A program made the translations under genes and the position numbers. From the NCBI RefSeq assembly GCF_002355155.1, contig NZ_AP017369.1:2914001-2978000 (forward strand): a stretch of 64,000 bases of DNA, in the 5' to 3' direction. Source of the stretch: Corynebacterium suranareeae (lineage in GTDB: Bacteria > Actinomycetota > Actinomycetes > Mycobacteriales > Mycobacteriaceae). Shown here in pieces: positions 1-64,000 of this stretch (within the stretch, counting starts at the first letter, position 1; every line of letters begins with the position of its first letter). A model generated the notes under the pieces. That model was not told the DNA's origin. It ran no database searches and was given only the letters and a program-made list of their open reading frames with translations.

Positions 1-2012
1 CCATTTCCATGTGAATAGCGGTACAGGTGGAATCGAATAGCCCCGCTTTCAGGGGAATTTGAATAGTAGGCGTAATAGAACTCTTCACGGCCCTGATAGA
101 CAGTTGCATCACCAGACACAACTGTTCCTGTAGTTGGAGACAGCAAATCCATGTTGAACACCGGGTACGGTGCACGATCTACAGAAGGATCAAAACGATA
201 CACCGTGGTATTACGCATTGATGTATTATCCGAGTTGCCAATTTGACCAGTGAAATAAAAAATTCCAGTTGGGGTAACACCTAAAGCATTCGGCGTCTGA
301 TTTGGTTCAACCAAGGCAGAAAGGCTCGAATTAGAAACTGTATTCGTTGAACTATTAATACTGGTTTCAGCAGAGTTATAACTAAGCTGAAGAATCCGAG
401 CTCCATTTGAATTTATTCGCTCGAGCGAGAAATACGTAGTTCCCGGGTCCACACACACCTGTGAAGATGAGGCACGACTAGACACTAGTAAATCAGGTAG
501 CTCTAGGTGCCCGTTTTGAAAACTTCCGGAAGACTCTACAGGTGAAGTACTCCTCCATGTATATCCATTTATCGAACCAGCGGGTATGACACGATAACGG
601 GCCGCTGGATCGATCTGATGTGAAACTTGTTTAGTCCCATCAAATTCTCGAAGGCTATCTAGCTTAAAATGGCCAGGTCGTGGATCTTGGTCCATTGATG
701 TTGGATGGCATGGAGCCTCAGCGCAGTCGGTGACATAATAATCGCCGATCCAGCTCCAACCTGAACGTTGTTGGACCCTAACGGTTGCGTTGCCTACAGG
801 ACTATTGCCGGGCCCTAAGACCGACCACGACATCGTAGATGCAGTTTGCAAAGGAAGTTCACCAAGGTAGCGTGCACCCGCACCCCCCACTGAAGAGGTA
901 GAGATAGAAGACTCATTTCGCCAGCTATAACCAACAGGAGAATCCGCAGGTGTAACCGTATAGCTCAAAGACCGAGAGACTTTTTCAATGTCAAAGCCTG
1001 AAGCGGTTGGTTTATAAAGCATTGAGACTTTGAAAGATCCAGGTTCAGGATCCATATCCATAGATACTGGCGCGCACGGTGCTTCAACACAATCACGAAT
1101 CCTCAGTTCTTTGGTTTGCGAGGTTCCACCAGCACTTAATTCGACAATACCTCCACCAACAGGCATACCATTGTGGGTAACCTTCCACGTCAATGAAGCA
1201 CCTTCACCTACTTCCAGGGGCGTAGGAAATAGGTACCCAGGTTGAGATCTAGGCCATTGACTAGTCGGCATCGTGTTTGAATTACTAGACATCTCACTCC
1301 ACGAATTTGTGGGAGTTACCCACTCGTATCCGGCAGGCGCATCTTCCGACAAAGGCCTAATCGCAAACACTTCACCGTGTTCAATTGCTGCGCTGCCTGT
1401 ACCAATTTTTCGTTCAGCAATTGCGAACTTTCCAGGATTTGGGTCTTGATCCCAATACCCATCACAATTTCCGTCATCAGCAACGCAGTCTTTAACTGTC
1501 CACGGAGTTCCCCACGAAACGGTCTCCCAGATCAGCCACCGAGTTGAGGTACGAGGGCCTTTGACCTCAACGGTAGCTCCGCCGACATAGTCATCTCCGG
1601 CTTTTACTTCCCACTTGATGTGAGGTTCGTCGAGAGTAAACGGAATATCACCTGATGTGGTTGCCATCAGTGAATTAAGGAGTCCGTTGGTTTCTGCCAA
1701 GAGTCCATCAAGAGCGTTAACTTCAACAGCATCTGCTGGATCTACAGAATCCGTGGTTTCTAGTTCGCTAACTTCCGGATCAACTAGATCGTCAACTTGT
1801 GGTTCATCAGTAGAGGTTTCAACGTCGGAATTGTCAACGTTATCGATTGGCATCACATCTTGTAGTTCATCAGATATGACCAATGGATCGGAATTATCAA
1901 TCGATGGAACCGCACCTGCCGAAAAAGGTGACATGACAACTAACAGCGAGGCAAACCCTGCTGCACACATTGCTTTCATGCGGGTTTGCGCTCGGCCGAA
2001 ACGTCCGAACAA
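1..2012 (-). CDS. Secreted repeat-containing surface protein (C-terminus outside window)
   Basis: The reading frame is open from an upstream stop at 2082-2084 to the window edge, so the C-terminus is missing. I chose a TTG start at 2012 because GGAGG lies 8 bases upstream; an internal ATG at 1979 has no ribosome site. This start gives a signal peptide with a basic n-region (FGRFGRAQTR), a hydrophobic core and a possible AGA cleavage site. An acidic Asp/Glu/Ser/Thr-rich stretch follows. Three repeats of about 120-140 residues then start near residues 132, 274 and 394. Each has a W-x-V opening, a Cys pair (DC...C), a D-x-DP-x-PG-x-F motif and a closing GY-x-W. After about residue 500 the sequence is Ser/Asn/Thr-rich and includes NALGVTPTGIFYFTG. 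This suggests a cell-wall adhesin-like protein, but I do not recognise a named family and any sorting signal lies outside the window. Confidence 0.75.
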   Translation of the reverse strand, partial: MFGRFGRAQTRMKAMCAAGFASLLVVMSPFSAGAVPSIDNSDPLVISDELQDVMPIDNVDNSDVETSTDEPQVDDLVDPEVSELETTDSVDPADAVEVNALDGLLAETNGLLNSLMATTSGDIPFTLDEPHIKWEVKAGDDYVGGATVEVKGPRTSTRWLIWETVSWGTPWTVKDCVADDGNCDGYWDQDPNPGKFAIAERKIGTGSAAIEHGEVFAIRPLSEDAPAGYEWVTPTNSWSEMSSNSNTMPTSQWPRSQPGYLFPTPLEVGEGASLTWKVTHNGMPVGGGIVELSAGGTSQTKELRIRDCVEAPCAPVSMDMDPEPGSFKVSMLYKPTASGFDIEKVSRSLSYTVTPADSPVGYSWRNESSISTSSVGGAGARYLGELPLQTASTMSWSVLGPGNSPVGNATVRVQQRSGWSWIGDYYVTDCAEAPCHPTSMDQDPRPGHFKLDSLREFDGTKQVSHQIDPAARYRVIPAGSINGYTWRSTSPVESSGSFQNGHLELPDLLVSSRASSSQVCVDPGTTYFSLERINSNGARILQLSYNSAETSINSSTNTVSNSSLSALVEPNQTPNALGVTPTGIFYFTGQIGNSDNTSMRNTTVYRFDPSVDRAPYPVFNMDLLSPTTGTVVSGDATVYQGREEFYYAYYSNSPESGAIRFHLYRYSHGN

Positions 2013-2092
2013 CGCCGTAACCTCCACTTTTACATTTTTATCTCTATCTACGCAGAAGATATCAACAGGATTTCCGAAACGTCAAAACAGGT

Positions 2093-2144
2093 ATTTCTAA
2101 GAAATTTCAGGGTGTCACAACTGCTATCACAGTTTCTTAGAAAC
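2093..2144. promoter_or_regulatory. Pair of 13-bp palindromes upstream of the surface protein gene
   Basis: ATTTCTAAGAAAT (2093-2105) and GTTTCTTAGAAAC (2132-2144) are perfect palindromes, or nearly so, with the same TTTCT(A/T)AGAAA core and centres 39 bases apart. Between them the minus strand has a direct repeat TGTGA-N7-TGTGA. They lie 80-130 bases upstream of the surface-protein start, where an operator would be. The regulator is unknown. The rest of 2145-2660 holds nothing else I can support. Confidence 0.45.
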
Positions 2145-2659
2145 ATTCATTGATAGGAGTGACGTATTCAACCCGCCATTACCCCCTCTCAATTACCCCC
2201 TCCCTGTACCTTTGAAACAAATTCGCAACCCCTCAAACCGACCCGACAAATAGGAACCCCCTGACGGTGCAAAAGAGGATTAAGTCCATGAGTCAATACT
2301 TTTGAGCTGGCACTTCATGCTCCATCAAGTCCACCCCTAGCCCCACACCCGAGCTAACTTACCCCTTTCAATCCCACCCAAGCCCCTAAAAAAGACCACA
2401 CCCATCATCCCGGGTAATGGAATATATTTATCCATGTCTATTACTTTCACATCAACCGTGATCATAAAGTAAACGGCTTAGAATATTCTTAGATTTCTCT
2501 CATAAACCCAGTGACTAACTTCACTTCCTAGAAACGCCACAGGCATGGAATCGGATTTACTACCCGCAGTAATAGGCCAGGCTGATGGAGTTGGACTTAT
2601 GGGGATGCGTCGAAAAGCAAAAGCCCTTCCCCCGTACGACCATGCCCCTTACCGGAATG

Positions 2660-2699
2660 TAAAAATCCCCCGTTTCAAGTCAAACTTGAAACGGGGGAT
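2660..2699 (-). terminator. Rho-independent terminator of tRNA-Lys
   Basis: A 15-bp perfect stem (arms 2665-2679 and 2685-2699, 5-base loop) is followed on the minus strand by a run of five T. It lies 8 bases past the tRNA 3' end. Confidence 0.85.
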
Positions 2700-2706
2700 A
2701 AATATG

Positions 2707-2779
2707 TGGGCCCATTGGGACTCGAACCCAAGACCTGCGGATTAAAAGTCCGTAGCTCTACCAACTGAGCTATAGGCCC
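2707..2779 (-). tRNA. tRNA-Lys (anticodon TTT)
   Basis: Read on the minus strand this folds into a full cloverleaf of 73 bases. The acceptor GGGCCTA pairs with TGGGCCC (one G-T wobble) and the discriminator base is A. The D-arm contains AGCTCAGTTGGTAGAGC, the anticodon loop reads CTTTTAA with TTT in the centre, and the T-arm has GGTTCGAGTCC. The 3' CCA is not encoded. It reads lysine AAA/AAG codons. A strong terminator follows, so it is probably a single-gene transcript. Confidence 0.97.
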
Positions 2780-2883
2780 AACTCTGACTATATTAGTACA
2801 TGGAACCGCACATAATAAAATCGGCCTCGAATATCGATAAAAATATGTGCTGAACTGGGCTAATGTACTGCGGTTAAGGATAA

Positions 2884-2924
2884 GAAAATGCCGCCACCTC
2901 AAATCAGTTTCAAGGTGACGGCAT
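2884..2924 (-). terminator. Terminator after cat
   Basis: Arms 2888-2899 and 2913-2924 form a 12-bp stem with one G-T pair. On the minus strand it is followed by TTTTCTTA, just after the cat stop codon. Confidence 0.8.
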
Positions 2925-2948
2925 GTTCTATTTAAACCTGAAGTTTAA

Positions 2949-4457
2949 TTAGCCCTTCATGGAGCCATTCTTAGCCAGGTTGATGTGGAAATCAAAGGCG
3001 GTTGCAAGGTCATGAGGGGTCTGCATGAACTTGTTGTCGCCGGAGGTTGCGCGCTCGTAGTACTCCTCGAGCAGTGGACGGTAATCAGGGTGTGCCAGGC
3101 CAATCATCTTGGCAACACGCTCACGTGGAGCAAGACCACGAAGGTCCGCGTAACCGTACTCAGAGATAACAACCATGACATCGTGCTCGGTGTGGTCGAT
3201 GTGGGATGCGAAAGGAACGATCGCGGAGATAGCGCCGCCCTTTGCCTCTGAAGGGGTGATGAAGCTGGAGATATAGCCGTTACGGGTGAAGTCGCCAGAT
3301 CCGCCGATACCGTTCATGACGCGGGAGCCAGAAACGTTGGTGGAGTTAACGTTGCCGTAGATATCAGCCTCAATGAGGCCGTTGGTGGCAATAAGGCCAA
3401 CACGACGGATGACCTCTGGGTGGTTAGAGATCTGCTGTGGGCGCAGGATGATGGACTCGCGGTAACGCTTAGCCTCGTTGTTCATCTTCTCTGCATACTC
3501 AGGAGACAAGGAGAAGGAAGTTGCAGAAGCAACAGTCATCTTGCCAGCATCGATCAAGTCAACCATGCCGTCCTGGATAACTTCGGTGTAGGCCTGGATG
3601 TTTTCAAACTTGGAATCCAGCAGGCCTGCCATCACAGCGTTAGGAACGTTACCCACACCGGACTGCATGACGTAGCCGTCGTAGGACAGGCGACCTGCAG
3701 CAACTTCACTTTCCAGGAAGTCAAGGAAGTTTCCAGCGATCTTCTGGGAAATGTCATCGACTGGCTTAAATGGTGCGTTGCGGTCTGCAATGTCGGTTTC
3801 AACAATTGCAACGACCTTGTCAGTGTCGAACTCGATGTATGGAACACCGATGCGATCGCCTGGCTTGCTGATTGGAACTGCAACACGGTTTGGCAAGGCA
3901 GGTACAGACCAAATGTCGTGCATGCCCTCAAGGTTTTCGGACTGCCAAGAGTTGACCTCGAGGATGACCTTCTTAGCCGAATTTAGCCATTCAACGTTGT
4001 TACCAACAGAGGAAGAAGGAATCAGGTGTCCATCTTCAGTAATGCGGGTGACTTCGATGACTGCAACGTCAAGGTTGCCGAAGAAGCCCTGCTCTACCTG
4101 CAGGCCAGCGTGAGAAAGGTGGATATCAGAGTATCCCATCTTTCCTTCGTTGATCTTATTACGCATGATTGGGTCAGATGCGTAAGGCATGCGCCAGCGA
4201 ACTGCATCAGCTTCAGCCAAAACACCATCACAGTCTGGTGCGGTAGAAGCGCCGGTGAACAGATCAATCGCGTAGTCATTGCCTGCGCCGTGTGCTTCCT
4301 TAGCGCGGTTAGCAATAGCGGTTGGCAGCGCCTTTGGGTAGCCAGCGCCAGTAAAGCCGGACATACCGACCTTGTCACCGTGGTTAACAAACTGGGCCGC
4401 TTCATCGGCGGACATGATCTTAGAACGCAGCTTTGCTGAAGCAATGCGATCAGACAT
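2949..4457 (-). CDS. cat: Acetyl-CoA hydrolase / CoA transferase
   Basis: A 502-residue protein of the acetyl-CoA hydrolase/transferase family, which moves CoA between acetyl-CoA or succinyl-CoA and carboxylic acids. In corynebacteria this enzyme contributes to acetate metabolism. Family-like stretches include the N-terminal MSADEAAQFVNHGDKVGMSG, SSSVGNN and the C-terminal NGIGGSGDFTRN. The ATG at 4457 is chosen because GAGGAGG lies just upstream; a longer frame up to 4502 lacks a ribosome site. The gene stands alone, between its own terminator and a 563-base upstream region. It could act mainly as hydrolase or as transferase; the sequence does not separate these. Confidence 0.92.
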   Translation of the reverse strand: MSDRIASAKLRSKIMSADEAAQFVNHGDKVGMSGFTGAGYPKALPTAIANRAKEAHGAGNDYAIDLFTGASTAPDCDGVLAEADAVRWRMPYASDPIMRNKINEGKMGYSDIHLSHAGLQVEQGFFGNLDVAVIEVTRITEDGHLIPSSSVGNNVEWLNSAKKVILEVNSWQSENLEGMHDIWSVPALPNRVAVPISKPGDRIGVPYIEFDTDKVVAIVETDIADRNAPFKPVDDISQKIAGNFLDFLESEVAAGRLSYDGYVMQSGVGNVPNAVMAGLLDSKFENIQAYTEVIQDGMVDLIDAGKMTVASATSFSLSPEYAEKMNNEAKRYRESIILRPQQISNHPEVIRRVGLIATNGLIEADIYGNVNSTNVSGSRVMNGIGGSGDFTRNGYISSFITPSEAKGGAISAIVPFASHIDHTEHDVMVVISEYGYADLRGLAPRERVAKMIGLAHPDYRPLLEEYYERATSGDNKFMQTPHDLATAFDFHINLAKNGSMKG

Positions 4458-5020
4458 TGAATACCTCCTCAGGTAATCGGACTTTTTAAACCGTTTCCGC
4501 ACCTTTACCCCCGAGCGAACGCAAGCGCTTTATCCCAGGCAGAAATAATGCGGACCGATAAAAGTCCGACGAAATTCGTTAACGCAGTTCACACCACCAC
4601 TTCAAGGTATGACCAACTAATTCAGCTAAGTCACTTCCTGTTGAAGTTTATGATGTACCCCACTTAGATGTTGTGTCCCCAAGGATAAACCATCATGGCA
4701 GGAAATGCCCGAACGGTGTCCGTGACGTGGGATTTCAGGGCTTGGTTTTACCCCCATTTTTGCATGACACACGTTTAGGCTTCTGTTTAAACTCCCGCAG
4801 AGAATCCGGCCTGGGCTCCTGCTTGAAACTTTGTTGGGATCCAAGTTTGACTCAGGCTTTAGATCCAGCTGTGGCTCGCTCTTTGGCTCGCTCTTTGGCC
4901 CGCGTTAACAAGCTTCTTAAAAAACTGCTTCGCTTTGAACCGTCACACCACATTCGGGCAATAGTCATGTTCCGCTCACATTTATTTTGTTCACACCGAA
5001 TTCAGGGAGACAATAGATAG
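4458..5020. other. Divergent intergenic region between cat and dus
   Basis: This 563-base region must hold the cat and dus promoters. It contains several C-runs flanked by A or T (ACCCCA near 4657, TCCCCA near 4676, ACCCCCA near 4750). These loosely fit the short binding motif described for the acetate regulator RamA, but such motifs are too short to be convincing alone. A 12-base tandem repeat GGCTCGCTCTTT lies at 4873-4884 and 4885-4896. I see no gene here. Confidence 0.35.
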
Positions 5021-6166
5021 GTGACTTTGAAAATCGGCCCCTTTGATCTTGCTTCCCCCGTTGTCTTAGCTCCCATGGCTGGGGTGACAAACGTTGCTTT
5101 CCGCACGCTGTGCCGCGAACAGGAAATGCAGCGTACTGGAACAATTTCTGGGCTGTATGTCTGTGAGATGGTCACTGCTCGTGCACTTGTGGAGCGCAAT
5201 GAGAAAACCATGCACATGACCACGTTTGCACCGGATGAAAATCCACGCAGCCTGCAGCTTTATACCGTGGACCCTAAGTACACCTATGAGGCTGCCAAAA
5301 TGATCGTTGATGAAAATTTGGCTGATCATATTGATATGAATTTCGGCTGCCCTGTTCCCAAGGTGACGCGCAGGGGTGGTGGTTCTGCAATTCCATATAA
5401 GCGCCGTCTGTTTGAAAACATTGTCTCCGCTGCGGTTAAAGCCACCGAAGGTACCGATATTCCGGTTACCGTGAAGTTCCGCGTTGGAATTGATGATGAG
5501 CACCATACGCACTTGGATGCTGGCAGGATCGCAGTGGAGTCCGGCGCAAAGTCAGTGGCCCTTCATGCTCGTACTGCGGCTCAGCGTTATTCCGGTGAAG
5601 CTGATTGGAACGAGATTGCTCGCCTTAAAGAGCATCTTGCTGATACTGGCATCCCTGTCTTGGGAAATGGCGATATTTTCGCAGCGTCGGACGCAACCCG
5701 AATGATGGAACAAACAGGTTGCGACGGCGTTGTGGTTGGCCGTGGCTGTTTAGGTAGGCCATGGCTATTTGCAGAGCTTTCCGCAGCAGTTCGTGGCGAA
5801 GAGATCCCAGAAGAACCAACCTTCGGTGAAGTCACAACGATCATTTTGCGTCATGCTGAACTTCTCATGCAGCATGACGGCGAAACCAAGGGGCTGCGCG
5901 ATCTGCGCAAGCACATGGGCTGGTACCTGCGTGGTTTCCCTGTTGGTGGCGAATTCCGCTCAAATCTTGCAAAGGTCTCTACCTACTCAGAGCTCGAAGA
6001 TTTGTTGGCACCGTGGGCTGATTCAACCGCCAAAGCTGAGGATGCCGATGGTGCACGCGGACGCCAAGGAGCACCAGCTAAAGTCGCTCTCCCCGATGGT
6101 TGGTTGGATGATCCAGAGGATGACACTGTCCCAGTGGGTGCAGAAATGGAAAACTCCGGCGGATAA
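5021..6166 (+). CDS. dusB: tRNA-dihydrouridine synthase
   Basis: 381 residues of the Dus family, FMN enzymes that reduce uridine to dihydrouridine in the tRNA D-loop with NADPH. It shows the opening LAPMAGVTNVAFR, the FMN/tRNA motif MNFGCPVPKVTRRGGGSA with the catalytic Cys near residue 110, VKFRVGIDD, ALHARTAAQRYSG and the C-terminal VGRGCLGRPWLF. The start is GTG, with GGGAG about 12 bases upstream. The last 60 residues are a charged, low-complexity tail. The bacterial DusB subtype is the best guess from overall length and motif spacing. It precedes phoU by 114 bases. Confidence 0.9.
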   Translation: MTLKIGPFDLASPVVLAPMAGVTNVAFRTLCREQEMQRTGTISGLYVCEMVTARALVERNEKTMHMTTFAPDENPRSLQLYTVDPKYTYEAAKMIVDENLADHIDMNFGCPVPKVTRRGGGSAIPYKRRLFENIVSAAVKATEGTDIPVTVKFRVGIDDEHHTHLDAGRIAVESGAKSVALHARTAAQRYSGEADWNEIARLKEHLADTGIPVLGNGDIFAASDATRMMEQTGCDGVVVGRGCLGRPWLFAELSAAVRGEEIPEEPTFGEVTTIILRHAELLMQHDGETKGLRDLRKHMGWYLRGFPVGGEFRSNLAKVSTYSELEDLLAPWADSTAKAEDADGARGRQGAPAKVALPDGWLDDPEDDTVPVGAEMENSGG

Positions 6167-6268
6167 CTCGAGCGAAACCTGCCTCATCAAATAGTTGGCT
6201 CTCCCCCATTATTAGGTGATTCAACCTTAATTTCGTGTCTAAAGCCTGCAGAATACAAAGGGCAGTCT

Positions 6269-6280
6269 TATAGTGTTGCC
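6269..6280 (+). promoter_or_regulatory. -10 box of a leaderless phoU promoter
   Basis: TATAGT at 6269-6274 ends 6 bases before the phoU ATG, and no ribosome site precedes the ATG. Transcription would start at or next to the start codon. Confidence 0.6.
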
Positions 6281-7015
6281 ATGCGTACCGCGTATAGACA
6301 GCAATTGGACGAATTCGCACACGACCTCATTATTCTGTGTGATGTAACTAAGGAGTGCATGGAAAAGGCCACTGATGCCCTCCTACGCACCTCTTTAGCC
6401 TCGGCTGAAAGCGCTTTGAGTAATGCCGATAAATTAGACGAGCTCCGCGCTAGGTGTGAATCCCAGGCGGTTGAGCTTTTAGCCTTAGAAACTCCTGTGG
6501 CGCGCGATTTACGCCAGGTTGTGTCCTCCATCTATATCGTGGAGGAAATCACCCGTATGGGCGCGCTAGCCATGCATGTGGCCAATTCCGTGCGCCGGCG
6601 CTACCCAGAGCCCGTTATCCCTGAGGAAATGCGTGGCTACTTTAAGGAAATGGCGCGCCTGACGGGTGAAATGACTGATCGGATCCGCCAAATTCTCATC
6701 GATCCGGAACCGGATCTCGCGTTAGAAATGGCTGAAAATGATGACGCGGTGGATGATCTGCACCAACACATCATGCGGGTACTCACCATGCGCCCGTGGT
6801 CCCATGGCACTAAAAGCGCTGTTGACCTAACTTTGCTGTCACGGTTCTACGAACGCTACGCCGATCACACCGTTAATGTGGCAGGTCGCATCATTTACCT
6901 TTCCACCGGGCTGCACCCAGAGGAATACATGGCCAAGCGCGAACAGCAAGAAGCTGAGGCCGACATGGAAAAGCGGTGGGCAGAGCTGGAACGGCAGTTC
7001 CGCACGGGGATTTAA
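6281..7015 (+). CDS. phoU: Phosphate uptake regulator PhoU
   Basis: 244 residues, the usual PhoU length, with two tandem three-helix-bundle repeats (about residues 1-115 and 120-225). Typical parts are MRTAYRQQLDEF, the VARDLRQVVSSIYIVEEITRMG segment of repeat one, and LSRFYERYADHTVNVAGRII of repeat two. In other bacteria PhoU links the PstSCAB transporter to the sensor kinase and restrains phosphate signalling. Here it is not the last gene of the pst operon: it faces that operon on the opposite strand and is probably leaderless. Its job is inferred from the family and from pstSCAB and phoRS in the same window. Confidence 0.93.
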   Translation: MRTAYRQQLDEFAHDLIILCDVTKECMEKATDALLRTSLASAESALSNADKLDELRARCESQAVELLALETPVARDLRQVVSSIYIVEEITRMGALAMHVANSVRRRYPEPVIPEEMRGYFKEMARLTGEMTDRIRQILIDPEPDLALEMAENDDAVDDLHQHIMRVLTMRPWSHGTKSAVDLTLLSRFYERYADHTVNVAGRIIYLSTGLHPEEYMAKREQQEAEADMEKRWAELERQFRTGI

Positions 7016-7284
7016 AAAATTGCTTTTCGACACCTCCCTCCCCCACCAATAACATCATCCCTGGCCCTATCTACAGAAGAAGTAGCGGTTGCCCGATTGC
7101 GCCGGTTCTTAGCGATCTGATTGAGATGGAACACCCCCTTTGCTTAAACTGCCTTGGTCGCTAGATGAAGTGATCTCACCAGAAATACTCTAACCAGTGC
7201 AAATTTTGGCATGAGGACAATTTCGGCACTATTTCGGCTCAACTCGGGAAACCCGACAACTGACGCCATGAAAATGAGCCATAG

Positions 7285-7545
7285 GCGTTTATCGCTTGTT
7301 TAAGGCCTCGGGCTTTTCTGGATGAGTATTTGCATGCACTTGACCTTGAAAACCCGTGAGAAGCGCTGCTGGGGAGGTATGACTTTTTAGGGTAGCGGCT
7401 TAAATTTGAGAGCGACCAAACCAGGAGACCCAGAATCTTCAAAAACTTAAATGTTGGGTCTCTGTGTTTGGTATTGAGGGAGATACACCAAACACAGAGA
7501 CCCACAAACGTCGAAAAAGTGATTTCTGGGTCTCCTGGTTTGGTC
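7285..7545 (+). repeat. Twin-hairpin intergenic repeat family A, copy 1 (261 bp)
   Basis: The left part (7285-7413) begins GCGTTTATCGCTTGTTTAA. The right part (7414-7545, 132 bases) has a perfect 22-bp outer inverted repeat (7414-7435 with 7524-7545) and a perfect 16-bp inner one (7455-7470 with 7487-7502). The right part can also fold as two tandem 56-base hairpins with CCAAAC...GTTTGG ends. The same 261-bp layout recurs at 33612-33872, and a diverged copy lies at 61848-62115. It fills most of the phoU-pstB gap. Confidence 0.85.
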
Positions 7546-7732
7546 TTATGCCGTCTTATGCAGCCAAGCGCACGACCAAGCGCACGAACGCCTAAATCCA
7601 CATGGAGCAAACAGCAATTTCGGCACTAATTTGACCCAAGTCGGATCTTGGATCGATGTTTAAGCGATGTACGTTTTACCAAAATCTTGGTGTCGAAAGT
7701 ACACGCGGACGAATAGCCCAAAAATTACTAAT

Positions 7733-7756
7733 GGAGCGTCACCGTAGTGACGCTCC
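7733..7756. terminator. Hairpin between phoU and pstB
   Basis: A perfect 10-bp GC-rich stem (GGAGCGTCAC / GTGACGCTCC, 4-base loop) lies 42 bases past the pstB stop. It could end transcripts from either side; T-runs are weak on both strands. Confidence 0.55.
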
Positions 7757-7797
7757 TTTAGCTTCTCTTTAAGGGATGAACTAAGTATACCCTAAAT

Positions 7798-8571
7798 TTA
7801 TCCGAAACGACCAGAAATATAATCTTCGGTTTCTTTTTGGTCTGGGTTTTCAAAAATCTTCTTAGTTGCGCCGATTTCAACCAAACGTCCTGGTTTGCCG
7901 GTGGCTTCCAGTGAATAGAACGCAGTTTGATCGGATACGCGCGCAGCTTGCTGCATGTTGTGAGTCACGATAACGATGGTGAACTCTTCTTTCAGCTCAT
8001 GGATCAGATCCTCAACAGCCAAGGTTGAGATCGGATCAAGAGCGGAGCAAGGTTCGTCCATGAGCAGGATTTCTGGTTCCACAGCAATTGCTCGAGCAAT
8101 GCAAAGGCGCTGCTGCTGTCCACCGGAAAGTCCTCCACCTGGCTTGTCTAGGCGGTCTTTTACTTCTTCCCACAGGTTTGCGCCACGAAGTGACTTCTCT
8201 GCGACTTCCTTAAGCTTCTTCTTGTTCTTCTCACCGGAAAGCTTCAGGCCTGCAACCACGTTGTCTTCGATGGACATGGTTGGGAATGGGTTGGCCTTCT
8301 GGAAGACCATGCCGATGGTGTTGCGTACTGCTACTGGATCTACCTTGGAGCCGTAGATGTTTTCACCGTCGAGAAGGATTTCACCTTTTACATATGCGCC
8401 TGGGGTTACTTCGTGCATGCGGTTGATGGATCGAAGCACGGTGGATTTGCCGCAACCGGATGGTCCGATGAATGCGGTGACAGAACGCGCAGGAACCTCA
8501 AGGTTAACGTTTTGGACTGCGTGGAAATCACCGTAGAAGATGTTGACATCATTGAGCTTGAGCTTGGACAT
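7798..8571 (-). CDS. pstB: Phosphate ABC transporter ATP-binding protein PstB
   Basis: 257 residues, the normal PstB size. It is the ATPase of the high-affinity phosphate importer at the inner face of the membrane. Walker A is GPSGCGKST, the Q-loop lies in VFQKANPFP, the signature is [14 protein letters not shown] and Walker B is [13 protein letters not shown], followed by the switch histidine in IVTHNMQQA. The ATG at 8571 has AGGAG about 12 bases upstream. A frame extending to 8700 would overlap pstA and lacks family similarity. Last gene of the pstSCAB operon. Confidence 0.96.
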
Positions 8572-8609
8572 CGCTTGTTGATACTCCTGTTTAAACTTTG
8601 CTGAGTTGA

Positions 8610-9533
8610 TTATTGCTTGACTGAGAACTTGGCGGAGATGATTCGCGCGCCAATGTTGAGGACGGCAATGATAAGCACCAGGGTTAGGGCTGCGCCCCAT
8701 AGTTTGTCTAGTGTTGCTGGTGCGGTGCCGGCTTTGTACATATCAAGCATCATCAGTGGAAGTGAGGCCTGAGGTCCAGAGAATGGATTCCAGTTGATTG
8801 CTTGTGAAGAACCAACGAGAACTAGGACTGGTGCGGATTCTCCCATGACGCGGGCTACGGCCAGCATGACACCGGTGACGATGCCGGACAAAGCGGTTGG
8901 GAGCACAATTTTGGCGATGGTCTTCCATTTCGGAACACCCAGTGCGTAGGATGCCTCGCGGAGGTCTTGAGGAACAACGCGGAGCATTTCTTCGGTGTTT
9001 CGGATGATCACTGGAACCATCAAAATCACCAGTGATAGTGATACTGCGAATCCGGAGCGGTCAAAGCCAAAGAGCACGATCCACAGGGAGTACACGAACA
9101 GTGCTGCCACGATTGATGGGACACCTGTGAGGATGTCCACCATGAAGGTGGTCAGGCGACCGAGGCGGTTGCCGTTGGAGTATTCCACCAAGTAGATCGC
9201 GGTGAAAATTCCGATTGGGATGGAGATCAATGAGGTGACGATCGCCTGCATGAAGGTACCGATCATCGCGTGAGCAGCGCCACCGCCAGGCAGCATCAAC
9301 ATGACGCCAGCCTGAGAGGTCTGCCACCACTCGGTAGTGAGGATCGGGCTAATGCCGCGGGAGATTACCGTCCACAGCACCCATACCAACGGAACAGCGG
9401 CGATAAGCATGGCACCGTAAATAACGATGGTGGCAACCGTGTTGGTGGATTTACGTCGGGAGGAGATATCGGTAAAAGCTGAGCTCTTCTTTAGTGGCTC
9501 GTCCATGCGCGGAGTTGCAACAGTGTTAGTCAT
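8610..9533 (-). CDS. pstA: Phosphate ABC transporter permease PstA
   Basis: 307 residues with six predicted membrane segments and the binding-protein-dependent permease fold. After a polar N-terminus the first membrane segment is [20 protein letters not shown]. The EAA loop that contacts PstB is [20 protein letters not shown]. Pairs with PstC to form the phosphate channel. The ATG has GGGG a few bases upstream. It lies 14 bases after pstC and 38 bases before pstB, so it is co-transcribed. Confidence 0.95.
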
Positions 9534-9547
9534 GATTTTTCCCCTTT

Positions 9548-10615
9548 TTACTTTCCGCGGTTAACCATGGAACGAGCACCAGCGTTGACGATGAAGGTTA
9601 GGGCGAACAGCACAAGGCCTGCGGAGATGTATGCTCCAGCGCGGGTGTTGTCGTTGAATTCTGGTGCCGCGTTGGCAATGGCGGTTGCGAAGGTGGTGCC
9701 GCCGTCGAAAAGCGAAAAGCGGAACGCCGAGGATGGCGAAACAACCATGTAAAGCGCCATGGTTTCACCCAGTGCGCGACCAAGGCCAAGCATTGCGCCG
9801 GAGATGTAGCCGGACATGCCGAAAGGCAAGACGGTGAGGCGAACAACTTCCCAGCGGGTGGCGCCAAGTGCAAGAGCGGATTCGATGTGGCCCTTTGGTG
9901 TCTGGACAAACACTTCGCGTGCGGTTGCGGCGATGACCGGGAGGATCATCACTGCTAGGACGATGCCACCGGTGAGCATGTTGCGGCCTGTGGCAAACGA
10001 TGGTGAGTTTTGATAGGTGGCGAAGAGGAAGAAGCTTCCGCCCCAGCTTTCAATCCAGGTGTAGAAGCCGGATAAAGCTGGTCCAAGTACCTGCCAGCCC
10101 CAGAGACCGTAAACGATTGAAGGGACTGCTGCCAACATGTCAACCATGTAACCTAGTGGTTTAACCAGGCGTTTTGGTGAGTAGTTGGATAAGAAGATGG
10201 CAATTCCAAGCGCAATTGGCATTGCAATAACCAGCGCGATAACGGAGATCAGCAAGGTTGCTGCCAGTAGATTTGGAATACCGAAGTACATTGCATCAAT
10301 GTCTGTGGTGTTCCATGCGCCAGTGTAGGTAAAGAAGCCACCAAAGCCTTCAGCGTTGCGCATCAAGGCGGGAACGGCACGCCAGATGAGGAAAGCTGCA
10401 ATGGCTAAAATAATGGCAGTAATGATTGCTGCGGATGCAGTGGATAGGAACTCGAAGATACGGTCGCCGGGGCGTTTAACGCTTCCGCCGCCTTCTGCGA
10501 CAATTTTCTTAGAAGGCTTGGTCTGTGAGGAGTTCGCATTGACGGCAACTGGATGTGCCTCAACTTTGGATGCGTCCAAAGTCTGTAACTCCGATACTGA
10601 CTCATTAGTGGCCAT
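9548..10615 (-). CDS. pstC: Phosphate ABC transporter permease PstC
   Basis: 355 residues. A polar cytoplasmic N-terminus of about 55 residues precedes six predicted membrane segments (the first is ASAAIITAIILAIAAFLIW). The permease EAA motif is HIESALALGATRWEVVRLTV. It forms the translocation path with PstA. AAGGAAA lies upstream of the ATG. The 133-base gap to pstS contains an inverted repeat at about 10671-10704 (GGGTGCCC with GGGCACCC) that could lower downstream expression relative to pstS. Confidence 0.95.
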   Translation of the reverse strand: MATNESVSELQTLDASKVEAHPVAVNANSSQTKPSKKIVAEGGGSVKRPGDRIFEFLSTASAAIITAIILAIAAFLIWRAVPALMRNAEGFGGFFTYTGAWNTTDIDAMYFGIPNLLAATLLISVIALVIAMPIALGIAIFLSNYSPKRLVKPLGYMVDMLAAVPSIVYGLWGWQVLGPALSGFYTWIESWGGSFFLFATYQNSPSFATGRNMLTGGIVLAVMILPVIAATAREVFVQTPKGHIESALALGATRWEVVRLTVLPFGMSGYISGAMLGLGRALGETMALYMVVSPSSAFRFSLFDGGTTFATAIANAAPEFNDNTRAGAYISAGLVLFALTFIVNAGARSMVNRGK

Positions 10616-10667
10616 TGGTGGTTTATTTCCTTAACTGGCGTGGTGATAAAAAATCTTCTTCAGCCCA

Positions 10668-10706
10668 ATCGGGTGCCCTCCCTGTTGGATTAGGGTGGGC
10701 ACCCGA
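10668..10706 (-). terminator. Possible attenuating hairpin between pstS and pstC
   Basis: The inverted repeat AATCGGGTGCCC ... GGGCACCCGATT lies in the pstS-pstC gap. Such hairpins commonly make the binding-protein gene more abundant than the permease genes. There is no strong T-run on the minus strand. Confidence 0.5.
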
Positions 10707-10748
10707 TTTGGCTAAAAGTGCAGCTACGGTGGCAGCTACATTGCTCTG

Positions 10749-11873
10749 CTACTGAATAGCGTCAACTGCTGCAACGAGGCGGTCGTAGTGCTCGCCGGTT
10801 ACTGGGATGTAGCCGAGTGCTTCAAGCTGCTCATCCTGGGAGTTCAGTGCAACGGTCAGGAAGTCCTTGACCTGGTCGCGAGTGGTCTCGTCGTAACCTG
10901 CGGAGCAGACGATTTCGTAGGTGGTAAGAACCAGTGGGTATGCGCCGGCTTCGTTCATAGCGAACATGGCGTCGGTGTCAACAACCATGTTGTGGCCCTC
11001 GGTCAGGAAGTCGAGTGCACCAAGTGCAACGCCAACGGACTCAGAGTTGAGCTCAACTGGGCCGGAACCGAAGTCAATGTTGGCAATGCCCAGGCCTGCC
11101 TGGGTAGCGAAGCCGGACTCGACGTAGGTGATTGCGCCTTCGATGCTTGCGGTTTCAGAGGCAACACCGTTGGAGCCCTGTGCACCGGAGCCAACCTCGG
11201 TAGGGAACTGCTGGCCTTCAGTGTCCCAGATGTCGGTAGCTGCGCCAAGGAACTTCTGGAAGTTGTCAGAGGTACCAGACTCTTCGGAGCGGTACAGAAC
11301 GGAGATGTCCTGGTCTGGAAGCTCAGTGCCCTCGTTCTGAGCTGCAATTGCTTCATCGTTCCAGTTCGTGATCTCGCCCTTGAAGATCTGGGCGATGGTG
11401 TTGGTGTCAAGGTTGAGGGAATCTACACCAGGAAGGTTGTAAGCAATAGCGACTGGGCCGATGACGAATGGCAGGTGCCATGCTTCATTGCCTTCACAAC
11501 GCTCGGTAGCTTCTGCAGCCTGATCGTCCTTCATTGCGGAGTCAGATCCACCGAAAGCAACCTGGCCGGCAACGAAGTTGGTGCGGCCGGAGCCGGAACC
11601 TGAAGGGGTGTAAGCAAGGGATGCACCGCTGACTGCCTCGGAGTACTTGATACCGAAGTAGTCCATTGCGGACTGCTGGGAAGATGCACCTTCAGCAACG
11701 AGCTGACCGGTTACACCGGAAAGGCCCTCTACAGCTGCGGAGTCAGAAGATCCGGTAGAAGCTGCAGAAGTGGAGTCAGAGGATCCGGTTGAGTCAGAGC
11801 AAGCTACAAGTGCGAAGGAGCCTGCGGTAACTGCGCCCACGAGGGCGATGGAGCGCTTGAGAGTGAGGTTCAC
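10749..11873 (-). CDS. pstS: Phosphate-binding lipoprotein PstS
   Basis: 374 residues. The lipoprotein signal peptide ends in the lipobox ALVACSDS, with the lipidated Cys near residue 25, followed by a Ser/Thr-rich linker. The phosphate-binding fold includes LVAEGASSQQSAMDYFG, SGSGSGRTNFVAGQVAFGGSDS and YRSEESGTSDNFQKFLG. It captures phosphate outside the membrane and passes it to PstC/PstA. First gene of the operon; the promoter is in 11874-12085. Phosphate control through PhoR is known for this operon in C. glutamicum. Confidence 0.96.
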   Translation of the reverse strand: MNLTLKRSIALVGAVTAGSFALVACSDSTGSSDSTSAASTGSSDSAAVEGLSGVTGQLVAEGASSQQSAMDYFGIKYSEAVSGASLAYTPSGSGSGRTNFVAGQVAFGGSDSAMKDDQAAEATERCEGNEAWHLPFVIGPVAIAYNLPGVDSLNLDTNTIAQIFKGEITNWNDEAIAAQNEGTELPDQDISVLYRSEESGTSDNFQKFLGAATDIWDTEGQQFPTEVGSGAQGSNGVASETASIEGAITYVESGFATQAGLGIANIDFGSGPVELNSESVGVALGALDFLTEGHNMVVDTDAMFAMNEAGAYPLVLTTYEIVCSAGYDETTRDQVKDFLTVALNSQDEQLEALGYIPVTGEHYDRLVAAVDAIQ

Positions 11874-11989
11874 GGGGAAGCCTTTCCAGTTTTTAATGAA
11901 GACATCGTCTGAGCAGATCCTGTAGGCGGGCTAGTTTCCCTCCGGATTGCTCACGATCTAAAAACCTAAGACCTGGAAATGACTAACTA

Positions 11990-12025
11990 AGGCCATATTG
12001 GTTAACAAACTGTGAACTCTGGGAT
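11990..12025 (-). promoter_or_regulatory. Candidate pho-box upstream of pstS
   Basis: About 130 bases upstream of pstS the minus strand reads TTCACAG-TTTG-TTAACCA, two 7-base half-sites spaced by 4 like PhoB/PhoP-type direct repeats. A second candidate lies near 12117-12135 (GTGAAAAT-CG-GTGATTCT on the minus strand). The assignment is inference, based on pstS being a PhoR target. Confidence 0.35.
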
Positions 12026-12085
12026 AGCGTTCGGCAAATTTTGCCACCTCACACATCTCAATTGCGCTATTTAGAGACTCCAGTC

Positions 12086-12134
12086 ACAAAAATCGGCTAT
12101 TCTCAGAACTTTACAGACGAGAATCACCGATTTT
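12086..12134 (-). terminator. Terminator after mshD
   Basis: On the minus strand AATCGG-TG-ATTCTC pairs with GAGAAT-AG-CCGATT and is followed by TTT. It lies 26 bases past the mshD stop. The loop and 3' flank carry a direct repeat CAGAACTTTA (12104-12113 and 12137-12146). Confidence 0.75.
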
Positions 12135-12159
12135 CACAGAACTTTAACATCTGACTTTT

Positions 12160-13038
12160 TTATTTTTCATAAACCACGTGGCGTTCAGCAACTGTGAAGC
12201 CGAGTTTTTCATATGCGGCAACTGCCGGAGCATTGTCTGCCTCTACATAAAGGATGACTTTTCGGGCACCTTGTCCACGCATATGATGCAGTCCAAGTCG
12301 CATAAGAGGATCACCCAATCCACGGCCACGGTAAGCAGAAGCCAGTCCCACAACGTAGATTTCTTGTAGTTCCACGCTGTGTTGCTTCACCCAATGGAAA
12401 CCAACAATTTCTTCACCATCCCACAGGAACAACACATCAGAGTCTTGATACCAATCAGCCTTTTGAGCCTGAGCAAGCCGGTGAGTGTTCCAACCACCTT
12501 GTTCTGGGTGCCAATCAAAAGCCTCGTTGTTGGCTTGCAACCACTTTGCCTCCGCTGCGGATTTCTCCATTGGTGCATTGGCCAAACTGCTGTGGGTAAT
12601 GCCCTCTGGGTCCTTGTATACAGCCGATTCTTCCAATGCAGGGCCTTCAATAGCCATGACTAAAAGCTCGCGTGTCTTTTTCATCCGCAGTGTAGAAGCC
12701 AAGGCTTGCGCAGCTTGGGTATTGCCATGAGCCCAGATAGAAGAGGTGGGGGTGGCGTCGATAAGTGCTTTGCCGATGCCCTGGCGCCTGTGCGCCGGGT
12801 GGACAGCGAGCTCCGTGGTTTCATCGTCCGTGGCCGCGAGGCCCACAATTTTTTCATTGAGGGTAACAATGAGATGCGAATGTCCAAGCCCAGGTTCTGC
12901 AAGGCCACGGACAAATTGCTCAGAAAGTGCATCCACGCCATCAACGGCGCGTACCTCTTTCAACAGCAGTATTGCCTGCTCACGCAGGTCACGATCCAAC
13001 GCGATTTGTGTGCTTTTAATGCGATCGGGAGTAGTCAT
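12160..13038 (-). CDS. mshD: Mycothiol synthase
   Basis: 292 residues with two tandem GNAT domains, the layout of MshD, which acetylates Cys-GlcN-Ins in the last step of mycothiol synthesis. Acetyl-CoA loops are RRQGIGKALI (N-terminal domain, near residue 85) and RGRGLGDPLM (C-terminal, near residue 240). The C-terminal domain ends with NAPAVAAYEKLGF, a standard GNAT end. Single gene with its own terminator. A mycothiol-producing host fits the peroxidase at 28155-28634. Confidence 0.9.
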   Translation of the reverse strand: MTTPDRIKSTQIALDRDLREQAILLLKEVRAVDGVDALSEQFVRGLAEPGLGHSHLIVTLNEKIVGLAATDDETTELAVHPAHRRQGIGKALIDATPTSSIWAHGNTQAAQALASTLRMKKTRELLVMAIEGPALEESAVYKDPEGITHSSLANAPMEKSAAEAKWLQANNEAFDWHPEQGGWNTHRLAQAQKADWYQDSDVLFLWDGEEIVGFHWVKQHSVELQEIYVVGLASAYRGRGLGDPLMRLGLHHMRGQGARKVILYVEADNAPAVAAYEKLGFTVAERHVVYEK

Positions 13039-13097
13039 GCACCCAGGTTAGCCCCAACTTTGAATCTCTTGCAGGAACGTGGGGTAAAGATATAGAT

Positions 13098-13883
13098 GTG
13101 GAAAAATCCAAAAAACGAGTATTAACCATCGCAGTATCGACAATCGGAGCCGTTGCGGTTGCAGGCAGCGCTTTTTGGATCGTGGATTCTTCCATCGCAG
13201 CGCACGCCGAACGCAACCTATCCAATGCCGTGGCAGAGTCTGCAGATCTAGACAACTCCCCGCGCGTATTCTTAGGCGGTTCCATCTACACCACCTCCCT
13301 ACTTACCGGCGAACTCGACTCAGTCAGCATCGACATGCTTGACGTAGACATCCCCGGAGTCGGCATGGTCAACGCCCGCACCGAAGTAAAAAAGGTAGAA
13401 GTCACACGCGAACAAGTAATGTCTGGCGATCTAAACGGTGCAAACGCTGAAACATTCACGCGTTCCTTACGCATGGATGGAGTCGCCATCGGCGCACAGC
13501 TCGGCATCACAGACCTCGACATCTCCCACCCCATCGACATCTCCCCCTCCGGCGGCCTGGCCTCCGAAGCGCTACTCACCGGCACCCCACCCGGCGCGAA
13601 AGACCCCATCAGCGTGCTGGTCACCCTCCGCCTAGTCGGCTCCGAATTCCAGATGCTGCCCTATAAGCTTATCGACGCCCCCTCCGGCCTCACCCTCGAC
13701 GACGTAGCTTCAGCCTTCACCTGGAAAATCGACACCTTGCAATTACCCCTCGCAGATCGCGCCATGGCGGTCTATCTTGCCGGTGGCTCCATCCACTTCC
13801 AATCAGAAGCCCGCAACGTGCAGCTCACCACCCGCGAACTCTCCCCACTAGCTGCGCCAGAAGAAGATTCCGACGGCTCCTAA
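13098..13883 (+). CDS. LmeA-like (DUF2993) secreted envelope protein
   Basis: 261 residues. An N-terminal signal anchor (VLTIAVSTIGAVAVAGSAFWIV) is followed by a DUF2993 domain, including PRVFLGGSIYTTSLLTGELDSVS and LDVDIPGVGMVNARTEV. In mycobacteria the family member LmeA supports lipomannan maturation in the periplasm. The start is GTG with GGGGTAAAG upstream. Divergent from mshD across 59 bases. Its role here is inferred from the family only. Confidence 0.75.
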   Translation: MEKSKKRVLTIAVSTIGAVAVAGSAFWIVDSSIAAHAERNLSNAVAESADLDNSPRVFLGGSIYTTSLLTGELDSVSIDMLDVDIPGVGMVNARTEVKKVEVTREQVMSGDLNGANAETFTRSLRMDGVAIGAQLGITDLDISHPIDISPSGGLASEALLTGTPPGAKDPISVLVTLRLVGSEFQMLPYKLIDAPSGLTLDDVASAFTWKIDTLQLPLADRAMAVYLAGGSIHFQSEARNVQLTTRELSPLAAPEEDSDGS

Positions 13884-14116
13884 CGCATTGAGGGGGATAT
13901 TGAATGTGTGATCTCGAAGTTAAAGCAACCACGAAATAGCTTCAGGAGTTCTACATTGCGACTTCACGGTGGCGACTTCACTAGGAAAAAGGGACATCAC
14001 CGACCGAAGTCGACCATGTGAAGTCGCCCATCAACCTGGCTTTGTTTGTGTGGCTCGGGATTGAGGGGCTAATAGCAGTTAGCAGGTTGGGGCAGCTCCC
14101 CGAAACCGTCAAATAC

Positions 14117-14224
14117 GACCAAATCCATAGGCAGTTCAAAGATCCTTGGTCACCAGTGCAAGTTTGCTGACCCGGATAGCGTCGTATTCGACCAAAACCT
14201 CCTTTGAAGAAAGCGTTCTTGGTC
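14117..14224 (-). repeat. GACCAA/TTGGTC twin-hairpin repeat family B, copy c (108 bp, minus)
   Basis: Two 35-base units (14117-14151, 14190-14224), each with GACCAA and TTGGTC ends, are separated by a 38-base spacer. On the minus strand the spacer contains GCAAACTTG..CTGG, shared with the copy at 41275. It fills the middle of the otherwise empty 13884-14398 gap. Confidence 0.8.
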
Positions 14225-14398
14225 GTCAGGTGAAGTAGTGCGCAAAACCGACAAAAGGAGCCGGAAAAAGTGACCCCACAGATTCGCGTGTAAAGCCCTA
14301 ACAGACCTCGGTTGATACAAATACTCACGTGGAAATCTCAGGCGCTTAAACGGGGTATCTGGCGGGGATGAAGAACATTAAGGAATCTCGCGCTTGAG

Positions 14399-15517
14399 CT
14401 AAATCCCAAAGGTGCGCACTCTAAGAAAATCTCGAACATGCTTTAACAGGTGAAAAACCCAATTCATCTCAGGAGGCGCCGGATGAGTTTTCGGTGCATA
14501 AACTTTTAAAGCGTGTGCGACAGATTCCAACACCACTTTCGTTGGCTTTCCTTCATATTCCCCATCGACCTGGAAACGCTGATCGCTGGCACAGGTTAAG
14601 GTCACTTTTTCTGCATCATCAAACGCGATGGTGCGTTTAGCGATCAAACTTTCCAGTTTCCTCCCGTGCCCCACTCCGATCAGGTGCATCATGGCCGCTA
14701 CTCCCCCGAATCCCCTGACTTTTGTGAGTCCAAAAAGCCCAAGGCCAGTATCAAAAGAATTCCTGGGATTTGTCACTACCGGCAACGGGCCCACAAATGT
14801 CCAGGGATTGGTATTGGAGGCGAGCAGCATGGGCACGTCGTCCTTTTGTAGCTGATTTCCTTCGCTATCGACTGCCTCGACTGTGATTTTCGGTGGTTTA
14901 ATTTGAGTTTTCACCCATGCCCGCAGACTGACCTGCAGATACAACAGCGGTGATGCAGCAAACCCCCGAGAGCGAGCCCTCTCCATCCGCGCAATCACAT
15001 CCGCGTCGATGCCAAATCCAGCGTTTACTGCGAACCAGCGCGTTGGCTGATCATCGCCTTTCCATGTACCCAGCGTGATGGTTCTGGTGTGATTCTTCCT
15101 GATCAATTCCACCAAAGCATCAGCGGCGGAATATGGATCTGTTGGATAGCCTAAAGCTCGCGCAAATACATTGGCAGAGCCGGTTGGAAGCACCGCGATG
15201 GCTGGTAAATCTTCAAGGTTTCGAAAATCACCTTCCGCCGACCCAAGTAATCCATTTATCACTTCATTGACTGTGCCATCCCCACCGGCGGGGATAATCA
15301 CATCGAAATCATCCGTAGTTAAGCCTGCGACAATTTCCTCAGCATGGCCTCCGTAGTGCGTAAACCTCGCTTCAAGGCGCAAACCTTCAATCGCCATCAA
15401 CTCAGGCACCACACGGCGGAAGAGTTCCTGCGTCTGCGTGGTGGACTCAGGGTTTGCGATCAGAAGAACATGCACGTTGTCTAATGGTAGTGGCAAAACG
15501 CTAGTCTTGAGTGTCAT
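14399..15517 (-). CDS. Diacylglycerol kinase-family lipid kinase
   Basis: 372 residues of the bacterial diacylglycerol/sphingosine kinase-like family. The ATP-binding motif is IIPAGGDGTVNEVINGLLG, followed by AVLPTGSANVFARALGYP. The C-terminal lobe contains VTNPRNSFDTGLGLFGL and FQVDGEYEGKPTKV. It probably phosphorylates a lipid such as diacylglycerol at the inner membrane face. The ATG at 15517 has GGTGGA 10 bases upstream. This start codon overlaps the start codon of the divergent gene at 15516. A longer frame to 15646 lies inside that neighbour and is unlikely. Confidence 0.85.
   Translation of the reverse strand: MTLKTSVLPLPLDNVHVLLIANPESTTQTQELFRRVVPELMAIEGLRLEARFTHYGGHAEEIVAGLTTDDFDVIIPAGGDGTVNEVINGLLGSAEGDFRNLEDLPAIAVLPTGSANVFARALGYPTDPYSAADALVELIRKNHTRTITLGTWKGDDQPTRWFAVNAGFGIDADVIARMERARSRGFAASPLLYLQVSLRAWVKTQIKPPKITVEAVDSEGNQLQKDDVPMLLASNTNPWTFVGPLPVVTNPRNSFDTGLGLFGLTKVRGFGGVAAMMHLIGVGHGRKLESLIAKRTIAFDDAEKVTLTCASDQRFQVDGEYEGKPTKVVLESVAHALKVYAPKTHPAPPEMNWVFHLLKHVRDFLRVRTFGI
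15502..15515 (+). promoter_or_regulatory. -10 box of leaderless nitrobindin-like gene
   Basis: TAGTCT at 15502-15507 lies 8 bases before the ATG at 15516, and there is no ribosome site. It falls inside the start of the divergent kinase gene. Confidence 0.5.
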
Positions 15518-16205
15518 GAGCGAAAATTCCACCCCTAATAATCCAGTAGTCCCAGGTGCAGGCGCAGACGGCCCATCGCTGTCCGATTCTGCAAGCATCA
15601 GCGGATCCGACGCAGTAAACCTCGCTGCCGAACAATCCAAGAGCACCGCTCACCGCAACATCCCAGGACTCGGCGACCTCCCAATTCCTGATGACACCGC
15701 AAACCTCCGCGAAGGTCCCAACCTTCACGATGGTCTCCTAGCGCTGCTTCCTCTCGTGGGCGTATGGCGTGGCGAGGGCCAAGCGGACACCGCAGAAGAA
15801 GGCCAGTACGCATTCGGTCAGCAGATCACCTTTGCTCACGACGGCGAAAACTACCTCTCCTATGAATCCCGCATGTGGAAACTCGACGAAGAAGGCAACG
15901 CCACCGGAGTTGATCAGCGTGAATCCGGTTTCTGGCGCATCAACCTCAAAGATGAAATTGAGTTCGTGTGCACCCACGCTGGCGGAGTCGCGGAAATCTA
16001 CTACGGCCAACCACTCAATGAGCGCGCTTGGGAATTAGAATCAGCTTCCACCATGGTCACGGCCACTGGCCCTGGAACCCTGGGACCAGGAAAGCGTCTT
16101 TACGGGCTACTTCCAACTAATGAATTGGGTTGGGTTGACGAGCGTTTGGTTGGCGACGAGCTTAAACCACGCATGTCTGCTCAGCTCACCCGCGTAATCG
16201 GCTAA
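15516..16205 (+). CDS. Nitrobindin-like heme-binding beta-barrel protein (DUF1794)
   Basis: 229 residues. A disordered N-terminus of about 70 residues precedes a ten-stranded barrel domain of the nitrobindin/THAP4 family. The family opening GVWRGEG is near residue 90, followed by GQYAFGQQITFAHDGENYLSYES and ESGFWR. Known members bind ferric heme and handle nitric oxide or peroxynitrite; no substrate can be read from this sequence. The ATG at 15516 shares two bases with the start codon of the divergent kinase gene. An upstream in-frame start at 15438 would lie deep inside that gene. Confidence 0.8.
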   Translation: MSENSTPNNPVVPGAGADGPSLSDSASISGSDAVNLAAEQSKSTAHRNIPGLGDLPIPDDTANLREGPNLHDGLLALLPLVGVWRGEGQADTAEEGQYAFGQQITFAHDGENYLSYESRMWKLDEEGNATGVDQRESGFWRINLKDEIEFVCTHAGGVAEIYYGQPLNERAWELESASTMVTATGPGTLGPGKRLYGLLPTNELGWVDERLVGDELKPRMSAQLTRVIG

Positions 16206-16259
16206 AATTCGGTGTCTTTTTGGGGAGGGCACATTTACAACTGAAGCCCCAAAACAAAC

Positions 16260-16305
16260 CTGGCGTGTCAAGATTTTCAAAGAATAGGGAATCTTGACAC
16301 GCCAG
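16260..16305. terminator. Bidirectional terminator
   Basis: A 15-16 bp stem (CTGGCGTGTCAAGAT with ATCTTGACACGCCAG) sits between two convergent genes. Nearly the same stem reappears at 41438-41480. Confidence 0.85.
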
Positions 16306-16335
16306 TTTTCAGGCCCACAAGAGGACTAAAACCTC

Positions 16336-17280
16336 TTACCCCAGCGCTTTGTTGATCAGCGCCTTGATTTCTTTTTCATTATCCGGCCTGCGTAATTTGT
16401 GCCCGTCTAGTCTTCGTACCCGCACTGGCCCTCGCACGGACGATACCAACCACACGCTGTCGGCGCCGAAGAGATCGTCCACTGTTAGATCTTTTTCTTT
16501 ACATCGCCAGCCTTTTTCCGTGGCGTGTGCAAATAGTGCTGCTTGGGTGGTTCCGGGGAGGATGTCTCCGCCTGGAGATGGGGTACGGATTTTGTCACCT
16601 TTGAAACTCACCACGGTGGAGGTGGCGCCTTCTAAAACGCGGTCGCCGTCGATAAAGATTACATCGTCAAATCCGTTTGCTTTGGCGTAGCGTAGGGCGG
16701 CCATATTTGCTGCGTAGGCTAATGTTTTAGCTCCAACGGTCAGCCATGGTGCAGGGGTTTGTTCCACTTTGGATAGCTCGCCTCTGGTGGCTTTGGCGAT
16801 TCCAGGGAGGCCGGTGTCGATAGAATATCCCCTCGAACTGGTCATGACCGATACACCTTGCTCGCGCTGCACAAGTTTTTCTTCGGAGATCGGTGTGATG
16901 GTTAGCCACCCGGAGGCTAGGCCGGTGGAGGATCGTCCTCGGCTGAGTGTCCACGTGCATGAGGCATCGCCAGCGTTTGGGTGGGCATACCAGGATTCGA
17001 TGCCCATTTGGGTGGCTTTTTCCCAGTCTTCCAAAATGGGTTCTGGTAGTCCTAAGAGTGCTGCTGAAGCTTTGAATCGTTCTCCATGTCGGCGCACATT
17101 ACAACCGTGACCGTCGCGAATAAGCAGTGTTTCAAAGATGCCGTCTCCGCGGGTTAATGCGGCATCATCCCAGAACACCATGGGTAGGTTGGGGTTTTGC
17201 TGGCGGATGGACCCACCGTAGGGTTCGACAATTAAGATCACCGGCGTCGGTGCAGACATGGGACGAGGTTCAAGCGCCAT
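16336..17280 (-). CDS. pabC: Aminodeoxychorismate lyase (class IV aminotransferase)
   Basis: 314 residues of PLP fold-type IV. It would release pyruvate from aminodeoxychorismate to give p-aminobenzoate for folate. Visible parts are DDAALTRGDGIFETLLI near residue 37, a PLP-lysine region in TVGAKTLAYAANMAALRYAK, and FIDGDRVLEGATSTVVSF with the conserved Glu. The ATG at 17280 lies 9 bases after a CATAAT box. A branched-chain or D-amino-acid aminotransferase is the main alternative; length and the absence of a typical IlvE signature favour PabC. Confidence 0.8.
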   Translation of the reverse strand: MALEPRPMSAPTPVILIVEPYGGSIRQQNPNLPMVFWDDAALTRGDGIFETLLIRDGHGCNVRRHGERFKASAALLGLPEPILEDWEKATQMGIESWYAHPNAGDASCTWTLSRGRSSTGLASGWLTITPISEEKLVQREQGVSVMTSSRGYSIDTGLPGIAKATRGELSKVEQTPAPWLTVGAKTLAYAANMAALRYAKANGFDDVIFIDGDRVLEGATSTVVSFKGDKIRTPSPGGDILPGTTQAALFAHATEKGWRCKEKDLTVDDLFGADSVWLVSSVRGPVRVRRLDGHKLRRPDNEKEIKALINKALG

Positions 17281-17374
17281 AATGCCTGATTATGCACGGT
17301 TGTTCCCCTTCTCGCCCACTGGTACTAACCACTTGGGTAAAAATGAGGAATAACCCTTCGTGTCAGATTGTGGG

Positions 17375-17387
17375 TACTATCGAAGAC
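17375..17387 (+). promoter_or_regulatory. -10 box of leaderless ygfZ-like gene
   Basis: TACTAT at 17375-17380 ends 7 bases before the GTG at 17388, with no ribosome site between. This decides the start over the upstream in-frame codon at 17292. Confidence 0.6.
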
Positions 17388-18491
17388 GTGGCTAACGAAC
17401 AAATCGAGGTCGCGAACAACACTGATCAAATTCCTGCAGGTTACAGCTCTCCTCTTCTTTCTAGAAGTGGTGCGGCGGAAGCTCAGGGTGCTGCTGCTCA
17501 GGCAGGTACTGAAGGTGTTGCGTGGCATTACGGTTCCCCTCTCGTCGAGCAACGCATCTTCGAAACTGGCACGGGTTTAGTTGACCGTTCCAATCGCAAG
17601 GTGATTAAAGTCGATGGACCCGATGCCCCCACGTTCCTCAATAATATTTTGTCCCAAAAGGTTGATTCGGTCGAAAACGGCTTTAGTGCCGCCGCCCTGG
17701 ATTTGGATGCGCAGGGCCGAATTCAACACACAATGCATATCACTGTCGTAGACGGTGTTTTCTACCTTGACACGTCCGCAGCGGAATTCGATACCCTCTT
17801 AAGCTTCCTGACCAAGATGATTTTCTGGTCGGAAGTCACCGTTGAAGAAGCCGACCTGGCGATCATCACATTGCTCGGCCAAGAGATTGCCCTCCCGGAC
17901 GCGGTCTTTGCCCGCAGGGTTGATTGGAATGGGCCAACGCGTATCGACGTCGCCATCCGGCGTGAAAACCTAAAGGAGGGCGTCGACAAGCTTCTCGAAG
18001 CCGGCGCAAAGCTAACCGGACTCATGGCCTACACGGCCGAGCGCGTGAAAGCTCTAGAGCCCGCTGCGGGCGTTGATTTGGACGATAAGACCATCCCGCA
18101 TGAAATCCCCCATTGGATTGGCCGTGGCGAGCATCTAGGCGCCGTGCATTTGACCAAGGGATGCTACCGCGGGCAGGAAACTGTTGCGCGTGTGGACAAC
18201 CTTGGACGCTCCCCGCGTGTGCTCGTTCTACTCCACCTTGATGGATCGGCCCCAATCGATCCAGTCACTGGTGCGGAGATCAAAGCGGGCGCTCGTACCG
18301 TTGGTCGGTTAGGCACCGTTGTTCATGATGCCGATTTCGGTCCGATCGCTCTTGGGTTGGTCAAACGAAGCGCTGTGGACAAAGAACTCCACATCGATGA
18401 CGTCTCCGTAAACGTAGATCGCGATCTCCTTCCAGTCGAGGAAAACGAGCAACGCGGACGGGCTGCCATCAATAAGCTCAAGGGTCTTTAA
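17388..18491 (+). CDS. ygfZ: YgfZ/GcvT-family folate-binding Fe-S maintenance protein
   Basis: 367 residues. YgfZ proteins bind tetrahydrofolate and support Fe-S cluster enzyme assembly. The family signature KGCYRGQETVARVDNLG is near residue 250. The N-terminal domain contains VIKVDGPDAPTFLNNILSQK, and the C-terminal barrel carries VGRLGTVVHDADFGPIALGLVKR. The GTG start at 17388 is taken because a -10 box sits 7 bases upstream. Divergent from pabC, which makes a folate precursor; whether the two are functionally linked is a guess. Confidence 0.88.
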   Translation: MANEQIEVANNTDQIPAGYSSPLLSRSGAAEAQGAAAQAGTEGVAWHYGSPLVEQRIFETGTGLVDRSNRKVIKVDGPDAPTFLNNILSQKVDSVENGFSAAALDLDAQGRIQHTMHITVVDGVFYLDTSAAEFDTLLSFLTKMIFWSEVTVEEADLAIITLLGQEIALPDAVFARRVDWNGPTRIDVAIRRENLKEGVDKLLEAGAKLTGLMAYTAERVKALEPAAGVDLDDKTIPHEIPHWIGRGEHLGAVHLTKGCYRGQETVARVDNLGRSPRVLVLLHLDGSAPIDPVTGAEIKAGARTVGRLGTVVHDADFGPIALGLVKRSAVDKELHIDDVSVNVDRDLLPVEENEQRGRAAINKLKGL

Positions 18492-18514
18492 CTAAAGCGA
18501 TTTATAGCAACATT

Positions 18515-18547
18515 TAGGCGATTTTTAATTGATATGAAAATCGCCTA
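18515..18547 (+). terminator. Terminator after ygfZ-like gene
   Basis: TAGGCGATTTT (18515-18525) pairs with AAAATCGCCTA (18537-18547), 23 bases past the stop. The T-run is inside the stem, so the hairpin may act in both directions. Confidence 0.65.
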
Positions 18548-18712
18548 CTTTGGCATTTTATTTTCACTAACGCGCAGGTCAAAGGTAAGTTGCAGAAATT
18601 TTCCGAAGAACACGCTATTGTGTCTATCAGGAATACAGTTAAAACATCTTGAAAAGCCCATGGGCCATCCAAATTCCCAGGATCGGCCCGCTCACTCCAA
18701 GGGGGTCAGGCA

Positions 18713-18928
18713 ATGGGTCGCGGTCGCGCGAAGGCAAAACAGACCAAAGTTGCTCGCCAGTTGAAGTACAGCTCTCCAGACATGGACCTAGATTCACTGC
18801 AGCGGGAGCTGGCCAGCCAGTCTCCCAGGCGTTCCTACTCCGATGCCCCTGATGATGAGGATCAGTACGCAGACTATGCGGACTGGGATGAGGACGACAC
18901 CGACAATCGTGCCTACGGCACAAACTGA
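18713..18928 (+). CDS. DUF3073 small actinobacterial protein
   Basis: 71 residues. The basic N-terminus MGRGRAKAKQTKVARQLKYS is the hallmark of DUF3073, followed by a region ending in a very acidic tail (DDEDQYADYADWDEDDTD). The family is widespread in actinobacteria and of unknown function. GGGGGTCAGG precedes the ATG. Transcribed alone, with its own terminator. Confidence 0.9.
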   Translation: MGRGRAKAKQTKVARQLKYSSPDMDLDSLQRELASQSPRRSYSDAPDDEDQYADYADWDEDDTDNRAYGTN

Positions 18929-18938
18929 TTTCGTGTGT

Positions 18939-18983
18939 CTTTGACCCCTCTGGCAACTCCTCTGGTGTTGTCATGGGTCAAAA
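18939..18983 (+). terminator. Terminator after DUF3073 gene
   Basis: TTTGACCC pairs with GGGTCAAA, with an inner CAAC/GTTG pairing, and AA-rich sequence follows. It lies 10 bases past the stop. Confidence 0.7.
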
Positions 18984-19020
18984 ACCTCAACCCCATCATC
19001 TAGGTGGCTTTTGCGACCGT

Positions 19021-19380
19021 TTCAAGGTGTCACATTCACCTCCGGCGGTCCATTATCCCGTTCAACCACTACCGTAGAAGACGGCGCAAGGTTTGACGCG
19101 GACAAGTCCCAGGAGTACTTTCCCTCTGTGTTCCCGCACTCCTAGGATTTCAGCCCGTGGCAGATCTAGTGCCGTCTTTTGCGTGCCTGGGGTTTGTTGG
19201 GTTTGCGGAAACTTGCGGAGACTTGCGAGGCACCTACCGTAGCTTGCAAAAATTAGTTCAAAGTAGCAAATTTGAAGTAAAAACTGATCGAGAATTTGCA
19301 CTACCGCGGTCCTTTAATGCAAATATTCGTTCGATTTTGGGCATCACAAGTGCTACCCAGACCGATCCTTGATCAGCTAA
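19021..19380. other. Structured intergenic region without a gene
   Basis: In the 600-base gap before the purM terminator several inverted pairs are visible: AAGACGGC (near 19077) with GCCGTCTT (near 19171), and CCCAGGAGT with ACTCCTAGG around 19107-19146. CTACCGTAG-like repeats occur near 19070 and 19233. I find no convincing open frame or named RNA. Confidence 0.3.
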
Positions 19381-19520
19381 CTCACAGGCATAAAAATGCA
19401 CCTAAACATGCATAATTCACGATGCTTTATTTGGCTCTCTAAGGGCTTCAAATCCCCTTTTGTACATCGAAGTATCATTGGCTAATCTCAAGCCCTTAGA
19501 ACGCCTAATATCCACTGCAT

Positions 19521-19560
19521 TAAAAAAGCCAGCCCACACATCAATCGTGCAAGGCTGGCC
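19521..19560 (-). terminator. Terminator of the purF-purM transcript
   Basis: GCCAGCC (19528-19534) pairs with GGCTGGC (19553-19559). On the minus strand TTTTTT follows. It lies 18 bases past the purM stop. Confidence 0.9.
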
Positions 19561-19577
19561 ATCTTTAGAAAAGTAGC

Positions 19578-20654
19578 TTAGTAGCCTGGGTGCTCACCGT
19601 TTAGGATCACACGTGGCTCTCCGTCTTCACCGTTGCGCACGGTGCCTAGCTCCCAGCAATCAATGTGACGTGCGGTGAGCATAGCTAGGGCGCGGTCGCG
19701 GTCTTTTTCAGCGACGACAGCAACCATGCCGACACCCATGTTGAAGGTCTTTTCCATTTCTTCGCGTGGAACTTTACCCACGGAGGAAATGGTGCGGAAG
19801 ATCTGCCCTGGGGTCCAGGTGGAGCGTGACATCTCTGCAACGAGTCCTTCTGGAACAACGCGCTCAAGGTTGCCAGCAAGTCCGCCACCGGTGACGTGGC
19901 AGAAGGTGTGTACTTCGCACTCTGCGATGAGGGCTAGGCAGTCTTTGGCGTAGATGCGGGTTGGCTCGAGTAGTTCTTCGCCGAGGGTGCGGCCGAGTTC
20001 TTCGATGTGTCCGTCGAGTGCCAGACCTGCTTTTTCTAACAAGACGTGGCGGGCTAGGGAGTAACCATTGGAGTGCAGTCCGGAAGATGCCATACCGATT
20101 AGGACGTCACCTGCGCGAACGCGGTCTGGCCCAAGAAGTTCATCGGCTTCGACGACACCGACTGCTGTTGCAGAGACATCGTAGTGGTCTGGTTCCATCA
20201 CACCTGGGTGTTCTGCGGTTTCGCCACCAAGAAGTGCACATCCTGCTTGGACGCAGCCTTCTGCGATTCCGGAGACAATTTCAGCAACGTGCTCTGGAAC
20301 GACTTTTCCGATAGCAATGTAGTCCTGCAGAAATAGTGGCTCTGCACCGGTGACAACCAGGTCATCTACACACATGGCAACAAGGTCGATGCCGATGGTG
20401 TCGTGCTTGTCCATCATCTGCGCGATAACAAGTTTGGTGCCCACGCCGTCGGAACCTGCTGCGAGGATTGGCTTCTTGTATTTTCCGAGTTCAAAGAGAC
20501 CAGCGAAGCCTCCGAGATTGCCAAGAACTTCTGGGCGGGTGGCACGCTTGGCCATTGGTGCAAAAAGTTCGACGGCACGATCGCCGGCTTCGATATCGAC
20601 TCCTGCGGCTGCGTATGAAACGCCTTCGGCGGTGGTGTCCTGGTGATCACTCAT
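19578..20654 (-). CDS. purM: Phosphoribosylformylglycinamidine cyclo-ligase
   Basis: 358 residues of the PurM/ThiL ATP-dependent fold. It closes the imidazole ring of aminoimidazole ribotide in purine synthesis. Signatures are SYAAAGVDIEAGDRAV, AAGSDGVGTKLVIAQ, MCVDDLVVTGAEPLFLQDY, ALLGGETAEHPG and CHVTGGGLAGNLERVVP. It follows purF by 61 bases and shares its terminator, so the two form an operon. Confidence 0.97.
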   Translation of the reverse strand: MSDHQDTTAEGVSYAAAGVDIEAGDRAVELFAPMAKRATRPEVLGNLGGFAGLFELGKYKKPILAAGSDGVGTKLVIAQMMDKHDTIGIDLVAMCVDDLVVTGAEPLFLQDYIAIGKVVPEHVAEIVSGIAEGCVQAGCALLGGETAEHPGVMEPDHYDVSATAVGVVEADELLGPDRVRAGDVLIGMASSGLHSNGYSLARHVLLEKAGLALDGHIEELGRTLGEELLEPTRIYAKDCLALIAECEVHTFCHVTGGGLAGNLERVVPEGLVAEMSRSTWTPGQIFRTISSVGKVPREEMEKTFNMGVGMVAVVAEKDRDRALAMLTARHIDCWELGTVRNGEDGEPRVILNGEHPGY

Positions 20655-20715
20655 CGTGTACTTCGCTTCTCCTGCTTTAGGTTTTTTTAAAAAATGCTTA
20701 GTTTAAATACTGATC

Positions 20716-22272
20716 TTAACGTGAGGCGCTTGCCTGCATCTTGCGGACCAGATCTGCGTTGCTGTTTCCTTGTGGCAGTCCCATGGGGTATTTGCCGTCG
20801 AAGCAGGCAATGCAGAGTTCGTTGGCTGGTTGCTCGGTTGCTGCAACCATGGAGTCGATGGAGACATATCCTAGGGAGTCTGCACCGATTGCCGATCGCA
20901 CTGCTTCCACCATTTCTGCTTCGTTGTCGCTGGTTACAGCGTTGGCAATGAGTTCGCCTGGGGTGGCAAAGTCGATGCCGTAGAAGCAGGGCCATTTCAC
21001 TGGTGGGGAGGCAATGCGTACGTGTACTTCGGCGGCTCCTGCTTCACGCAGCATGCGGATCACGGCACGTTGGGTGTTGCCGCGAACAATGGAGTCGTCT
21101 ACTACCACGAGGCGTTTTCCGGCGATGACTTCTCGCAGTGGGTTGAGCTTGAGGCGGATACCTAATTGGCGCAGGGTGTCTGATGGTTGGATGAAGGTGC
21201 GTCCAACGTAGGCGTTTTTCACCATGCCTTGGCCGAATGGAATTCCGGATGCTTGGGCAAAGCCGACTGCTGCTGGGGTTCCTGATTCTGGGGTTGGGAT
21301 AACTAGATCGCCTACTGCTGGTGCTTCTTCAGCGAGCTTGCGTCCGATTTCCAGGCGGGCTTCGTTAACGTTTCTCCCCTTGATCACGGAGTCTGGACGG
21401 GCCAGGTAAACGTATTCGAAGACGCAACCTTTGCGTGTTGTTTCGGCGAATCGTGTGGATTTCAGGCCGGATTCGTCGATAGCAATTAGTTCACCTGGCT
21501 CAACCTCGCGTACGTGGGAGGCGCCAACGATGTCGAGCGCGGCGGTTTCGGATGCTACAACCCAACCGCGGGCTAGCCGGCCGATGGAAAGTGGCCGGAT
21601 ACCATAAGGGTCGCGCGCTGCATACAGGGTGTGTCCGTCGGTGAAGGTCAGGCAGTAGGCGCCTTTGACATCTGGAAGTAGTTGCTTGGCGGAATCAAAA
21701 AGGGTGTTTCCATCGCCTACGCCATATGCCAGCAACGCGGTCAGGACATCGGTATCGGAGGGTTTCTTTTCCGGATCAACGAGACCAAACTCAGTGGCTT
21801 TTTCTAAAAGCTCAATGTGGTTAATCAGGTTGCCGTTGTGTCCGAGTGCGATATCTGTGCCATCTGGCGCCATGCGGAACATGGGCTGGGCGTTTTCCCA
21901 CGTGTTTCCACCGGCGGTGGTGTACCGGGTGTGCCCGATGGCGATATTGCCGCGAAGGGATTCGAGGATTGGCTCGTCAAAAACTTGGGATACGAGGCCT
22001 AAATCTTTGAAGACAAGGATTTGCTCGCCATCACCTACTGCAATGCCCGCGGCTTCTTGGCCACGGTGTTGGAGGGCGAATAGGCCGAAGTAGGTGAGTT
22101 TGGAAACTTCCTCACCAGGTGCCCAGACACCGAAGACGCCACATTCTTCCTGTGGTGCTTGTTCGTTGAGATCATCGTACGGGTGGTTAACCTGGGTCAT
22201 CCCAGCGGAATGCTCGGCGTTTACCTTGTTTACCATTGAACCAGGGAGCGTGTGCTGATCAAGTAATGCCAC
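20716..22272 (-). CDS. purF: Amidophosphoribosyltransferase
   Basis: 518 residues. It transfers glutamine nitrogen to PRPP, the first committed step of purine synthesis. The N-terminal propeptide would be removed before the nucleophile Cys of ECGVFGVW. The PRPP loop is VVVDDSIVRGNT. All four cysteines expected for the 4Fe-4S cluster of the B. subtilis type are present (KGCVFEYVYLARPDS, WPCFYGIDFATP and ELCIACF). The GTG at 22272 lies 7 bases after TACGAT (22280-22285), suggesting a leaderless start. ATG codons at 22236 and 22200 are alternatives, but neither has a ribosome site. Confidence 0.95.
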   Translation of the reverse strand: MALLDQHTLPGSMVNKVNAEHSAGMTQVNHPYDDLNEQAPQEECGVFGVWAPGEEVSKLTYFGLFALQHRGQEAAGIAVGDGEQILVFKDLGLVSQVFDEPILESLRGNIAIGHTRYTTAGGNTWENAQPMFRMAPDGTDIALGHNGNLINHIELLEKATEFGLVDPEKKPSDTDVLTALLAYGVGDGNTLFDSAKQLLPDVKGAYCLTFTDGHTLYAARDPYGIRPLSIGRLARGWVVASETAALDIVGASHVREVEPGELIAIDESGLKSTRFAETTRKGCVFEYVYLARPDSVIKGRNVNEARLEIGRKLAEEAPAVGDLVIPTPESGTPAAVGFAQASGIPFGQGMVKNAYVGRTFIQPSDTLRQLGIRLKLNPLREVIAGKRLVVVDDSIVRGNTQRAVIRMLREAGAAEVHVRIASPPVKWPCFYGIDFATPGELIANAVTSDNEAEMVEAVRSAIGADSLGYVSIDSMVAATEQPANELCIACFDGKYPMGLPQGNSNADLVRKMQASASR

Positions 22273-22324
22273 GGGTCAAATCGTAGTCTCTTGGCTGCCC
22301 AGAAACTAATACGGCTAACGAAAG

Positions 22325-22702
22325 CTAAATTTTCACTATTGGTAACCAGCCGGCAATCTCTTTGGCTCGGGTACCTGATGCGCTAATTTTGCCGCTTTCT
22401 AATTCCGCGTCGAAGGTGGTTTTCCCTGTTGCTAGGCGCAACCAGGTCTTCGCATCAGTCTCCACCACGTTGGGTGGTGTGCCGCGTGTATGTTTCGGCC
22501 CCTCTATGCATTGCACTGCAACAAATGGGGGTACCCGCACCTCCACACTGTTTCCCGGCGCGTCTTGTGCCAGGAGTCGGACGCTCAGGCGAGTTGCGGC
22601 AGCAAGTGCCGCCCTACCAGGCTTTTCGACGCCTTCCTCCCCCTCAATCCAGTCTTTGATGGCTACAACTGCCTGGCGGGTTTCCAATGGATCAATCCTC
22701 AT
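22325..22702 (-). CDS. SCP2-like sterol-carrier-fold protein
   Basis: 125 residues of the bacterial SCP-2-like family: MRIDPLETRQAVVAIKDWIEG, SVEVRVPPFVAVQCIEGPKHTRGTPPNVVETDAKTWLRLATG and a C-terminal SGTRAKEIAGWLPIV. Such proteins bind hydrophobic ligands in the cytosol, and an actinobacterial subgroup is typically found beside purF as here. Divergent from the thioesterase gene with a 37-base gap. Ligand unknown. Confidence 0.8.
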   Translation of the reverse strand: MRIDPLETRQAVVAIKDWIEGEEGVEKPGRAALAAATRLSVRLLAQDAPGNSVEVRVPPFVAVQCIEGPKHTRGTPPNVVETDAKTWLRLATGKTTFDAELESGKISASGTRAKEIAGWLPIVKI

Positions 22703-22727
22703 GAAGCATCAGCCTAGTACGAACCGT

Positions 22728-22739
22728 TAAAGTGTCCAT
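22728..22739 (+). promoter_or_regulatory. -10 box of leaderless thioesterase gene
   Basis: TAAAGT at 22728-22733 ends 6 bases before the ATG at 22740; there is no ribosome site. Confidence 0.55.
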
Positions 22740-23747
22740 ATGTCTGAGAACTCACACGAGAATCCCCACCGCTCGCCAGAAGTTGTGCTCCGTTTCATGG
22801 CGGCCCCTACCGATGTGTTGATGGCTGGTAGCCATGGTGTCGGTGGTGGCCGTGTCCTGGAATGGATCGATAAGGCGGCTTATGCCTGTGCCACGCAGTG
22901 GTCAGGAACATACTGTGTCACGGCTTATGTGGGGCATATTCACTTCACGCGCCCTATTCCTTCTGGACACATGGTTGAGGTGCGTTCTCGTATTGCGATG
23001 ACTGGTCGTTCTTCAATGCACATTGTCAATGAAGTGCTCTCTGCTGATCCTCGTGATGGTAAATACACCCGTGCATGTGACTGCCTGGTCATTTTCGTAG
23101 CTAAAGATACCGCTACTGGTCGCGCTACTGCAGTTCCTACTTTTACTCCAAAGAATGAAGAAGAGCAGCGCGTGTTGGAGGCTGCTAATTCTCGTATCGG
23201 TTTGCGCAAGGCCATTGAAGCTGAGATGGAAAAGCAAACCTATGTGGGCCCTTCTGAAGCACCTCGTTTGATCACTCGATTCTTGGCTAAGCCCACCGAT
23301 ATTAACTGGGGTGGCAAGGTTCATGGTGGTACTGCTATGGAGTGGATTGATGAGGCTGGTGCTGCGTGCACGATGGAGTGGTCGGGTAATCACACTGTTG
23401 CGGTGTATGCCGGTGGTATTCGTTTTTATCAGCCCATTCAGATCGGTGATCTCATCGAGGTTGATGCTCGCATGATGCGCACTGATAAGCGTTCCATGCA
23501 GATGTCTATTCACGTGCGTGCTGGTGATGCTCACCGAGGTCGCGCAGAGCTAGAAACCGCGATTCATGCAACCGTAACTTACCTCGGTATTGATATCGAT
23601 GGCGAGCCGTTGCCTGCTCCGCAGTTTGAGCCTCGTACGCCGGAAGATATTCAGCTTGCTGAGCATGCCAATATTTTGAGGGATTTGCGTGCTGATTACA
23701 CCCCGATGCCTCTGTTCCCCCGCCGTGTTCCTCGCCAGATTGATTAA
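22740..23747 (+). CDS. Acyl-CoA thioesterase with two hotdog domains
   Basis: 335 residues. Two tandem hotdog domains share the pattern LRFMAAPTDVLMAGSHGVGGGRVLEWID (near residues 16-45) and TRFLAKPTDINWGGKVHGGTAMEWIDEAG (near 180-210). Each has the helix-starting Asp/Glu and an HG/GG motif of the acyl-CoA hydrolase family. It should split long-chain acyl-CoA to free acid and CoA in the cytosol. Probably leaderless, with its own terminator. Confidence 0.88.
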   Translation: MSENSHENPHRSPEVVLRFMAAPTDVLMAGSHGVGGGRVLEWIDKAAYACATQWSGTYCVTAYVGHIHFTRPIPSGHMVEVRSRIAMTGRSSMHIVNEVLSADPRDGKYTRACDCLVIFVAKDTATGRATAVPTFTPKNEEEQRVLEAANSRIGLRKAIEAEMEKQTYVGPSEAPRLITRFLAKPTDINWGGKVHGGTAMEWIDEAGAACTMEWSGNHTVAVYAGGIRFYQPIQIGDLIEVDARMMRTDKRSMQMSIHVRAGDAHRGRAELETAIHATVTYLGIDIDGEPLPAPQFEPRTPEDIQLAEHANILRDLRADYTPMPLFPRRVPRQID

Positions 23748-23748
23748 G

Positions 23749-23905
23749 TGAAAGAATGTGTGAAAATCCACCACAAGACCGTGGTGGATTTTCCCGCTTC
23801 ATAGCTACTTGGGGTGGCGAGTTCAGGGGGTGAAAATTTGATCAGTAAACTTCCACGCTTCACATCTGCCCCGCTGACCCCAAAATCAACACCGCCTAGA
23901 ATCGC
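23749..23905 (-). repeat. Repeat family C, copy 1 (coding-like sequence plus terminator stem)
   Basis: The minus strand starts GCGATTCTAGGCGGTG and reads AILGGVDFGVSGADVKRG in one frame. It ends in the hairpin at 23763-23792 and CACATTCTTTC. A second copy at 28769-28970 gives AILAGLVFGASGADVKPG in the matching frame. Over the first 23 codons differences fall 9 at third, 4 at second and 2 at first positions. It could be a remnant of a spread coding sequence. Confidence 0.6.
23763..23792 (+). terminator. Terminator after thioesterase gene
   Basis: AAAATCCACCAC and GTGGTGGATTTT form a perfect 12-bp stem with a 6-base loop, 15 bases after the stop. Confidence 0.85.
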
Positions 23906-23982
23906 CCTGAAGAGCTCAATGAAGCCCCAACCATACAAAAGCTCTCCAACCCTTTAAATCGGCGTCTACAGCCAACTTATCT

Positions 23983-24747
23983 TTAATTCACCACCACCAT
24001 CCACACTGCCACGAGGTGGACGATAGCGGCGATGATTGTAGCGAGGTGGAAGTGCTCGTGATATCCCATCCACTTAGCGTTTCTGCCAGGCCATTTAAAT
24101 CCGTAGACCAATGCCCCAACGCTGTAGATGATGCCACCGGCGAAAAGCAGCCAGACCACGGTGTGGCCTGCCCCAGACCACAGTTGGGGTATTAGGGGAA
24201 CAATCAACCAGCCAAGTACTAAATACACCAGCACGCCGAGCCATCGTGGGTGATTGATCCACACCATGTTCATGATCACGCTGGCAATGGCCCCAACCCA
24301 CGCGATGCCAAGCATCCATAATGCGGTGCGCAGTTCCAGCACAATGAGACACAGCGGTGTATATGTAGCTGCAATAAATACAGCGATGGTTGAATGATCT
24401 GCTCTTCGCCACCACGCAACGGTGTGTAAACGGCGCCAAGGACCTCGGTGGTAGGCAGCTGATACAGAGAATAAACCCAGCATGGCCAATGCGTATATGG
24501 TGACGCCTAGCGCCTGCCACCACACTAATTCCATCCAGGCATAGGTGGATAGCACTGAGCCAGTCACGATGCTTAAGATTGCGGCAATTTGGTGAAAAAG
24601 TCCACGGGTGACCGGCCTTTCACCGCGATCAAAAACATACTTTGTCAAGGCGAGAAGTGGCTCATCTGAGCTGTCTTTTGTATCTTCTTCCCTGACGCTG
24701 TCCTCAATCAGCGGATCTGCGTCCATATATTCACGATCTTTAGACAC
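23983..24747 (-). CDS. trhA: TrhA/YqfA/hemolysin III-family membrane protein
   Basis: 254 residues. A polar acidic N-terminus of about 50 residues precedes seven predicted membrane segments of the PAQR/hemolysin-III family. The first has TRGLFHQIAAILSIVTGSVL. The metal-binding pattern is present: S-x3-H in SAAYHRG, D-x3-H in RADHSTIAVFIAATYTP, and C-terminal HEHFHLATIIAAIVH. Members are linked to membrane energetics and fluidity; the old name hemolysin is not good evidence of toxicity. The GTG at 24747 is chosen for AAGAAG 6 bases upstream. Confidence 0.82.
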   Translation of the reverse strand: MSKDREYMDADPLIEDSVREEDTKDSSDEPLLALTKYVFDRGERPVTRGLFHQIAAILSIVTGSVLSTYAWMELVWWQALGVTIYALAMLGLFSVSAAYHRGPWRRLHTVAWWRRADHSTIAVFIAATYTPLCLIVLELRTALWMLGIAWVGAIASVIMNMVWINHPRWLGVLVYLVLGWLIVPLIPQLWSGAGHTVVWLLFAGGIIYSVGALVYGFKWPGRNAKWMGYHEHFHLATIIAAIVHLVAVWMVVVN

Positions 24748-24801
24748 GTCACGCTTCTTTCTTCCCTGATTTAACAGTTTCCAATGTAGTGGAAGAAACA
24801 C

Positions 24802-24837
24802 AAAAACCGGGTTTCGCATGAACAAAACCCGGCTTTT
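24802..24837 (-). terminator. Terminator of the purSQL transcript
   Basis: ACCGGGTTT pairs with AAACCCGG/C. On the minus strand a TTTTTG tail follows, just after the purL stop. Confidence 0.85.
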
Positions 24838-24849
24838 AGTACAGAAATT

Positions 24850-27138
24850 TTATGCTACTACTGCGTTAGCTCCCACTGCGTGGCCAAAGGCCTCAGGCAA
24901 GGTGTTGGTCCAAGCTTCGCGAAGTTCTGCAACAGACACCTCGAATTCAACATCTGCACCCTTGACAGCGATGGTGGCTGAATCGTTGGTGCGTCCCAGC
25001 TTGAATACTGGAATACCCAACTCAGCTGCACGCTTTTCCAGCTCTTCGCCGCGGTTGGTGGCAACCACAATGCGAGAAGCTGACTCTGCAAACAGTGAGG
25101 TGAACAGGGATGGGTGGATCTGGCTAAGGTCCACATCCATGCCCTTATCAGCGTGGATGGCAAGCTCAGCCAAGGTCTGGCCCAGGCCACCTTCAGACAG
25201 ATCGTGAGATGCTGCGAATAGGTCAGAACCTACAAAGAGTTCAGCCAAACGCTGCTCATTGGCAAGATCGACAACTGGTGGCAGGCCGTTTAGGCCAGCT
25301 CCAGAAACCTGCTGCCAAATGGATCCGCCGAATTCATCGAAGGTTTCACCCAGCAAGTACAGATCATTATCTTCAGCTGGTAAAACATTGCCGATGCTTT
25401 GTTCAACGTTGTCTAGGACACCAAGCACACCAACGACTGGGGTTGGCAGGATTGGTTCTTCACCGGTCTGGTTGTAGAAGGACACGTTGCCACCAGAAAC
25501 TGGAATACCCAGCTGCTTGGAGCCGTCGGCAAGCCCATGGACTGCTTCCTTAAACTGCCACATCACGCCTGGGTTTTCTGGGGAACCAAAGTTCAGGCAG
25601 TTGGTGACAGCCACTGGGCGAGCACCGGTGGACACCACGTTGCGGTAAGCCTCAGCAAGGGCAAGCTGTGCACCAGTGTTTGGCTCAAGCTTGGTGTATC
25701 GGCCGGAGGCATCGGCGGAAATAGCAACGCCACGGTTGGTTTCTTCGTCGATACGCAAAACGCCGGCGTTGGCATTCTTAGCCTGCACCGTATTGCCGCG
25801 CACATAGCGGTCGTATTGCTCGGTGATGAATGCGCGAGATGCCAGCGCTGGTGAAGCGACAAGCTTCAGCCACGCATCCTTGATTTCTTCAGGATCGACT
25901 GGGCGGGCGATTTCGCCTTCTAGCTGCAGCTCATCCTGGTTGTCTGGGCGTGCAACTGGGCGGTTGTACACAGGTCCTTCATCAATGGTTGATGGAGGTG
26001 CATCGATAACAATTTCGCCGTTGTGGACCACCACGTAGCGGTCTTTTTCATCGGTGACTTCGCCGATTTCAGCGCAGGTAACATCCCACTTTGCACAGAT
26101 CTCAAGGAAGCGCTCGACGTTTTCTGGGGTGACAACTGCGCACATGCGCTCCTGGGACTCGGAAGCCAGGATTTCAGCTGCGGACATGTTTTCTGCGCGC
26201 AGTGGAACGTTGTCGAGGTTAACACGCATGCCGCCGTCACCAGCTGCTGCCAACTCAGAGGTAGCACACGCTAGTCCGCCACCACCGAGGTCCTGAATAC
26301 CGACCACAACACCTGCTTTGTACAGCTCCAGGCAGCACTCGATGAGAACCTTTTCTGCGAAAGGATCGCCAACCTGAACAGCTGGAAGCTTGCGCTCTTC
26401 GCCTTCTTCGAAGGAAGCAGAACCAAGAACAGACACGCCACCGATGCCATCAAGGCCGGTGCGGGAACCAAACAGGATCACCTTGTTGCCGGTACCAGAA
26501 GCAAACGCAAGCTTGAGGTCTTCGACCTTGAGGGTACCCACGCACAGTGCGTTGACCAGTGGGTTACCAGCATAGGAATCATCAAATACGGTCTCGCCGC
26601 CGATGTTTGGCAGACCAAGGCAGTTGCCGTAGTGGGAAATGCCATCAACCACACCTGGTAGTACGCGCTGGGTGTCTGGGTTATCCAGCGCACCGAAACG
26701 TAGCTGATCCATCACAGCGATTGGGCGTGCACCCATGGCCATGATGTCGCGGACGATGCCACCGATTCCGGTTGCAGCGCCCTGGTGTGGCTCCACGAAG
26801 GATGGGTGGTTGTGGGATTCCACGCGGAAGGTCACCGCATTGCCGTCTCCGATGTCCACAACGCCTGCGTTCTCGCCGATGCCGGCAAGAATCTTAGAGG
26901 CCATTTCCTCAGTGGTGGTTTCACCGAAGTAACGCAGGTGCACCTTGGAGGATTTGTAGGAGCAGTGCTCCGACCACATCACGGAGTACACGGTTAGTTC
27001 AGCATCGGTTGGGCGGCGACCAAGGATTTCCTTGATGCGTGCGTATTCGTCGTCTTTCAGGCCAAGAGCCTCATAAGGCTGATCCAGCTCTGGGGTCTTG
27101 ATCGCGTCATCGACGGTGTCATTGACAAAAGTGCTCAT
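24850..27138 (-). CDS. purL: Phosphoribosylformylglycinamidine synthase, large subunit
   Basis: 762 residues, the small PurL that works with PurS and PurQ to convert FGAR to FGAM with ATP and glutamine-derived ammonia. Motifs are [70 protein letters not shown] and [12 protein letters not shown]. Last gene of a purS-purQ-purL operon, 17 bases after purQ and followed by a terminator. It ends in a short Ala-rich tail. Confidence 0.97.
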
Positions 27139-27155
27139 ATTTTCTCTGACTCCTC

Positions 27156-27827
27156 TTAAGCCGCGATGGTGCCAACGGCGGACAGGAACAGCTCCAGGCC
27201 ATCAAGAGATGGGCCGGTTAGCTTTTCGACGGCATGTTCCGGGTGCGGCATCAAACCGACGACGCGACCAGTTTCATTGCTGATACCGGCGATGTCGTTG
27301 ACGGAACCGTTGAAGTTATCGGTGTAGCGGAACACCACACGGCCTTCGCCCTCAAGCTGCGCGATGGTTTCAGCATCTGCTTGGAAGCGACCTTCACCGT
27401 GTTTTGCTGGAATGAGGATCTTTTGTCCCTTTTCCAAAGTATTGGTCCATGCGGTGGTGTTGTTTTCCACAGCCAAATGGGTATCCACGCAGTGGAAGTG
27501 CAGACCCTTGTTGCGGGTCAGTGCACCTGGCAAAAGGCGTGCCTCGGTAAGAATCTGGAAGCCATTGCAAATACCAAGTACTGGCATGCCTTTTCCGGCT
27601 TGCTCAATAACGGATTGCATGACAGGCGCTAGTGCAGAGATCGCACCGGTGCGCAGATAATCACCGTAGGAAAAACCTCCTGGGACGACAACAGCGTCGA
27701 CGCCTTTGAGGTCTTCGTCGGCGTGCCACAGGCTGATTACTTCTGCACCCGCGATGCGTGCAGCACGAGCTGCATCCACATCATCGAGTGTGCCTGGGAA
27801 GGTAATTACACCGATTTTGGCGCTCAC
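27156..27827 (-). CDS. purQ: Phosphoribosylformylglycinamidine synthase, glutaminase subunit
   Basis: 223 residues, class I glutamine amidotransferase. The nucleophile Cys is in [14 protein letters not shown] near residue 87. The catalytic His-Glu pair is in [11 protein letters not shown] near residue 198. It supplies ammonia to PurL. The start overlaps the purS stop by 4 bases (ATGA), implying coupled translation. Confidence 0.97.
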
Positions 27828-28069
27828 TTCGCGACCTCAACTCCCACCACATCGAAGTCCTCGATGACGGTGTTTGCGAGGAGGGTTTCAGCAATTTTCT
27901 TTAGGTCGGCTTCGGTGACGGAATCATCTACCTCAAGTTCAAAGCGCTTTCCCTGACGGACATCGGAAACGCCAGAAACTCCGATACGTCCGAGGGCGCG
28001 GTGTACCGCCTGCCCCTGGGGATCCAGAATCTCAGCCTTAGGCATGACATTGACAACTACACGGGCCAC
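27824..28069 (-). CDS. purS: Phosphoribosylformylglycinamidine synthase subunit PurS
   Basis: 81 residues, the usual PurS size. [30 protein letters not shown] is typical, and the C-terminus ends with [15 protein letters not shown]. It bridges PurQ and PurL for ammonia channelling. GTG start with AGGGAAAA upstream. First gene of the operon. Confidence 0.95.
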
Positions 28070-28154
28070 GGTATTTTCCCTTACTCAAGAAATGGGGACG
28101 ACAATGTTTCCTGCACAAGTGTAATGGTTGACACTGGTCAAACCTAGCCAGCCC

Positions 28155-28634
28155 TTAGCGGGGGAGATTTTCTTCAATTGCCGCCACCACATCAGCAGCT
28201 AAAGGATCCACTCTCGGACCAAAACGCGTAATCGTATTACCTACTGTATCTACGAGGAATTTCTCAAAATTCCACTCAATGTCATCCCCACCCGTGGCCT
28301 GTTTTAGCACCTTATAAAGGGGGTGAGCACCTGCCCCATTAACCTCAGTTTTACTTAACAACGGGAAGGTGACGTTGTACTGATTTTGTGCAAAAGCACA
28401 CACCTGCGCATCAGTTCCTGGCTCTTGTTCATTGAATTGATTACACGGCACACCGATCACGGAAAATCCTCGATCTTGATACTCCGCGTGAAGTTTCTGC
28501 AGACCCTCATACTGAGGCGTTAAACCACATTTGGAAGCCACATTGACAATCAGCAGTAGCTTTCCTTCCCAGTCCCGCATGGTGGTTTCTGTGCCGTCGG
28601 TCAACGTGACGTTGATGTCATGAATAGAAGTCAT
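28155..28634 (-). CDS. mpx: Glutathione-peroxidase-fold mycothiol/thioredoxin peroxidase
   Basis: 159 residues, standard GPx length. The active-site Cys is in VNVASKCGLTPQYEGLQ near residue 36, with conserved Gln in FSVIGVPCNQFNEQEPG and Trp in DIEWNFEKFLVD. It reduces peroxides. C. glutamicum makes mycothiol and not glutathione, and its Cys-GPx has been described as using mycothiol/mycoredoxin and thioredoxin. The ATG at 28634 has AGGGT upstream; a longer frame to 28691 lacks support. A further Cys in DAQVCAF may be the resolving residue. Confidence 0.88.
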   Translation of the reverse strand: MTSIHDINVTLTDGTETTMRDWEGKLLLIVNVASKCGLTPQYEGLQKLHAEYQDRGFSVIGVPCNQFNEQEPGTDAQVCAFAQNQYNVTFPLLSKTEVNGAGAHPLYKVLKQATGGDDIEWNFEKFLVDTVGNTITRFGPRVDPLAADVVAAIEENLPR

Positions 28635-28768
28635 GATCGCAACCCTAGTTGAGGGGTGATAAGGCGCGCTGCTTTTAATTTTCAAGCACACGTTGCAACA
28701 GGCGATTTAAGGCATTGGAATCCTGGAATGAGCCTTTGTATATCCCAGGCTTACTTAGACGCTCAGAA

Positions 28769-28970
28769 GCGATTCTGGCAGGCCTTGTTTTTGGGGCCAG
28801 TGGTGCAGATGTGAAACCTGGAAGAATCCTGATCAAGGACTCACCACAAACAGGCCTCGAGGGGTATAAATCGGTCAAAAACTTGCACCGAGGAGGCCGT
28901 ACAGTGAAAATCCCCACCACAAATCACTTAAAACGGCCGATTTGTGGTGGATTTTCGCACATTCTTTCGC
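28769..28970 (+). repeat. Repeat family C, copy 2
   Basis: The plus strand starts GCGATTCTGGCAGGCC, has the frame AILAGLVFGASGADVKPGRI, a longer middle than copy 1, and the same ending with a GGTGGATTTTC hairpin and CACATTCTTTC. It faces the deacetylase-like gene and supplies that gene's terminator. Confidence 0.6.
28907..28955 (-). terminator. Terminator after the DUF2334-like gene
   Basis: AAAATC(C)CCACCACAAATC pairs with GATTTGTGGTGGATTTT around a 13-base loop, 28 bases past the stop. Confidence 0.8.
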
Positions 28971-28982
28971 CTAGCAGTTAAA

Positions 28983-29678
28983 TCAACTATAGGGCAATTG
29001 CGCAGCAGCGTTGGAGTAGGTTTCCACCTGTGCACCCAAGTCCACAGCAGCCAATGCAGCTTCCCTAAAATCTGCTGCTACTTTAGGGTTCGTTAGGTTT
29101 CGAGCAGATGCAGATAACCGCACAGTATTTCCTTTTTCTGCCCCGCGTGTTACAGCCTTCATAACATTTTTGCGCCACCATTTAGCAGCACCAAACCCCT
29201 CACCCACCGATAGATTTCGGCAGCCTAGAAATTCACCGTTTTCAAGGTTGTGGAGCCCTTTGGTGGACGCAGCAGCTTTGAATGAAAACTCTGGAAGTAC
29301 CGCAAAAGTACCTTCGGACATACGCCAGCGAGGTGGTGCGAAAATGTCACTGTCCATGCCAATTTTTTGCATTTGCCTAATAGCTCCAGTCAGCCGCAAC
29401 CGTGCTTCGTGCTTTTCTAAGGTGGCAAATTCAGAACGGCGCCCCTGGACTGCTTGATCAAATCCGTTCAAGATCAGTTCGTGTCCACGTTCGCGTTGTT
29501 TTTCCAACCAGGTGAGTGTGTCTTTATCTTTTGCCAAACGCCACTCACCGTCGATTCTGGGTGCGACAAGTAGTGAGACCATGATGCCGTCGGCACGCAG
29601 GTTGGAAATCAGCCTGTTGGCCGCCGGTCTGGTCTGATCGAAAATACTAGAAACTGAAACAAGAAGACGGCCGGACAT
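28983..29678 (-). CDS. DUF2334 / polysaccharide-deacetylase-like protein
   Basis: 231 residues that resemble the DUF2334 branch of the NodB-like deacetylase fold: RLLVSVSSIFDQTRPAANRLISNLRADG, SLLVAPRIDGEWRL, ERGHELILNGFDQAVQGRRSEFATL and DIFAPPRWRMSEGTFAVL. Many members remove acetyl groups from sugars. The usual first metal Asp-Asp pair is not evident here (SSIFD), so activity is uncertain. The ATG lies inside a perfect 14-bp hairpin and has no ribosome site. It is 55 bases downstream of dctA. Confidence 0.65.
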   Translation of the reverse strand: MSGRLLVSVSSIFDQTRPAANRLISNLRADGIMVSLLVAPRIDGEWRLAKDKDTLTWLEKQRERGHELILNGFDQAVQGRRSEFATLEKHEARLRLTGAIRQMQKIGMDSDIFAPPRWRMSEGTFAVLPEFSFKAAASTKGLHNLENGEFLGCRNLSVGEGFGAAKWWRKNVMKAVTRGAEKGNTVRLSASARNLTNPKVAADFREAALAAVDLGAQVETYSNAAAQLPYS

Positions 29679-29705
29679 GCTTGGTATTGTCGCATGTCCG
29701 GCCGT
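29667..29705 (-). terminator. Hairpin after dctA that contains the next gene's start codon
   Basis: ACGGCCGGACATGC (29667-29680) and GCATGTCCGGCCGT (29692-29705) form a perfect 14-bp stem with an 11-base loop. The ATG of the downstream gene (29676-29678) is within the stem. On the minus strand CTTCTTGTTTC follows, a weak T-rich tail. Confidence 0.65.
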
Positions 29706-29733
29706 TGTCGTCCTGTTGAAAAACTAGTTGGAC

Positions 29734-31077
29734 TTAGTGGTCGTCGTCTTCCATTTCTACATATGGGTCTTTGCCATCTAGAACATCATGGACTTGTTTC
29801 ATATCCACGGTGCCAGTCCACTTACCCACCAGCAGTGTTGCCACGGAGTTACCAGCGAAGTTGGTTAGTGCACGTGCTTCTGACATGAACTTATCGATAC
29901 CAACGATGACATCCACTCCGTGCAGCAATTCTGGGCGGTGAGAGGATAGACCTGCAGCCAGGGTTGCGATACCCGCACCGGAGACACCCGCAGCACCCTT
30001 AGAAGCGATGATCATGAAGACCAGCAGACCGATCTGCTCACCAAGGCTCATGGGCATATTCATTGCATCGGCAATAAAGATCGACGCCATGGTCAGGTAG
30101 ATTGCTGTGCCATCCAGGTTGAAGGAGTAGCCGGTTGGGACCACGATGCCAACGGTTGGCTTTGCCACACCGATGTGCTCCATCTTGCGCATCAAGTTTG
30201 GCAGTGCGGACTCGGAGGAAGAAGTTGCAAAAATCAGCAGGAATTCCTTGGCCAAGTAACGCAGCAGCTTGAAAATGTTCACACCGGTGAAGACCTTGAG
30301 CACTGCACCCAAGACACCGAAGATGAAGATCACGCAAGTGACGTAGAAGGCAAGGATCAAGATACCCAGTTGGATAACTGCATCGAAACCGGTTTCACCA
30401 ACAACACCAGCCATAGCGCCAAAAGCACCGACTGGAGCAAGCCACAAGATCCAGTTCAGGATCTTAAAAATTAGCTTCTGCAGGTGGGATACAAAATCCA
30501 GGATTGGCTGTCCTTTAGGACCCATGGACTGTGCAGCAAAACCCACAAGGATTGCAATGAACAGCACCTGAAGCACTGAACCTGCGGTGAATGCAGAGAA
30601 GAACGTATCAGGAATGATGGAGTGGATGAAGCCTAAAAGTCCTTCTGGGCTGCCCTCGGTGGCTGCGAAGGCAGATTCCTCATCAACCGGGATATTTAGT
30701 CCACTACCTGGCTGGACGAAGTTACCAACAAGCAGGCCGATTGCCAGTGCAAACGTGGACATGGTGATGAAGTATGCAAGGGCGATACCACCGGCACGTC
30801 CCACGGTTGCAGCTGCTTTAACTGAACCGATACCGATAACGATGGTGCAGAAAATCACCGGAGCGATGATCATCTTGATCAAGGACACGAACATGGTGCC
30901 CAAAATCTTGAGCTCTTTACCTAGCTCTGGGGAAATAAGACCTACGGCAATGCCGCCGATCAATGCGATGATGACGGCGATGTAGAGCCAGTGGGTGCGA
31001 TCTTTTTTAGGTGGCTTTTGAACTTTAATGTGTTCGTTTTTAACTTCAACACTTGATGATTCGTTATGTGAATCCAT
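29734..31077 (-). CDS. dctA: C4-dicarboxylate transporter DctA
   Basis: 447 residues of the dicarboxylate/amino acid:cation symporter family (DAACS). It brings in succinate, fumarate and malate across the inner membrane. Eight or more membrane segments are predicted. Typical motifs are FVSLIKMIIAPVIFCTIVIGIGS, ATSSSESALPNLMRKMEHIGV (the Ser-rich hairpin), VPTGYSFNLDGTAIYLT and SKGAAGVSGAGIATLAAGL. The ATG at 31077 has GAGAGGA upstream. The C-terminus is acidic (VEMEDDDH). Confidence 0.93.
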   Translation of the reverse strand: MDSHNESSSVEVKNEHIKVQKPPKKDRTHWLYIAVIIALIGGIAVGLISPELGKELKILGTMFVSLIKMIIAPVIFCTIVIGIGSVKAAATVGRAGGIALAYFITMSTFALAIGLLVGNFVQPGSGLNIPVDEESAFAATEGSPEGLLGFIHSIIPDTFFSAFTAGSVLQVLFIAILVGFAAQSMGPKGQPILDFVSHLQKLIFKILNWILWLAPVGAFGAMAGVVGETGFDAVIQLGILILAFYVTCVIFIFGVLGAVLKVFTGVNIFKLLRYLAKEFLLIFATSSSESALPNLMRKMEHIGVAKPTVGIVVPTGYSFNLDGTAIYLTMASIFIADAMNMPMSLGEQIGLLVFMIIASKGAAGVSGAGIATLAAGLSSHRPELLHGVDVIVGIDKFMSEARALTNFAGNSVATLLVGKWTGTVDMKQVHDVLDGKDPYVEMEDDDH

Positions 31078-31341
31078 GAAGTCGTCCTCTCTGACCTTTT
31101 GGGGAAACGCCAAAAGCGGTCAGATTTCTTTGACCGTTAATCAGCGTGGAGTGGGTTTGCCAACAAACATTTAATAGCTACCTGCTGACAATTCTGGAAA
31201 ATTATGCAAAGGTTTGCCCAATCATGCAAAAAGCAGATTTTATGACCCCCTCACACGGCATACGTAATACCTTTTTTCGTCGCACGTCAGAACGTGAAAT
31301 ATGCCCCAAAAACCCCGATTTGAAACCCCTTGCCCAAAATG
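31078..31341. promoter_or_regulatory. Upstream region of dctA
   Basis: This AT-rich stretch must carry the dctA promoter. I see TGTGAGGGGGTCATAA on the minus strand near 31240-31256, which only half fits a cAMP-receptor (GlxR) site. No gene is evident. Confidence 0.3.
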
Positions 31342-31379
31342 AAAAAATCACCCCCGTTTTCACAGTCGGAGGTGATTTA
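31342..31379 (-). terminator. Terminator after oligopeptidase gene
   Basis: AAATCACCTCCG pairs with CGGGGGTGATTT and TTTT follows on the minus strand, 22 bases past the stop. Confidence 0.85.
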
Positions 31380-31401
31380 AGGTTCGATAGACGAACAAGC
31401 T

Positions 31402-33522
31402 TTATTCAATAATTCCGGTCGCCTGATTAATCAACCAACCGTATTCAAACGCCGTCTCACGCCATTTTTCATAACGGCCAGAAACTCCACCGTGCCCGGC
31501 AACCATTTCCGTTTTCAACAAGAAGTCTCCACCAGTTGCCGTAGCTCGCAGCTGTGCCACCCATTTAGCAGGCTCTACGTACAGCACGCGGGTGTCATTA
31601 AGTGATGTCACCGCCAAAATATTTGGATACTTCTTGGCTTCGATATTTTCATATGGCGCATAGGATGCCATGTATTCATAGACTTGCTTGTCGTCAAGCG
31701 GATTGCCCCATTCATCCCATTCGATCACCGTTAGTGGGAGTTCTGGCATCAACATGGAAGTCAACGGATCCACAAAAGGAACGTTTGCTTCAATTGCCTT
31801 GAAACGATCGCCAGCCATATTGGCTATTGCGCCCATGAGCATGCCACCGGCAGAACCACCTTCAGCTACCAACATCTCTGGGGCAGAAATCTTCTGTTCA
31901 ATCAGGGCATCTGCCACATCAATGAAGTCGGTGAAAGTGTTCTTCTTCGTGGTGGTTTTACCGTTGTCATACCAGCCACGACCCATCTCACCACCACCGC
32001 GAACGTGGGCGATGGCAAAGATCATGCCGCGATCCATCAACGATAAACGCGCAATGGAAAAACCTGGATCGATAGACGATTCATAAGATCCATAGCCATA
32101 CAACAACGCAGGGTTTGGCGCGGTGACATCAAGGTCTGCGCGGTGCACCAAAGATACAGGGATCTGCGCGCCATCCTTGGCGGTCACCCACAACCGGGAT
32201 GCCACATAATCTTGCGGATTATATCCACCAAGCACCTCCTGCTGCTTCAGCAACGTACGCTCGCCTGATTCAATCCAATAGTTATACAGCTGGGCTGGGG
32301 TAGTAAACGATCCATACGATAAACGGATCACCGGGGCATCCCACTCAGGATTGCCGCCAGAAGCAACGGTGTAAATTTCCTCATCAAATTCAAGCTGCTG
32401 GAATTCGCCGAAGGTGCCGTCGACAAGCTTCATGACCGCAACCTGCCCAATGGCGCCGGACCTGTAGCCCAGGATGATGAAATCGCGATACGTATCGACG
32501 CCCTCAATGCGCACATCATCCTTGTGCGCGACCAGCGGCGTCAGCGCGCTCAAAGAATTTAGCTTATCGACGCCACCCCACCCCACCGAAAAGTTCGGCC
32601 CCTCGGCGTTATGCGTGACCAACCAAATATCGGAGCCATCAACAACCGCATGGTCAACGTCATATTCCACACCCTCAACACGCGGAATCAACACCTGCGG
32701 GGTGCCTTCTGGATCATCAAAGGCCAACACCCGAACCTCAGAGGTGATCTTGGATGCGCAACCAAAAAGGATGAATTTTTCTGAACGCGTGGTTCCAACC
32801 CAGGTGGAATAGCGCTCATCGGGCTCGTGGTAGACCAAGACATCGTCCTCAACAGGCGTACCTACCTTGTGTCGCCACACCGTATCCGGACGCCAAGCAT
32901 CATCAACGCGCTGATAAAAGAGGTACTCCTCCCCCACCCACGTAGCGCCGTAAAAAATACCAGTCAATGTATCCGGCAACAGCTCGCCAGTTGTCAGATC
33001 CTTAATCCGCAGCGTGAAACGCTCATCACCTGTGACATCAGTGGAATACGCAAGATACCGGCCAGAGGTAGTCACAGAAGAAGCACCCATGGAGAAAAAC
33101 TCATGGCCTTCTGCCAACTCATTGGCATCCATGATGATGGTTTCCCCTTCAGCGGGCTCGCCTTCAGGAATCACAGGCGGAGTCCACGCATCGGAGCCTT
33201 CTGCTACCGGAATCCGGCAGGAATAACCGTAGCTTTTGCCTTCTTCAGTTCGCGAGTAATACCAATACTTGCCAGCACGAACCGGAATAGACATATCGGT
33301 TTCTTTAACGCGAGACTTGATCTCTTCATAGATATTGTCGCGCAACGTAGCAAGATGCTCAGTCTCCTGCTTAGTAAACGCATTTTCTGCCTCAAGGTAA
33401 TCCAAAGTTTCTTGAGATTCTTTATCCCGAAGCCATTCATAGTTATCTACGAAATCAATACCGTGGTGGGTTCGGGTAATCGGATGGATTGGTGCTTGTG
33501 GCGGGGTAAGGCGTTTAGACAT
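31402..33522 (-). CDS. ptrB: Oligopeptidase B (S9A prolyl-oligopeptidase family)
   Basis: 706 residues. An N-terminal beta-propeller (about 75-410) is followed by an alpha/beta-hydrolase domain. The Ser nucleophile is in VAEGGSAGGMLMGA near residue 555, the Asp in SLNDTRVLYVEPAKW, and the His in EMVAGHGGVSGRYEKW near residue 685. It cuts short peptides after basic residues in the cytosol. Also present are RGGGEMGRGWYDNGK and the opening HGIDFVDNYEWLRD. TAAGAT lies 8 bases before the ATG, so the gene may be leaderless. Confidence 0.93.
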   Translation of the reverse strand: MSKRLTPPQAPIHPITRTHHGIDFVDNYEWLRDKESQETLDYLEAENAFTKQETEHLATLRDNIYEEIKSRVKETDMSIPVRAGKYWYYSRTEEGKSYGYSCRIPVAEGSDAWTPPVIPEGEPAEGETIIMDANELAEGHEFFSMGASSVTTSGRYLAYSTDVTGDERFTLRIKDLTTGELLPDTLTGIFYGATWVGEEYLFYQRVDDAWRPDTVWRHKVGTPVEDDVLVYHEPDERYSTWVGTTRSEKFILFGCASKITSEVRVLAFDDPEGTPQVLIPRVEGVEYDVDHAVVDGSDIWLVTHNAEGPNFSVGWGGVDKLNSLSALTPLVAHKDDVRIEGVDTYRDFIILGYRSGAIGQVAVMKLVDGTFGEFQQLEFDEEIYTVASGGNPEWDAPVIRLSYGSFTTPAQLYNYWIESGERTLLKQQEVLGGYNPQDYVASRLWVTAKDGAQIPVSLVHRADLDVTAPNPALLYGYGSYESSIDPGFSIARLSLMDRGMIFAIAHVRGGGEMGRGWYDNGKTTTKKNTFTDFIDVADALIEQKISAPEMLVAEGGSAGGMLMGAIANMAGDRFKAIEANVPFVDPLTSMLMPELPLTVIEWDEWGNPLDDKQVYEYMASYAPYENIEAKKYPNILAVTSLNDTRVLYVEPAKWVAQLRATATGGDFLLKTEMVAGHGGVSGRYEKWRETAFEYGWLINQATGIIE

Positions 33523-33611
33523 AAGCCCCGATCTTAGTCACGCCAACTATCCGCATGCTGCTGTGTTCGCCATTGGCGACATTTCGCAGTAACTCCCTTT
33601 TGGAGACGCAA

Positions 33612-33872
33612 GCATTTATCGCCTGTTTAAAGCCTTCAAATTTCTTGCATGAACATTTGTATGGATAGGGCTTAGAAAACCGCTTAGAAACGCTTCTGGG
33701 GAGGTATGACTTTTACACGTTGGGTTCAACATTCGGACCCGACCAAACCAGGAGACCCAGAATCTTAGAAAACCCGAATGTTGGGTCTCCCAGTTTGGTA
33801 CCTAGCGCGACACACCAAACCAGGAGACCCACAAACGTCAAAAACGCGATTTCTGGGTCTCCTGGTTTGGTC
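33612..33872 (+). repeat. Twin-hairpin intergenic repeat family A, copy 2 (261 bp)
   Basis: Same length and layout as copy 1 at 7285-7545. The outer 22-base arms (33741-33762, 33851-33872) are identical to those of copy 1. The inner arms (33783-33798, 33815-33830) differ from copy 1 but still pair, with two mismatches. It fills most of the ptrB-purC gap. Confidence 0.85.
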
Positions 33873-33903
33873 TAGCCCTACTTCAGTGCCAAACGGGGCA
33901 GTG

Positions 33904-34797
33904 TTAGACGCAGGATCCAATCCACTGGCAAAACTTCTTCTCAGAGATCAATTCATAGGCTTCGATATAGCGCTCACGGGTTGCTTCAACCACAGAGCCA
34001 GGTAGCGCTGGTGGTTCCATGCCGGAATCTTTATCCCAACCAGATTTAGGGCCGGTCAACCAATTGCGTACAAACTGCTTATCAAAACTTGGTTGCACAG
34101 AACCTGCCTCATAGCCTTCTACAGGCCAGTAGCGGGAAGAATCTGGGGTTAAGACTTCATCGCCAAGAACTAACGTGCCGTCTTCATCAATGCCGAACTC
34201 AAATTTGGTGTCAGCAAGGATCACACCGCGCTCGCGAGCGATTTCTGCAGCAGCAGTGTAGATGGCGATGGAGGCATCGCGAAGCTGGTTAGCCCGGGTT
34301 TCGCCCAGGCGTTCCTCCACAACATCGAAAGATACGTTGATGTCATGATCTCCAATATCAGCCTTGGTGGCCGGAGTGAAGATAGGTTCAGGCAGCTTAG
34401 ATGCTTCAACTAAACCTTCTGGAAGTTCCACGCCACACACAGAACTTGTCTGCTTGTATTCCGCAAGACCAGAACCAGTGAGGTAGCCGCGTACAACGCA
34501 TTCAAATGGGAGCATGTTGAGCTTCTTACACACCATTGCTCGTCCCAGCACTTCTTCTGGGATGCGGGGGTCATCTGCGGGGCCCGCGAGGTGGTTGGGG
34601 AAATCAATGGTGTCGAAGAAGAACTGGCTCATCGCAGTGAGCACTCGACCCTTGTCTGGAATTTCCGTGTCGAGGATGAAATCGTATGCCGAGATACGAT
34701 CAGAAGCCACCATGAGGATGTGTTTGTCATCGATCTCATAGATCTCACGGACCTTGCCTGCCGACAGGTGCTTGTACTGGGAGAGTTCAGGACGCAT
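33904..34797 (-). CDS. purC: Phosphoribosylaminoimidazole-succinocarboxamide synthase
   Basis: 297 residues. It joins aspartate to CAIR to make SAICAR. Motifs are [67 protein letters not shown] and [16 protein letters not shown]. The start at 34797 gives the expected N-terminus [11 protein letters not shown] and lies 8 bases after TAGACT. A longer frame to 34854 adds unrelated residues. Confidence 0.96.
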
Positions 34798-34956
34798 GAT
34801 AGGCAAGTCTAGACCCCTAAGGTGTGTTCGGAAAATTATGGGACATACGGGCAAGAATCCTTAGCTTTGTGGCATGAGGGCAAACGCGCGAAATGGTTCC
34901 GCGAAGAGATTAAGGAAAGCTTAAGGATTGACAGGTACTGCACAGGTGTAAAAACG

Positions 34957-34993
34957 CAAAAAAGACGGACACTCGCTCATGGAGAGTGTCCGT
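34957..34993 (-). terminator. Terminator after the 38-residue gene
   Basis: ACGGACACTC and GAGTGTCCGT form a perfect 10-bp stem. On the minus strand CTTTTTT follows. It separates the small gene from purC. Confidence 0.9.
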
Positions 34994-35067
34994 GCTTTTC
35001 AGGCTCCTTGAAGCTAACTAAATGTTAGCCAGGGACCTAGGCTGCGATCTCAAAGGATCGCTAGCGA

Positions 35068-35184
35068 CTAGGAAGAAGCGTTCTGGATGGTGTCGAAGAC
35101 GCCCTGTGCACCGTTGAATACGGAGCCAACGAGGCCCTGGATGCCGTCGAAGATGGACTGGAAAATATCGAAGATCGCCTGCAT
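35068..35184 (-). CDS. Small amphipathic-helix protein (38 residues)
   Basis: The ATG at 35184 is preceded by GAAAGTGAG at good spacing. The product is MQAIFDIFQSIFDGIQGL followed by VGSVFNGAQGVFDTIQNASS. Phe, Ile and Val recur with helical spacing, with no signal peptide and almost no charge other than Asp. It has its own upstream region and a strong terminator, both arguing that it is real. It recalls the short helical porin subunits (PorA/PorH type) of the corynebacterial outer layer and phenol-soluble-modulin-like peptides. I cannot assign a role. Confidence 0.7.
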   Translation of the reverse strand: MQAIFDIFQSIFDGIQGLVGSVFNGAQGVFDTIQNASS

Positions 35185-35508
35185 TATGATCTCACTTTCT
35201 TGTGTTCGCCAGGCTCTTGCTGCCTGACTGGGATGACTCAAGTGTGACCCATAACGCCGGTCGGTTGCAACCCCATCGTGAAAAACAGCGCCATTTTTGA
35301 ACACCGTTTAATAAGTGTCATTTAGATACCTTTAAGGGCAGCGCAATTTTATTCATCGGAAAAATTTTATGAAAATTTTTTTAAAAATTGCCACTTTTGA
35401 TCGATTCCGAGGCTTAAAATGTCATTTTTTAGACACCTAAAAGTCATCTAATTGCTTCCACTCGGGCGTTCCAAAAGCGTCCCAAAGCGTTCCAAAAAGA
35501 CCCGAAAC
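35185..35508. other. Upstream region of the small helical gene
   Basis: AT-rich, with three imperfect direct repeats GCGTTCCAAAA / GCGTCCCAAA / GCGTTCCAAAA at 35466-35497 and a short inverted segment. A promoter for the small gene is expected here; TATTAA near 35312 is a possible -10. I see no other gene. Confidence 0.35.
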
Positions 35509-35540
35509 CAAAAAATGGGGCCGCGAAGGCCCCATTTTTC
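35509..35540 (-). terminator. Terminator after purB
   Basis: AAAAATGGGGCC pairs with GGCCCCATTTTT around a GCGAA loop; the minus strand continues TTTTTTGG. It lies 13 bases past the purB stop. Confidence 0.92.
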
Positions 35541-35552
35541 TCGTTTCAACCT

Positions 35553-36983
35553 TTAAAGAATCTCACCTGGGCGGTAGTCAGCTGCGCCGGGGTGGGCGTC
35601 GACAAGCGCCTGAATACGATCTAGTACGCGGGAAACTTGTGATTCTGCAGCACCGATAAACGCATGACGGTCTGCAAGAGCGGCCTCGAGGTCGGCTTCA
35701 GTCATTGGAAGGCGCTCATCAGCGGCGAGGCGCTGGATAAGGTCCTGGTCACCGCCGTTTTCACGCATGTTGAGGGCAACGGCAACAGCGTTTTCCTTGA
35801 TTACTTCGTGGGCGGTTTCGCGGCCGACACCTGCGCGAACAGCTGCCATGAGGATTCGGGTGGTTGCCAGGAATGGCAGGTAACGCTCAAGTTCGCGCTC
35901 GATCATGGCAGGGAACGCACCGAATTCATCCAGGACTGTCAGGAAGGTTTCAAACATTCCGTCAATGGCGAAGAATGCATCTGGCAGGGCAACGCGGCGG
36001 ATCACGGAGCAGAAGACATCGCCTTCGTTCCACTGTTGGCCGGAGAGATCCGCAACCATGGTGAGGTATCCGCGGAGAATCACCTGCAGACCGCCGACGC
36101 GCTCACAGGAACGAGCATTCATTTTATGCGGCATTGCAGAGGAACCAACCTGGCCCTCTTTGAATCCTTCGGTGACTGTTTCAGTGCCGGCCATCAATCG
36201 AATGGTGTGGGACAGTGAGGATGGTCCTGCACCAAGTTGAACTAGAGCAGAGACTGCGTCGAAGTCGAGGGAACGTGGGTAGACCTGACCAACGGAATCA
36301 AAAACGCGATCAAAGCCAAGGTGCGCTGCGATGCGGGTTTCCAGATCAGAAAGCCGCGCTTCATCGCCATCCATCAAATCAAGCATGTCTTGTGCCGTGC
36401 CCATTGGGCCTTTGATGCCACGAAGTGGGTAACGGTTAAGAAGCTCGGACACACGCTCGAGTGCCACAAGCATTTCATCAGCAGCAGTGGCAAAACGCTT
36501 ACCCAAAGTTGTTGCCTGAGCTGCCACGTTGTGGGAACGTCCAGCCATGACCAAGCTTTGGTACTGCGCTGCGCGGGAGCCGATAGCAGCTACAACCGCG
36601 ATGCCTTTGTTGCGAACAAGCTCGAGTGAACGGTGGATCTGCAGCTGCTCAACATTTTCAGTGAGATCACGAGAGGTCATGCCCTTGTGGATGTGCTCAT
36701 GTCCAGCCAACGCATTGAATTCCTCGATGCGTGCTTTGACATCGTGGCGGGTCACGCGCTCACGATCAGCAATACTTGCCAAATCAACCTGGTCGATCAC
36801 TGCTTCATAAGCTTCAATTGCTTTTGCAGGGATCTCCACACCCAGGTCTTTTTGGGCTTTCATCACGGCGATCCAGAGCTGGCGCTCCATGATGATTTTT
36901 TCTTCCGCACTCCACAGGTTAGAAAGTTCCGCGGAGGCGTAACGGTTCGACAGGACATTTGCGATCTTCTTTTTATCAGCCAC
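35553..36983 (-). CDS. purB: Adenylosuccinate lyase
   Basis: 476 residues of the fumarase/aspartase superfamily. It releases fumarate from SAICAR and from adenylosuccinate. The family signature GQVGSSAMPHKMNARSCER is near residue 285. HIHKGMTSRDLTENVEQLQI holds a catalytic His region. GTG start with GAGGAA upstream. Alone between aat and its own terminator. Confidence 0.95.
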   Translation of the reverse strand: MADKKKIANVLSNRYASAELSNLWSAEEKIIMERQLWIAVMKAQKDLGVEIPAKAIEAYEAVIDQVDLASIADRERVTRHDVKARIEEFNALAGHEHIHKGMTSRDLTENVEQLQIHRSLELVRNKGIAVVAAIGSRAAQYQSLVMAGRSHNVAAQATTLGKRFATAADEMLVALERVSELLNRYPLRGIKGPMGTAQDMLDLMDGDEARLSDLETRIAAHLGFDRVFDSVGQVYPRSLDFDAVSALVQLGAGPSSLSHTIRLMAGTETVTEGFKEGQVGSSAMPHKMNARSCERVGGLQVILRGYLTMVADLSGQQWNEGDVFCSVIRRVALPDAFFAIDGMFETFLTVLDEFGAFPAMIERELERYLPFLATTRILMAAVRAGVGRETAHEVIKENAVAVALNMRENGGDQDLIQRLAADERLPMTEADLEAALADRHAFIGAAESQVSRVLDRIQALVDAHPGAADYRPGEIL

Positions 36984-37026
36984 GCAAATTATTATTCCTC
37001 ACGAACCGAAACTAACCTAGTCGCAC

Positions 37027-38178
37027 CTATTTATTAATGAATTCACCGATTCTGCGCACACCTTCAAGGGTGTTTTCCTTGGATGCACACAAACTCAAAC
37101 GCACCCATTTGTGGCCTTCCTCCGGGTCAAAATCAACTCCCGGCGCGACCGCCACACCCGCCTGATCAAGCAAGTCCAGCGCCCACTTTTCAGAATCATC
37201 AGTGTAGTCAGAGACATCCACCCACAAATACAGGCCGCCATCCGGGTCGGCGAAAGTGCCCAGCCCGATTTCAGGAAGCTTGTCGACGAACACCTCCCGC
37301 GCCTCGCGGTACGCTTCCACGTGCTCATCCAGTTCGGCCTCAGCTTCCAAGGTGAACGCTGCGCGTCCTGCGGCCTGCCCAATGGCAGGTGCACACAAAG
37401 CTAAAGATGCCTGCAAGTTTTCAATCGGTGTGATCAGCTCATCAGGAACGATGATCCAACCCACACGCCAACCTGTCATGGAGAAGTATTTGGACAAAGT
37501 GCCAACCACGATGGCGTTTTTGGAAAACTGATGTGCAGTTGCCAACGGACGCCCAAAGCTCATGCCGTGGTAATCCTCATCAGAGATTAAAACTGCATCA
37601 TTGTCGTCGCACCACTTGGCAATGCGCTCTAGTTCTTCCGGGTCAATGATGGTGCCGGTGGGGTTTCCAGGGCTGGTCACGATGACAGCCTTTGGTTTGT
37701 GTGGAAGTTCTTCCAACATCTGCGCTGTGGGCTGGAAACGAGTTTCTGCAGTGCACCGCAGGTTTAGTACCTTCGCACCTAAAGATTCCAAAATATTGCG
37801 GTACGCCGGGTAACCAGGGGCAGGCATTGCCACATAATCGCCATGATCCAAGGTGGCGATAAACGATGCCACAAACCCACCTGAAGAACCGGTGGTGACA
37901 ATAACATTGTCCGCGTTGGTGTCTACGCCATACGTAGCAGAGTGCCAATCGGCGATGCGTTCACGAAATTCTCGATCACCAATGACCTCGGTGTATCCCA
38001 AAGGACCTGAGCGAAGTGCGATCTCTGCTTCTTCAATTACAGCTTCTGGCGCACCAGTTGAAGGCTGGCCAGCGCAGAACATAATGGTGTCTTTGCCTTC
38101 GCGCCTGCGACGGTGGACTCGGTCCAACATCTGCATGACGCGAAACGGCTGAACATTGCTTCTAGTGCTTGGCTTCAT
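37027..38178 (-). CDS. PLP-dependent aminotransferase, class I/II
   Basis: 383 residues of the aspartate-aminotransferase fold. Visible are VTTGSSGGFVASFIA, APGYPAYRNILESLGAKV, VIVTSPGNPTGTIIDPEEL, ISDEDYHGMSFG and the PLP-lysine motif VGTLSKYFSMTGWRVGWIIVP near residue 235. It could act on aspartate, alanine or aromatic amino acids; the sequence does not decide. It lies between purD and purB on the same strand, 43 bases before purB and 28 bases after purD, so co-transcription is possible. Confidence 0.88.
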   Translation of the reverse strand: MKPSTRSNVQPFRVMQMLDRVHRRRREGKDTIMFCAGQPSTGAPEAVIEEAEIALRSGPLGYTEVIGDREFRERIADWHSATYGVDTNADNVIVTTGSSGGFVASFIATLDHGDYVAMPAPGYPAYRNILESLGAKVLNLRCTAETRFQPTAQMLEELPHKPKAVIVTSPGNPTGTIIDPEELERIAKWCDDNDAVLISDEDYHGMSFGRPLATAHQFSKNAIVVGTLSKYFSMTGWRVGWIIVPDELITPIENLQASLALCAPAIGQAAGRAAFTLEAEAELDEHVEAYREAREVFVDKLPEIGLGTFADPDGGLYLWVDVSDYTDDSEKWALDLLDQAGVAVAPGVDFDPEEGHKWVRLSLCASKENTLEGVRRIGEFINK

Positions 38179-38206
38179 AGAAGATAAGCCTATCTGCGTA
38201 CTGCTA

Positions 38207-39472
38207 TTAGATCGAGATACGACCCTCTAAAGCAGCCAAAGCGATATCACTTCGGTAGTGGCTTCCCTCAAGTTCAATGTCCTTGATGGTGGTGTATGCG
38301 TTATCGCGTGCAGCTTCCAGGGTCTCACCGACACCGATCACGTTGAGCACACGGCCACCTGCAGAGACCAATTCACCTTCAGCATTAAGTGCAGTACCTG
38401 CATGAAGTACATTGTCTGCTTCAGCGTTGCGGATGACATCACCAGTACGAGGTGACTCTGGGTAGTTGTAGGACGCCAACACCACGGTCAGTGCATATGC
38501 ATCTTCCCACTCCAAGGTTGGCTGCTGCGCCAACGTTCCAGTAGCAACCGCGTTGAGCAAAACTGCCAATGGGGTCTTGAGCAGTGCAAGAACAGCCTGG
38601 GTTTCTGGGTCACCAAAGCGGCAGTTGAATTCCACCACTGCAGGGCCTTCTGCACCCCATGCGATACCTGCATAAAGCAGACCGGAGTACGCGCAACCAC
38701 GCGCCACCATCTCACGAGCAACAGGAACACAGACCTCATCGACAATGCGCTGCACGCCATCTTCAGGCAACCAAGGAAGCGGAGCGTATGCACCCATGCC
38801 ACCAGTGTTTGGTCCCTCATCGTTGTCATACGCACGCTTGTGGTCTTGAGCTGGAAGAAGAGGAACCACAGTCTCACCATCAACCAGGCAGAACAAGGAA
38901 ACCTCAGGGCCATCAAGGAAAGATTCCAAAAGGACTGGGTTGCCGCCCTCTAGCACTGCATCCACGTGAGCGCGCGCTGCTTCACGATCAGGAGTGACAA
39001 CAACACCCTTACCGGCAGCCAAACCATCATCTTTAACAACCCACGTTGGACCGAAACGATCAAGTGCTGCATCAATATCGTCAGAGCTCGCACCAGGAGT
39101 AATGGCCTCAGCATGTGCAGTGCGCACACCTTGCGCTGCCATCACATCCTTAGCGAAAGCCTTGGATCCTTCGATACGAGCCGCATCCTTGTTTGGACCA
39201 AACACAGCGATACCCGCTGCACGAAGTGCATCAGCAACACCTGCCACCAACGGAATCTCTGGGCCGATAACAACCAAATCAGAGTTCAATTCCTTAGCCA
39301 ACGAGGTAACAGCCTCAGGATCATCAGCCTTAATGCCAGGGTGGACAGTTGCGATCGATCCAAGACCCGCGTTACCTGGGGCAACGTGAAGTTCTGTAGT
39401 TGCAGGGTCAGTTGAAAGTCCACGGAGGAGGGCGTGCTCACGGGCGCCCGAGCCGATTACCAGAATGCGCAT
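38207..39472 (-). CDS. purD: Phosphoribosylamine-glycine ligase
   Basis: 421 residues of the ATP-grasp superfamily. It joins glycine to phosphoribosylamine in the second purine step. N-terminal [22 protein letters not shown]-grasp loop [38 protein letters not shown] and [20 protein letters not shown] are diagnostic. The ATG at 39472 matches the family start; TAAACT lies 8 bases upstream, consistent with leaderless initiation. The longer frame to 39568 is not supported. Confidence 0.96.
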
Positions 39473-39624
39473 GGTTGCATAGTTTATCCTGCAAAACTTG
39501 GTCCAAGCCATTCCAGTATTCTTGGCCGATTGAAAAGGGTTGAAAGTGGCGTCGAAAAGCGCCTTCAAATAGCTGGTTTACCTGCAATATTCTTGCCTGA
39601 ACGAATTTCAGGTAGGCGAAGTAG

Positions 39625-39636
39625 TAGTCTGTGCAT
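39625..39636 (+). promoter_or_regulatory. -10 box of leaderless HIT gene
   Basis: TAGTCT at 39625-39630 ends 6 bases before the ATG at 39637. The in-frame GTG at 39631 would lie too close to the -10 box to be the start. Confidence 0.55.
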
Positions 39637-40047
39637 ATGGCTTCTGTATTCACGAAAATCATTAATGGCGAACTCCCCGGCCGATTTGTTTATCGATCTG
39701 AAAATGTCGTGGCTTTCCTTTCCATCGAGCCACTGACCTACGGCCACACTCTGGTCGTTCCCGTTGCAGAAGTTGATCGCTGGACCGACCTTCCCCAAGA
39801 CATTTGGAGTGAAGTTAATGAAGCATCCCAGCTCATCGGAAACGCAATCCGCGAGGCTTTCGACGCTCCTCGCTGCGGCTACATCATCGCAGGATTTGAT
39901 GTTCCACATACCCACATCCACCTCTTCCCCACCGACAAAATGGCCGATTACGATTTCCGCAACGCCATGGCTGCTGATGCTACTGACCCAGCCAAGATGG
40001 ATGAAGCTGCAGAAAAGATCCGCGAAGCGCTGGACGGTCTGGTCTAG
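39637..40047 (+). CDS. HIT-family nucleotide hydrolase/transferase
   Basis: 136 residues, typical of the HINT branch. The histidine triad is in FDVPHTHIHLFPTDKM near residue 95. ASVFTKIINGELPGRFVYRSENVVAFLSIEPLTYGHTLVVP is the classic N-terminal half. It would split AMP from amino or phosphate leaving groups in the cytosol. Divergent from purD; followed by a strong terminator. Confidence 0.9.
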   Translation: MASVFTKIINGELPGRFVYRSENVVAFLSIEPLTYGHTLVVPVAEVDRWTDLPQDIWSEVNEASQLIGNAIREAFDAPRCGYIIAGFDVPHTHIHLFPTDKMADYDFRNAMAADATDPAKMDEAAEKIREALDGLV

Positions 40048-40069
40048 TTTCTTAGTATTTACACTTTTC

Positions 40070-40107
40070 AAGCCCACCCCTTTTTAGTTTTTGGGGTGGG
40101 CTTTTTT
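40070..40107 (+). terminator. Terminator after HIT gene
   Basis: AAGCCCACCCC pairs with GGGGTGGGCTT, and CTTTTTT ends the site. It is 22 bases past the stop. Confidence 0.92.
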
Positions 40108-40123
40108 AAAAACCAGCACAGGC

Positions 40124-40231
40124 GACCAAAGGAGCTTGAGGAGTTCTGGTTTTTGGTCAAATATGACGGTTTCTCAGGCTTGAAACCAGCACAGGTGACC
40201 AAAAGCAGGTCTGGAAAAGCACTTCTTGGTC
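40124..40231 (+). repeat. GACCAA/TTGGTC twin-hairpin repeat family B, copy a (108 bp)
   Basis: Two 35-base units (40124-40158, 40197-40231) begin GACCAA and end TTGGTC, around a 38-base spacer starting AAATATGACGGTTTC. AACCAGCACAGG precedes both units. Same architecture as 41275-41383 and 14117-14224. Confidence 0.8.
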
Positions 40232-40278
40232 GTATGCGCTGGTATCACCTTGATCCCGCTCAAAATTTCACCTCGGGC

Positions 40279-41058
40279 CTAAATAGATTTAACACCCCTG
40301 AATAAGAACTGCGGTGTTGACTCATGCCCTGGCGAGAGACCAAAACGTTGATCAAGTTCCGCTAAGCCTTCAATAGGTGTCACCGTGACGTCCCTCAGGC
40401 CTGCGTTGTGGAAAAGTTCCGCGAAATTTTGGCCACTAGACGTTGTGGACATGGGTAGTTTCTGCAAAAGTTCCGGGGTGTAGGTCTCTACAAACGCTCC
40501 CGGACCATCGACAGAATCAACCTCAGTACCGGCATCAATTCCTTCCGGATACCATGCGGCATCTACACACGCGATAACTCCGCCTGGTTTTAGCAACGAC
40601 ACCCAACGATTAATCGCAGCTTGAGGATCCAATAGCGTCCACAACACATACCGGCTGGTTATCGCATCAAAGGAACCTTCCGGGAATGCAGGGTCATGTG
40701 CATCACCGATATGGAATGTGGCAGTTGCCTTGCCTGCCTGTGCACGACGTTCATTTTCCTGCTTGGCTTGGTTAATCATTTCCTCAGAACCATCAACACC
40801 GATGGCCTTAAATCCGCAATCGCTGAGAAGGTGGGTGACATAACCAGAACCGCAGCCCAGATCGAGAACTTGTACTGCATCTTCTTTCACATCAGGTAAA
40901 GCCCCTGACCACACAGCCTCCCAAATCGGCCGTTCAAATCGAGCGCGCTCACTTTGAGTTTGGTTGAGGTGATATGCCTGCGCCCTGCCACTCCAATAAT
41001 TGTTGAGGATGTTTTGTAATTCAGGTGATGTCACGGATTCTTGGCCTACTTCTGTCAT
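40279..41058 (-). CDS. SAM-dependent methyltransferase, class I
   Basis: 259 residues. SAM motif I is VLDLGCGSGYVTHLLSD near residue 57, then AIGVDGSEEMINQAKQ (motif II) and FDAITSRYVLWTLLDPQAAINRWVSLLKPGGVIACVDAAW (motifs III-IV). The opening NILNNYWSGRAQAYHLNQTQSE is like methyltransferases encoded beside transport or biosynthetic genes. Substrate unknown. The ATG at 41058 is a choice by family length; there is no clear ribosome site. Confidence 0.75.
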   Translation of the reverse strand: MTEVGQESVTSPELQNILNNYWSGRAQAYHLNQTQSERARFERPIWEAVWSGALPDVKEDAVQVLDLGCGSGYVTHLLSDCGFKAIGVDGSEEMINQAKQENERRAQAGKATATFHIGDAHDPAFPEGSFDAITSRYVLWTLLDPQAAINRWVSLLKPGGVIACVDAAWYPEGIDAGTEVDSVDGPGAFVETYTPELLQKLPMSTTSSGQNFAELFHNAGLRDVTVTPIEGLAELDQRFGLSPGHESTPQFLFRGVKSI

Positions 41059-41274
41059 TCGCTTGTGCTGTGCATCCCAGCCTAGACCTGATAGACGGTA
41101 CGCTATGCAGGCCAACGTTGGTTTTCAGCAATCGCCTTTTAAAGGCCCTGTGAGGGGTTGAAGATTTCAGATGGGTATTTACATTACTTGTGGTCTGCGA
41201 GGGCGTTACACGCCAATCTGTGAGGTCACTTTTCTAGCGGCAATCTTTAAGTTTTGTTTCTCACTTCATCTAGA

Positions 41275-41383
41275 GACCAAAGCAGCTTATGCAAAGCAGA
41301 TTCTTGGTCAAATATGGCGGTTTCCAGACGAGCAAACTTGATCTGGCGACCAAAAGCCCTGGAATCCCCTTTGGCTTTGGTCG
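41275..41383 (+). repeat. GACCAA/TTGGTC twin-hairpin repeat family B, copy b (109 bp)
   Basis: Units 41275-41309 and 41349-41383, each 35 bases with GACCAA and TTGGTC ends, and a 39-base spacer starting AAATATGGCGGTTTC. The second unit has a 10-bp stem with one bulge (GACCAAAAGCC with GGCTTTGGTC). It lies in the 452-base gap between the methyltransferase and phoS. Confidence 0.8.
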
Positions 41384-41437
41384 TAGGCGCTGGTTTTAAG
41401 AGACTGCACCCAACCACAGAAGGCCAAAAGACCAATC

Positions 41438-41480
41438 AGGCGTGCCAAGACTTCTTAGTTAAGGAAATCTTGACACGCCT
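41438..41480 (-). terminator. Terminator after phoS
   Basis: AGGCGTGCCAAGA pairs with the TCTTGACACGCCT arm with one mismatch. It shares AATCTTGACACGCC with the terminator at 16260-16305. Confidence 0.8.
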
Positions 41481-41510
41481 ATTCAAAGATGCGCGATGCA
41501 GCTCAGGCGA

Positions 41511-42956
41511 TTACTCCACCCGGGGCAACGTAATGGTGAACACTGTGCCTTCGCCAGGTGTGCTGTCCACAACTACGGTGCCGCCGTGGCCTTCTACCAG
41601 GGATTTAGTAATCGCAAGGCCAAGACCTGATCCACCAGATGCTCTAGATCGGGAGGAATCGGCGCGGTAGAAACGTTCGAAAATGTGCTCGGCATCTTCT
41701 GGTGACATTCCGACACCGTTGTCTGCGACGAGGATTTTCACATTGGTTTCATCAGCATTGATCTCAATGTTAACTTCTGCGTCTGGTCCACCGTGGTTTA
41801 GGCCATTGGCTACCAGGTTGGTGAGTACTTGGTGCAGACGCGTTGGGTCACCTTCAACAACTGGGATGAAATCTGCTTTGTTTGCCACATTTACTGCACG
41901 ATCTGGCCACGCTGCACGCATTGAGCCGCGTACTGCCAAAGCTAGTTCGAGTACGTCAACGCGGTGTTTTTCCATTTGTTGGCCTTCGGCACGGGTGAGG
42001 GATAGAAGGTCTTCCACCAACACGCTCATGCGTTGGGCTTCGCCACCAATTTTGGACATCACCCACTTGGCATCATCGGTTGCACCTGAAGAATACAACT
42101 CGGTGAAGCCCTTGACAGAGGTGAGTGGTGTGCGCAGTTCGTGGGAGGCATCGCCAACAAAGCGTCTCATCTGGGCTTCTTTTTGTTGCGCGGAAAGAAT
42201 CGAGGCTTGGAGTTGTTCCAACATCACGTTAAGTGCATTGGCTAGTTGTCCCACTTCTGTGGTCATTGGCCACTGCGGAACACGCCTGTCCAAATCACCG
42301 CCAGCAATCCTCGAGGCTGTCTCCTCTACTTCCCGAAGCGGCTTCAACGATCGTCTGACCAGGAAGAACGACGTTATTAGGATGGCAACCAAAATTAACG
42401 CACCGATGATCATCTGCACCATCACGAGTCGGTACAGCAGGTTTGTTTCACGCCCCATGCTTTTACCCACCACGGTGATGATATCGCCGTTTTTCTCCGC
42501 CATAACACGCCATGGCGTGTTGGACGTAGATCCATCGGCTGCAGCTACCGTGTGGGGGCCGGTACCAATGGTGGTTTCTCCGAGGTCAGGTGCTGATTGC
42601 GCATCGTTGAAGATGATGCTGGATCCGTCAGGAAAAACCTTGGCCACGTAGTAGTCACTGGGCGGGCCTTGGCGGACACCATCGAAGTTGAATAGTTCAA
42701 CATTGCGGGCCCACGTCCCCATGGATGATTCAAGTTCTTGGTCCATGCGGGTATATGACACTTCACGCATGAGGCTTGAAACGGCAACCGCATTGACCAA
42801 CAAACCAAGCCCTGCGATACCCACCACGATCAAAATGATGCGCGTGCGCAGTGGAACGGCTCTGCCTACAGCTCTGACAGGCCCGATTTCGGGTTCTTTT
42901 TCTACGCCAACTTCTTTTTCTTCTTGCTCAAGCGCAGCGACATAAGGATTTTCCAT
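41511..42956 (-). CDS. phoS: Sensor histidine kinase PhoS
   Basis: 481 residues. The first membrane segment is near residues 35-58 (IILIVVGIAGLGLLVNAVAV) and the second near 180-200, around an extracytoplasmic sensor region. A HAMP domain (RRSLKPLREVEETASRIAGGDL) follows. The phospho-acceptor His is in FVGDASHELRTPLTSVKGF; the ATP lid has VLTNLVANGLNH, DNGVGMSPEDAEHIFERFYR and GSGLGLAITKSL. Lies 8 bases after phoR. In C. glutamicum the PhoRS pair activates the phosphate-starvation genes, which fits pstSCAB in this window. Confidence 0.92.
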   Translation of the reverse strand: MENPYVAALEQEEKEVGVEKEPEIGPVRAVGRAVPLRTRIILIVVGIAGLGLLVNAVAVSSLMREVSYTRMDQELESSMGTWARNVELFNFDGVRQGPPSDYYVAKVFPDGSSIIFNDAQSAPDLGETTIGTGPHTVAAADGSTSNTPWRVMAEKNGDIITVVGKSMGRETNLLYRLVMVQMIIGALILVAILITSFFLVRRSLKPLREVEETASRIAGGDLDRRVPQWPMTTEVGQLANALNVMLEQLQASILSAQQKEAQMRRFVGDASHELRTPLTSVKGFTELYSSGATDDAKWVMSKIGGEAQRMSVLVEDLLSLTRAEGQQMEKHRVDVLELALAVRGSMRAAWPDRAVNVANKADFIPVVEGDPTRLHQVLTNLVANGLNHGGPDAEVNIEINADETNVKILVADNGVGMSPEDAEHIFERFYRADSSRSRASGGSGLGLAITKSLVEGHGGTVVVDSTPGEGTVFTITLPRVE

Positions 42957-42964
42957 AAGAAACT

Positions 42965-43672
42965 TTAGCTACGTGGGGTACGCAGAACGTATCCAACTCC
43001 ACGCACAGTTTGGATCAGTTGCGGATCCTGGGTATCTACCTTGCGGCGCAGGTAGGAGATGTAGGATTCCACGACGTTGCCGTCGCCACCGAAATCGTAG
43101 TGCCATACGTTGTCCAAGATTTTGGCCTTGGAAAGCACAACTTCAGCGTTCAGCATGAGGTAGCGCAGGAGGTTGAATTCGGTTGGGGAAAGATCCACCA
43201 ATTCGCCTGCCTTGGTGACCTCGTGGGTTTCATCATTGAGGGTGAGGTCAGCGTACTGCAAGGAAGTTGAGGTGTCTTCTTCCACAGCTCCGCCACGACG
43301 CAGGATAACGCGCAGACGAGTGATTACTTCTTCCAGGGAGAACGGCTTGGTCACGTAGTCGTCGGCGCCGATGGTCAGGCCGTGGATGCGGTGTTCCACT
43401 GCGTCTTTTGCGGTGAGGTACAGAACTGGGCTGTCGAGGCCTTCGCTGCGTAGCTTGGTGAGCAGCTCAAAACCATCCATGCCTGGCATCATCACGTCAA
43501 GGATGTAGGCATCTGGGCGGAATTCACGGGCAATCTTGAGTGCTTCGTTGCCGTCATTTGCGGTCATGACGGAAAAGCCCTGGAATTTCAGGCTTACGGT
43601 GAGCAGTTCAACGATGTTTGGCTCATCATCAACGACGAGTACGCGGATTTGGCCATCAGACTGGTTGTCCAT
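42965..43672 (-). CDS. phoR: Response regulator PhoR (OmpR/PhoB family)
   Basis: 235 residues. The receiver domain has VLVVDDEPNIVELL with acidic residues and the phosphorylated Asp in DAYILDVMMPGMDGFELL, then YLTAKDAVEHR with Thr and the conserved Lys in DDYVTKPFSLEEV. The winged-helix domain includes HEVTKAGELVDLSPTEFNLLRYLM and NVVESYISYLRRKVD. The start at 43672 is favoured by GGAAGAG 6 bases upstream; ATGs at 43678 and 43687 are also in frame. Expected to bind pstS and its own region under phosphate limitation. Confidence 0.93.
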   Translation of the reverse strand: MDNQSDGQIRVLVVDDEPNIVELLTVSLKFQGFSVMTANDGNEALKIAREFRPDAYILDVMMPGMDGFELLTKLRSEGLDSPVLYLTAKDAVEHRIHGLTIGADDYVTKPFSLEEVITRLRVILRRGGAVEEDTSTSLQYADLTLNDETHEVTKAGELVDLSPTEFNLLRYLMLNAEVVLSKAKILDNVWHYDFGGDGNVVESYISYLRRKVDTQDPQLIQTVRGVGYVLRTPRS

Positions 43673-43792
43673 TTTCATCTCTTCCATAGAGGTCCGTTAG
43701 AGGAACGATTAACTTCCAACCAGTGAACACCCTTGAACTTCAGCACCGCTGACTAGTAACTGTGAATGTACTGAGAGAGTTGAAATGGAGGT

Positions 43793-44548
43793 TTATTCCC
43801 ATTCAACGTTTTCCAGGTCAACGCCTTCTACCTGGGCTAATGCTTCAACCAACGTTAAAAGATATTCAGCTTGCCCACGGTAAGTTTCATTAAAACGTTC
43901 GTCGTCCACATACATTCTGGCCAAAATAACTTGCTTGCTTGGGCTTACGGTGTACCACTGCCCAATGCTTGCGCGGTGCGCAAGCACAAGCTCGTTGCCC
44001 TCTGGGGAGCCGGGCGCAATATGGCGGCGGGAGGCGTCGATAAGCTTTTCGACGAACCCCTCATGCTCATCTTTCACCCTCTGGAAATCCTCTTTTGTCA
44101 TCCGCTCTTGGATTTTTTGGGATTCCGCCCACTCGGGCGTATCACCCCAGCGCTGGAAGGCTTCCTCTTCGTACTTGGGCAAGTCTTCGCCGAAGATCTC
44201 AATTTTGTCTTTCACGCTCATCGCATCCTTTCTAAGGATCTCATCGACTGCTCGGACCATCCGATGCAGCTGACCGATCTGTTCCACCAGGAGTTCCCGC
44301 TGGCGACGCATGTGCCCACTAGCTGAATCTGGCTGATCAAGCACCGCCGCGATATCCTTCAACGCAATTCCAGCAGCTTTGTAGATAAGTATCTGCAGGC
44401 CGCGTTCGACATCGTCTTCTGTGTAGAGGCGATAGTCCGTTGTGGTTCGCCAGCTCGGCTGAAGCAACCCGATGTCATCCCAGTGCCGCAAGGTGCGGGT
44501 GGTGACTCCGAGTAGTTCAGCAGCCTCGCCAATGGTTCGATCTGTCAT
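43793..44548 (-). CDS. MerR-family regulator with TipAS domain
   Basis: 251 residues. The N-terminal MerR helix-turn-helix is MTDRTIGEAAELLGVTTRTL with RHWDDIGLLQPSWRTTTDYRLYTEDD, and a coiled dimer helix spans about 75-115. The C-terminal half (about 130-250) resembles TipAS, including FQRWGDTPEWAESQKIQERM and ASIGQWYTVSPSKQVILARMYVDDERFNETY. TipAL of Streptomyces binds thiopeptide antibiotics with this domain. A drug sensor role is plausible but no adjacent drug target gene is seen; the next gene in the same direction is an enolase-independent metabolic enzyme cluster on the other side of phoR. Confidence 0.82.
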   Translation of the reverse strand: MTDRTIGEAAELLGVTTRTLRHWDDIGLLQPSWRTTTDYRLYTEDDVERGLQILIYKAAGIALKDIAAVLDQPDSASGHMRRQRELLVEQIGQLHRMVRAVDEILRKDAMSVKDKIEIFGEDLPKYEEEAFQRWGDTPEWAESQKIQERMTKEDFQRVKDEHEGFVEKLIDASRRHIAPGSPEGNELVLAHRASIGQWYTVSPSKQVILARMYVDDERFNETYRGQAEYLLTLVEALAQVEGVDLENVEWE

Positions 44549-44593
44549 GGTTTTGATTTAAATCCTTGACGTCGCGTGAAGGTCAAGAGCTCT

Positions 44594-45625
44594 CTAGGAA
44601 TTTTTACCTCGGGCCGCTACCTTCCATGCTTCAAGTGTTCCATCTGTGGCACGAACGTAAACCTCATCCACTAAATTAATCACGGTGCAGGCATGGTTGG
44701 GCACGACCTGCAGTTGATCGCCAATTTCTGGCAGTTCTACATCTTCAGGCCAAAAAATAGTTGCGTGGTGCTCCGATAAAGCAGACACCCTCGCATCTGG
44801 TTGCCCAAGCACAAAACCATGACTATCCATCCAGGCCGGCTTATCGGTGCTTAAAATCTTCGAACCAGCATCCAGAATCACCCGTCGGTCTGCCACATTT
44901 CGGCTCACCACCGTAGATAACACGGTCATGGAAACCTGATCTTCAGTGCATGCCCCTGATGTGATCTGCTGGGAATCTTTAAACACATAAACCCCTGGTC
45001 GCATCTCATCAATTGCACCGGTGAACTGCGCAGATGGCGAGGATCCTCCAGAAGTCAGGCCACCACCAAGGCGTTCAACACTTGTCTGCAGTGCCTGGAG
45101 TTCATCAGCTGCCGCCTGCTTGGCATTTCCTGGACCATAAGAATGCCCAGGAAAGGTGAACACTCCGATATACCTGCTGCCCAGCGCCTCACGAATCTGA
45201 GTCAAAGCCTCCGATGATGGAGTCACACCACTTCGGCGATGACCTGAATCCACCTCGATCAACGCTTTGATGTCTTCGCGCAATCCGGCCGCTGCACGGG
45301 CCATCTCTACAGAATCCACACCAATGCGAATCTCCCCGGCCAGTGCATTGAGTCGTTCAATCGCTCGCTTCGACAGATACACCGGGTAGGAAATAAAGAT
45401 GTCTGTGAAACCAGCTTCAGCAAAGACCTCTGCTTCACCGATGGTGGCACACGTTATTCCACGAGCACCCGCATCAATCTGCATCTGTGCGATTTCGGGA
45501 ATTTTGTGCGTTTTCACATGCCGTCGAATTGCCACGCCATGAGCTGCCGCATGAGTCGCCATAGCAGCAATATTGGCATCCAGGCGCTCACGGTCAATGA
45601 CAACAGCAGGGGTATCAATCATCAT
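44594..45625 (-). CDS. D-threonine aldolase / D-serine dehydratase-like PLP enzyme
   Basis: 343 residues of PLP fold-type III. N-terminal DTPAVVIDRERLDANIAAM and the PLP-lysine motif RRHVKTHKIPEIAQMQIDAGARGITCATIGEAEVFAEAGF mark the family. It has ALIEVDSGHRRSGV, TSGGSSPS and the C-terminal metal-site region GQPDARVSALSEHHATIFWP...PNHACTVINLVDEVYV with His and Cys. Substrate could be a D-3-hydroxy amino acid; racemase activity is less likely. The start overlaps the pqo stop by 4 bases (ATGA), so the two genes are translationally coupled. Confidence 0.82.
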   Translation of the reverse strand: MMIDTPAVVIDRERLDANIAAMATHAAAHGVAIRRHVKTHKIPEIAQMQIDAGARGITCATIGEAEVFAEAGFTDIFISYPVYLSKRAIERLNALAGEIRIGVDSVEMARAAAGLREDIKALIEVDSGHRRSGVTPSSEALTQIREALGSRYIGVFTFPGHSYGPGNAKQAAADELQALQTSVERLGGGLTSGGSSPSAQFTGAIDEMRPGVYVFKDSQQITSGACTEDQVSMTVLSTVVSRNVADRRVILDAGSKILSTDKPAWMDSHGFVLGQPDARVSALSEHHATIFWPEDVELPEIGDQLQVVPNHACTVINLVDEVYVRATDGTLEAWKVAARGKNS

Positions 45626-47361
45626 GGAGTTGGAATATTCCTTAGGTTCGAGCGGGCGAGATCAAGCATGGCACCCACTCCGCCTCCGAATACTGTTCGG
45701 GTTGCGGCTTTACTGAATCCCATGATTTGTTCCCAGGTAATTGTTGGTGGGATCGAAAGTGCATTTGGATCAGTCACGATATCAATCACCACAGGACCAG
45801 GATAGGCCAGGGCTTCGGCCAGCTGTTTACGCACCTTCTTTGGATCTGTGATTCGAACTGACTTGATGCCCACCGCCGCTGCGATATCTGCGAAATTCAC
45901 TTCCTCATGGTCTGTGCCAAATTCTGGTTGGCCTTCCACGAGCATTTCCAGTTTCACCATGCCCAAAGAGCTGTTGTTAAACACCACGGCCTTCAACGGC
46001 AGATCATGTAGTTTAACGGTCAGCAACTCACCCAACAGCATGCCTAAACCACCGTCACCGCACATGGCGATTACTTGGCGATCCCGATTCGCGCTTTGCG
46101 CGCCGATTGCATGTGGCAACGCATTAGCCATCGTGCCGTGCCTAAAAGATCCCACGAAGTCGCGGGTACCTTCCGGGTTTTCGATATAACGCGCATGCCA
46201 CACATTGCACATGCCGGTATCCACGGTAAATACGGCGTCGTTATCTGCTAGCTCGTTCAAAATAGAGGCAACGTATTCAGGGTGGATAGGCACCTGCTTT
46301 TCGACGTTACGTGTGTAGGCCTCCACCACCGAACTCAGCTTGCGCTCGTGCTCCTTGAGCATGCGATCCAGGAATAAGCGATCGGTCTTTTCTTCTAGAT
46401 GCGGCAAAATATTTTCAATGGTTGCAGCAACATCACCTGTCACCGGGTATTTCACCGTGGTGCGTCGACCAATATGTGCACCATTGATATCAACTTGAGC
46501 CACATTGTCTTTTGGAAGGAAATCTGAATACGGGAAGTCCGTGCCCAGCAGAATAAGAAGGTCAGCTTCATTGGAGGCATCAACGCATGCGCCATAACCT
46601 AAAAGGCCAGACATTCCGACATCAAAAGGGTTTTCATGTTGGATGTATTGCTTGCCACCCAACGCATGTCCAATCGGTGCTTTGATTTTCTGTGCTAATT
46701 CCAGCACCTGTGCACGGGCATTCTTCACACCCGCACCGCAAAACAGCGTGACCGTTTTTGCGCTGTTAATTGCTTCAACCAACGCTGCTGCTTCGGTGGG
46801 ATCGGGGAAGACAACTGGGGTGGCGCAAGAAATAGTGGAATTGGCATAGGTGCCGTCACCAGCATCCTCTTTGGCAATGTCACCAGGAATAACAACCACT
46901 GATACCCCATTGCCCGCCATGGTGGATTGGATGGCATGGTGCACAATGCGTTCACCTTGCTCACCGCTGTTGACCATTTCGCAGTAACCAGAGCATTCCT
47001 TGAACAGAATTTCTGGGTGTGTTTCTTGGAAGAAGGTTGAGCCAATTTGCACACTTGGGATGTGGCTGGCGATTGCCAACACCTTTGCGCCATTTCGGTG
47101 CGAATCATAAAGTCCTTGAATCAGGTGAGTATTTCCAGGACCACACGATGCTGCACACACCGCTAATTCTCCGGTGGTTAATGATTCTGCGCCAGCTGCA
47201 AACGCTGCTGCTTCCTCATTTCGAACATGCACCCACTCAATATCTGATTGGCGGACGGCATCCACGATGGGATTCAGACTGTCACCAACCAAACCATAAA
47301 TTCTTTTCACACCTTGAGCCTCCAAGGTGTCGATTAATTGTTCTGCGAAGCTGTGTGCCAT
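45622..47361 (-). CDS. pqo: Pyruvate:quinone oxidoreductase (pyruvate dehydrogenase, cytochrome)
   Basis: 579 residues of the thiamine-diphosphate enzyme family. It oxidises pyruvate to acetate and CO2, passing electrons to quinone at the membrane. The N-terminal glutamate region is YGLVGDSLNPIVDAVR with WVHVRNEEAAAFAAGAES. The ThDP/Mg motif is MCGDGGLGMLLGELLTVKLHDLPLKAVVFNNSSLGMV near residues 430-465. FAD-domain signatures include GAGVKNARAQVLELAQ. The C-terminal 25 residues fit the lipid-binding tail. GAGGAG precedes the ATG. Confidence 0.93.
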   Translation of the reverse strand: MAHSFAEQLIDTLEAQGVKRIYGLVGDSLNPIVDAVRQSDIEWVHVRNEEAAAFAAGAESLTTGELAVCAASCGPGNTHLIQGLYDSHRNGAKVLAIASHIPSVQIGSTFFQETHPEILFKECSGYCEMVNSGEQGERIVHHAIQSTMAGNGVSVVVIPGDIAKEDAGDGTYANSTISCATPVVFPDPTEAAALVEAINSAKTVTLFCGAGVKNARAQVLELAQKIKAPIGHALGGKQYIQHENPFDVGMSGLLGYGACVDASNEADLLILLGTDFPYSDFLPKDNVAQVDINGAHIGRRTTVKYPVTGDVAATIENILPHLEEKTDRLFLDRMLKEHERKLSSVVEAYTRNVEKQVPIHPEYVASILNELADNDAVFTVDTGMCNVWHARYIENPEGTRDFVGSFRHGTMANALPHAIGAQSANRDRQVIAMCGDGGLGMLLGELLTVKLHDLPLKAVVFNNSSLGMVKLEMLVEGQPEFGTDHEEVNFADIAAAVGIKSVRITDPKKVRKQLAEALAYPGPVVIDIVTDPNALSIPPTITWEQIMGFSKAATRTVFGGGVGAMLDLARSNLRNIPTP

Positions 47362-47541
47362 CTCAAACTCCTCAACGTTATGGCGATTGTGTTGCCTAAC
47401 TTGGTGTGGCCTCGATTGTGCTCTTCAAAACTCGTTACTGCCACGTTTCACCTATCTACCTGGGAGTATTTGAAACGACGGCGGCCTTCTCGCGCGATCG
47501 GGAGGTCATTGCGGCAGTGTCTTAAAACACCACAGCCACAG

Positions 47542-47578
47542 TTGAAACTATACCGACCATTCGTTACAGTTACGATTC
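47542..47578 (+). promoter_or_regulatory. Promoter and candidate operator of the MFS-TetR operon
   Basis: TTGAAA (47542-47547), a 17-base spacer and TACAGT (47565-47570), 8 bases before the ATG. The direct repeat GTTACAGTTAC spans the -10 box, where a TetR regulator could block the polymerase. No ribosome site is present. Confidence 0.65.
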
Positions 47579-49063
47579 ATGACTTCAGAAGTTTTACAGG
47601 CACACACGCCTACAAAGACCCAACGTTGGGCTTTCCTCGCCGTTATCAGCGGCGGACTCTTTCTGATCGGTGTAGACAACTCAATTCTCTACACCGCACT
47701 TCCCCTACTCCGAGAACAACTAGAAGCCACAGAAACCCAAGCTCTGTGGATCATCAATGCATATCCCTTGCTCATGGCGGGCCTACTTTTAGGTACTGGC
47801 ACCTTAGGTGACAAGATCGGCCACCGCCGGATGTTCCTCATGGGGTTGAGCATCTTCGGTATTGCATCACTGGCGGCAGCTTTTGCACCGACAGCATGGG
47901 CTCTTGTTGCAGCAAGGGCATTCCTTGGCATTGGTGCTGCCACGATGATGCCTGCCACATTGGCGTTGATTCGCATTACGTTTGAAGATGAACGCGAGCG
48001 CAACACCGCGATTGGTATTTGGGGTTCTGTAGCAATTGTTGGTGCGGCAGCAGGCCCAATTATTGGCGGCACGCTATTGGAGTTCTTCTGGTGGGGATCG
48101 GTATTCCTCATTAACGTTCCCGTTGCTGCTGTCGCGTTGATCGCAACGATCATGGTGGCTCCAGCCAATATCGCAAATCCGTCCAAGCACTGGGATTTCT
48201 TATCGTCGTTCTATGCGCTGCTCACGCTTGGGGGTTTGATCCTTACTATCAAGGAGGCCGTAAATACTGCACGTCATATGCCGCTGCTTGTCGGTGCCAT
48301 CATCTTGCTTATCGTCGGCGCCATCCTGTTCAACCGCAGACAAAAGCTCATCAAAGAGCCTCTCCTGGATATCTCACTGTTCCGCAACCGTCTGTTCTTA
48401 GGTGGCGTGGTTGCTGCCGGCATGGCGATGTTTACGGTTTCTGGACTGGAGATGACCACATCACAACGCTTCCAGCTCTCTGTGGGATTCACCCCATTGG
48501 AAGCTGGTTTGTTGATGATCCCCGCAGCTCTGGGCAGCTTCCCCATGTCCATTATTGGCGGCGCAAACCTGCATCGTTGGGGCTTTAAGCCATTGATCAG
48601 TGGTGGTTTTGCTGCCACCGCCATTGGCATCGCATTGTGCATTTGGGGTGCAACGCATACGGATGGCCTGCCGTTTTTCATCGCGGGACTGTTCTTCATG
48701 GGCGCGGGCGCTGGATCGGTCATGTCGGTGTCCTCGACGGCTATCATCGGCTCCGCGCCAGTGCGCAAAGCAGGCATGGCTTCTTCCATCGAAGAGGTGT
48801 CCTATGAGTTCGGTACGCTGTTGTCAGTGGCGATCCTGGGTAGCTTGTTCCCCTTGTTCTACTCGCTGCATGCACCAGCAGAGGTTGCCGATAATTTCTC
48901 TGCAGGCGTCCACCACGCAGTTTATGGCGATGCGGCGCGGGCTTCTTTGGACACCGCCTACATTAATGTGTTGATCATTGCCCTAGTATGCGCGGTAGCG
49001 GCCTCGTTGATCAGTGGCTATCTTTTCCGCGGCAATCCAAAGGGAGCGAACAATGCGCACTAG
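47579..49063 (+). CDS. MFS drug exporter, DHA2/EmrB-QacA family
   Basis: 494 residues and about 14 predicted membrane segments. Signature motifs are FLIGVDNSILYTALPLLREQL in segment 1, LGDKIGHRRMFLMGL (loop 2-3 motif A), LGIGAATMMPATLALIRITF and GPIIGGTLLEFFWWGSVFLINVPV (motif C, antiporter). It should expel hydrophobic drugs or metabolites using the proton gradient. Overlaps the TetR gene by 11 bases, so that regulator likely controls it. Probably leaderless. Confidence 0.9.
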   Translation: MTSEVLQAHTPTKTQRWAFLAVISGGLFLIGVDNSILYTALPLLREQLEATETQALWIINAYPLLMAGLLLGTGTLGDKIGHRRMFLMGLSIFGIASLAAAFAPTAWALVAARAFLGIGAATMMPATLALIRITFEDERERNTAIGIWGSVAIVGAAAGPIIGGTLLEFFWWGSVFLINVPVAAVALIATIMVAPANIANPSKHWDFLSSFYALLTLGGLILTIKEAVNTARHMPLLVGAIILLIVGAILFNRRQKLIKEPLLDISLFRNRLFLGGVVAAGMAMFTVSGLEMTTSQRFQLSVGFTPLEAGLLMIPAALGSFPMSIIGGANLHRWGFKPLISGGFAATAIGIALCIWGATHTDGLPFFIAGLFFMGAGAGSVMSVSSTAIIGSAPVRKAGMASSIEEVSYEFGTLLSVAILGSLFPLFYSLHAPAEVADNFSAGVHHAVYGDAARASLDTAYINVLIIALVCAVAASLISGYLFRGNPKGANNAH

Positions 49064-49586
49064 CAAAAAAGAGATGATCCTGCGCACCGCCATCGAGTAC
49101 ATCGGCACGCGCAGCCTGGAAACACTCAGCTATGACACGCTCGCCGAAGCAACGGGGCTCTCAAAATCGGGTTTGATTTATCATTTCCCCAGCCGCCACG
49201 CGCTGCTTTTAGGCATGCACGAGCTGCTTGCCGACGACTGGGACAAGGAATTGCGCGCCATAGCCCGCGACCCAGAGGATCCACTTGAGCGACTGCGCGC
49301 CGTCGTGGTTACGCTCACCGAAAACGTTTCGCGCTCCGAGCTGCTTTTGCTTATCGACGCCCCCTCCCACCCCGATTTTCTCAACGCCTGGCGCACCGTC
49401 AACCACCAATGGATCCCCAACACTGACGATCTAGAAAACGACGCCCACAAACGTGCCGTTTATTTAGTACAACTTGCAGCCGATGGCCTCTTTGTTCACG
49501 ATTACATTCACGATGACGTCCTCAGCCACGCCCAACGTCAAGCAATGCTGGAAACAATTCTCGATCTGATCCCCAGCCAAGAATAG
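49053..49586 (+). CDS. TetR-family transcriptional regulator
   Basis: 177 residues. The N-terminal helix-turn-helix is MRTSKKEMILRTAIEYIGTR and TLSYDTLAEATGLSKSGLIYHFPSRHALLLGM. The ligand-binding half is all-helical and ends in SHAQRQAMLETILDLIPSQE. The ATG at 49053 has GGGAGCG upstream and overlaps the end of the exporter gene. Likely autorepressor of the pair; ligand unknown. Confidence 0.88.
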   Translation: MRTSKKEMILRTAIEYIGTRSLETLSYDTLAEATGLSKSGLIYHFPSRHALLLGMHELLADDWDKELRAIARDPEDPLERLRAVVVTLTENVSRSELLLLIDAPSHPDFLNAWRTVNHQWIPNTDDLENDAHKRAVYLVQLAADGLFVHDYIHDDVLSHAQRQAMLETILDLIPSQE

Positions 49587-49596
49587 TTTTCTCCCC

Positions 49597-49609
49597 TAAA
49601 GTCTTGGAC
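49597..49609 (+). promoter_or_regulatory. -10 box of leaderless UMF1-like gene
   Basis: TAAAGT at 49597-49602 ends 7 bases before the ATG at 49610, with no ribosome site, so the in-frame TTG at 49604 is unlikely to be the start. Confidence 0.55.
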
Positions 49610-50926
49610 ATGACTGTTCAGGAATCCAACCGCGTGATTAAACCCAAACCGCCCGTCGTGTCCTGGGCATTTTGGGATTGGGGTTCAGCATCCTTCAACG
49701 CGGTGCTGGTGACGTTTATCTTCTCGGTGTATCTGACTGATTCAGTCGGCTCCACACTCGCCGAGGGCTCCAACGCCACCTCGCTTTATTCCATGGCTGT
49801 TGCCATCGCTGGCGTCATTGTTGCCGTGGTGGCCCCGGTGATGGGCAGGCGCTCTGACATTCGAGGTACCCGGCGTAGATCCTTGCGCACCTGGACGTTA
49901 GTCACCGTCTTTTTGATGTTCTGCCTATTCGCAGTCAAAAACACCGACCCGCTTTACTTCTGGTTTGGTGTTGCCATCATGGCGATAGCCAACATCACTT
50001 TTGAGTTTGCCGAAGTACAGTACTATGCACAGCTTTCCCAGATCTCAACCCGCGACAACGTCGGCCGAGTGTCAGGTTTTGGTTGGTCCATGGGTTATTT
50101 CGGTGGCATTGTTCTACTTTTGGTCTGCTATTTCGGCTTTGTTGCAGGCGATGGTGACACTCGCGGATTTCTAAACCTGCCCATCGAAGATGGTCTAAAT
50201 ATCCGCCTGGTGGCAGTACTTGCAGCCGCATGGTTTTTAATCTCCGCGATCCCAGCGCTGCTGCGTGTCCCTGAAATTGAACCCCAGGTATCAGCAGAAG
50301 CCCAACCCAAAGGACTAGTCGCTGCATATAAGGATCTGTTTGCCAAGATTGCACAACTGTGGAAAGAAGACCGCAACGCGGTGTACTTCCTCATTGCGGC
50401 AGCAGTGTTTCGCGATGGCCTAGCCGGCGTATTTACTTTCGGCGCGATCCTCGCAGTTACTGTTTATGGACTTTCTGCTGGCGATGTCTTACTTTTCGGA
50501 GTCGCAGCAAACGTGGTTTCAGCCCTGGGAGCACTGCTTGGTGGTTTCTTAGATGACCGGATTGGACCAAAGCCCATCATCTTGGCATCGCTAACCATCA
50601 TGATTGCCGATGCCACCATCCTCTTCTTCGTCGACGGCCCCACCAATTTCTGGATCTACGGATTAATCCTGTGTGCGTTTGTGGGACCAGCGCAGTCGGC
50701 GTCGAGAAGCTTTTTAACCCGCCTGTCCCCCGATGGACAAGAAGGCCAGCTCTTCGGCCTTTATGCCACCACCGGCCGTGCTGTGAGTTGGATGGCGCCG
50801 TCGCTGTTTGGCGCATTCGTTGCTTTCACCGGTGATGATCGCACCGGCATTTTAGCCATCGCGCTGATTCTACTGTTCGGTATTGCCCTGCTGAGCATGG
50901 TGAAACCTCCCCACAAGGTGAATTGA
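49610..50926 (+). CDS. UMF1 (Atg22-like) MFS transporter
   Basis: 438 residues and 12 predicted membrane segments. VVSWAFWDWGSASFNAVLVTFIFSVYL is the opening typical of the UMF1/Atg22 family, whose yeast member exports amino acids from the vacuole. It also has APVMGRRSDIRGTRRRSL, EFAEVQYYAQLSQISTRDNVGRVSGFGWSMGYFGG and GLYATTGRAVSWMAPSLFGAF. Substrate in bacteria is unknown. Starts 23 bases after the TetR stop but from its own -10 box. Confidence 0.85.
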   Translation: MTVQESNRVIKPKPPVVSWAFWDWGSASFNAVLVTFIFSVYLTDSVGSTLAEGSNATSLYSMAVAIAGVIVAVVAPVMGRRSDIRGTRRRSLRTWTLVTVFLMFCLFAVKNTDPLYFWFGVAIMAIANITFEFAEVQYYAQLSQISTRDNVGRVSGFGWSMGYFGGIVLLLVCYFGFVAGDGDTRGFLNLPIEDGLNIRLVAVLAAAWFLISAIPALLRVPEIEPQVSAEAQPKGLVAAYKDLFAKIAQLWKEDRNAVYFLIAAAVFRDGLAGVFTFGAILAVTVYGLSAGDVLLFGVAANVVSALGALLGGFLDDRIGPKPIILASLTIMIADATILFFVDGPTNFWIYGLILCAFVGPAQSASRSFLTRLSPDGQEGQLFGLYATTGRAVSWMAPSLFGAFVAFTGDDRTGILAIALILLFGIALLSMVKPPHKVN

Positions 50927-50951
50927 GGGTCTTGGGGAGAGGCTAAATTTT

Positions 50952-53114
<2,163 letters not shown>

Positions 53115-53234
53115 TCAAACTTGTCTATATCTATCTATTTAAACAAGTTGCCAAGGAATTTCATATTTGTTTAACAGCTGCAAATAAGGTTTTTTCATGC
53201 TTTCGCCGTCGGTGGCACGGCGGGCACGCACCAC

Positions 53235-54986
53235 TTACTTGGAAATGCTCGTAGTCTCCTCCGAGTTTTTCAGAGTCTCCACATTGCCCGCCGCATGTTG
53301 GGCCGCAATCCACCCAAAGGTCATTCCGGAACCTACTTGCGAACCAGCACCTGGGTATTCAGAGGCCATGACGGACTGGGCGTCATTACCCGCGGAATAC
53401 AGACCCTTGATCGGTTCGCCGTTGCTATCGACAACTTGCGCATTCGTATTGATGCTGATGCCAAACGCAGTAGCCAATGGAGTGGGAACCACAGCAATTG
53501 CGTAGAACGGCCCCTTCTTCATTGGCCCGATATTGGGGTTTGGTTTGTGGTTTGGATCGCCGGCAGCTTGGCCAAAGAGGAATTCACCTTTGTGGAAATC
53601 TTCATCCATGCCCGTTTTAGCAAAGGTGTTGTATCGTTTGACGGTTGCTGCTAGACCTTGTGAATCTACCCCAATGTTGCGTGCCAATTCATCTAAGGAT
53701 GCTCCTGTGTGCAGGTATCCAGAATCGATGTATTTTTGCAGCGCCAGTTTGGGCAGGTGAGGCATGGTGATCATGCCGAGGCCGTATTTGGCGAGGGTGC
53801 GGGAATCAACAATCAGCCAGGCTGGAACAGTCGGGGTGGTTTTGTTGGACTCATACATAGCGCGCACAAATCGGTGGTAAGACACGGATTCATCGACGAA
53901 CCGTTCACCAGCGGAGTTCACCGCGATGACACCTGGTCGGCCACGATCCCAGATGTGTGGGAACACTGCGGTGGATCCATCTGCTCTGGTGCCAATGGAT
54001 GAGGGGAACCACAGTGCATTTTCGCCGTTATCATCACCTAGGTGCGCACCCACATTGGCAGCGAGTGTCAGAGTATCGCCGGTGGCGCTTTCATTAGCCC
54101 TAGAAAATTGTGGGGTGGGTTGCGGCATGTACTTTTTGCGTAGTTCAGGGTTTTGGGAGAACCCACCAGCTGCTAAAACCACACCCTTGTTTACACGAAT
54201 ACGGTGCTCTACTCCCCCATGGTTAACTACTGCCCCAACCACTGCGGAATTTTCTGTAATCAGCTCAGTGGTTACAGCATTTCGCCATACCGTGCCACCA
54301 CGCGACAAAATCTGGTGATACATTCCTGCGGTCAGTGCATTGCCCATGACAAGACGGGTTCCACGTGGGTATTTAACCATGTCGGTGGCCCAACGAAGGC
54401 CAAGTTTAAGAGCAGTTCCGATTGCTGCGGCAGTTGGTTTTGGACGCTTGGAAAATAGTCCTAAAAGAACATTTACTTCCGGCCTGCGCAGCATCATGGT
54501 GCCGTTCATCAGTGCGAATTCATGAACCGGTGGACGGATATGAGAGAAGTTGATCTTGCCCAATTTGCGGCCATCGAAAGGTTTTGGTTCAAGAGCACGG
54601 CCAGTTTTTCCGGTTTCTGGAAGTTCAGAGTGGTAATCCACAACATTAGGTGAGCGGAGGAATTCCACACCAATGTTTTCCATGTACTTCAACATCTTTG
54701 GTCCTTGGTCAACGTAGGCCATGCGCATTGCTTTATCGGATTTATCGCCAATGAGGGTGTCCAGATAGCGTTCTACTTTTTCACGATCATCGGTAATGCC
54801 GTCTTCGCGCTGGAAGTGGTTGTTGGGAATCCACATGGTTCCAGCAGAATAGGCAGTAGTACCTCCGATGTAGTCGCTTTTTTCTAAGACCAATACGTTT
54901 AGTCCTTCTACAACACCAGTTAATGCTGCAGAGAGTCCGGCTGCGCCTGATCCTAAAACAAGCAGGTCAACTTCTTTTTCCGTCAT
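53235..54986 (-). CDS. KstD-like FAD-dependent dehydrogenase (1)
   Basis: 583 residues of the FAD-binding-2 family (3-ketosteroid-delta1-dehydrogenase / fumarate reductase flavoprotein type). The ADP-binding fingerprint is [20 protein letters not shown] near residue 9 with ESNKTT downstream, and [18 protein letters not shown] is the FAD-binding loop. The C-terminal [19 protein letters not shown] fits the catalytic Tyr/Gly motif of KstD. It introduces or removes a double bond next to a ketone in an unknown substrate. Start has AGGAG upstream, 19 bases after the second flavoprotein; last gene of the operon. Confidence 0.85.
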
Positions 54987-55005
54987 TGTTCTTCTTTACT
55001 CCTAA

Positions 55006-56676
55006 TTAGTTAAACTCAAATGCTTTGTTTAGTGCAGTATCGATGCTTGCACCTATATGTTTGCCCGCTGCGTACGCGCGGGTGATTGCTGATCCGATCG
55101 TTGCTCCACCTCCTGGATAGGCATCTTTAAAGACCGTTGCAGAACAATTTCCTGCCGCATATAGCCCTCCCAGTGGAAGCCCATCCCACCCCAGGACCTC
55201 ACCATTGAGGTTGGTGTGTAAACCACCTGCGGTACCCAGCGCGCCTGGTTTTAATTCGACTGCATAAAACGGACCAGTTTCTAGTGGCGCTAAACATGGG
55301 TTTGGGATGTTGACAGGATCGCCCAAGTGGCGATCTTGTTCTGTCGCGCCTCGGCCAAATTCAGAATCAATCCCCTCACGGGCATCGGCGTTGAATTGTA
55401 AAACCGTCGAGCAAAGGCCTGCAGGTTCCACACCAAGTTTGTTAGCAAGGTCGTCCAAAGTCTCCGCCTGCACCATCCATGACGGCGCGTCGGCAGCAGA
55501 GGAAAACGTTGGATGCCCTGCCACTGGGTATCTAGCAGTGAAGGTTGAATCCATCACCAAAAATGCTGGAATATTAGCAAATTCTGATGTTTCGGGGTCA
55601 ATGTTGGCAAAGACGCGGGAGAAATCGTGATAGTTCAAAGCCTCATTAACAAAGCGTTTGCCCTGCTTATTCACCACGATCGAACCCGGCAGGGTTGCTT
55701 CCACATTGCCCATGCGCCCAGATTGCTGCCCATCGTAGTGCGCGCCGTGAGCAGTAATAACAGGCACACCCCAGATATCGGTGGTCTCTGAAAACGCAGC
55801 GCCCACACCGATTCCCAACTTGAGCCCATCACCGGTGTTAGACGGTGCAGAAATAGGGGTGATTGGAAATTTCAGCAATGTGGAGGTGAGCTCCTTGGAC
55901 CATTCGAAGCCTCCTGAGGCAATGACCACGTGCTTGGCGGTGATGGTGCGGTGGAGGGAGGCGTCGATAAGCAATATTTCCCAGCCGGCCTGGCTGCGGT
56001 GAAGTGAGCTGGCTGCGGTACCCACTGCGATGCGGATTCCGGCGTCCCAGGCGGACGCGACCATGGCGGAGATCAGCGCGCCACCCATAGTGCGTACTCC
56101 CTGTTCCGCGCGACTTTCAAGCAGTTGCGGGTTGGGGGCAGCGCCGTGGAGATGATCACGCTCATCCATCGTGATCAGCGGCAAATACGTAGGCGGGCGC
56201 ACGGCCTCCGCCAAACCCGGAACTACCGACGGATCAAAAGGCCTGTGGTCCAAACCGCGACCACCTTGGGTGGAACCGGGCCATTCGCGGTGATAATCCG
56301 GGCGATTCAACGGCGCATAATCCACGCGCGTTTTCTCATCCAAAAACTGCACCGCTGCCGCCGCATTGTCCACGTACCAGGCAATCTCCTCAGCAGAAAG
56401 CTTGCCCTTGGTCGCCGCACGAATGTACTCCGCCGCGGCCTCCGGCGAATCCGTGAAACCACGCGCACCCATTAAATGGTTGTTCGGCGCCCACATCACC
56501 CCGCCACCTGCGGCCGTCGTGCCGCCAAGCTTTTTATGCTTTTCGACGACACCCACCTGCGCACCTTCGCCCGCCGCGACAAGTGCGGCCGTTAACCCAG
56601 CACAACCAGACCCAATCACCAGCACATCCAGTTCATCAGGCCATTGGTCCACTGAAGAAAGAAGTGGCTTAGACAT
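55006..56676 (-). CDS. KstD-like FAD-dependent dehydrogenase (2)
   Basis: 556 residues, a paralogue of the neighbouring flavoprotein. Opening DVLVIGSGCAGLTAALVAAGEGA (FAD fingerprint), GGTTAAGGGVMWAPNNHLMG, ASGGFEWSKELT and C-terminal AYPGGGATIGSAITRAYAAGKHIG. The ATG at 56676 has CCAGGAG upstream and overlaps the alcohol dehydrogenase stop by 8 bases. The two enzymes may act on successive substrates or as a pair; steroid, dicarboxylate and cyclohexanone-type substrates are all possible. Confidence 0.85.
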   Translation of the reverse strand: MSKPLLSSVDQWPDELDVLVIGSGCAGLTAALVAAGEGAQVGVVEKHKKLGGTTAAGGGVMWAPNNHLMGARGFTDSPEAAAEYIRAATKGKLSAEEIAWYVDNAAAAVQFLDEKTRVDYAPLNRPDYHREWPGSTQGGRGLDHRPFDPSVVPGLAEAVRPPTYLPLITMDERDHLHGAAPNPQLLESRAEQGVRTMGGALISAMVASAWDAGIRIAVGTAASSLHRSQAGWEILLIDASLHRTITAKHVVIASGGFEWSKELTSTLLKFPITPISAPSNTGDGLKLGIGVGAAFSETTDIWGVPVITAHGAHYDGQQSGRMGNVEATLPGSIVVNKQGKRFVNEALNYHDFSRVFANIDPETSEFANIPAFLVMDSTFTARYPVAGHPTFSSAADAPSWMVQAETLDDLANKLGVEPAGLCSTVLQFNADAREGIDSEFGRGATEQDRHLGDPVNIPNPCLAPLETGPFYAVELKPGALGTAGGLHTNLNGEVLGWDGLPLGGLYAAGNCSATVFKDAYPGGGATIGSAITRAYAAGKHIGASIDTALNKAFEFN

Positions 56677-57718
56677 GGTGTGCTCCTGGCTGTGTTGTAG
56701 GAAAATCGATGGCAATTTTTCCAACACCAGCATCCGGAGTAGTCAACGTGGTGAAAGCCTGATCAAGATCAGCGAACTCAAAACGGTGGGTAATAAGCGC
56801 ACGCAATGTGTTTTGGTGCTTATCAAGCAGCTCGATGCACTCTGGAAACAGATTCTGGGAATTGCGAGAACCCAACAAATCGATTTCCTTGGATACAAGT
56901 GTGCGCATATCAAACACCAGTTCACGATCCGAAATGCCTACGCACACTACCCGACCTGCGGTAGCAACCTGATCAATCGCAGATGCTAAAGATGCTGGGG
57001 ATCCAGTGGCATCGATGATTAAGGAAGGCCCGTTTCCATCAGTCCACTGCGCAATCTGTGTGTCTTGGGTGCCGTCTGGAACCAGGAAAGTTTTATCAGC
57101 ACCGCAGTGCACCGCCAGATCCAGACGAGATTGCACCATATCACTAACCGCGACATCGCATCCTTGATCTTTCAGATAGCGCACCGCCAAAACACCAATC
57201 GGTCCTGCACCATTAACCAACACCTTCTCACCCTGGACAGGACGCCCACGCTTGCACGCCTGCATGGCAATGGAAATCGGCTCGACTAAAGGTGCAAGAT
57301 CAATCGGCAATGAATCTGGAATCTTAAATAAATTGGCAAACGGCACAACCTGCTCATCAACCAAAGATCCATCTTCATAGCAGCCGTAAACGCTCATTTC
57401 CTTACAAGCATTCACTCGACCAATCGAACAGGCATAGCAGGTGCCACAATAAAACATAGGGCAAATAACAACCCTGTCACCGATCTTAAATCCATTGCCT
57501 TCATCGGTTGGATGGATATCCACGATGATTCCAGCAGCCTCATGACCTTGAATGATCGGAAGCTCCGAAGCGTAGTCATCGTCCCAAATATGCGCGTCAG
57601 TTCCACACAAAGTAACAGCCGACATGGCGATCCGCGCAGAGCCAGGCGATGTTTCCGGTGTAGGTCTTTCTTGAAACAAGATGGTCTTTTTGGAAACGGT
57701 TACAGCAGCGGTAGTCAT
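56669..57718 (-). CDS. Zinc-dependent alcohol dehydrogenase (MDR family)
   Basis: 349 residues. Catalytic zinc ligands are Cys in TLCGTDAHIWDDDY and His-Glu in QGHEAAGIIVDIHPTDEGNGF. Structural zinc cysteines are CGTCYACSIGRVNAC (C-x2-C-x2-C-x7-C) near residue 100. The nucleotide motif is VNGAGPIGVLAVRYLKDQG near residue 175. It oxidises a secondary alcohol or polyol, or reduces the ketone, with NAD(P). Translationally coupled to the downstream flavoprotein gene and directly after the YciI-like gene. Confidence 0.88.
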   Translation of the reverse strand: MTTAAVTVSKKTILFQERPTPETSPGSARIAMSAVTLCGTDAHIWDDDYASELPIIQGHEAAGIIVDIHPTDEGNGFKIGDRVVICPMFYCGTCYACSIGRVNACKEMSVYGCYEDGSLVDEQVVPFANLFKIPDSLPIDLAPLVEPISIAMQACKRGRPVQGEKVLVNGAGPIGVLAVRYLKDQGCDVAVSDMVQSRLDLAVHCGADKTFLVPDGTQDTQIAQWTDGNGPSLIIDATGSPASLASAIDQVATAGRVVCVGISDRELVFDMRTLVSKEIDLLGSRNSQNLFPECIELLDKHQNTLRALITHRFEFADLDQAFTTLTTPDAGVGKIAIDFPTTQPGAHHV

Positions 57719-57719
57719 G

Positions 57720-58049
57720 TTAGTTCTGCCCTGCTGGTTGTTTTGCTGGTTGCTCTGCTGGGTTTTCAGCAATGGCTCCGAAAGCAACGTTCCACTTTCG
57801 AACTAAGCGCTGCGAGACAAATCCACCAGAGAAAATGGGATCCTGATCCATGATCGTCTCGACCTCTTCAACGCTATCGCCTTCGATGATCAACAGCGCG
57901 CCCAACGGATCGCATTCAGTTAAACGACCAGAGATCAGCAACGTACCTTGTTCATGGAGATTTTTTAGAAACTCAACGTGAGTAGGTCGAATAGCCGCCA
58001 TCTCATCATTTTCTGGAACGTATGCGTAAGTTACGGCGTATGCAGCCAT
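57720..58049 (-). CDS. YciI-like / YCII-domain protein
   Basis: 109 residues. YAVTYAYVPENDEMAAIRPTHVEFLKNLHEQGTLLISGRLTE and LLIIEGDSVEEVETIMDQDPIF match the YCII domain, a ferredoxin-fold with a conserved His (here H24). Related proteins occur in catabolic operons (muconolactone isomerase-like fold). The C-terminus is a Gln/Pro/Ala-rich tail. Placed between the transporter and dehydrogenase genes; role unknown. Confidence 0.8.
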   Translation of the reverse strand: MAAYAVTYAYVPENDEMAAIRPTHVEFLKNLHEQGTLLISGRLTECDPLGALLIIEGDSVEEVETIMDQDPIFSGGFVSQRLVRKWNVAFGAIAENPAEQPAKQPAGQN

Positions 58050-58081
58050 GGAGGATCACACTTTCTTAAAATTCGCGGGTT

Positions 58082-59563
<1,482 letters not shown>

Positions 59564-59602
59564 CTACATTATTTAAGTAGGAATTGAGCTTAATTAAGTC
59601 GT

Positions 59603-59627
59603 GGTTAATACTTTTGCTGCATTAACC
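59603..59627 (-). promoter_or_regulatory. LysR-type operator (T-N11-A) upstream of the catabolic operon
   Basis: GGTTAAT (59603-59609), an 11-base spacer and ATTAACC (59621-59627) make a perfect inverted repeat with the T-N11-A form of LysR sites. It sits in the 326-base gap between the LysR gene and the transporter gene, the only structured feature besides a short CTTTTGG/CCAAAAG pair near 59653-59674. Confidence 0.65.
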
Positions 59628-59763
59628 TTTGCAAATAAGGAATCGTGCACTTTTGGCTCACTGCCCAAAAGCCACAAAATTTATGAAAAAATCTTTGTTT
59701 CGAAACCTCTTTCAGGGGTGTACGGGCATTCCCTAAGAGAGATTTCACGGAACTCAAGGGCGC

Positions 59764-60651
59764 TCAAGGGTTAAAAATCTCCAACGCAATATCGATGACC
59801 GCATCCCGAGCAACTCGCCCTGCCCCCTGCATCCATGCCACACCATGACGTAGCTCCACAGAGCACTGCTTGATTGGCAAAGTCACCGTATTTGCTGGCG
59901 CCAACTTTCCTGTGCTCTGCGTAGTAACCGCAACCCCAACCCCGACCTCAACCAACAATAACGCCATATACGGATCATTTACCTGCTGGCTAATCCTTGG
60001 CACAAACCCGGCCTCAGCACACAACTGAAAAGTGGAATTTCTAAAAACAGAACCAGGAAACTCCGGTGTGGTCACAAAACCTTCATCAGATAAATCCGCC
60101 AAATCCACCACATCTTCCCCCGCAAGACGATGATTCTTCGGCAGCACCACACAAAAACCCTCAACGCTAATCAGCTGAGTTTCAATCTCTGGATCCTCAA
60201 TGGGCAATCCCATCAGCGTGATATCCAAAGCCCCCAAACGCAACAAACTCACTGCCTCTTTAGTGAGCTTTTGCCCAACAAGCTCCAACTCCACATTGGG
60301 CAAACGCTTACGCACCTCACTTGTCAGCAACGGCAACGTTGAATAGTTCAACACCCCCGAAAAGCCAACACGCACGACACCAACGATTTCCCCCTCAGCG
60401 GCATTCACCGCTTCCCGAGCCACCGCAGTGCTGGCAACAATTTCCCTGGCATGGGGCAAAAACGCTTTCCCCGCAGCGGTTAACTCCACCGACCTAGTAC
60501 TGCGATCAAAAAGCTTCTGCCCCAGTTCCGCCTCCAGCTTCCGAATCAACTGGCTCAAAGGTGATTGCGCCATCCCCAAACGAATTGCCGCATTACTAAA
60601 ATGCAATTCCTCTGCGACAACGATAAAGCCTTCCAACCACCGAATCTCCAC
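59764..60651 (-). CDS. LysR-family transcriptional regulator
   Basis: 295 residues. The helix-turn-helix is RWLEGFIVVAEELHFSNAAIRLGMAQSPLSQLIRKLEAELGQKLFDRSTRSVELTAAGKAFLPHA, then a periplasmic-binding-protein-like co-inducer domain (about 90-290). It starts with GTG at 60651. Placed between the five-gene operon and the SDR gene; the T-N11-A palindrome upstream of the operon is its likely target. The ligand is presumably a substrate or intermediate of the cluster. Confidence 0.9.
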   Translation of the reverse strand: MEIRWLEGFIVVAEELHFSNAAIRLGMAQSPLSQLIRKLEAELGQKLFDRSTRSVELTAAGKAFLPHAREIVASTAVAREAVNAAEGEIVGVVRVGFSGVLNYSTLPLLTSEVRKRLPNVELELVGQKLTKEAVSLLRLGALDITLMGLPIEDPEIETQLISVEGFCVVLPKNHRLAGEDVVDLADLSDEGFVTTPEFPGSVFRNSTFQLCAEAGFVPRISQQVNDPYMALLLVEVGVGVAVTTQSTGKLAPANTVTLPIKQCSVELRHGVAWMQGAGRVARDAVIDIALEIFNP

Positions 60652-60797
60652 GAGGACTAATCCTATCGTGGATGGACTTTAGGCATTCGGATCAAGATCT
60701 ACCGAGCATTTCCATATAGCTCACATCACGTTTTAGCAGTCTGAATCACGCTTAGCATTGGACATGGACATTCTTCGATACCTCAAGGAGGTAGATC

Positions 60798-61568
60798 ATG
60801 ACATTTCCAGTACTAGAAAATAAAGTCGCGATTGTCACTGGCGCTGCGATGGGAATGGGTGAAGCCACCGCCCGACTATTTGCTGAAGCTGGTGCCAAAG
60901 TTGTTGTCGCTGACTTTAATGAAGAAAAAGGTCAAGCCGTTGTGGATGACCTGCTAAGCAGTGGGGCGGAAGCCCTATTCGTCAAGGTAGATATTTCCCA
61001 AGGTGATCAAGTCGAGGCAATGGTTGCATCGACTGTTGAGTGCTTTGGCAGGCTAGATGTGGCCGTCAATAATGCGGCATTAACTCCCGATAATGCCCCG
61101 GTTTCAGAGTTCGATGAAGACTATTGGGATCGCCTGTTAGCTGTGGATTTGAAGGGCACTGCCCTATCGATGAAATATGAGCTTCGGCAGCTAATTGCTC
61201 AAGGCGGTGGCGGTTCGATCATTAATATTTCCTCGGTGTCAGGGTTTAGGCCACAACCAAATAACGTCGCTTATGTTGCTGCTAAACATGGTGTCGTCGG
61301 TATGACAAAGGTCGCCGCCCTGGAGAACGGTGCACACAATATCAGGATCAACTCGGTTGCTCCTGGCGCCATTGATACCCCAATGCTTCGTGGTGCTCTC
61401 GAGGAAACTGGCCAGACTGAAGAAGAGTTCGCACCGATGCTCAGTTTACTCGGCCGTTTTGGCCAGGCACGTGAGATTGCACAAGCAAGTCTCTGGCTCG
61501 CCTCAGATCTGTCATCTTATGTAACCGGTACGACAATTCACGTGGATGCCGGATACACCAGTCGCTAG
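60798..61568 (+). CDS. Short-chain dehydrogenase/reductase (SDR)
   Basis: 256 residues of classical SDR. The cofactor motif is VTGAAMGMGEATARLFAEAG, acidic D in VVADFNEEKG (suggesting NAD preference), NNAAL, catalytic Ser in NISSVSG and Y-x3-K in YVAAKHGVVGM near residue 153. It should interconvert an alcohol and a ketone. AAGGAGG precedes the ATG. Transcribed away from the LysR gene and ending in its own terminator. Confidence 0.9.
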   Translation: MTFPVLENKVAIVTGAAMGMGEATARLFAEAGAKVVVADFNEEKGQAVVDDLLSSGAEALFVKVDISQGDQVEAMVASTVECFGRLDVAVNNAALTPDNAPVSEFDEDYWDRLLAVDLKGTALSMKYELRQLIAQGGGGSIINISSVSGFRPQPNNVAYVAAKHGVVGMTKVAALENGAHNIRINSVAPGAIDTPMLRGALEETGQTEEEFAPMLSLLGRFGQAREIAQASLWLASDLSSYVTGTTIHVDAGYTSR

Positions 61569-61587
61569 AACTCCCGTCATTTTAGAA

Positions 61588-61621
61588 TTTGCCCCGAGAT
61601 CATCAAGGTTTCGGGGCAAAT
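61588..61621 (+). terminator. Terminator after SDR gene
   Basis: TTTGCCCCGA pairs with TTTCGGGGCAAA, 20-50 bases past the stop. Confidence 0.7.
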
Positions 61622-61673
61622 CCCGTTTAAACCCTTCTTTAGCAAGAAATCAGTAGCGTCCCTAAAGCGATGC

Positions 61674-61784
61674 TATTCTCACGTGTAAGTGGGCAGGACT
61701 CTCTAAGCCACTGCCCCCATTAATTGAAACGCCGTCGTCGCGAATACCAGGCAATAGCTTGAAGCATCGCGCGGGGGCGTTTTT
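61674..61784 (+). ncRNA. Possible small RNA of about 98 bases
   Basis: A -10-like box TATTCT at 61674-61679 is followed by a region with two hairpins. The first has GGGCAG/CTGCCC arms around 61690-61717. The second is a terminator-like stem AACGCC (61728-61733) with GGCGTT (61776-61781) plus inner TCGCG pairing, ending in TTTTT. The transcript would run from about 61687 to 61784. No open frame is inside. I do not recognise the RNA. Confidence 0.5.
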
Positions 61785-61847
61785 CATTCCCCGCAAGATA
61801 TGGAAGACCACTGCGCTGCGCTGATTGGGCTCGGGTTTGCACTTGAA

Positions 61848-62115
61848 GCGTTTATCGCCTGTTTAAGACCTCGAGATTTTCGAATAAGTATTTGTACGGG
61901 TAAAGCCCTGAAAACCTCTTAAAAGCGATTCTGGAGCCTCGAAATTTTTGGGGCTAGACTCCAAAATTCCCTCTACACAGATGAGACCAAACATACATGA
62001 CAAGGAATCTCGAAAACCCAAAATTTTAGCACGTATGTTTGGTTTATCCTGCCTTAGGCCAGACAGGCATGACAAAGAATCGGGAAAACAAAAATCTTGG
62101 CACCTATGTTTGGTC
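61848..62115 (+). repeat. Twin-hairpin intergenic repeat family A, copy 3 (268 bp, diverged)
   Basis: It starts GCGTTTATCGCCTGTTTAA like copies 1 and 2, and ends ...TGTTTGGTC. Two tandem units keep CCAAAC...GTTTGG ends with a new 10-bp stem (61987-61996 with 62033-62042). The inner sequence differs strongly but hairpin ends and spacing are kept. The mobile element at 62123 lies right behind its end. Confidence 0.7.
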
Positions 62116-62122
62116 CGGGGAT
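62108..62122. repeat. 15-bp direct repeat flanking the element (left)
   Basis: GTTTGGTCCGGGGAT here is repeated exactly at 62742-62756 on the other side of the element, consistent with a target-site duplication. Confidence 0.7.
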
Positions 62123-62741
62123 TGTAAAGTGTCAGCACGTTGTGCACACTCAATGTCTAGTCCTTGTGCACGTTCTACCTCACTAGGTTGTGCACACACT
62201 GATCCGTAGCGGTGTGCACACCAACCTGAACCCGAGTACCAGTTTTAGTGCAGTAGATCCCCCGGGCTCGAGTGAGTTGAATCGATGCTTTGCCTCATCA
62301 CGTTTACGCTGCCACAGCGGTGGCGGGTGGCTTATCCACACTCCACGAATGCTGCAGCAAATTGATGTGAGACCCACCCTTGGCAAGAACAGTAGCCCGC
62401 TCATGGAATCGATGGTTCACATTCGCTCAGTGGGCTGACTTGGCCTTGGGAAACTATCCGTTGTGCCAGTCGGGCAGGAACAGCCTTCCGGGGGAGGTTC
62501 TAAGCCGACTTCAGAACCCTGTGATTGATGGACTGCGCGGGGTATATGGGTCGAATGTGATGATCGTGTACCTCTGAGCGCCTCAGGTAGGTATCAATCT
62601 ATTGTCAGCAGCCTGGGATTATGCCTGTGGTGGGGTCTTAGGGTGTGCACAATGTCATGACACTGTGCGTGCATAAGGTCATGACATTGTGCGTGAACAA
62701 GGTCATGACCTTAAGCGTGCACAACGTCTTGACACAGAACA
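62123..62741. mobile_element. Decayed 619-bp element with iteron arrays at both ends
   Basis: Both ends start TGT and match in inverted orientation (GTGTCA..ACGTTGTGCAC). The left end carries TGTGCAC at 62141, 62165, 62189 and 62213, spaced exactly 24 bases. The right end carries GTG(C/A)A(C/T) at 62645, 62669, 62693 and 62717, again every 24 bases, in units like GTGCACAAnGTCATGACA. A 15-bp direct repeat flanks it. The TGT/ACA ends and long duplication fit IS481-like insertion sequences, but no complete transposase frame remains. A perfect DnaA-box sequence TTATCCACA lies at 62332-62340. Confidence 0.7.
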
Positions 62742-62904
62742 GTTTGGTCCGGGGATAGTCCAGACCAAACCCGGGACCCAGACTCAAAAGTTAGGCCCCT
62801 GTGTCTGCTCCCATGCAACCAAACCATGCAAACAAACACATGAAACCGCTCACTTTCACATGGGACAAGCCCGAATACACCACCCCTGCCTTAAACGCCT
62901 TTAA

Positions 62905-63867
62905 TTAGACATCGCGTGCGATCAAATCATCCAGGTTCTCTGGGGACAGCAGGTATGGAGCAACCTCTAAAACAGTGAAGGCACCGCTTTGACCTTGCTG
63001 CTTCATGCGGTGAGCTGCGCGACCGAAGGCGATCTGTGCGGAGGCGGTGAAATCTGGGTTTCGGTCCAGCTTCAGGATGTATTCCACGGTGTGGTTGTAT
63101 CCGCCGGTGTCTGCGGTGGTGATCACGTGTCCGCCGTGTGGCATGCCGGTATGCTCGGCGTCGAAGGTTGCTTCGTCGATGAAGTTGACTTCTACTTCAT
63201 AGCCAACGAAGTAGTCGGGCATGGTGCGGATGTCGTTTTCGATGCGCTCGTGGTCGGCGGAATCTGCAACCACGAAGCATTGGCGTTTGTGGGTTTGCTT
63301 TCCGGTAAGCTCGCCTGCTTCGCCGCGGCGGGCTTTTTCCAAGGCTTCTTCGGATGGGAGGGTGTACTGGACGGCTTTTTGAACGCCAGGGATTCGTCGT
63401 AAAGCATCGGAGTGGCCCTGTGATAAACCTGGGCCCCAGAAGGTGTGCTGCTGGTGGTCGGCGAGCACTGCCGCGGCGTAGACGCGGTTGATGGAGAACA
63501 TGCCTGGGTCCCAGCCGGTGGACACCAGGGCGACGTTGCCAGCGGCACGTGCGGCTTCGTCCATGACCTGGCGGTGACGAGGCACATCGCGGTGGTTGTC
63601 GTAGGTGTCCACGGTGCAGGCGAACTGGGCAAACTTGGGTGCCTGCTCAGGGATGTCGGTGGCAGAACCCATGCACAAAAACAGCACGTCAACGTCATCG
63701 GCATGCTTGTCCACATCGGCGACATCAAAGACTGGCGTCTTTGTGTCGAGGGTTGCCCGGCGCGAGAAGATTCCTACAAGGTCCATGTCTGGCTGCTTGG
63801 CAATTAGCTTTTCGACGCTTCGTCCCAGATTTCCATAGCCTACGATCGCTACTCGGATGTTGGTCAT
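62905..63867 (-). CDS. ddh: meso-Diaminopimelate dehydrogenase
   Basis: 320 residues, the exact length of the C. glutamicum enzyme. It makes meso-diaminopimelate from tetrahydrodipicolinate, ammonia and NADPH in one step, for lysine and peptidoglycan. The NADPH fold opens MTNIRVAIVGYGNLGRSVEK. Substrate-binding residues lie in FLCMGSATDIPEQAPKF, TVDTYDNHRDVPRHRQVMDEAARAAGNVALVSTGWDPGMFSINR and HGGHVITTADTGGYNHTVEYILKLDRN. The ATG at 63867 has GGAGGAATAC upstream. A single gene with no close neighbour; a few other bacteria also have this enzyme. Confidence 0.97.
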   Translation of the reverse strand: MTNIRVAIVGYGNLGRSVEKLIAKQPDMDLVGIFSRRATLDTKTPVFDVADVDKHADDVDVLFLCMGSATDIPEQAPKFAQFACTVDTYDNHRDVPRHRQVMDEAARAAGNVALVSTGWDPGMFSINRVYAAAVLADHQQHTFWGPGLSQGHSDALRRIPGVQKAVQYTLPSEEALEKARRGEAGELTGKQTHKRQCFVVADSADHERIENDIRTMPDYFVGYEVEVNFIDEATFDAEHTGMPHGGHVITTADTGGYNHTVEYILKLDRNPDFTASAQIAFGRAAHRMKQQGQSGAFTVLEVAPYLLSPENLDDLIARDV

Positions 63868-64000
63868 GTTCTTGTATTCCTCCAATTGTGTGGTGGCACT
63901 GTCTTGCTAGAGCTTACCGAGATGCATACTTGAATGATGATTCAGGGACATCTCTTTCATCAGGATCGACAGCGCACATTTCGAATTGTTGAGCCTCTTG

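Follow-up and report, generated by a model that had tools for sequence, protein, structure and literature searches.

A probable non-autonomous mobile repeat of Corynebacterium that joins a conserved leader to exchangeable palindromes

BOX elements of Streptococcus pneumoniae are modular interspersed repeats, the subunits of which can be combined. REP sequences and BIMEs are portrayed as high-copy extragenic palindromes, often organized into regularly spaced composite units (PMC2817692), and the REP palindrome unit itself is given as 20-40 bp long, with a GTAG or CGTC tag (PMC3733652). Closer in terms of host are the stem-loop families Cod-1, Cod-3 and Cod-5 of C. diphtheriae, which are listed at 140, 170 and 74 bp, with 17, 23 and 35 copies, respectively (PMC2267715).

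The repeat described here was analysed starting from a 64-kb stretch of Corynebacterium DNA (hereafter, the window, i.e., the whole stretch at its full length), and it is of the same broad kind: a bacterial interspersed repeat, BIME/BOX/MITE-like. As in REP/BIME elements, high-copy intergenic palindromes occur in regular pairs: among 176 units in the fetched own-genome sequence, most of them paired, 65 gaps between neighbouring units are exactly 14 bp. In contrast to these elements, however, the unit measures 58 nt and not 20-40 bp, and a leader of ~129 nt is attached to it. Reading the units, we found (G)ACCAAAC at the foot of the palindromes, the arms being ACCAAAC/GTTTGGT, and saw no GTAG (or GGAG) tag there. 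Moreover, a search of the own genome for the Y1 (RAYT/TnpA) transposase (PF01797) gave no match at E<=1, while 10 of 14 control genomes matched (6 above the cut-off), and RAYT/REP membership was therefore rejected.

The likeness to BOX, drawn by description, lies in the modular, interspersed build; the host is unrelated, however, and the Corynebacterium repeat places several internal palindrome types behind one kind of leader. Like MITEs, the repeat is small, non-coding, intergenic and present in many copies, and by reading, some copies of hairpin type A (see below) sit within a larger element of 430-650 bp that has 15-bp terminal inverted repeats (CCCGACTTGGGTCAA) at both ends. Yet this holds for some type-A copies only; no such repeats were seen on the 261-bp core, nor was a target duplication seen. 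The Cod families, which are also Corynebacterium stem-loop repeats, are the nearest published relatives by host, as compared by description. The sequence-only reading had left room for the copies being one known, named element; Rfam gave no match at its gathering score within the window except tRNA, and otherwise only sub-threshold microRNA matches in four loci, and the open-licence literature, as far as our search of it extended, yielded no description of this repeat.

Copies, layout and genomic context

Three copies had been noted in the window, at 7285-7545 (261 bp), 33612-33872 (261 bp) and 61848-62115 (268 bp), and these positions and lengths were confirmed, as was their location on the + strand between larger open reading frames (ORFs); copies 1 and 3 are overlapped by two short mechanical ORFs on the opposite strand. 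Two details required correction. The common start does not extend to copy 2, which begins with GCATTTATCGCC and not with GCGTTT (a small error), and the right part, while it does comprise two tandem hairpins with CCAAAC/GTTTGG ends, has as its natural unit 58 nt (ACCAAAC...GTTTGGT), with a spacer of 14 bp. The notion of a family of three, on the other hand, proved wrong: three is an artefact of the 64-kb window, and 113 leader-bearing copies were found among the matches listed.

In copy 1, the leader, i.e., the constant front part, spans 7285-7413 on the + strand (from the whole-element model match at 7283-7544 and the alignment), and it is followed by two type-A hairpin units of 58 nt on the same strand, H1 at 7415-7472 and H2 at 7487-7544 (unit pattern; genome positions 2921415 and 2921487). 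Copy 1 also retains beside it, at 7617-7645 on the - strand, the motif that closes the longer element of the A subfamily on its right (CCCGACTTGGGTCAAATTAGTGCCGAAAT, with 1 mismatch), and this right-end motif occurs at 27 places at <=3 mismatches. A repeat scan of the window further found a direct repeat of this motif at 7218-7247 (+), its partner being 7615-7644, such that copy 1 is flanked on both sides; upstream, at 7138-7173 (-), there appears to be a piece resembling the E-type palindrome region, which pairs with 41261-41296 inside an E-type element. Copy 2 has the same composition, all on the + strand, with a leader at 33612-33740 (BLAST and model match) and type-A units of 58 nt at 33742-33799 (H1) and 33814-33871 (H2), both by the unit pattern. 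Copy 3, likewise +, carries a leader at 61848-61984 (model match) and type-B hairpins, H1 at 61986-62043 (58 nt, unit pattern) and H2 at 62058-62114 (57 nt, from the sequence and the unit list); just downstream of it, at 62653-62734, lies an array of GTCATGAC palindromes. The folding z-scores of copies 1, 2 and 3 are -10.57, -10.92 and -4.25, respectively.

Model matches revealed five additional elements in the window: a leader copy (14239-14357) with an E-type palindrome (GACCAA/TTGGTC) behind it, together at 14180-14357 (-); a weak leader copy at 23861-23969 (-; E 1.5e-6) with no recognised palindromes; a leader copy at 28698-28816 (+); an E-type palindrome pair with no clear leader at 40142-40305 (-); and a leader with an E-type palindrome pair at 41136-41367 (+). 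Two other repeats were observed alongside: 32-nt inverted copies at 23745-23776 and 28942-28973, which are 91% complementary and each near a leader copy, and a short motif like AAGCTTWTCGACGCC(CCCTCC), found at 7018, 13663, 27208, 32558, 37275, 44031, 49345, 56534 and other positions, on both strands and also inside ORFs.

The layout that emerges is a ~129-nt leader with a pair of 58-nt quasi-palindromes (ACCAAAC-N44-GTTTGGT) behind it, which are separated by 14 bp. The unit length is exactly 58 nt in 171 of the 176 units mentioned above, and when exact ends were demanded and an inner length of 20 to 99 was allowed, it was 58 nt in 122 of 123 matches. The pattern ACCAAAC-N38..52-GTTTGGT gave 123 matches per strand and the reversed control pattern none, in agreement with the original view that the arrangement is not due to chance. 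The leader, for its part, contains the conserved blocks TTTAAG...TCGA.TTTT..GAATGAGTATTTGTAT...AAAGGC.CTTAGAAGCGATTCTG..AGG.CACTTTTT.

Several palindrome types stand behind this same kind of leader. In the own genome (G000, one contig of 3,537,507 bp) these are types A, B and E, whereas types C and D, with the same layout, occur mainly in two of the other Corynebacterium genomes compared (G079, G090, G094, G097, G110, G118 and G130). When leader rows were typed by motif, G000 had 59 A, 38 B, 21 E, 1 C and 5 others (n=124), G118 had 16 C, 11 B, 3 E, 2 D and 4 others (n=36), and G090 had 6 C and 4 D (n=10); G094 had 4 B and 3 others, and G079 had 1 B and 4 others. By reading, E-type elements consist of two shorter GACCAA...TTGGTC palindromes of ~35 nt, and the palindromes that follow this kind of leader in G079, G094, G097 and G110 are quite different. 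A lone hairpin, AACCAAACCAGGAGAATCC...GGATTCTCCTGGTCTGGTT, was observed in G130 (locus L174, G130:C1:2386183-2386232), with no leader seen alongside.

We searched the whole genome with the 261-bp element and found, by BLAST, at least 40 places in G000 including the query, most of them over nearly the full length (best 40 of 81 candidates). A hairpin-pair model gave at least 147 matches (best 150 of 1591 candidates; many places matched on both strands), and a whole-element model, built on primary sequence and 272 nt long, gave at least 151 (best 150 of 804 candidates). The repeat thus exceeds 100 copies in this genome, with a near-fixed geometry. For the analysis of genomic context, we chose among the 151 whole-element matches listed those 113 elements that have all or part of the leader, leaving out hairpin-only rows, opposite-strand rows of chosen elements and about a dozen leader-bearing rows, some of which fall within the fetched sequence. 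Using a crude gene caller, 112 elements were placed in gaps, 52 convergent, 51 tandem and 9 divergent; the background gaps of at least 40 bp in the window, called in the same way, number 5, 23 and 4, respectively. The elements therefore prefer the 3' sides of genes. Three elements overlap a called ORF of at least 150 aa. In tandem gaps, the orientation relative to the genes shows no clear bias (29 vs 22). Along the chromosome, the spacing is irregular, like random (CV 1.11 vs 0.99 for random, sd 0.09), and the strands are balanced; the idea of evenly spaced chromosome sites was rejected on this ground.

Within the genus, where strict filters were applied to 242 genomes, the hairpin model matched 4 and the whole-element model 8, and among 298 genomes drawn from the order the own genome was the sole match. 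G118 and G090 are rich in copies, with at least 148 and 146 matches when both strands are counted. When named genomes, a set which perhaps excludes the own and near genomes, were scanned for the pattern, one contig only was returned, approximately the chance level. There was no match in 72,556 plasmid records, nor in 50,697 phage records, and a plasmid or phage origin was accordingly rejected. A gene carried by the element was also considered and rejected, as the translations between two G079 leader copies read as ordinary-looking metabolic ORFs.

Leaders and palindromes at matching places

In G118, the stretch at 2.73-2.79 Mb is colinear with the window, and most aligned blocks are 81-87% identical. 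G118 lacks copies 1 and 2 as well as the leader at 14239, the weak leader at 23861 is apparently absent from it, and the element at 41136 has no counterpart among the model matches in the colinear stretch. The gaps at 28698, 40142 and copy 3 are filled in both genomes, the copy-3 place holding an old copy that is common to three genomes. Of the 9 clear elements in the 64 kb compared (very weak model matches not counted), a number that includes one G118 element near 47.4 kb of the window that G000 lacks, 6 are unshared between the two genomes. In the copy-2 gap, G118, G097 and G079 keep the neighbours on both sides and have no element; G094 also has none, though its neighbour differs, and G090 carries another element there, in the opposite orientation. 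This pattern fits an insertion in the G000 line. Conversely, at the place near 47.4 kb both G118 and G094 have an element and G000 has none, suggesting that loss also occurs. In both cases the direction of change, gain at copy 2 and loss near 47.4 kb, would follow from parsimony. By eye, no target-site duplication was seen in the contexts of the larger type-A element or at the copy-2 gap, the flanks of the empty sites being too diverged. Separately, a block of G000 at 54246-59952 is missing at the colinear G118 place.

We extended the comparison to 36 fetched G118 elements, a non-random sample made up of the best model matches and a 100-kb stretch. For 15 of them, a same-direction G000 element stands at the matching place, as established from both flanks in 12 cases and from one flank in 3. 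Another 2 could be mapped through a single flank only, and the flanks of 13 lie beyond the fetched sequence; for the other six, the G000 side has a same-direction copy with a partial leader (1), an opposite-direction element (3), palindromes only (1, at window 40142) or is empty (1). The opposite directions are found in the gaps at G118 39785, 167447 and 2126833 versus G000 37055, 293225 and 2257865, where the element was either inverted or inserted twice.

Comparing G118, G090 and G094 against G000 at such matching places, we observed that leaders and hairpins behave differently. The partner leader is among the 3 closest of 124 G000 leaders (a set that includes at least one spurious opposite-strand row with a long branch) in 13 of 23 comparisons, with a median rank of 2. 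Hairpins, in contrast, rank 1-3 in 1 of 17 comparisons (6 of the 23 pairs have too few hairpin columns for a rank), with a median of 44 of ~103. One doubled place at 588 kb contributes four comparisons; when it is counted once, the figures become 10 of 20 for leaders and 1 of 14 for hairpins. At this place (G000:C1:588200-588762 and locus L118), two tandem copies are present in both species, and both copies carry the hairpin type of their own genome. The other ten leader pairs rank 5 to 90, and some of these may be separate insertions or wrong pairings.

In some cases, then, the hairpin type differs behind an orthologous leader. At the 47.4-kb place, G118 and G094 are identical at 142 of 153 nt (92.8%) through the leader, the spacer and the first 14 nt of H1; past this switch, G118 has a type-C pair and G094 a single type-B hairpin, with 28 of 48 aligned positions equal, which is within the B-versus-C identity range (mean 0.50, maximum 0.64). 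Such an identity (~50%) seems too low for ordinary gene conversion between types. The copy-3 place shows the reverse of the general pattern: between G094 and G118, H2 is identical at 60 of 62 positions (97%) and the leader at 94 of 122 (77%), and G094 lacks exactly H1 and the spacer (72 bp), an absence of the kind that recombination or slippage between repeated arms would produce.

On a leader tree of 160 rows and 110 columns, in which 94 of 157 inner branches are open, type A in G000 requires 9 changes versus a shuffled mean of 46.8, with at least 5 forced by starred branches. Types thus mostly follow leader clades, and it seems that joint amplification of the whole unit is the rule and that the cassette is exchanged now and then, as the exception.

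Explanations for the palindromes and their spread

Taken together, these results describe a large repeat family that is real and specific to one clade, in which a conserved leader is combined with a palindrome cassette that can be exchanged; most likely it is non-autonomous mobile DNA. In its specific form, this explanation holds that the interspersed repeat, non-coding and non-autonomous, belongs to a small Corynebacterium clade, is mobile at the DNA level and joins the ~129-nt leader to a cassette that usually contains two 58-nt quasi-palindromes, and in this form we regard it as on balance probable. Of the mobile or structural module with a fixed layout that the sequence-only reading had envisaged, the mobile part is upheld by the many copies, by the presence and absence between species and by the near-fixed 58 and 14 bp; its structural part, in the sense of a folded RNA, found no support in the outer-arm covariation and wobble tests described below.

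That the twin hairpins act in transcripts as a structured RNA module, which stabilizes, processes or ends mRNAs at gene 3' ends, is an explanation that we consider unlikely, though it does account for several observations. The elements are situated at gene 3' sides, their predicted folds are very stable, and shuffled columns fold far less well than the palindrome region (63 rows), the outermost (nested outer) arms of which are paired in the consensus structure. We examined covariation in three sets: type A (56 rows), type B (15 rows) and the relatives' copies (15 rows of mixed types). Covariation is present in the apical part of H2 in type A (z 3.8), in the nested-outer apical part in type B (z 2.4) and, for 3 of 4 pairings, in the outer arms of the relatives' copies (z 2.8 to 4.2). 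The outer arms of types A and B, however, show none when each type is taken by itself (z -0.6 to 1.8). G:T mismatches are not consistently above A:C across the groups, and in type A it is A:C that exceeds G:T in 4 of 4 pairings, which is expected for RNA read from the other strand and could also reflect shared ancestry. In 85 leader rows, RNAalifold found a common-fold energy of zero, a test of little power given that shuffled columns also yield zero. Intrinsic-terminator-like sites, i.e., a hairpin with a T-run, are rare (7 of 112 elements on the + strand and 3 of 112 on the - strand), and the intrinsic terminator was rejected as a candidate for this reason; a separate terminator-like site is present at 21 of 137 gene 3' ends facing an element (shuffled, 0 to 2). 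On reading the copy-2 gap (window 33540-33610 and 33873-33903), a terminator-like hairpin was seen in G118 and G090 where G000 has the element, a substitution that would suit a role at mRNA ends, while the unbiased orientation in tandem gaps speaks against one. With no outer-arm covariation within types and few T-runs, DNA sites fit better than an RNA device, albeit not conclusively, and we infer that the palindromes are mainly conserved DNA motifs in inverted order.

If they are DNA sites, they might have been domesticated, in which case a chromosomal protein would bind arrays of inverted half-sites (ACCARAC-n5-GNCMA) that are maintained by selection for nucleoid or regulatory work. A conserved motif with little outer-arm pairing covariation, the 58/14-bp phasing and the old copy at the copy-3 place are all in line with this, as is the conservation within type A, which is 90% for hairpins versus 73% for leaders and could, as far as sequence comparison goes, reflect a host function. 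Nevertheless, the random-like spacing, the balanced strands and the share of elements not found in G118 run counter to it, and we judge domestication decidedly unlikely. A dedicated recombination system is a further option, in which the constant leader would serve as a fixed landing platform on which the palindrome cassette is swapped, with the cassette type tracking a fast-changing DNA-binding protein; this would explain different cassettes in related species at the same places, and we hold it to be quite unlikely. Another option draws on integrons, the attC sites of which have the R-box consensus RYYYAAC/GTTRRRY. Here the palindromes would be cassette boundaries that are recombined as folded single strands by a tyrosine recombinase. 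The outer arms ACCAAAC/GTTTGGT fit this consensus at 6 of 7 positions, the central AAAA of the palindromes is, by reading, mostly on one strand, and the hairpin type switches at or just inside the first arm. However, the match is short, and no gene cassettes or arrays were seen in the fetched loci, leaving attC-like sites very improbable.

Returning to the non-autonomous mobile repeat, the process could be pictured as follows. An enzyme encoded elsewhere would recognize the leader and the palindrome arms as DNA and move or copy the unit, and, judging by the clustering on the leader tree, whole subfamilies, each a leader with its matching hairpins, would have been amplified. The palindromes may be protein-binding or recombination sites, the sequence of which follows a changing partner protein; this would explain why types are lineage-specific while length and spacing are equal. 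Since the search for a mobilizing enzyme, which covered PF01797, found none and no target-site duplication was seen, transposition as such is something that we infer. A benefit to the host, e.g., at mRNA 3' ends, is possible and is unneeded to explain the data.

If this explanation is right, the intergenic gaps of what we take to be the Corynebacterium glutamicum clade hold, per genome, more than 100 copies of a repeat that we did not find described, in a group of bacteria that includes industrial model strains. It would also offer a natural case of a mobile repeat whose leader and exchangeable palindromic part can both be traced at identical positions in different genomes, and would bear on how repeats spread without a transposase of their own.
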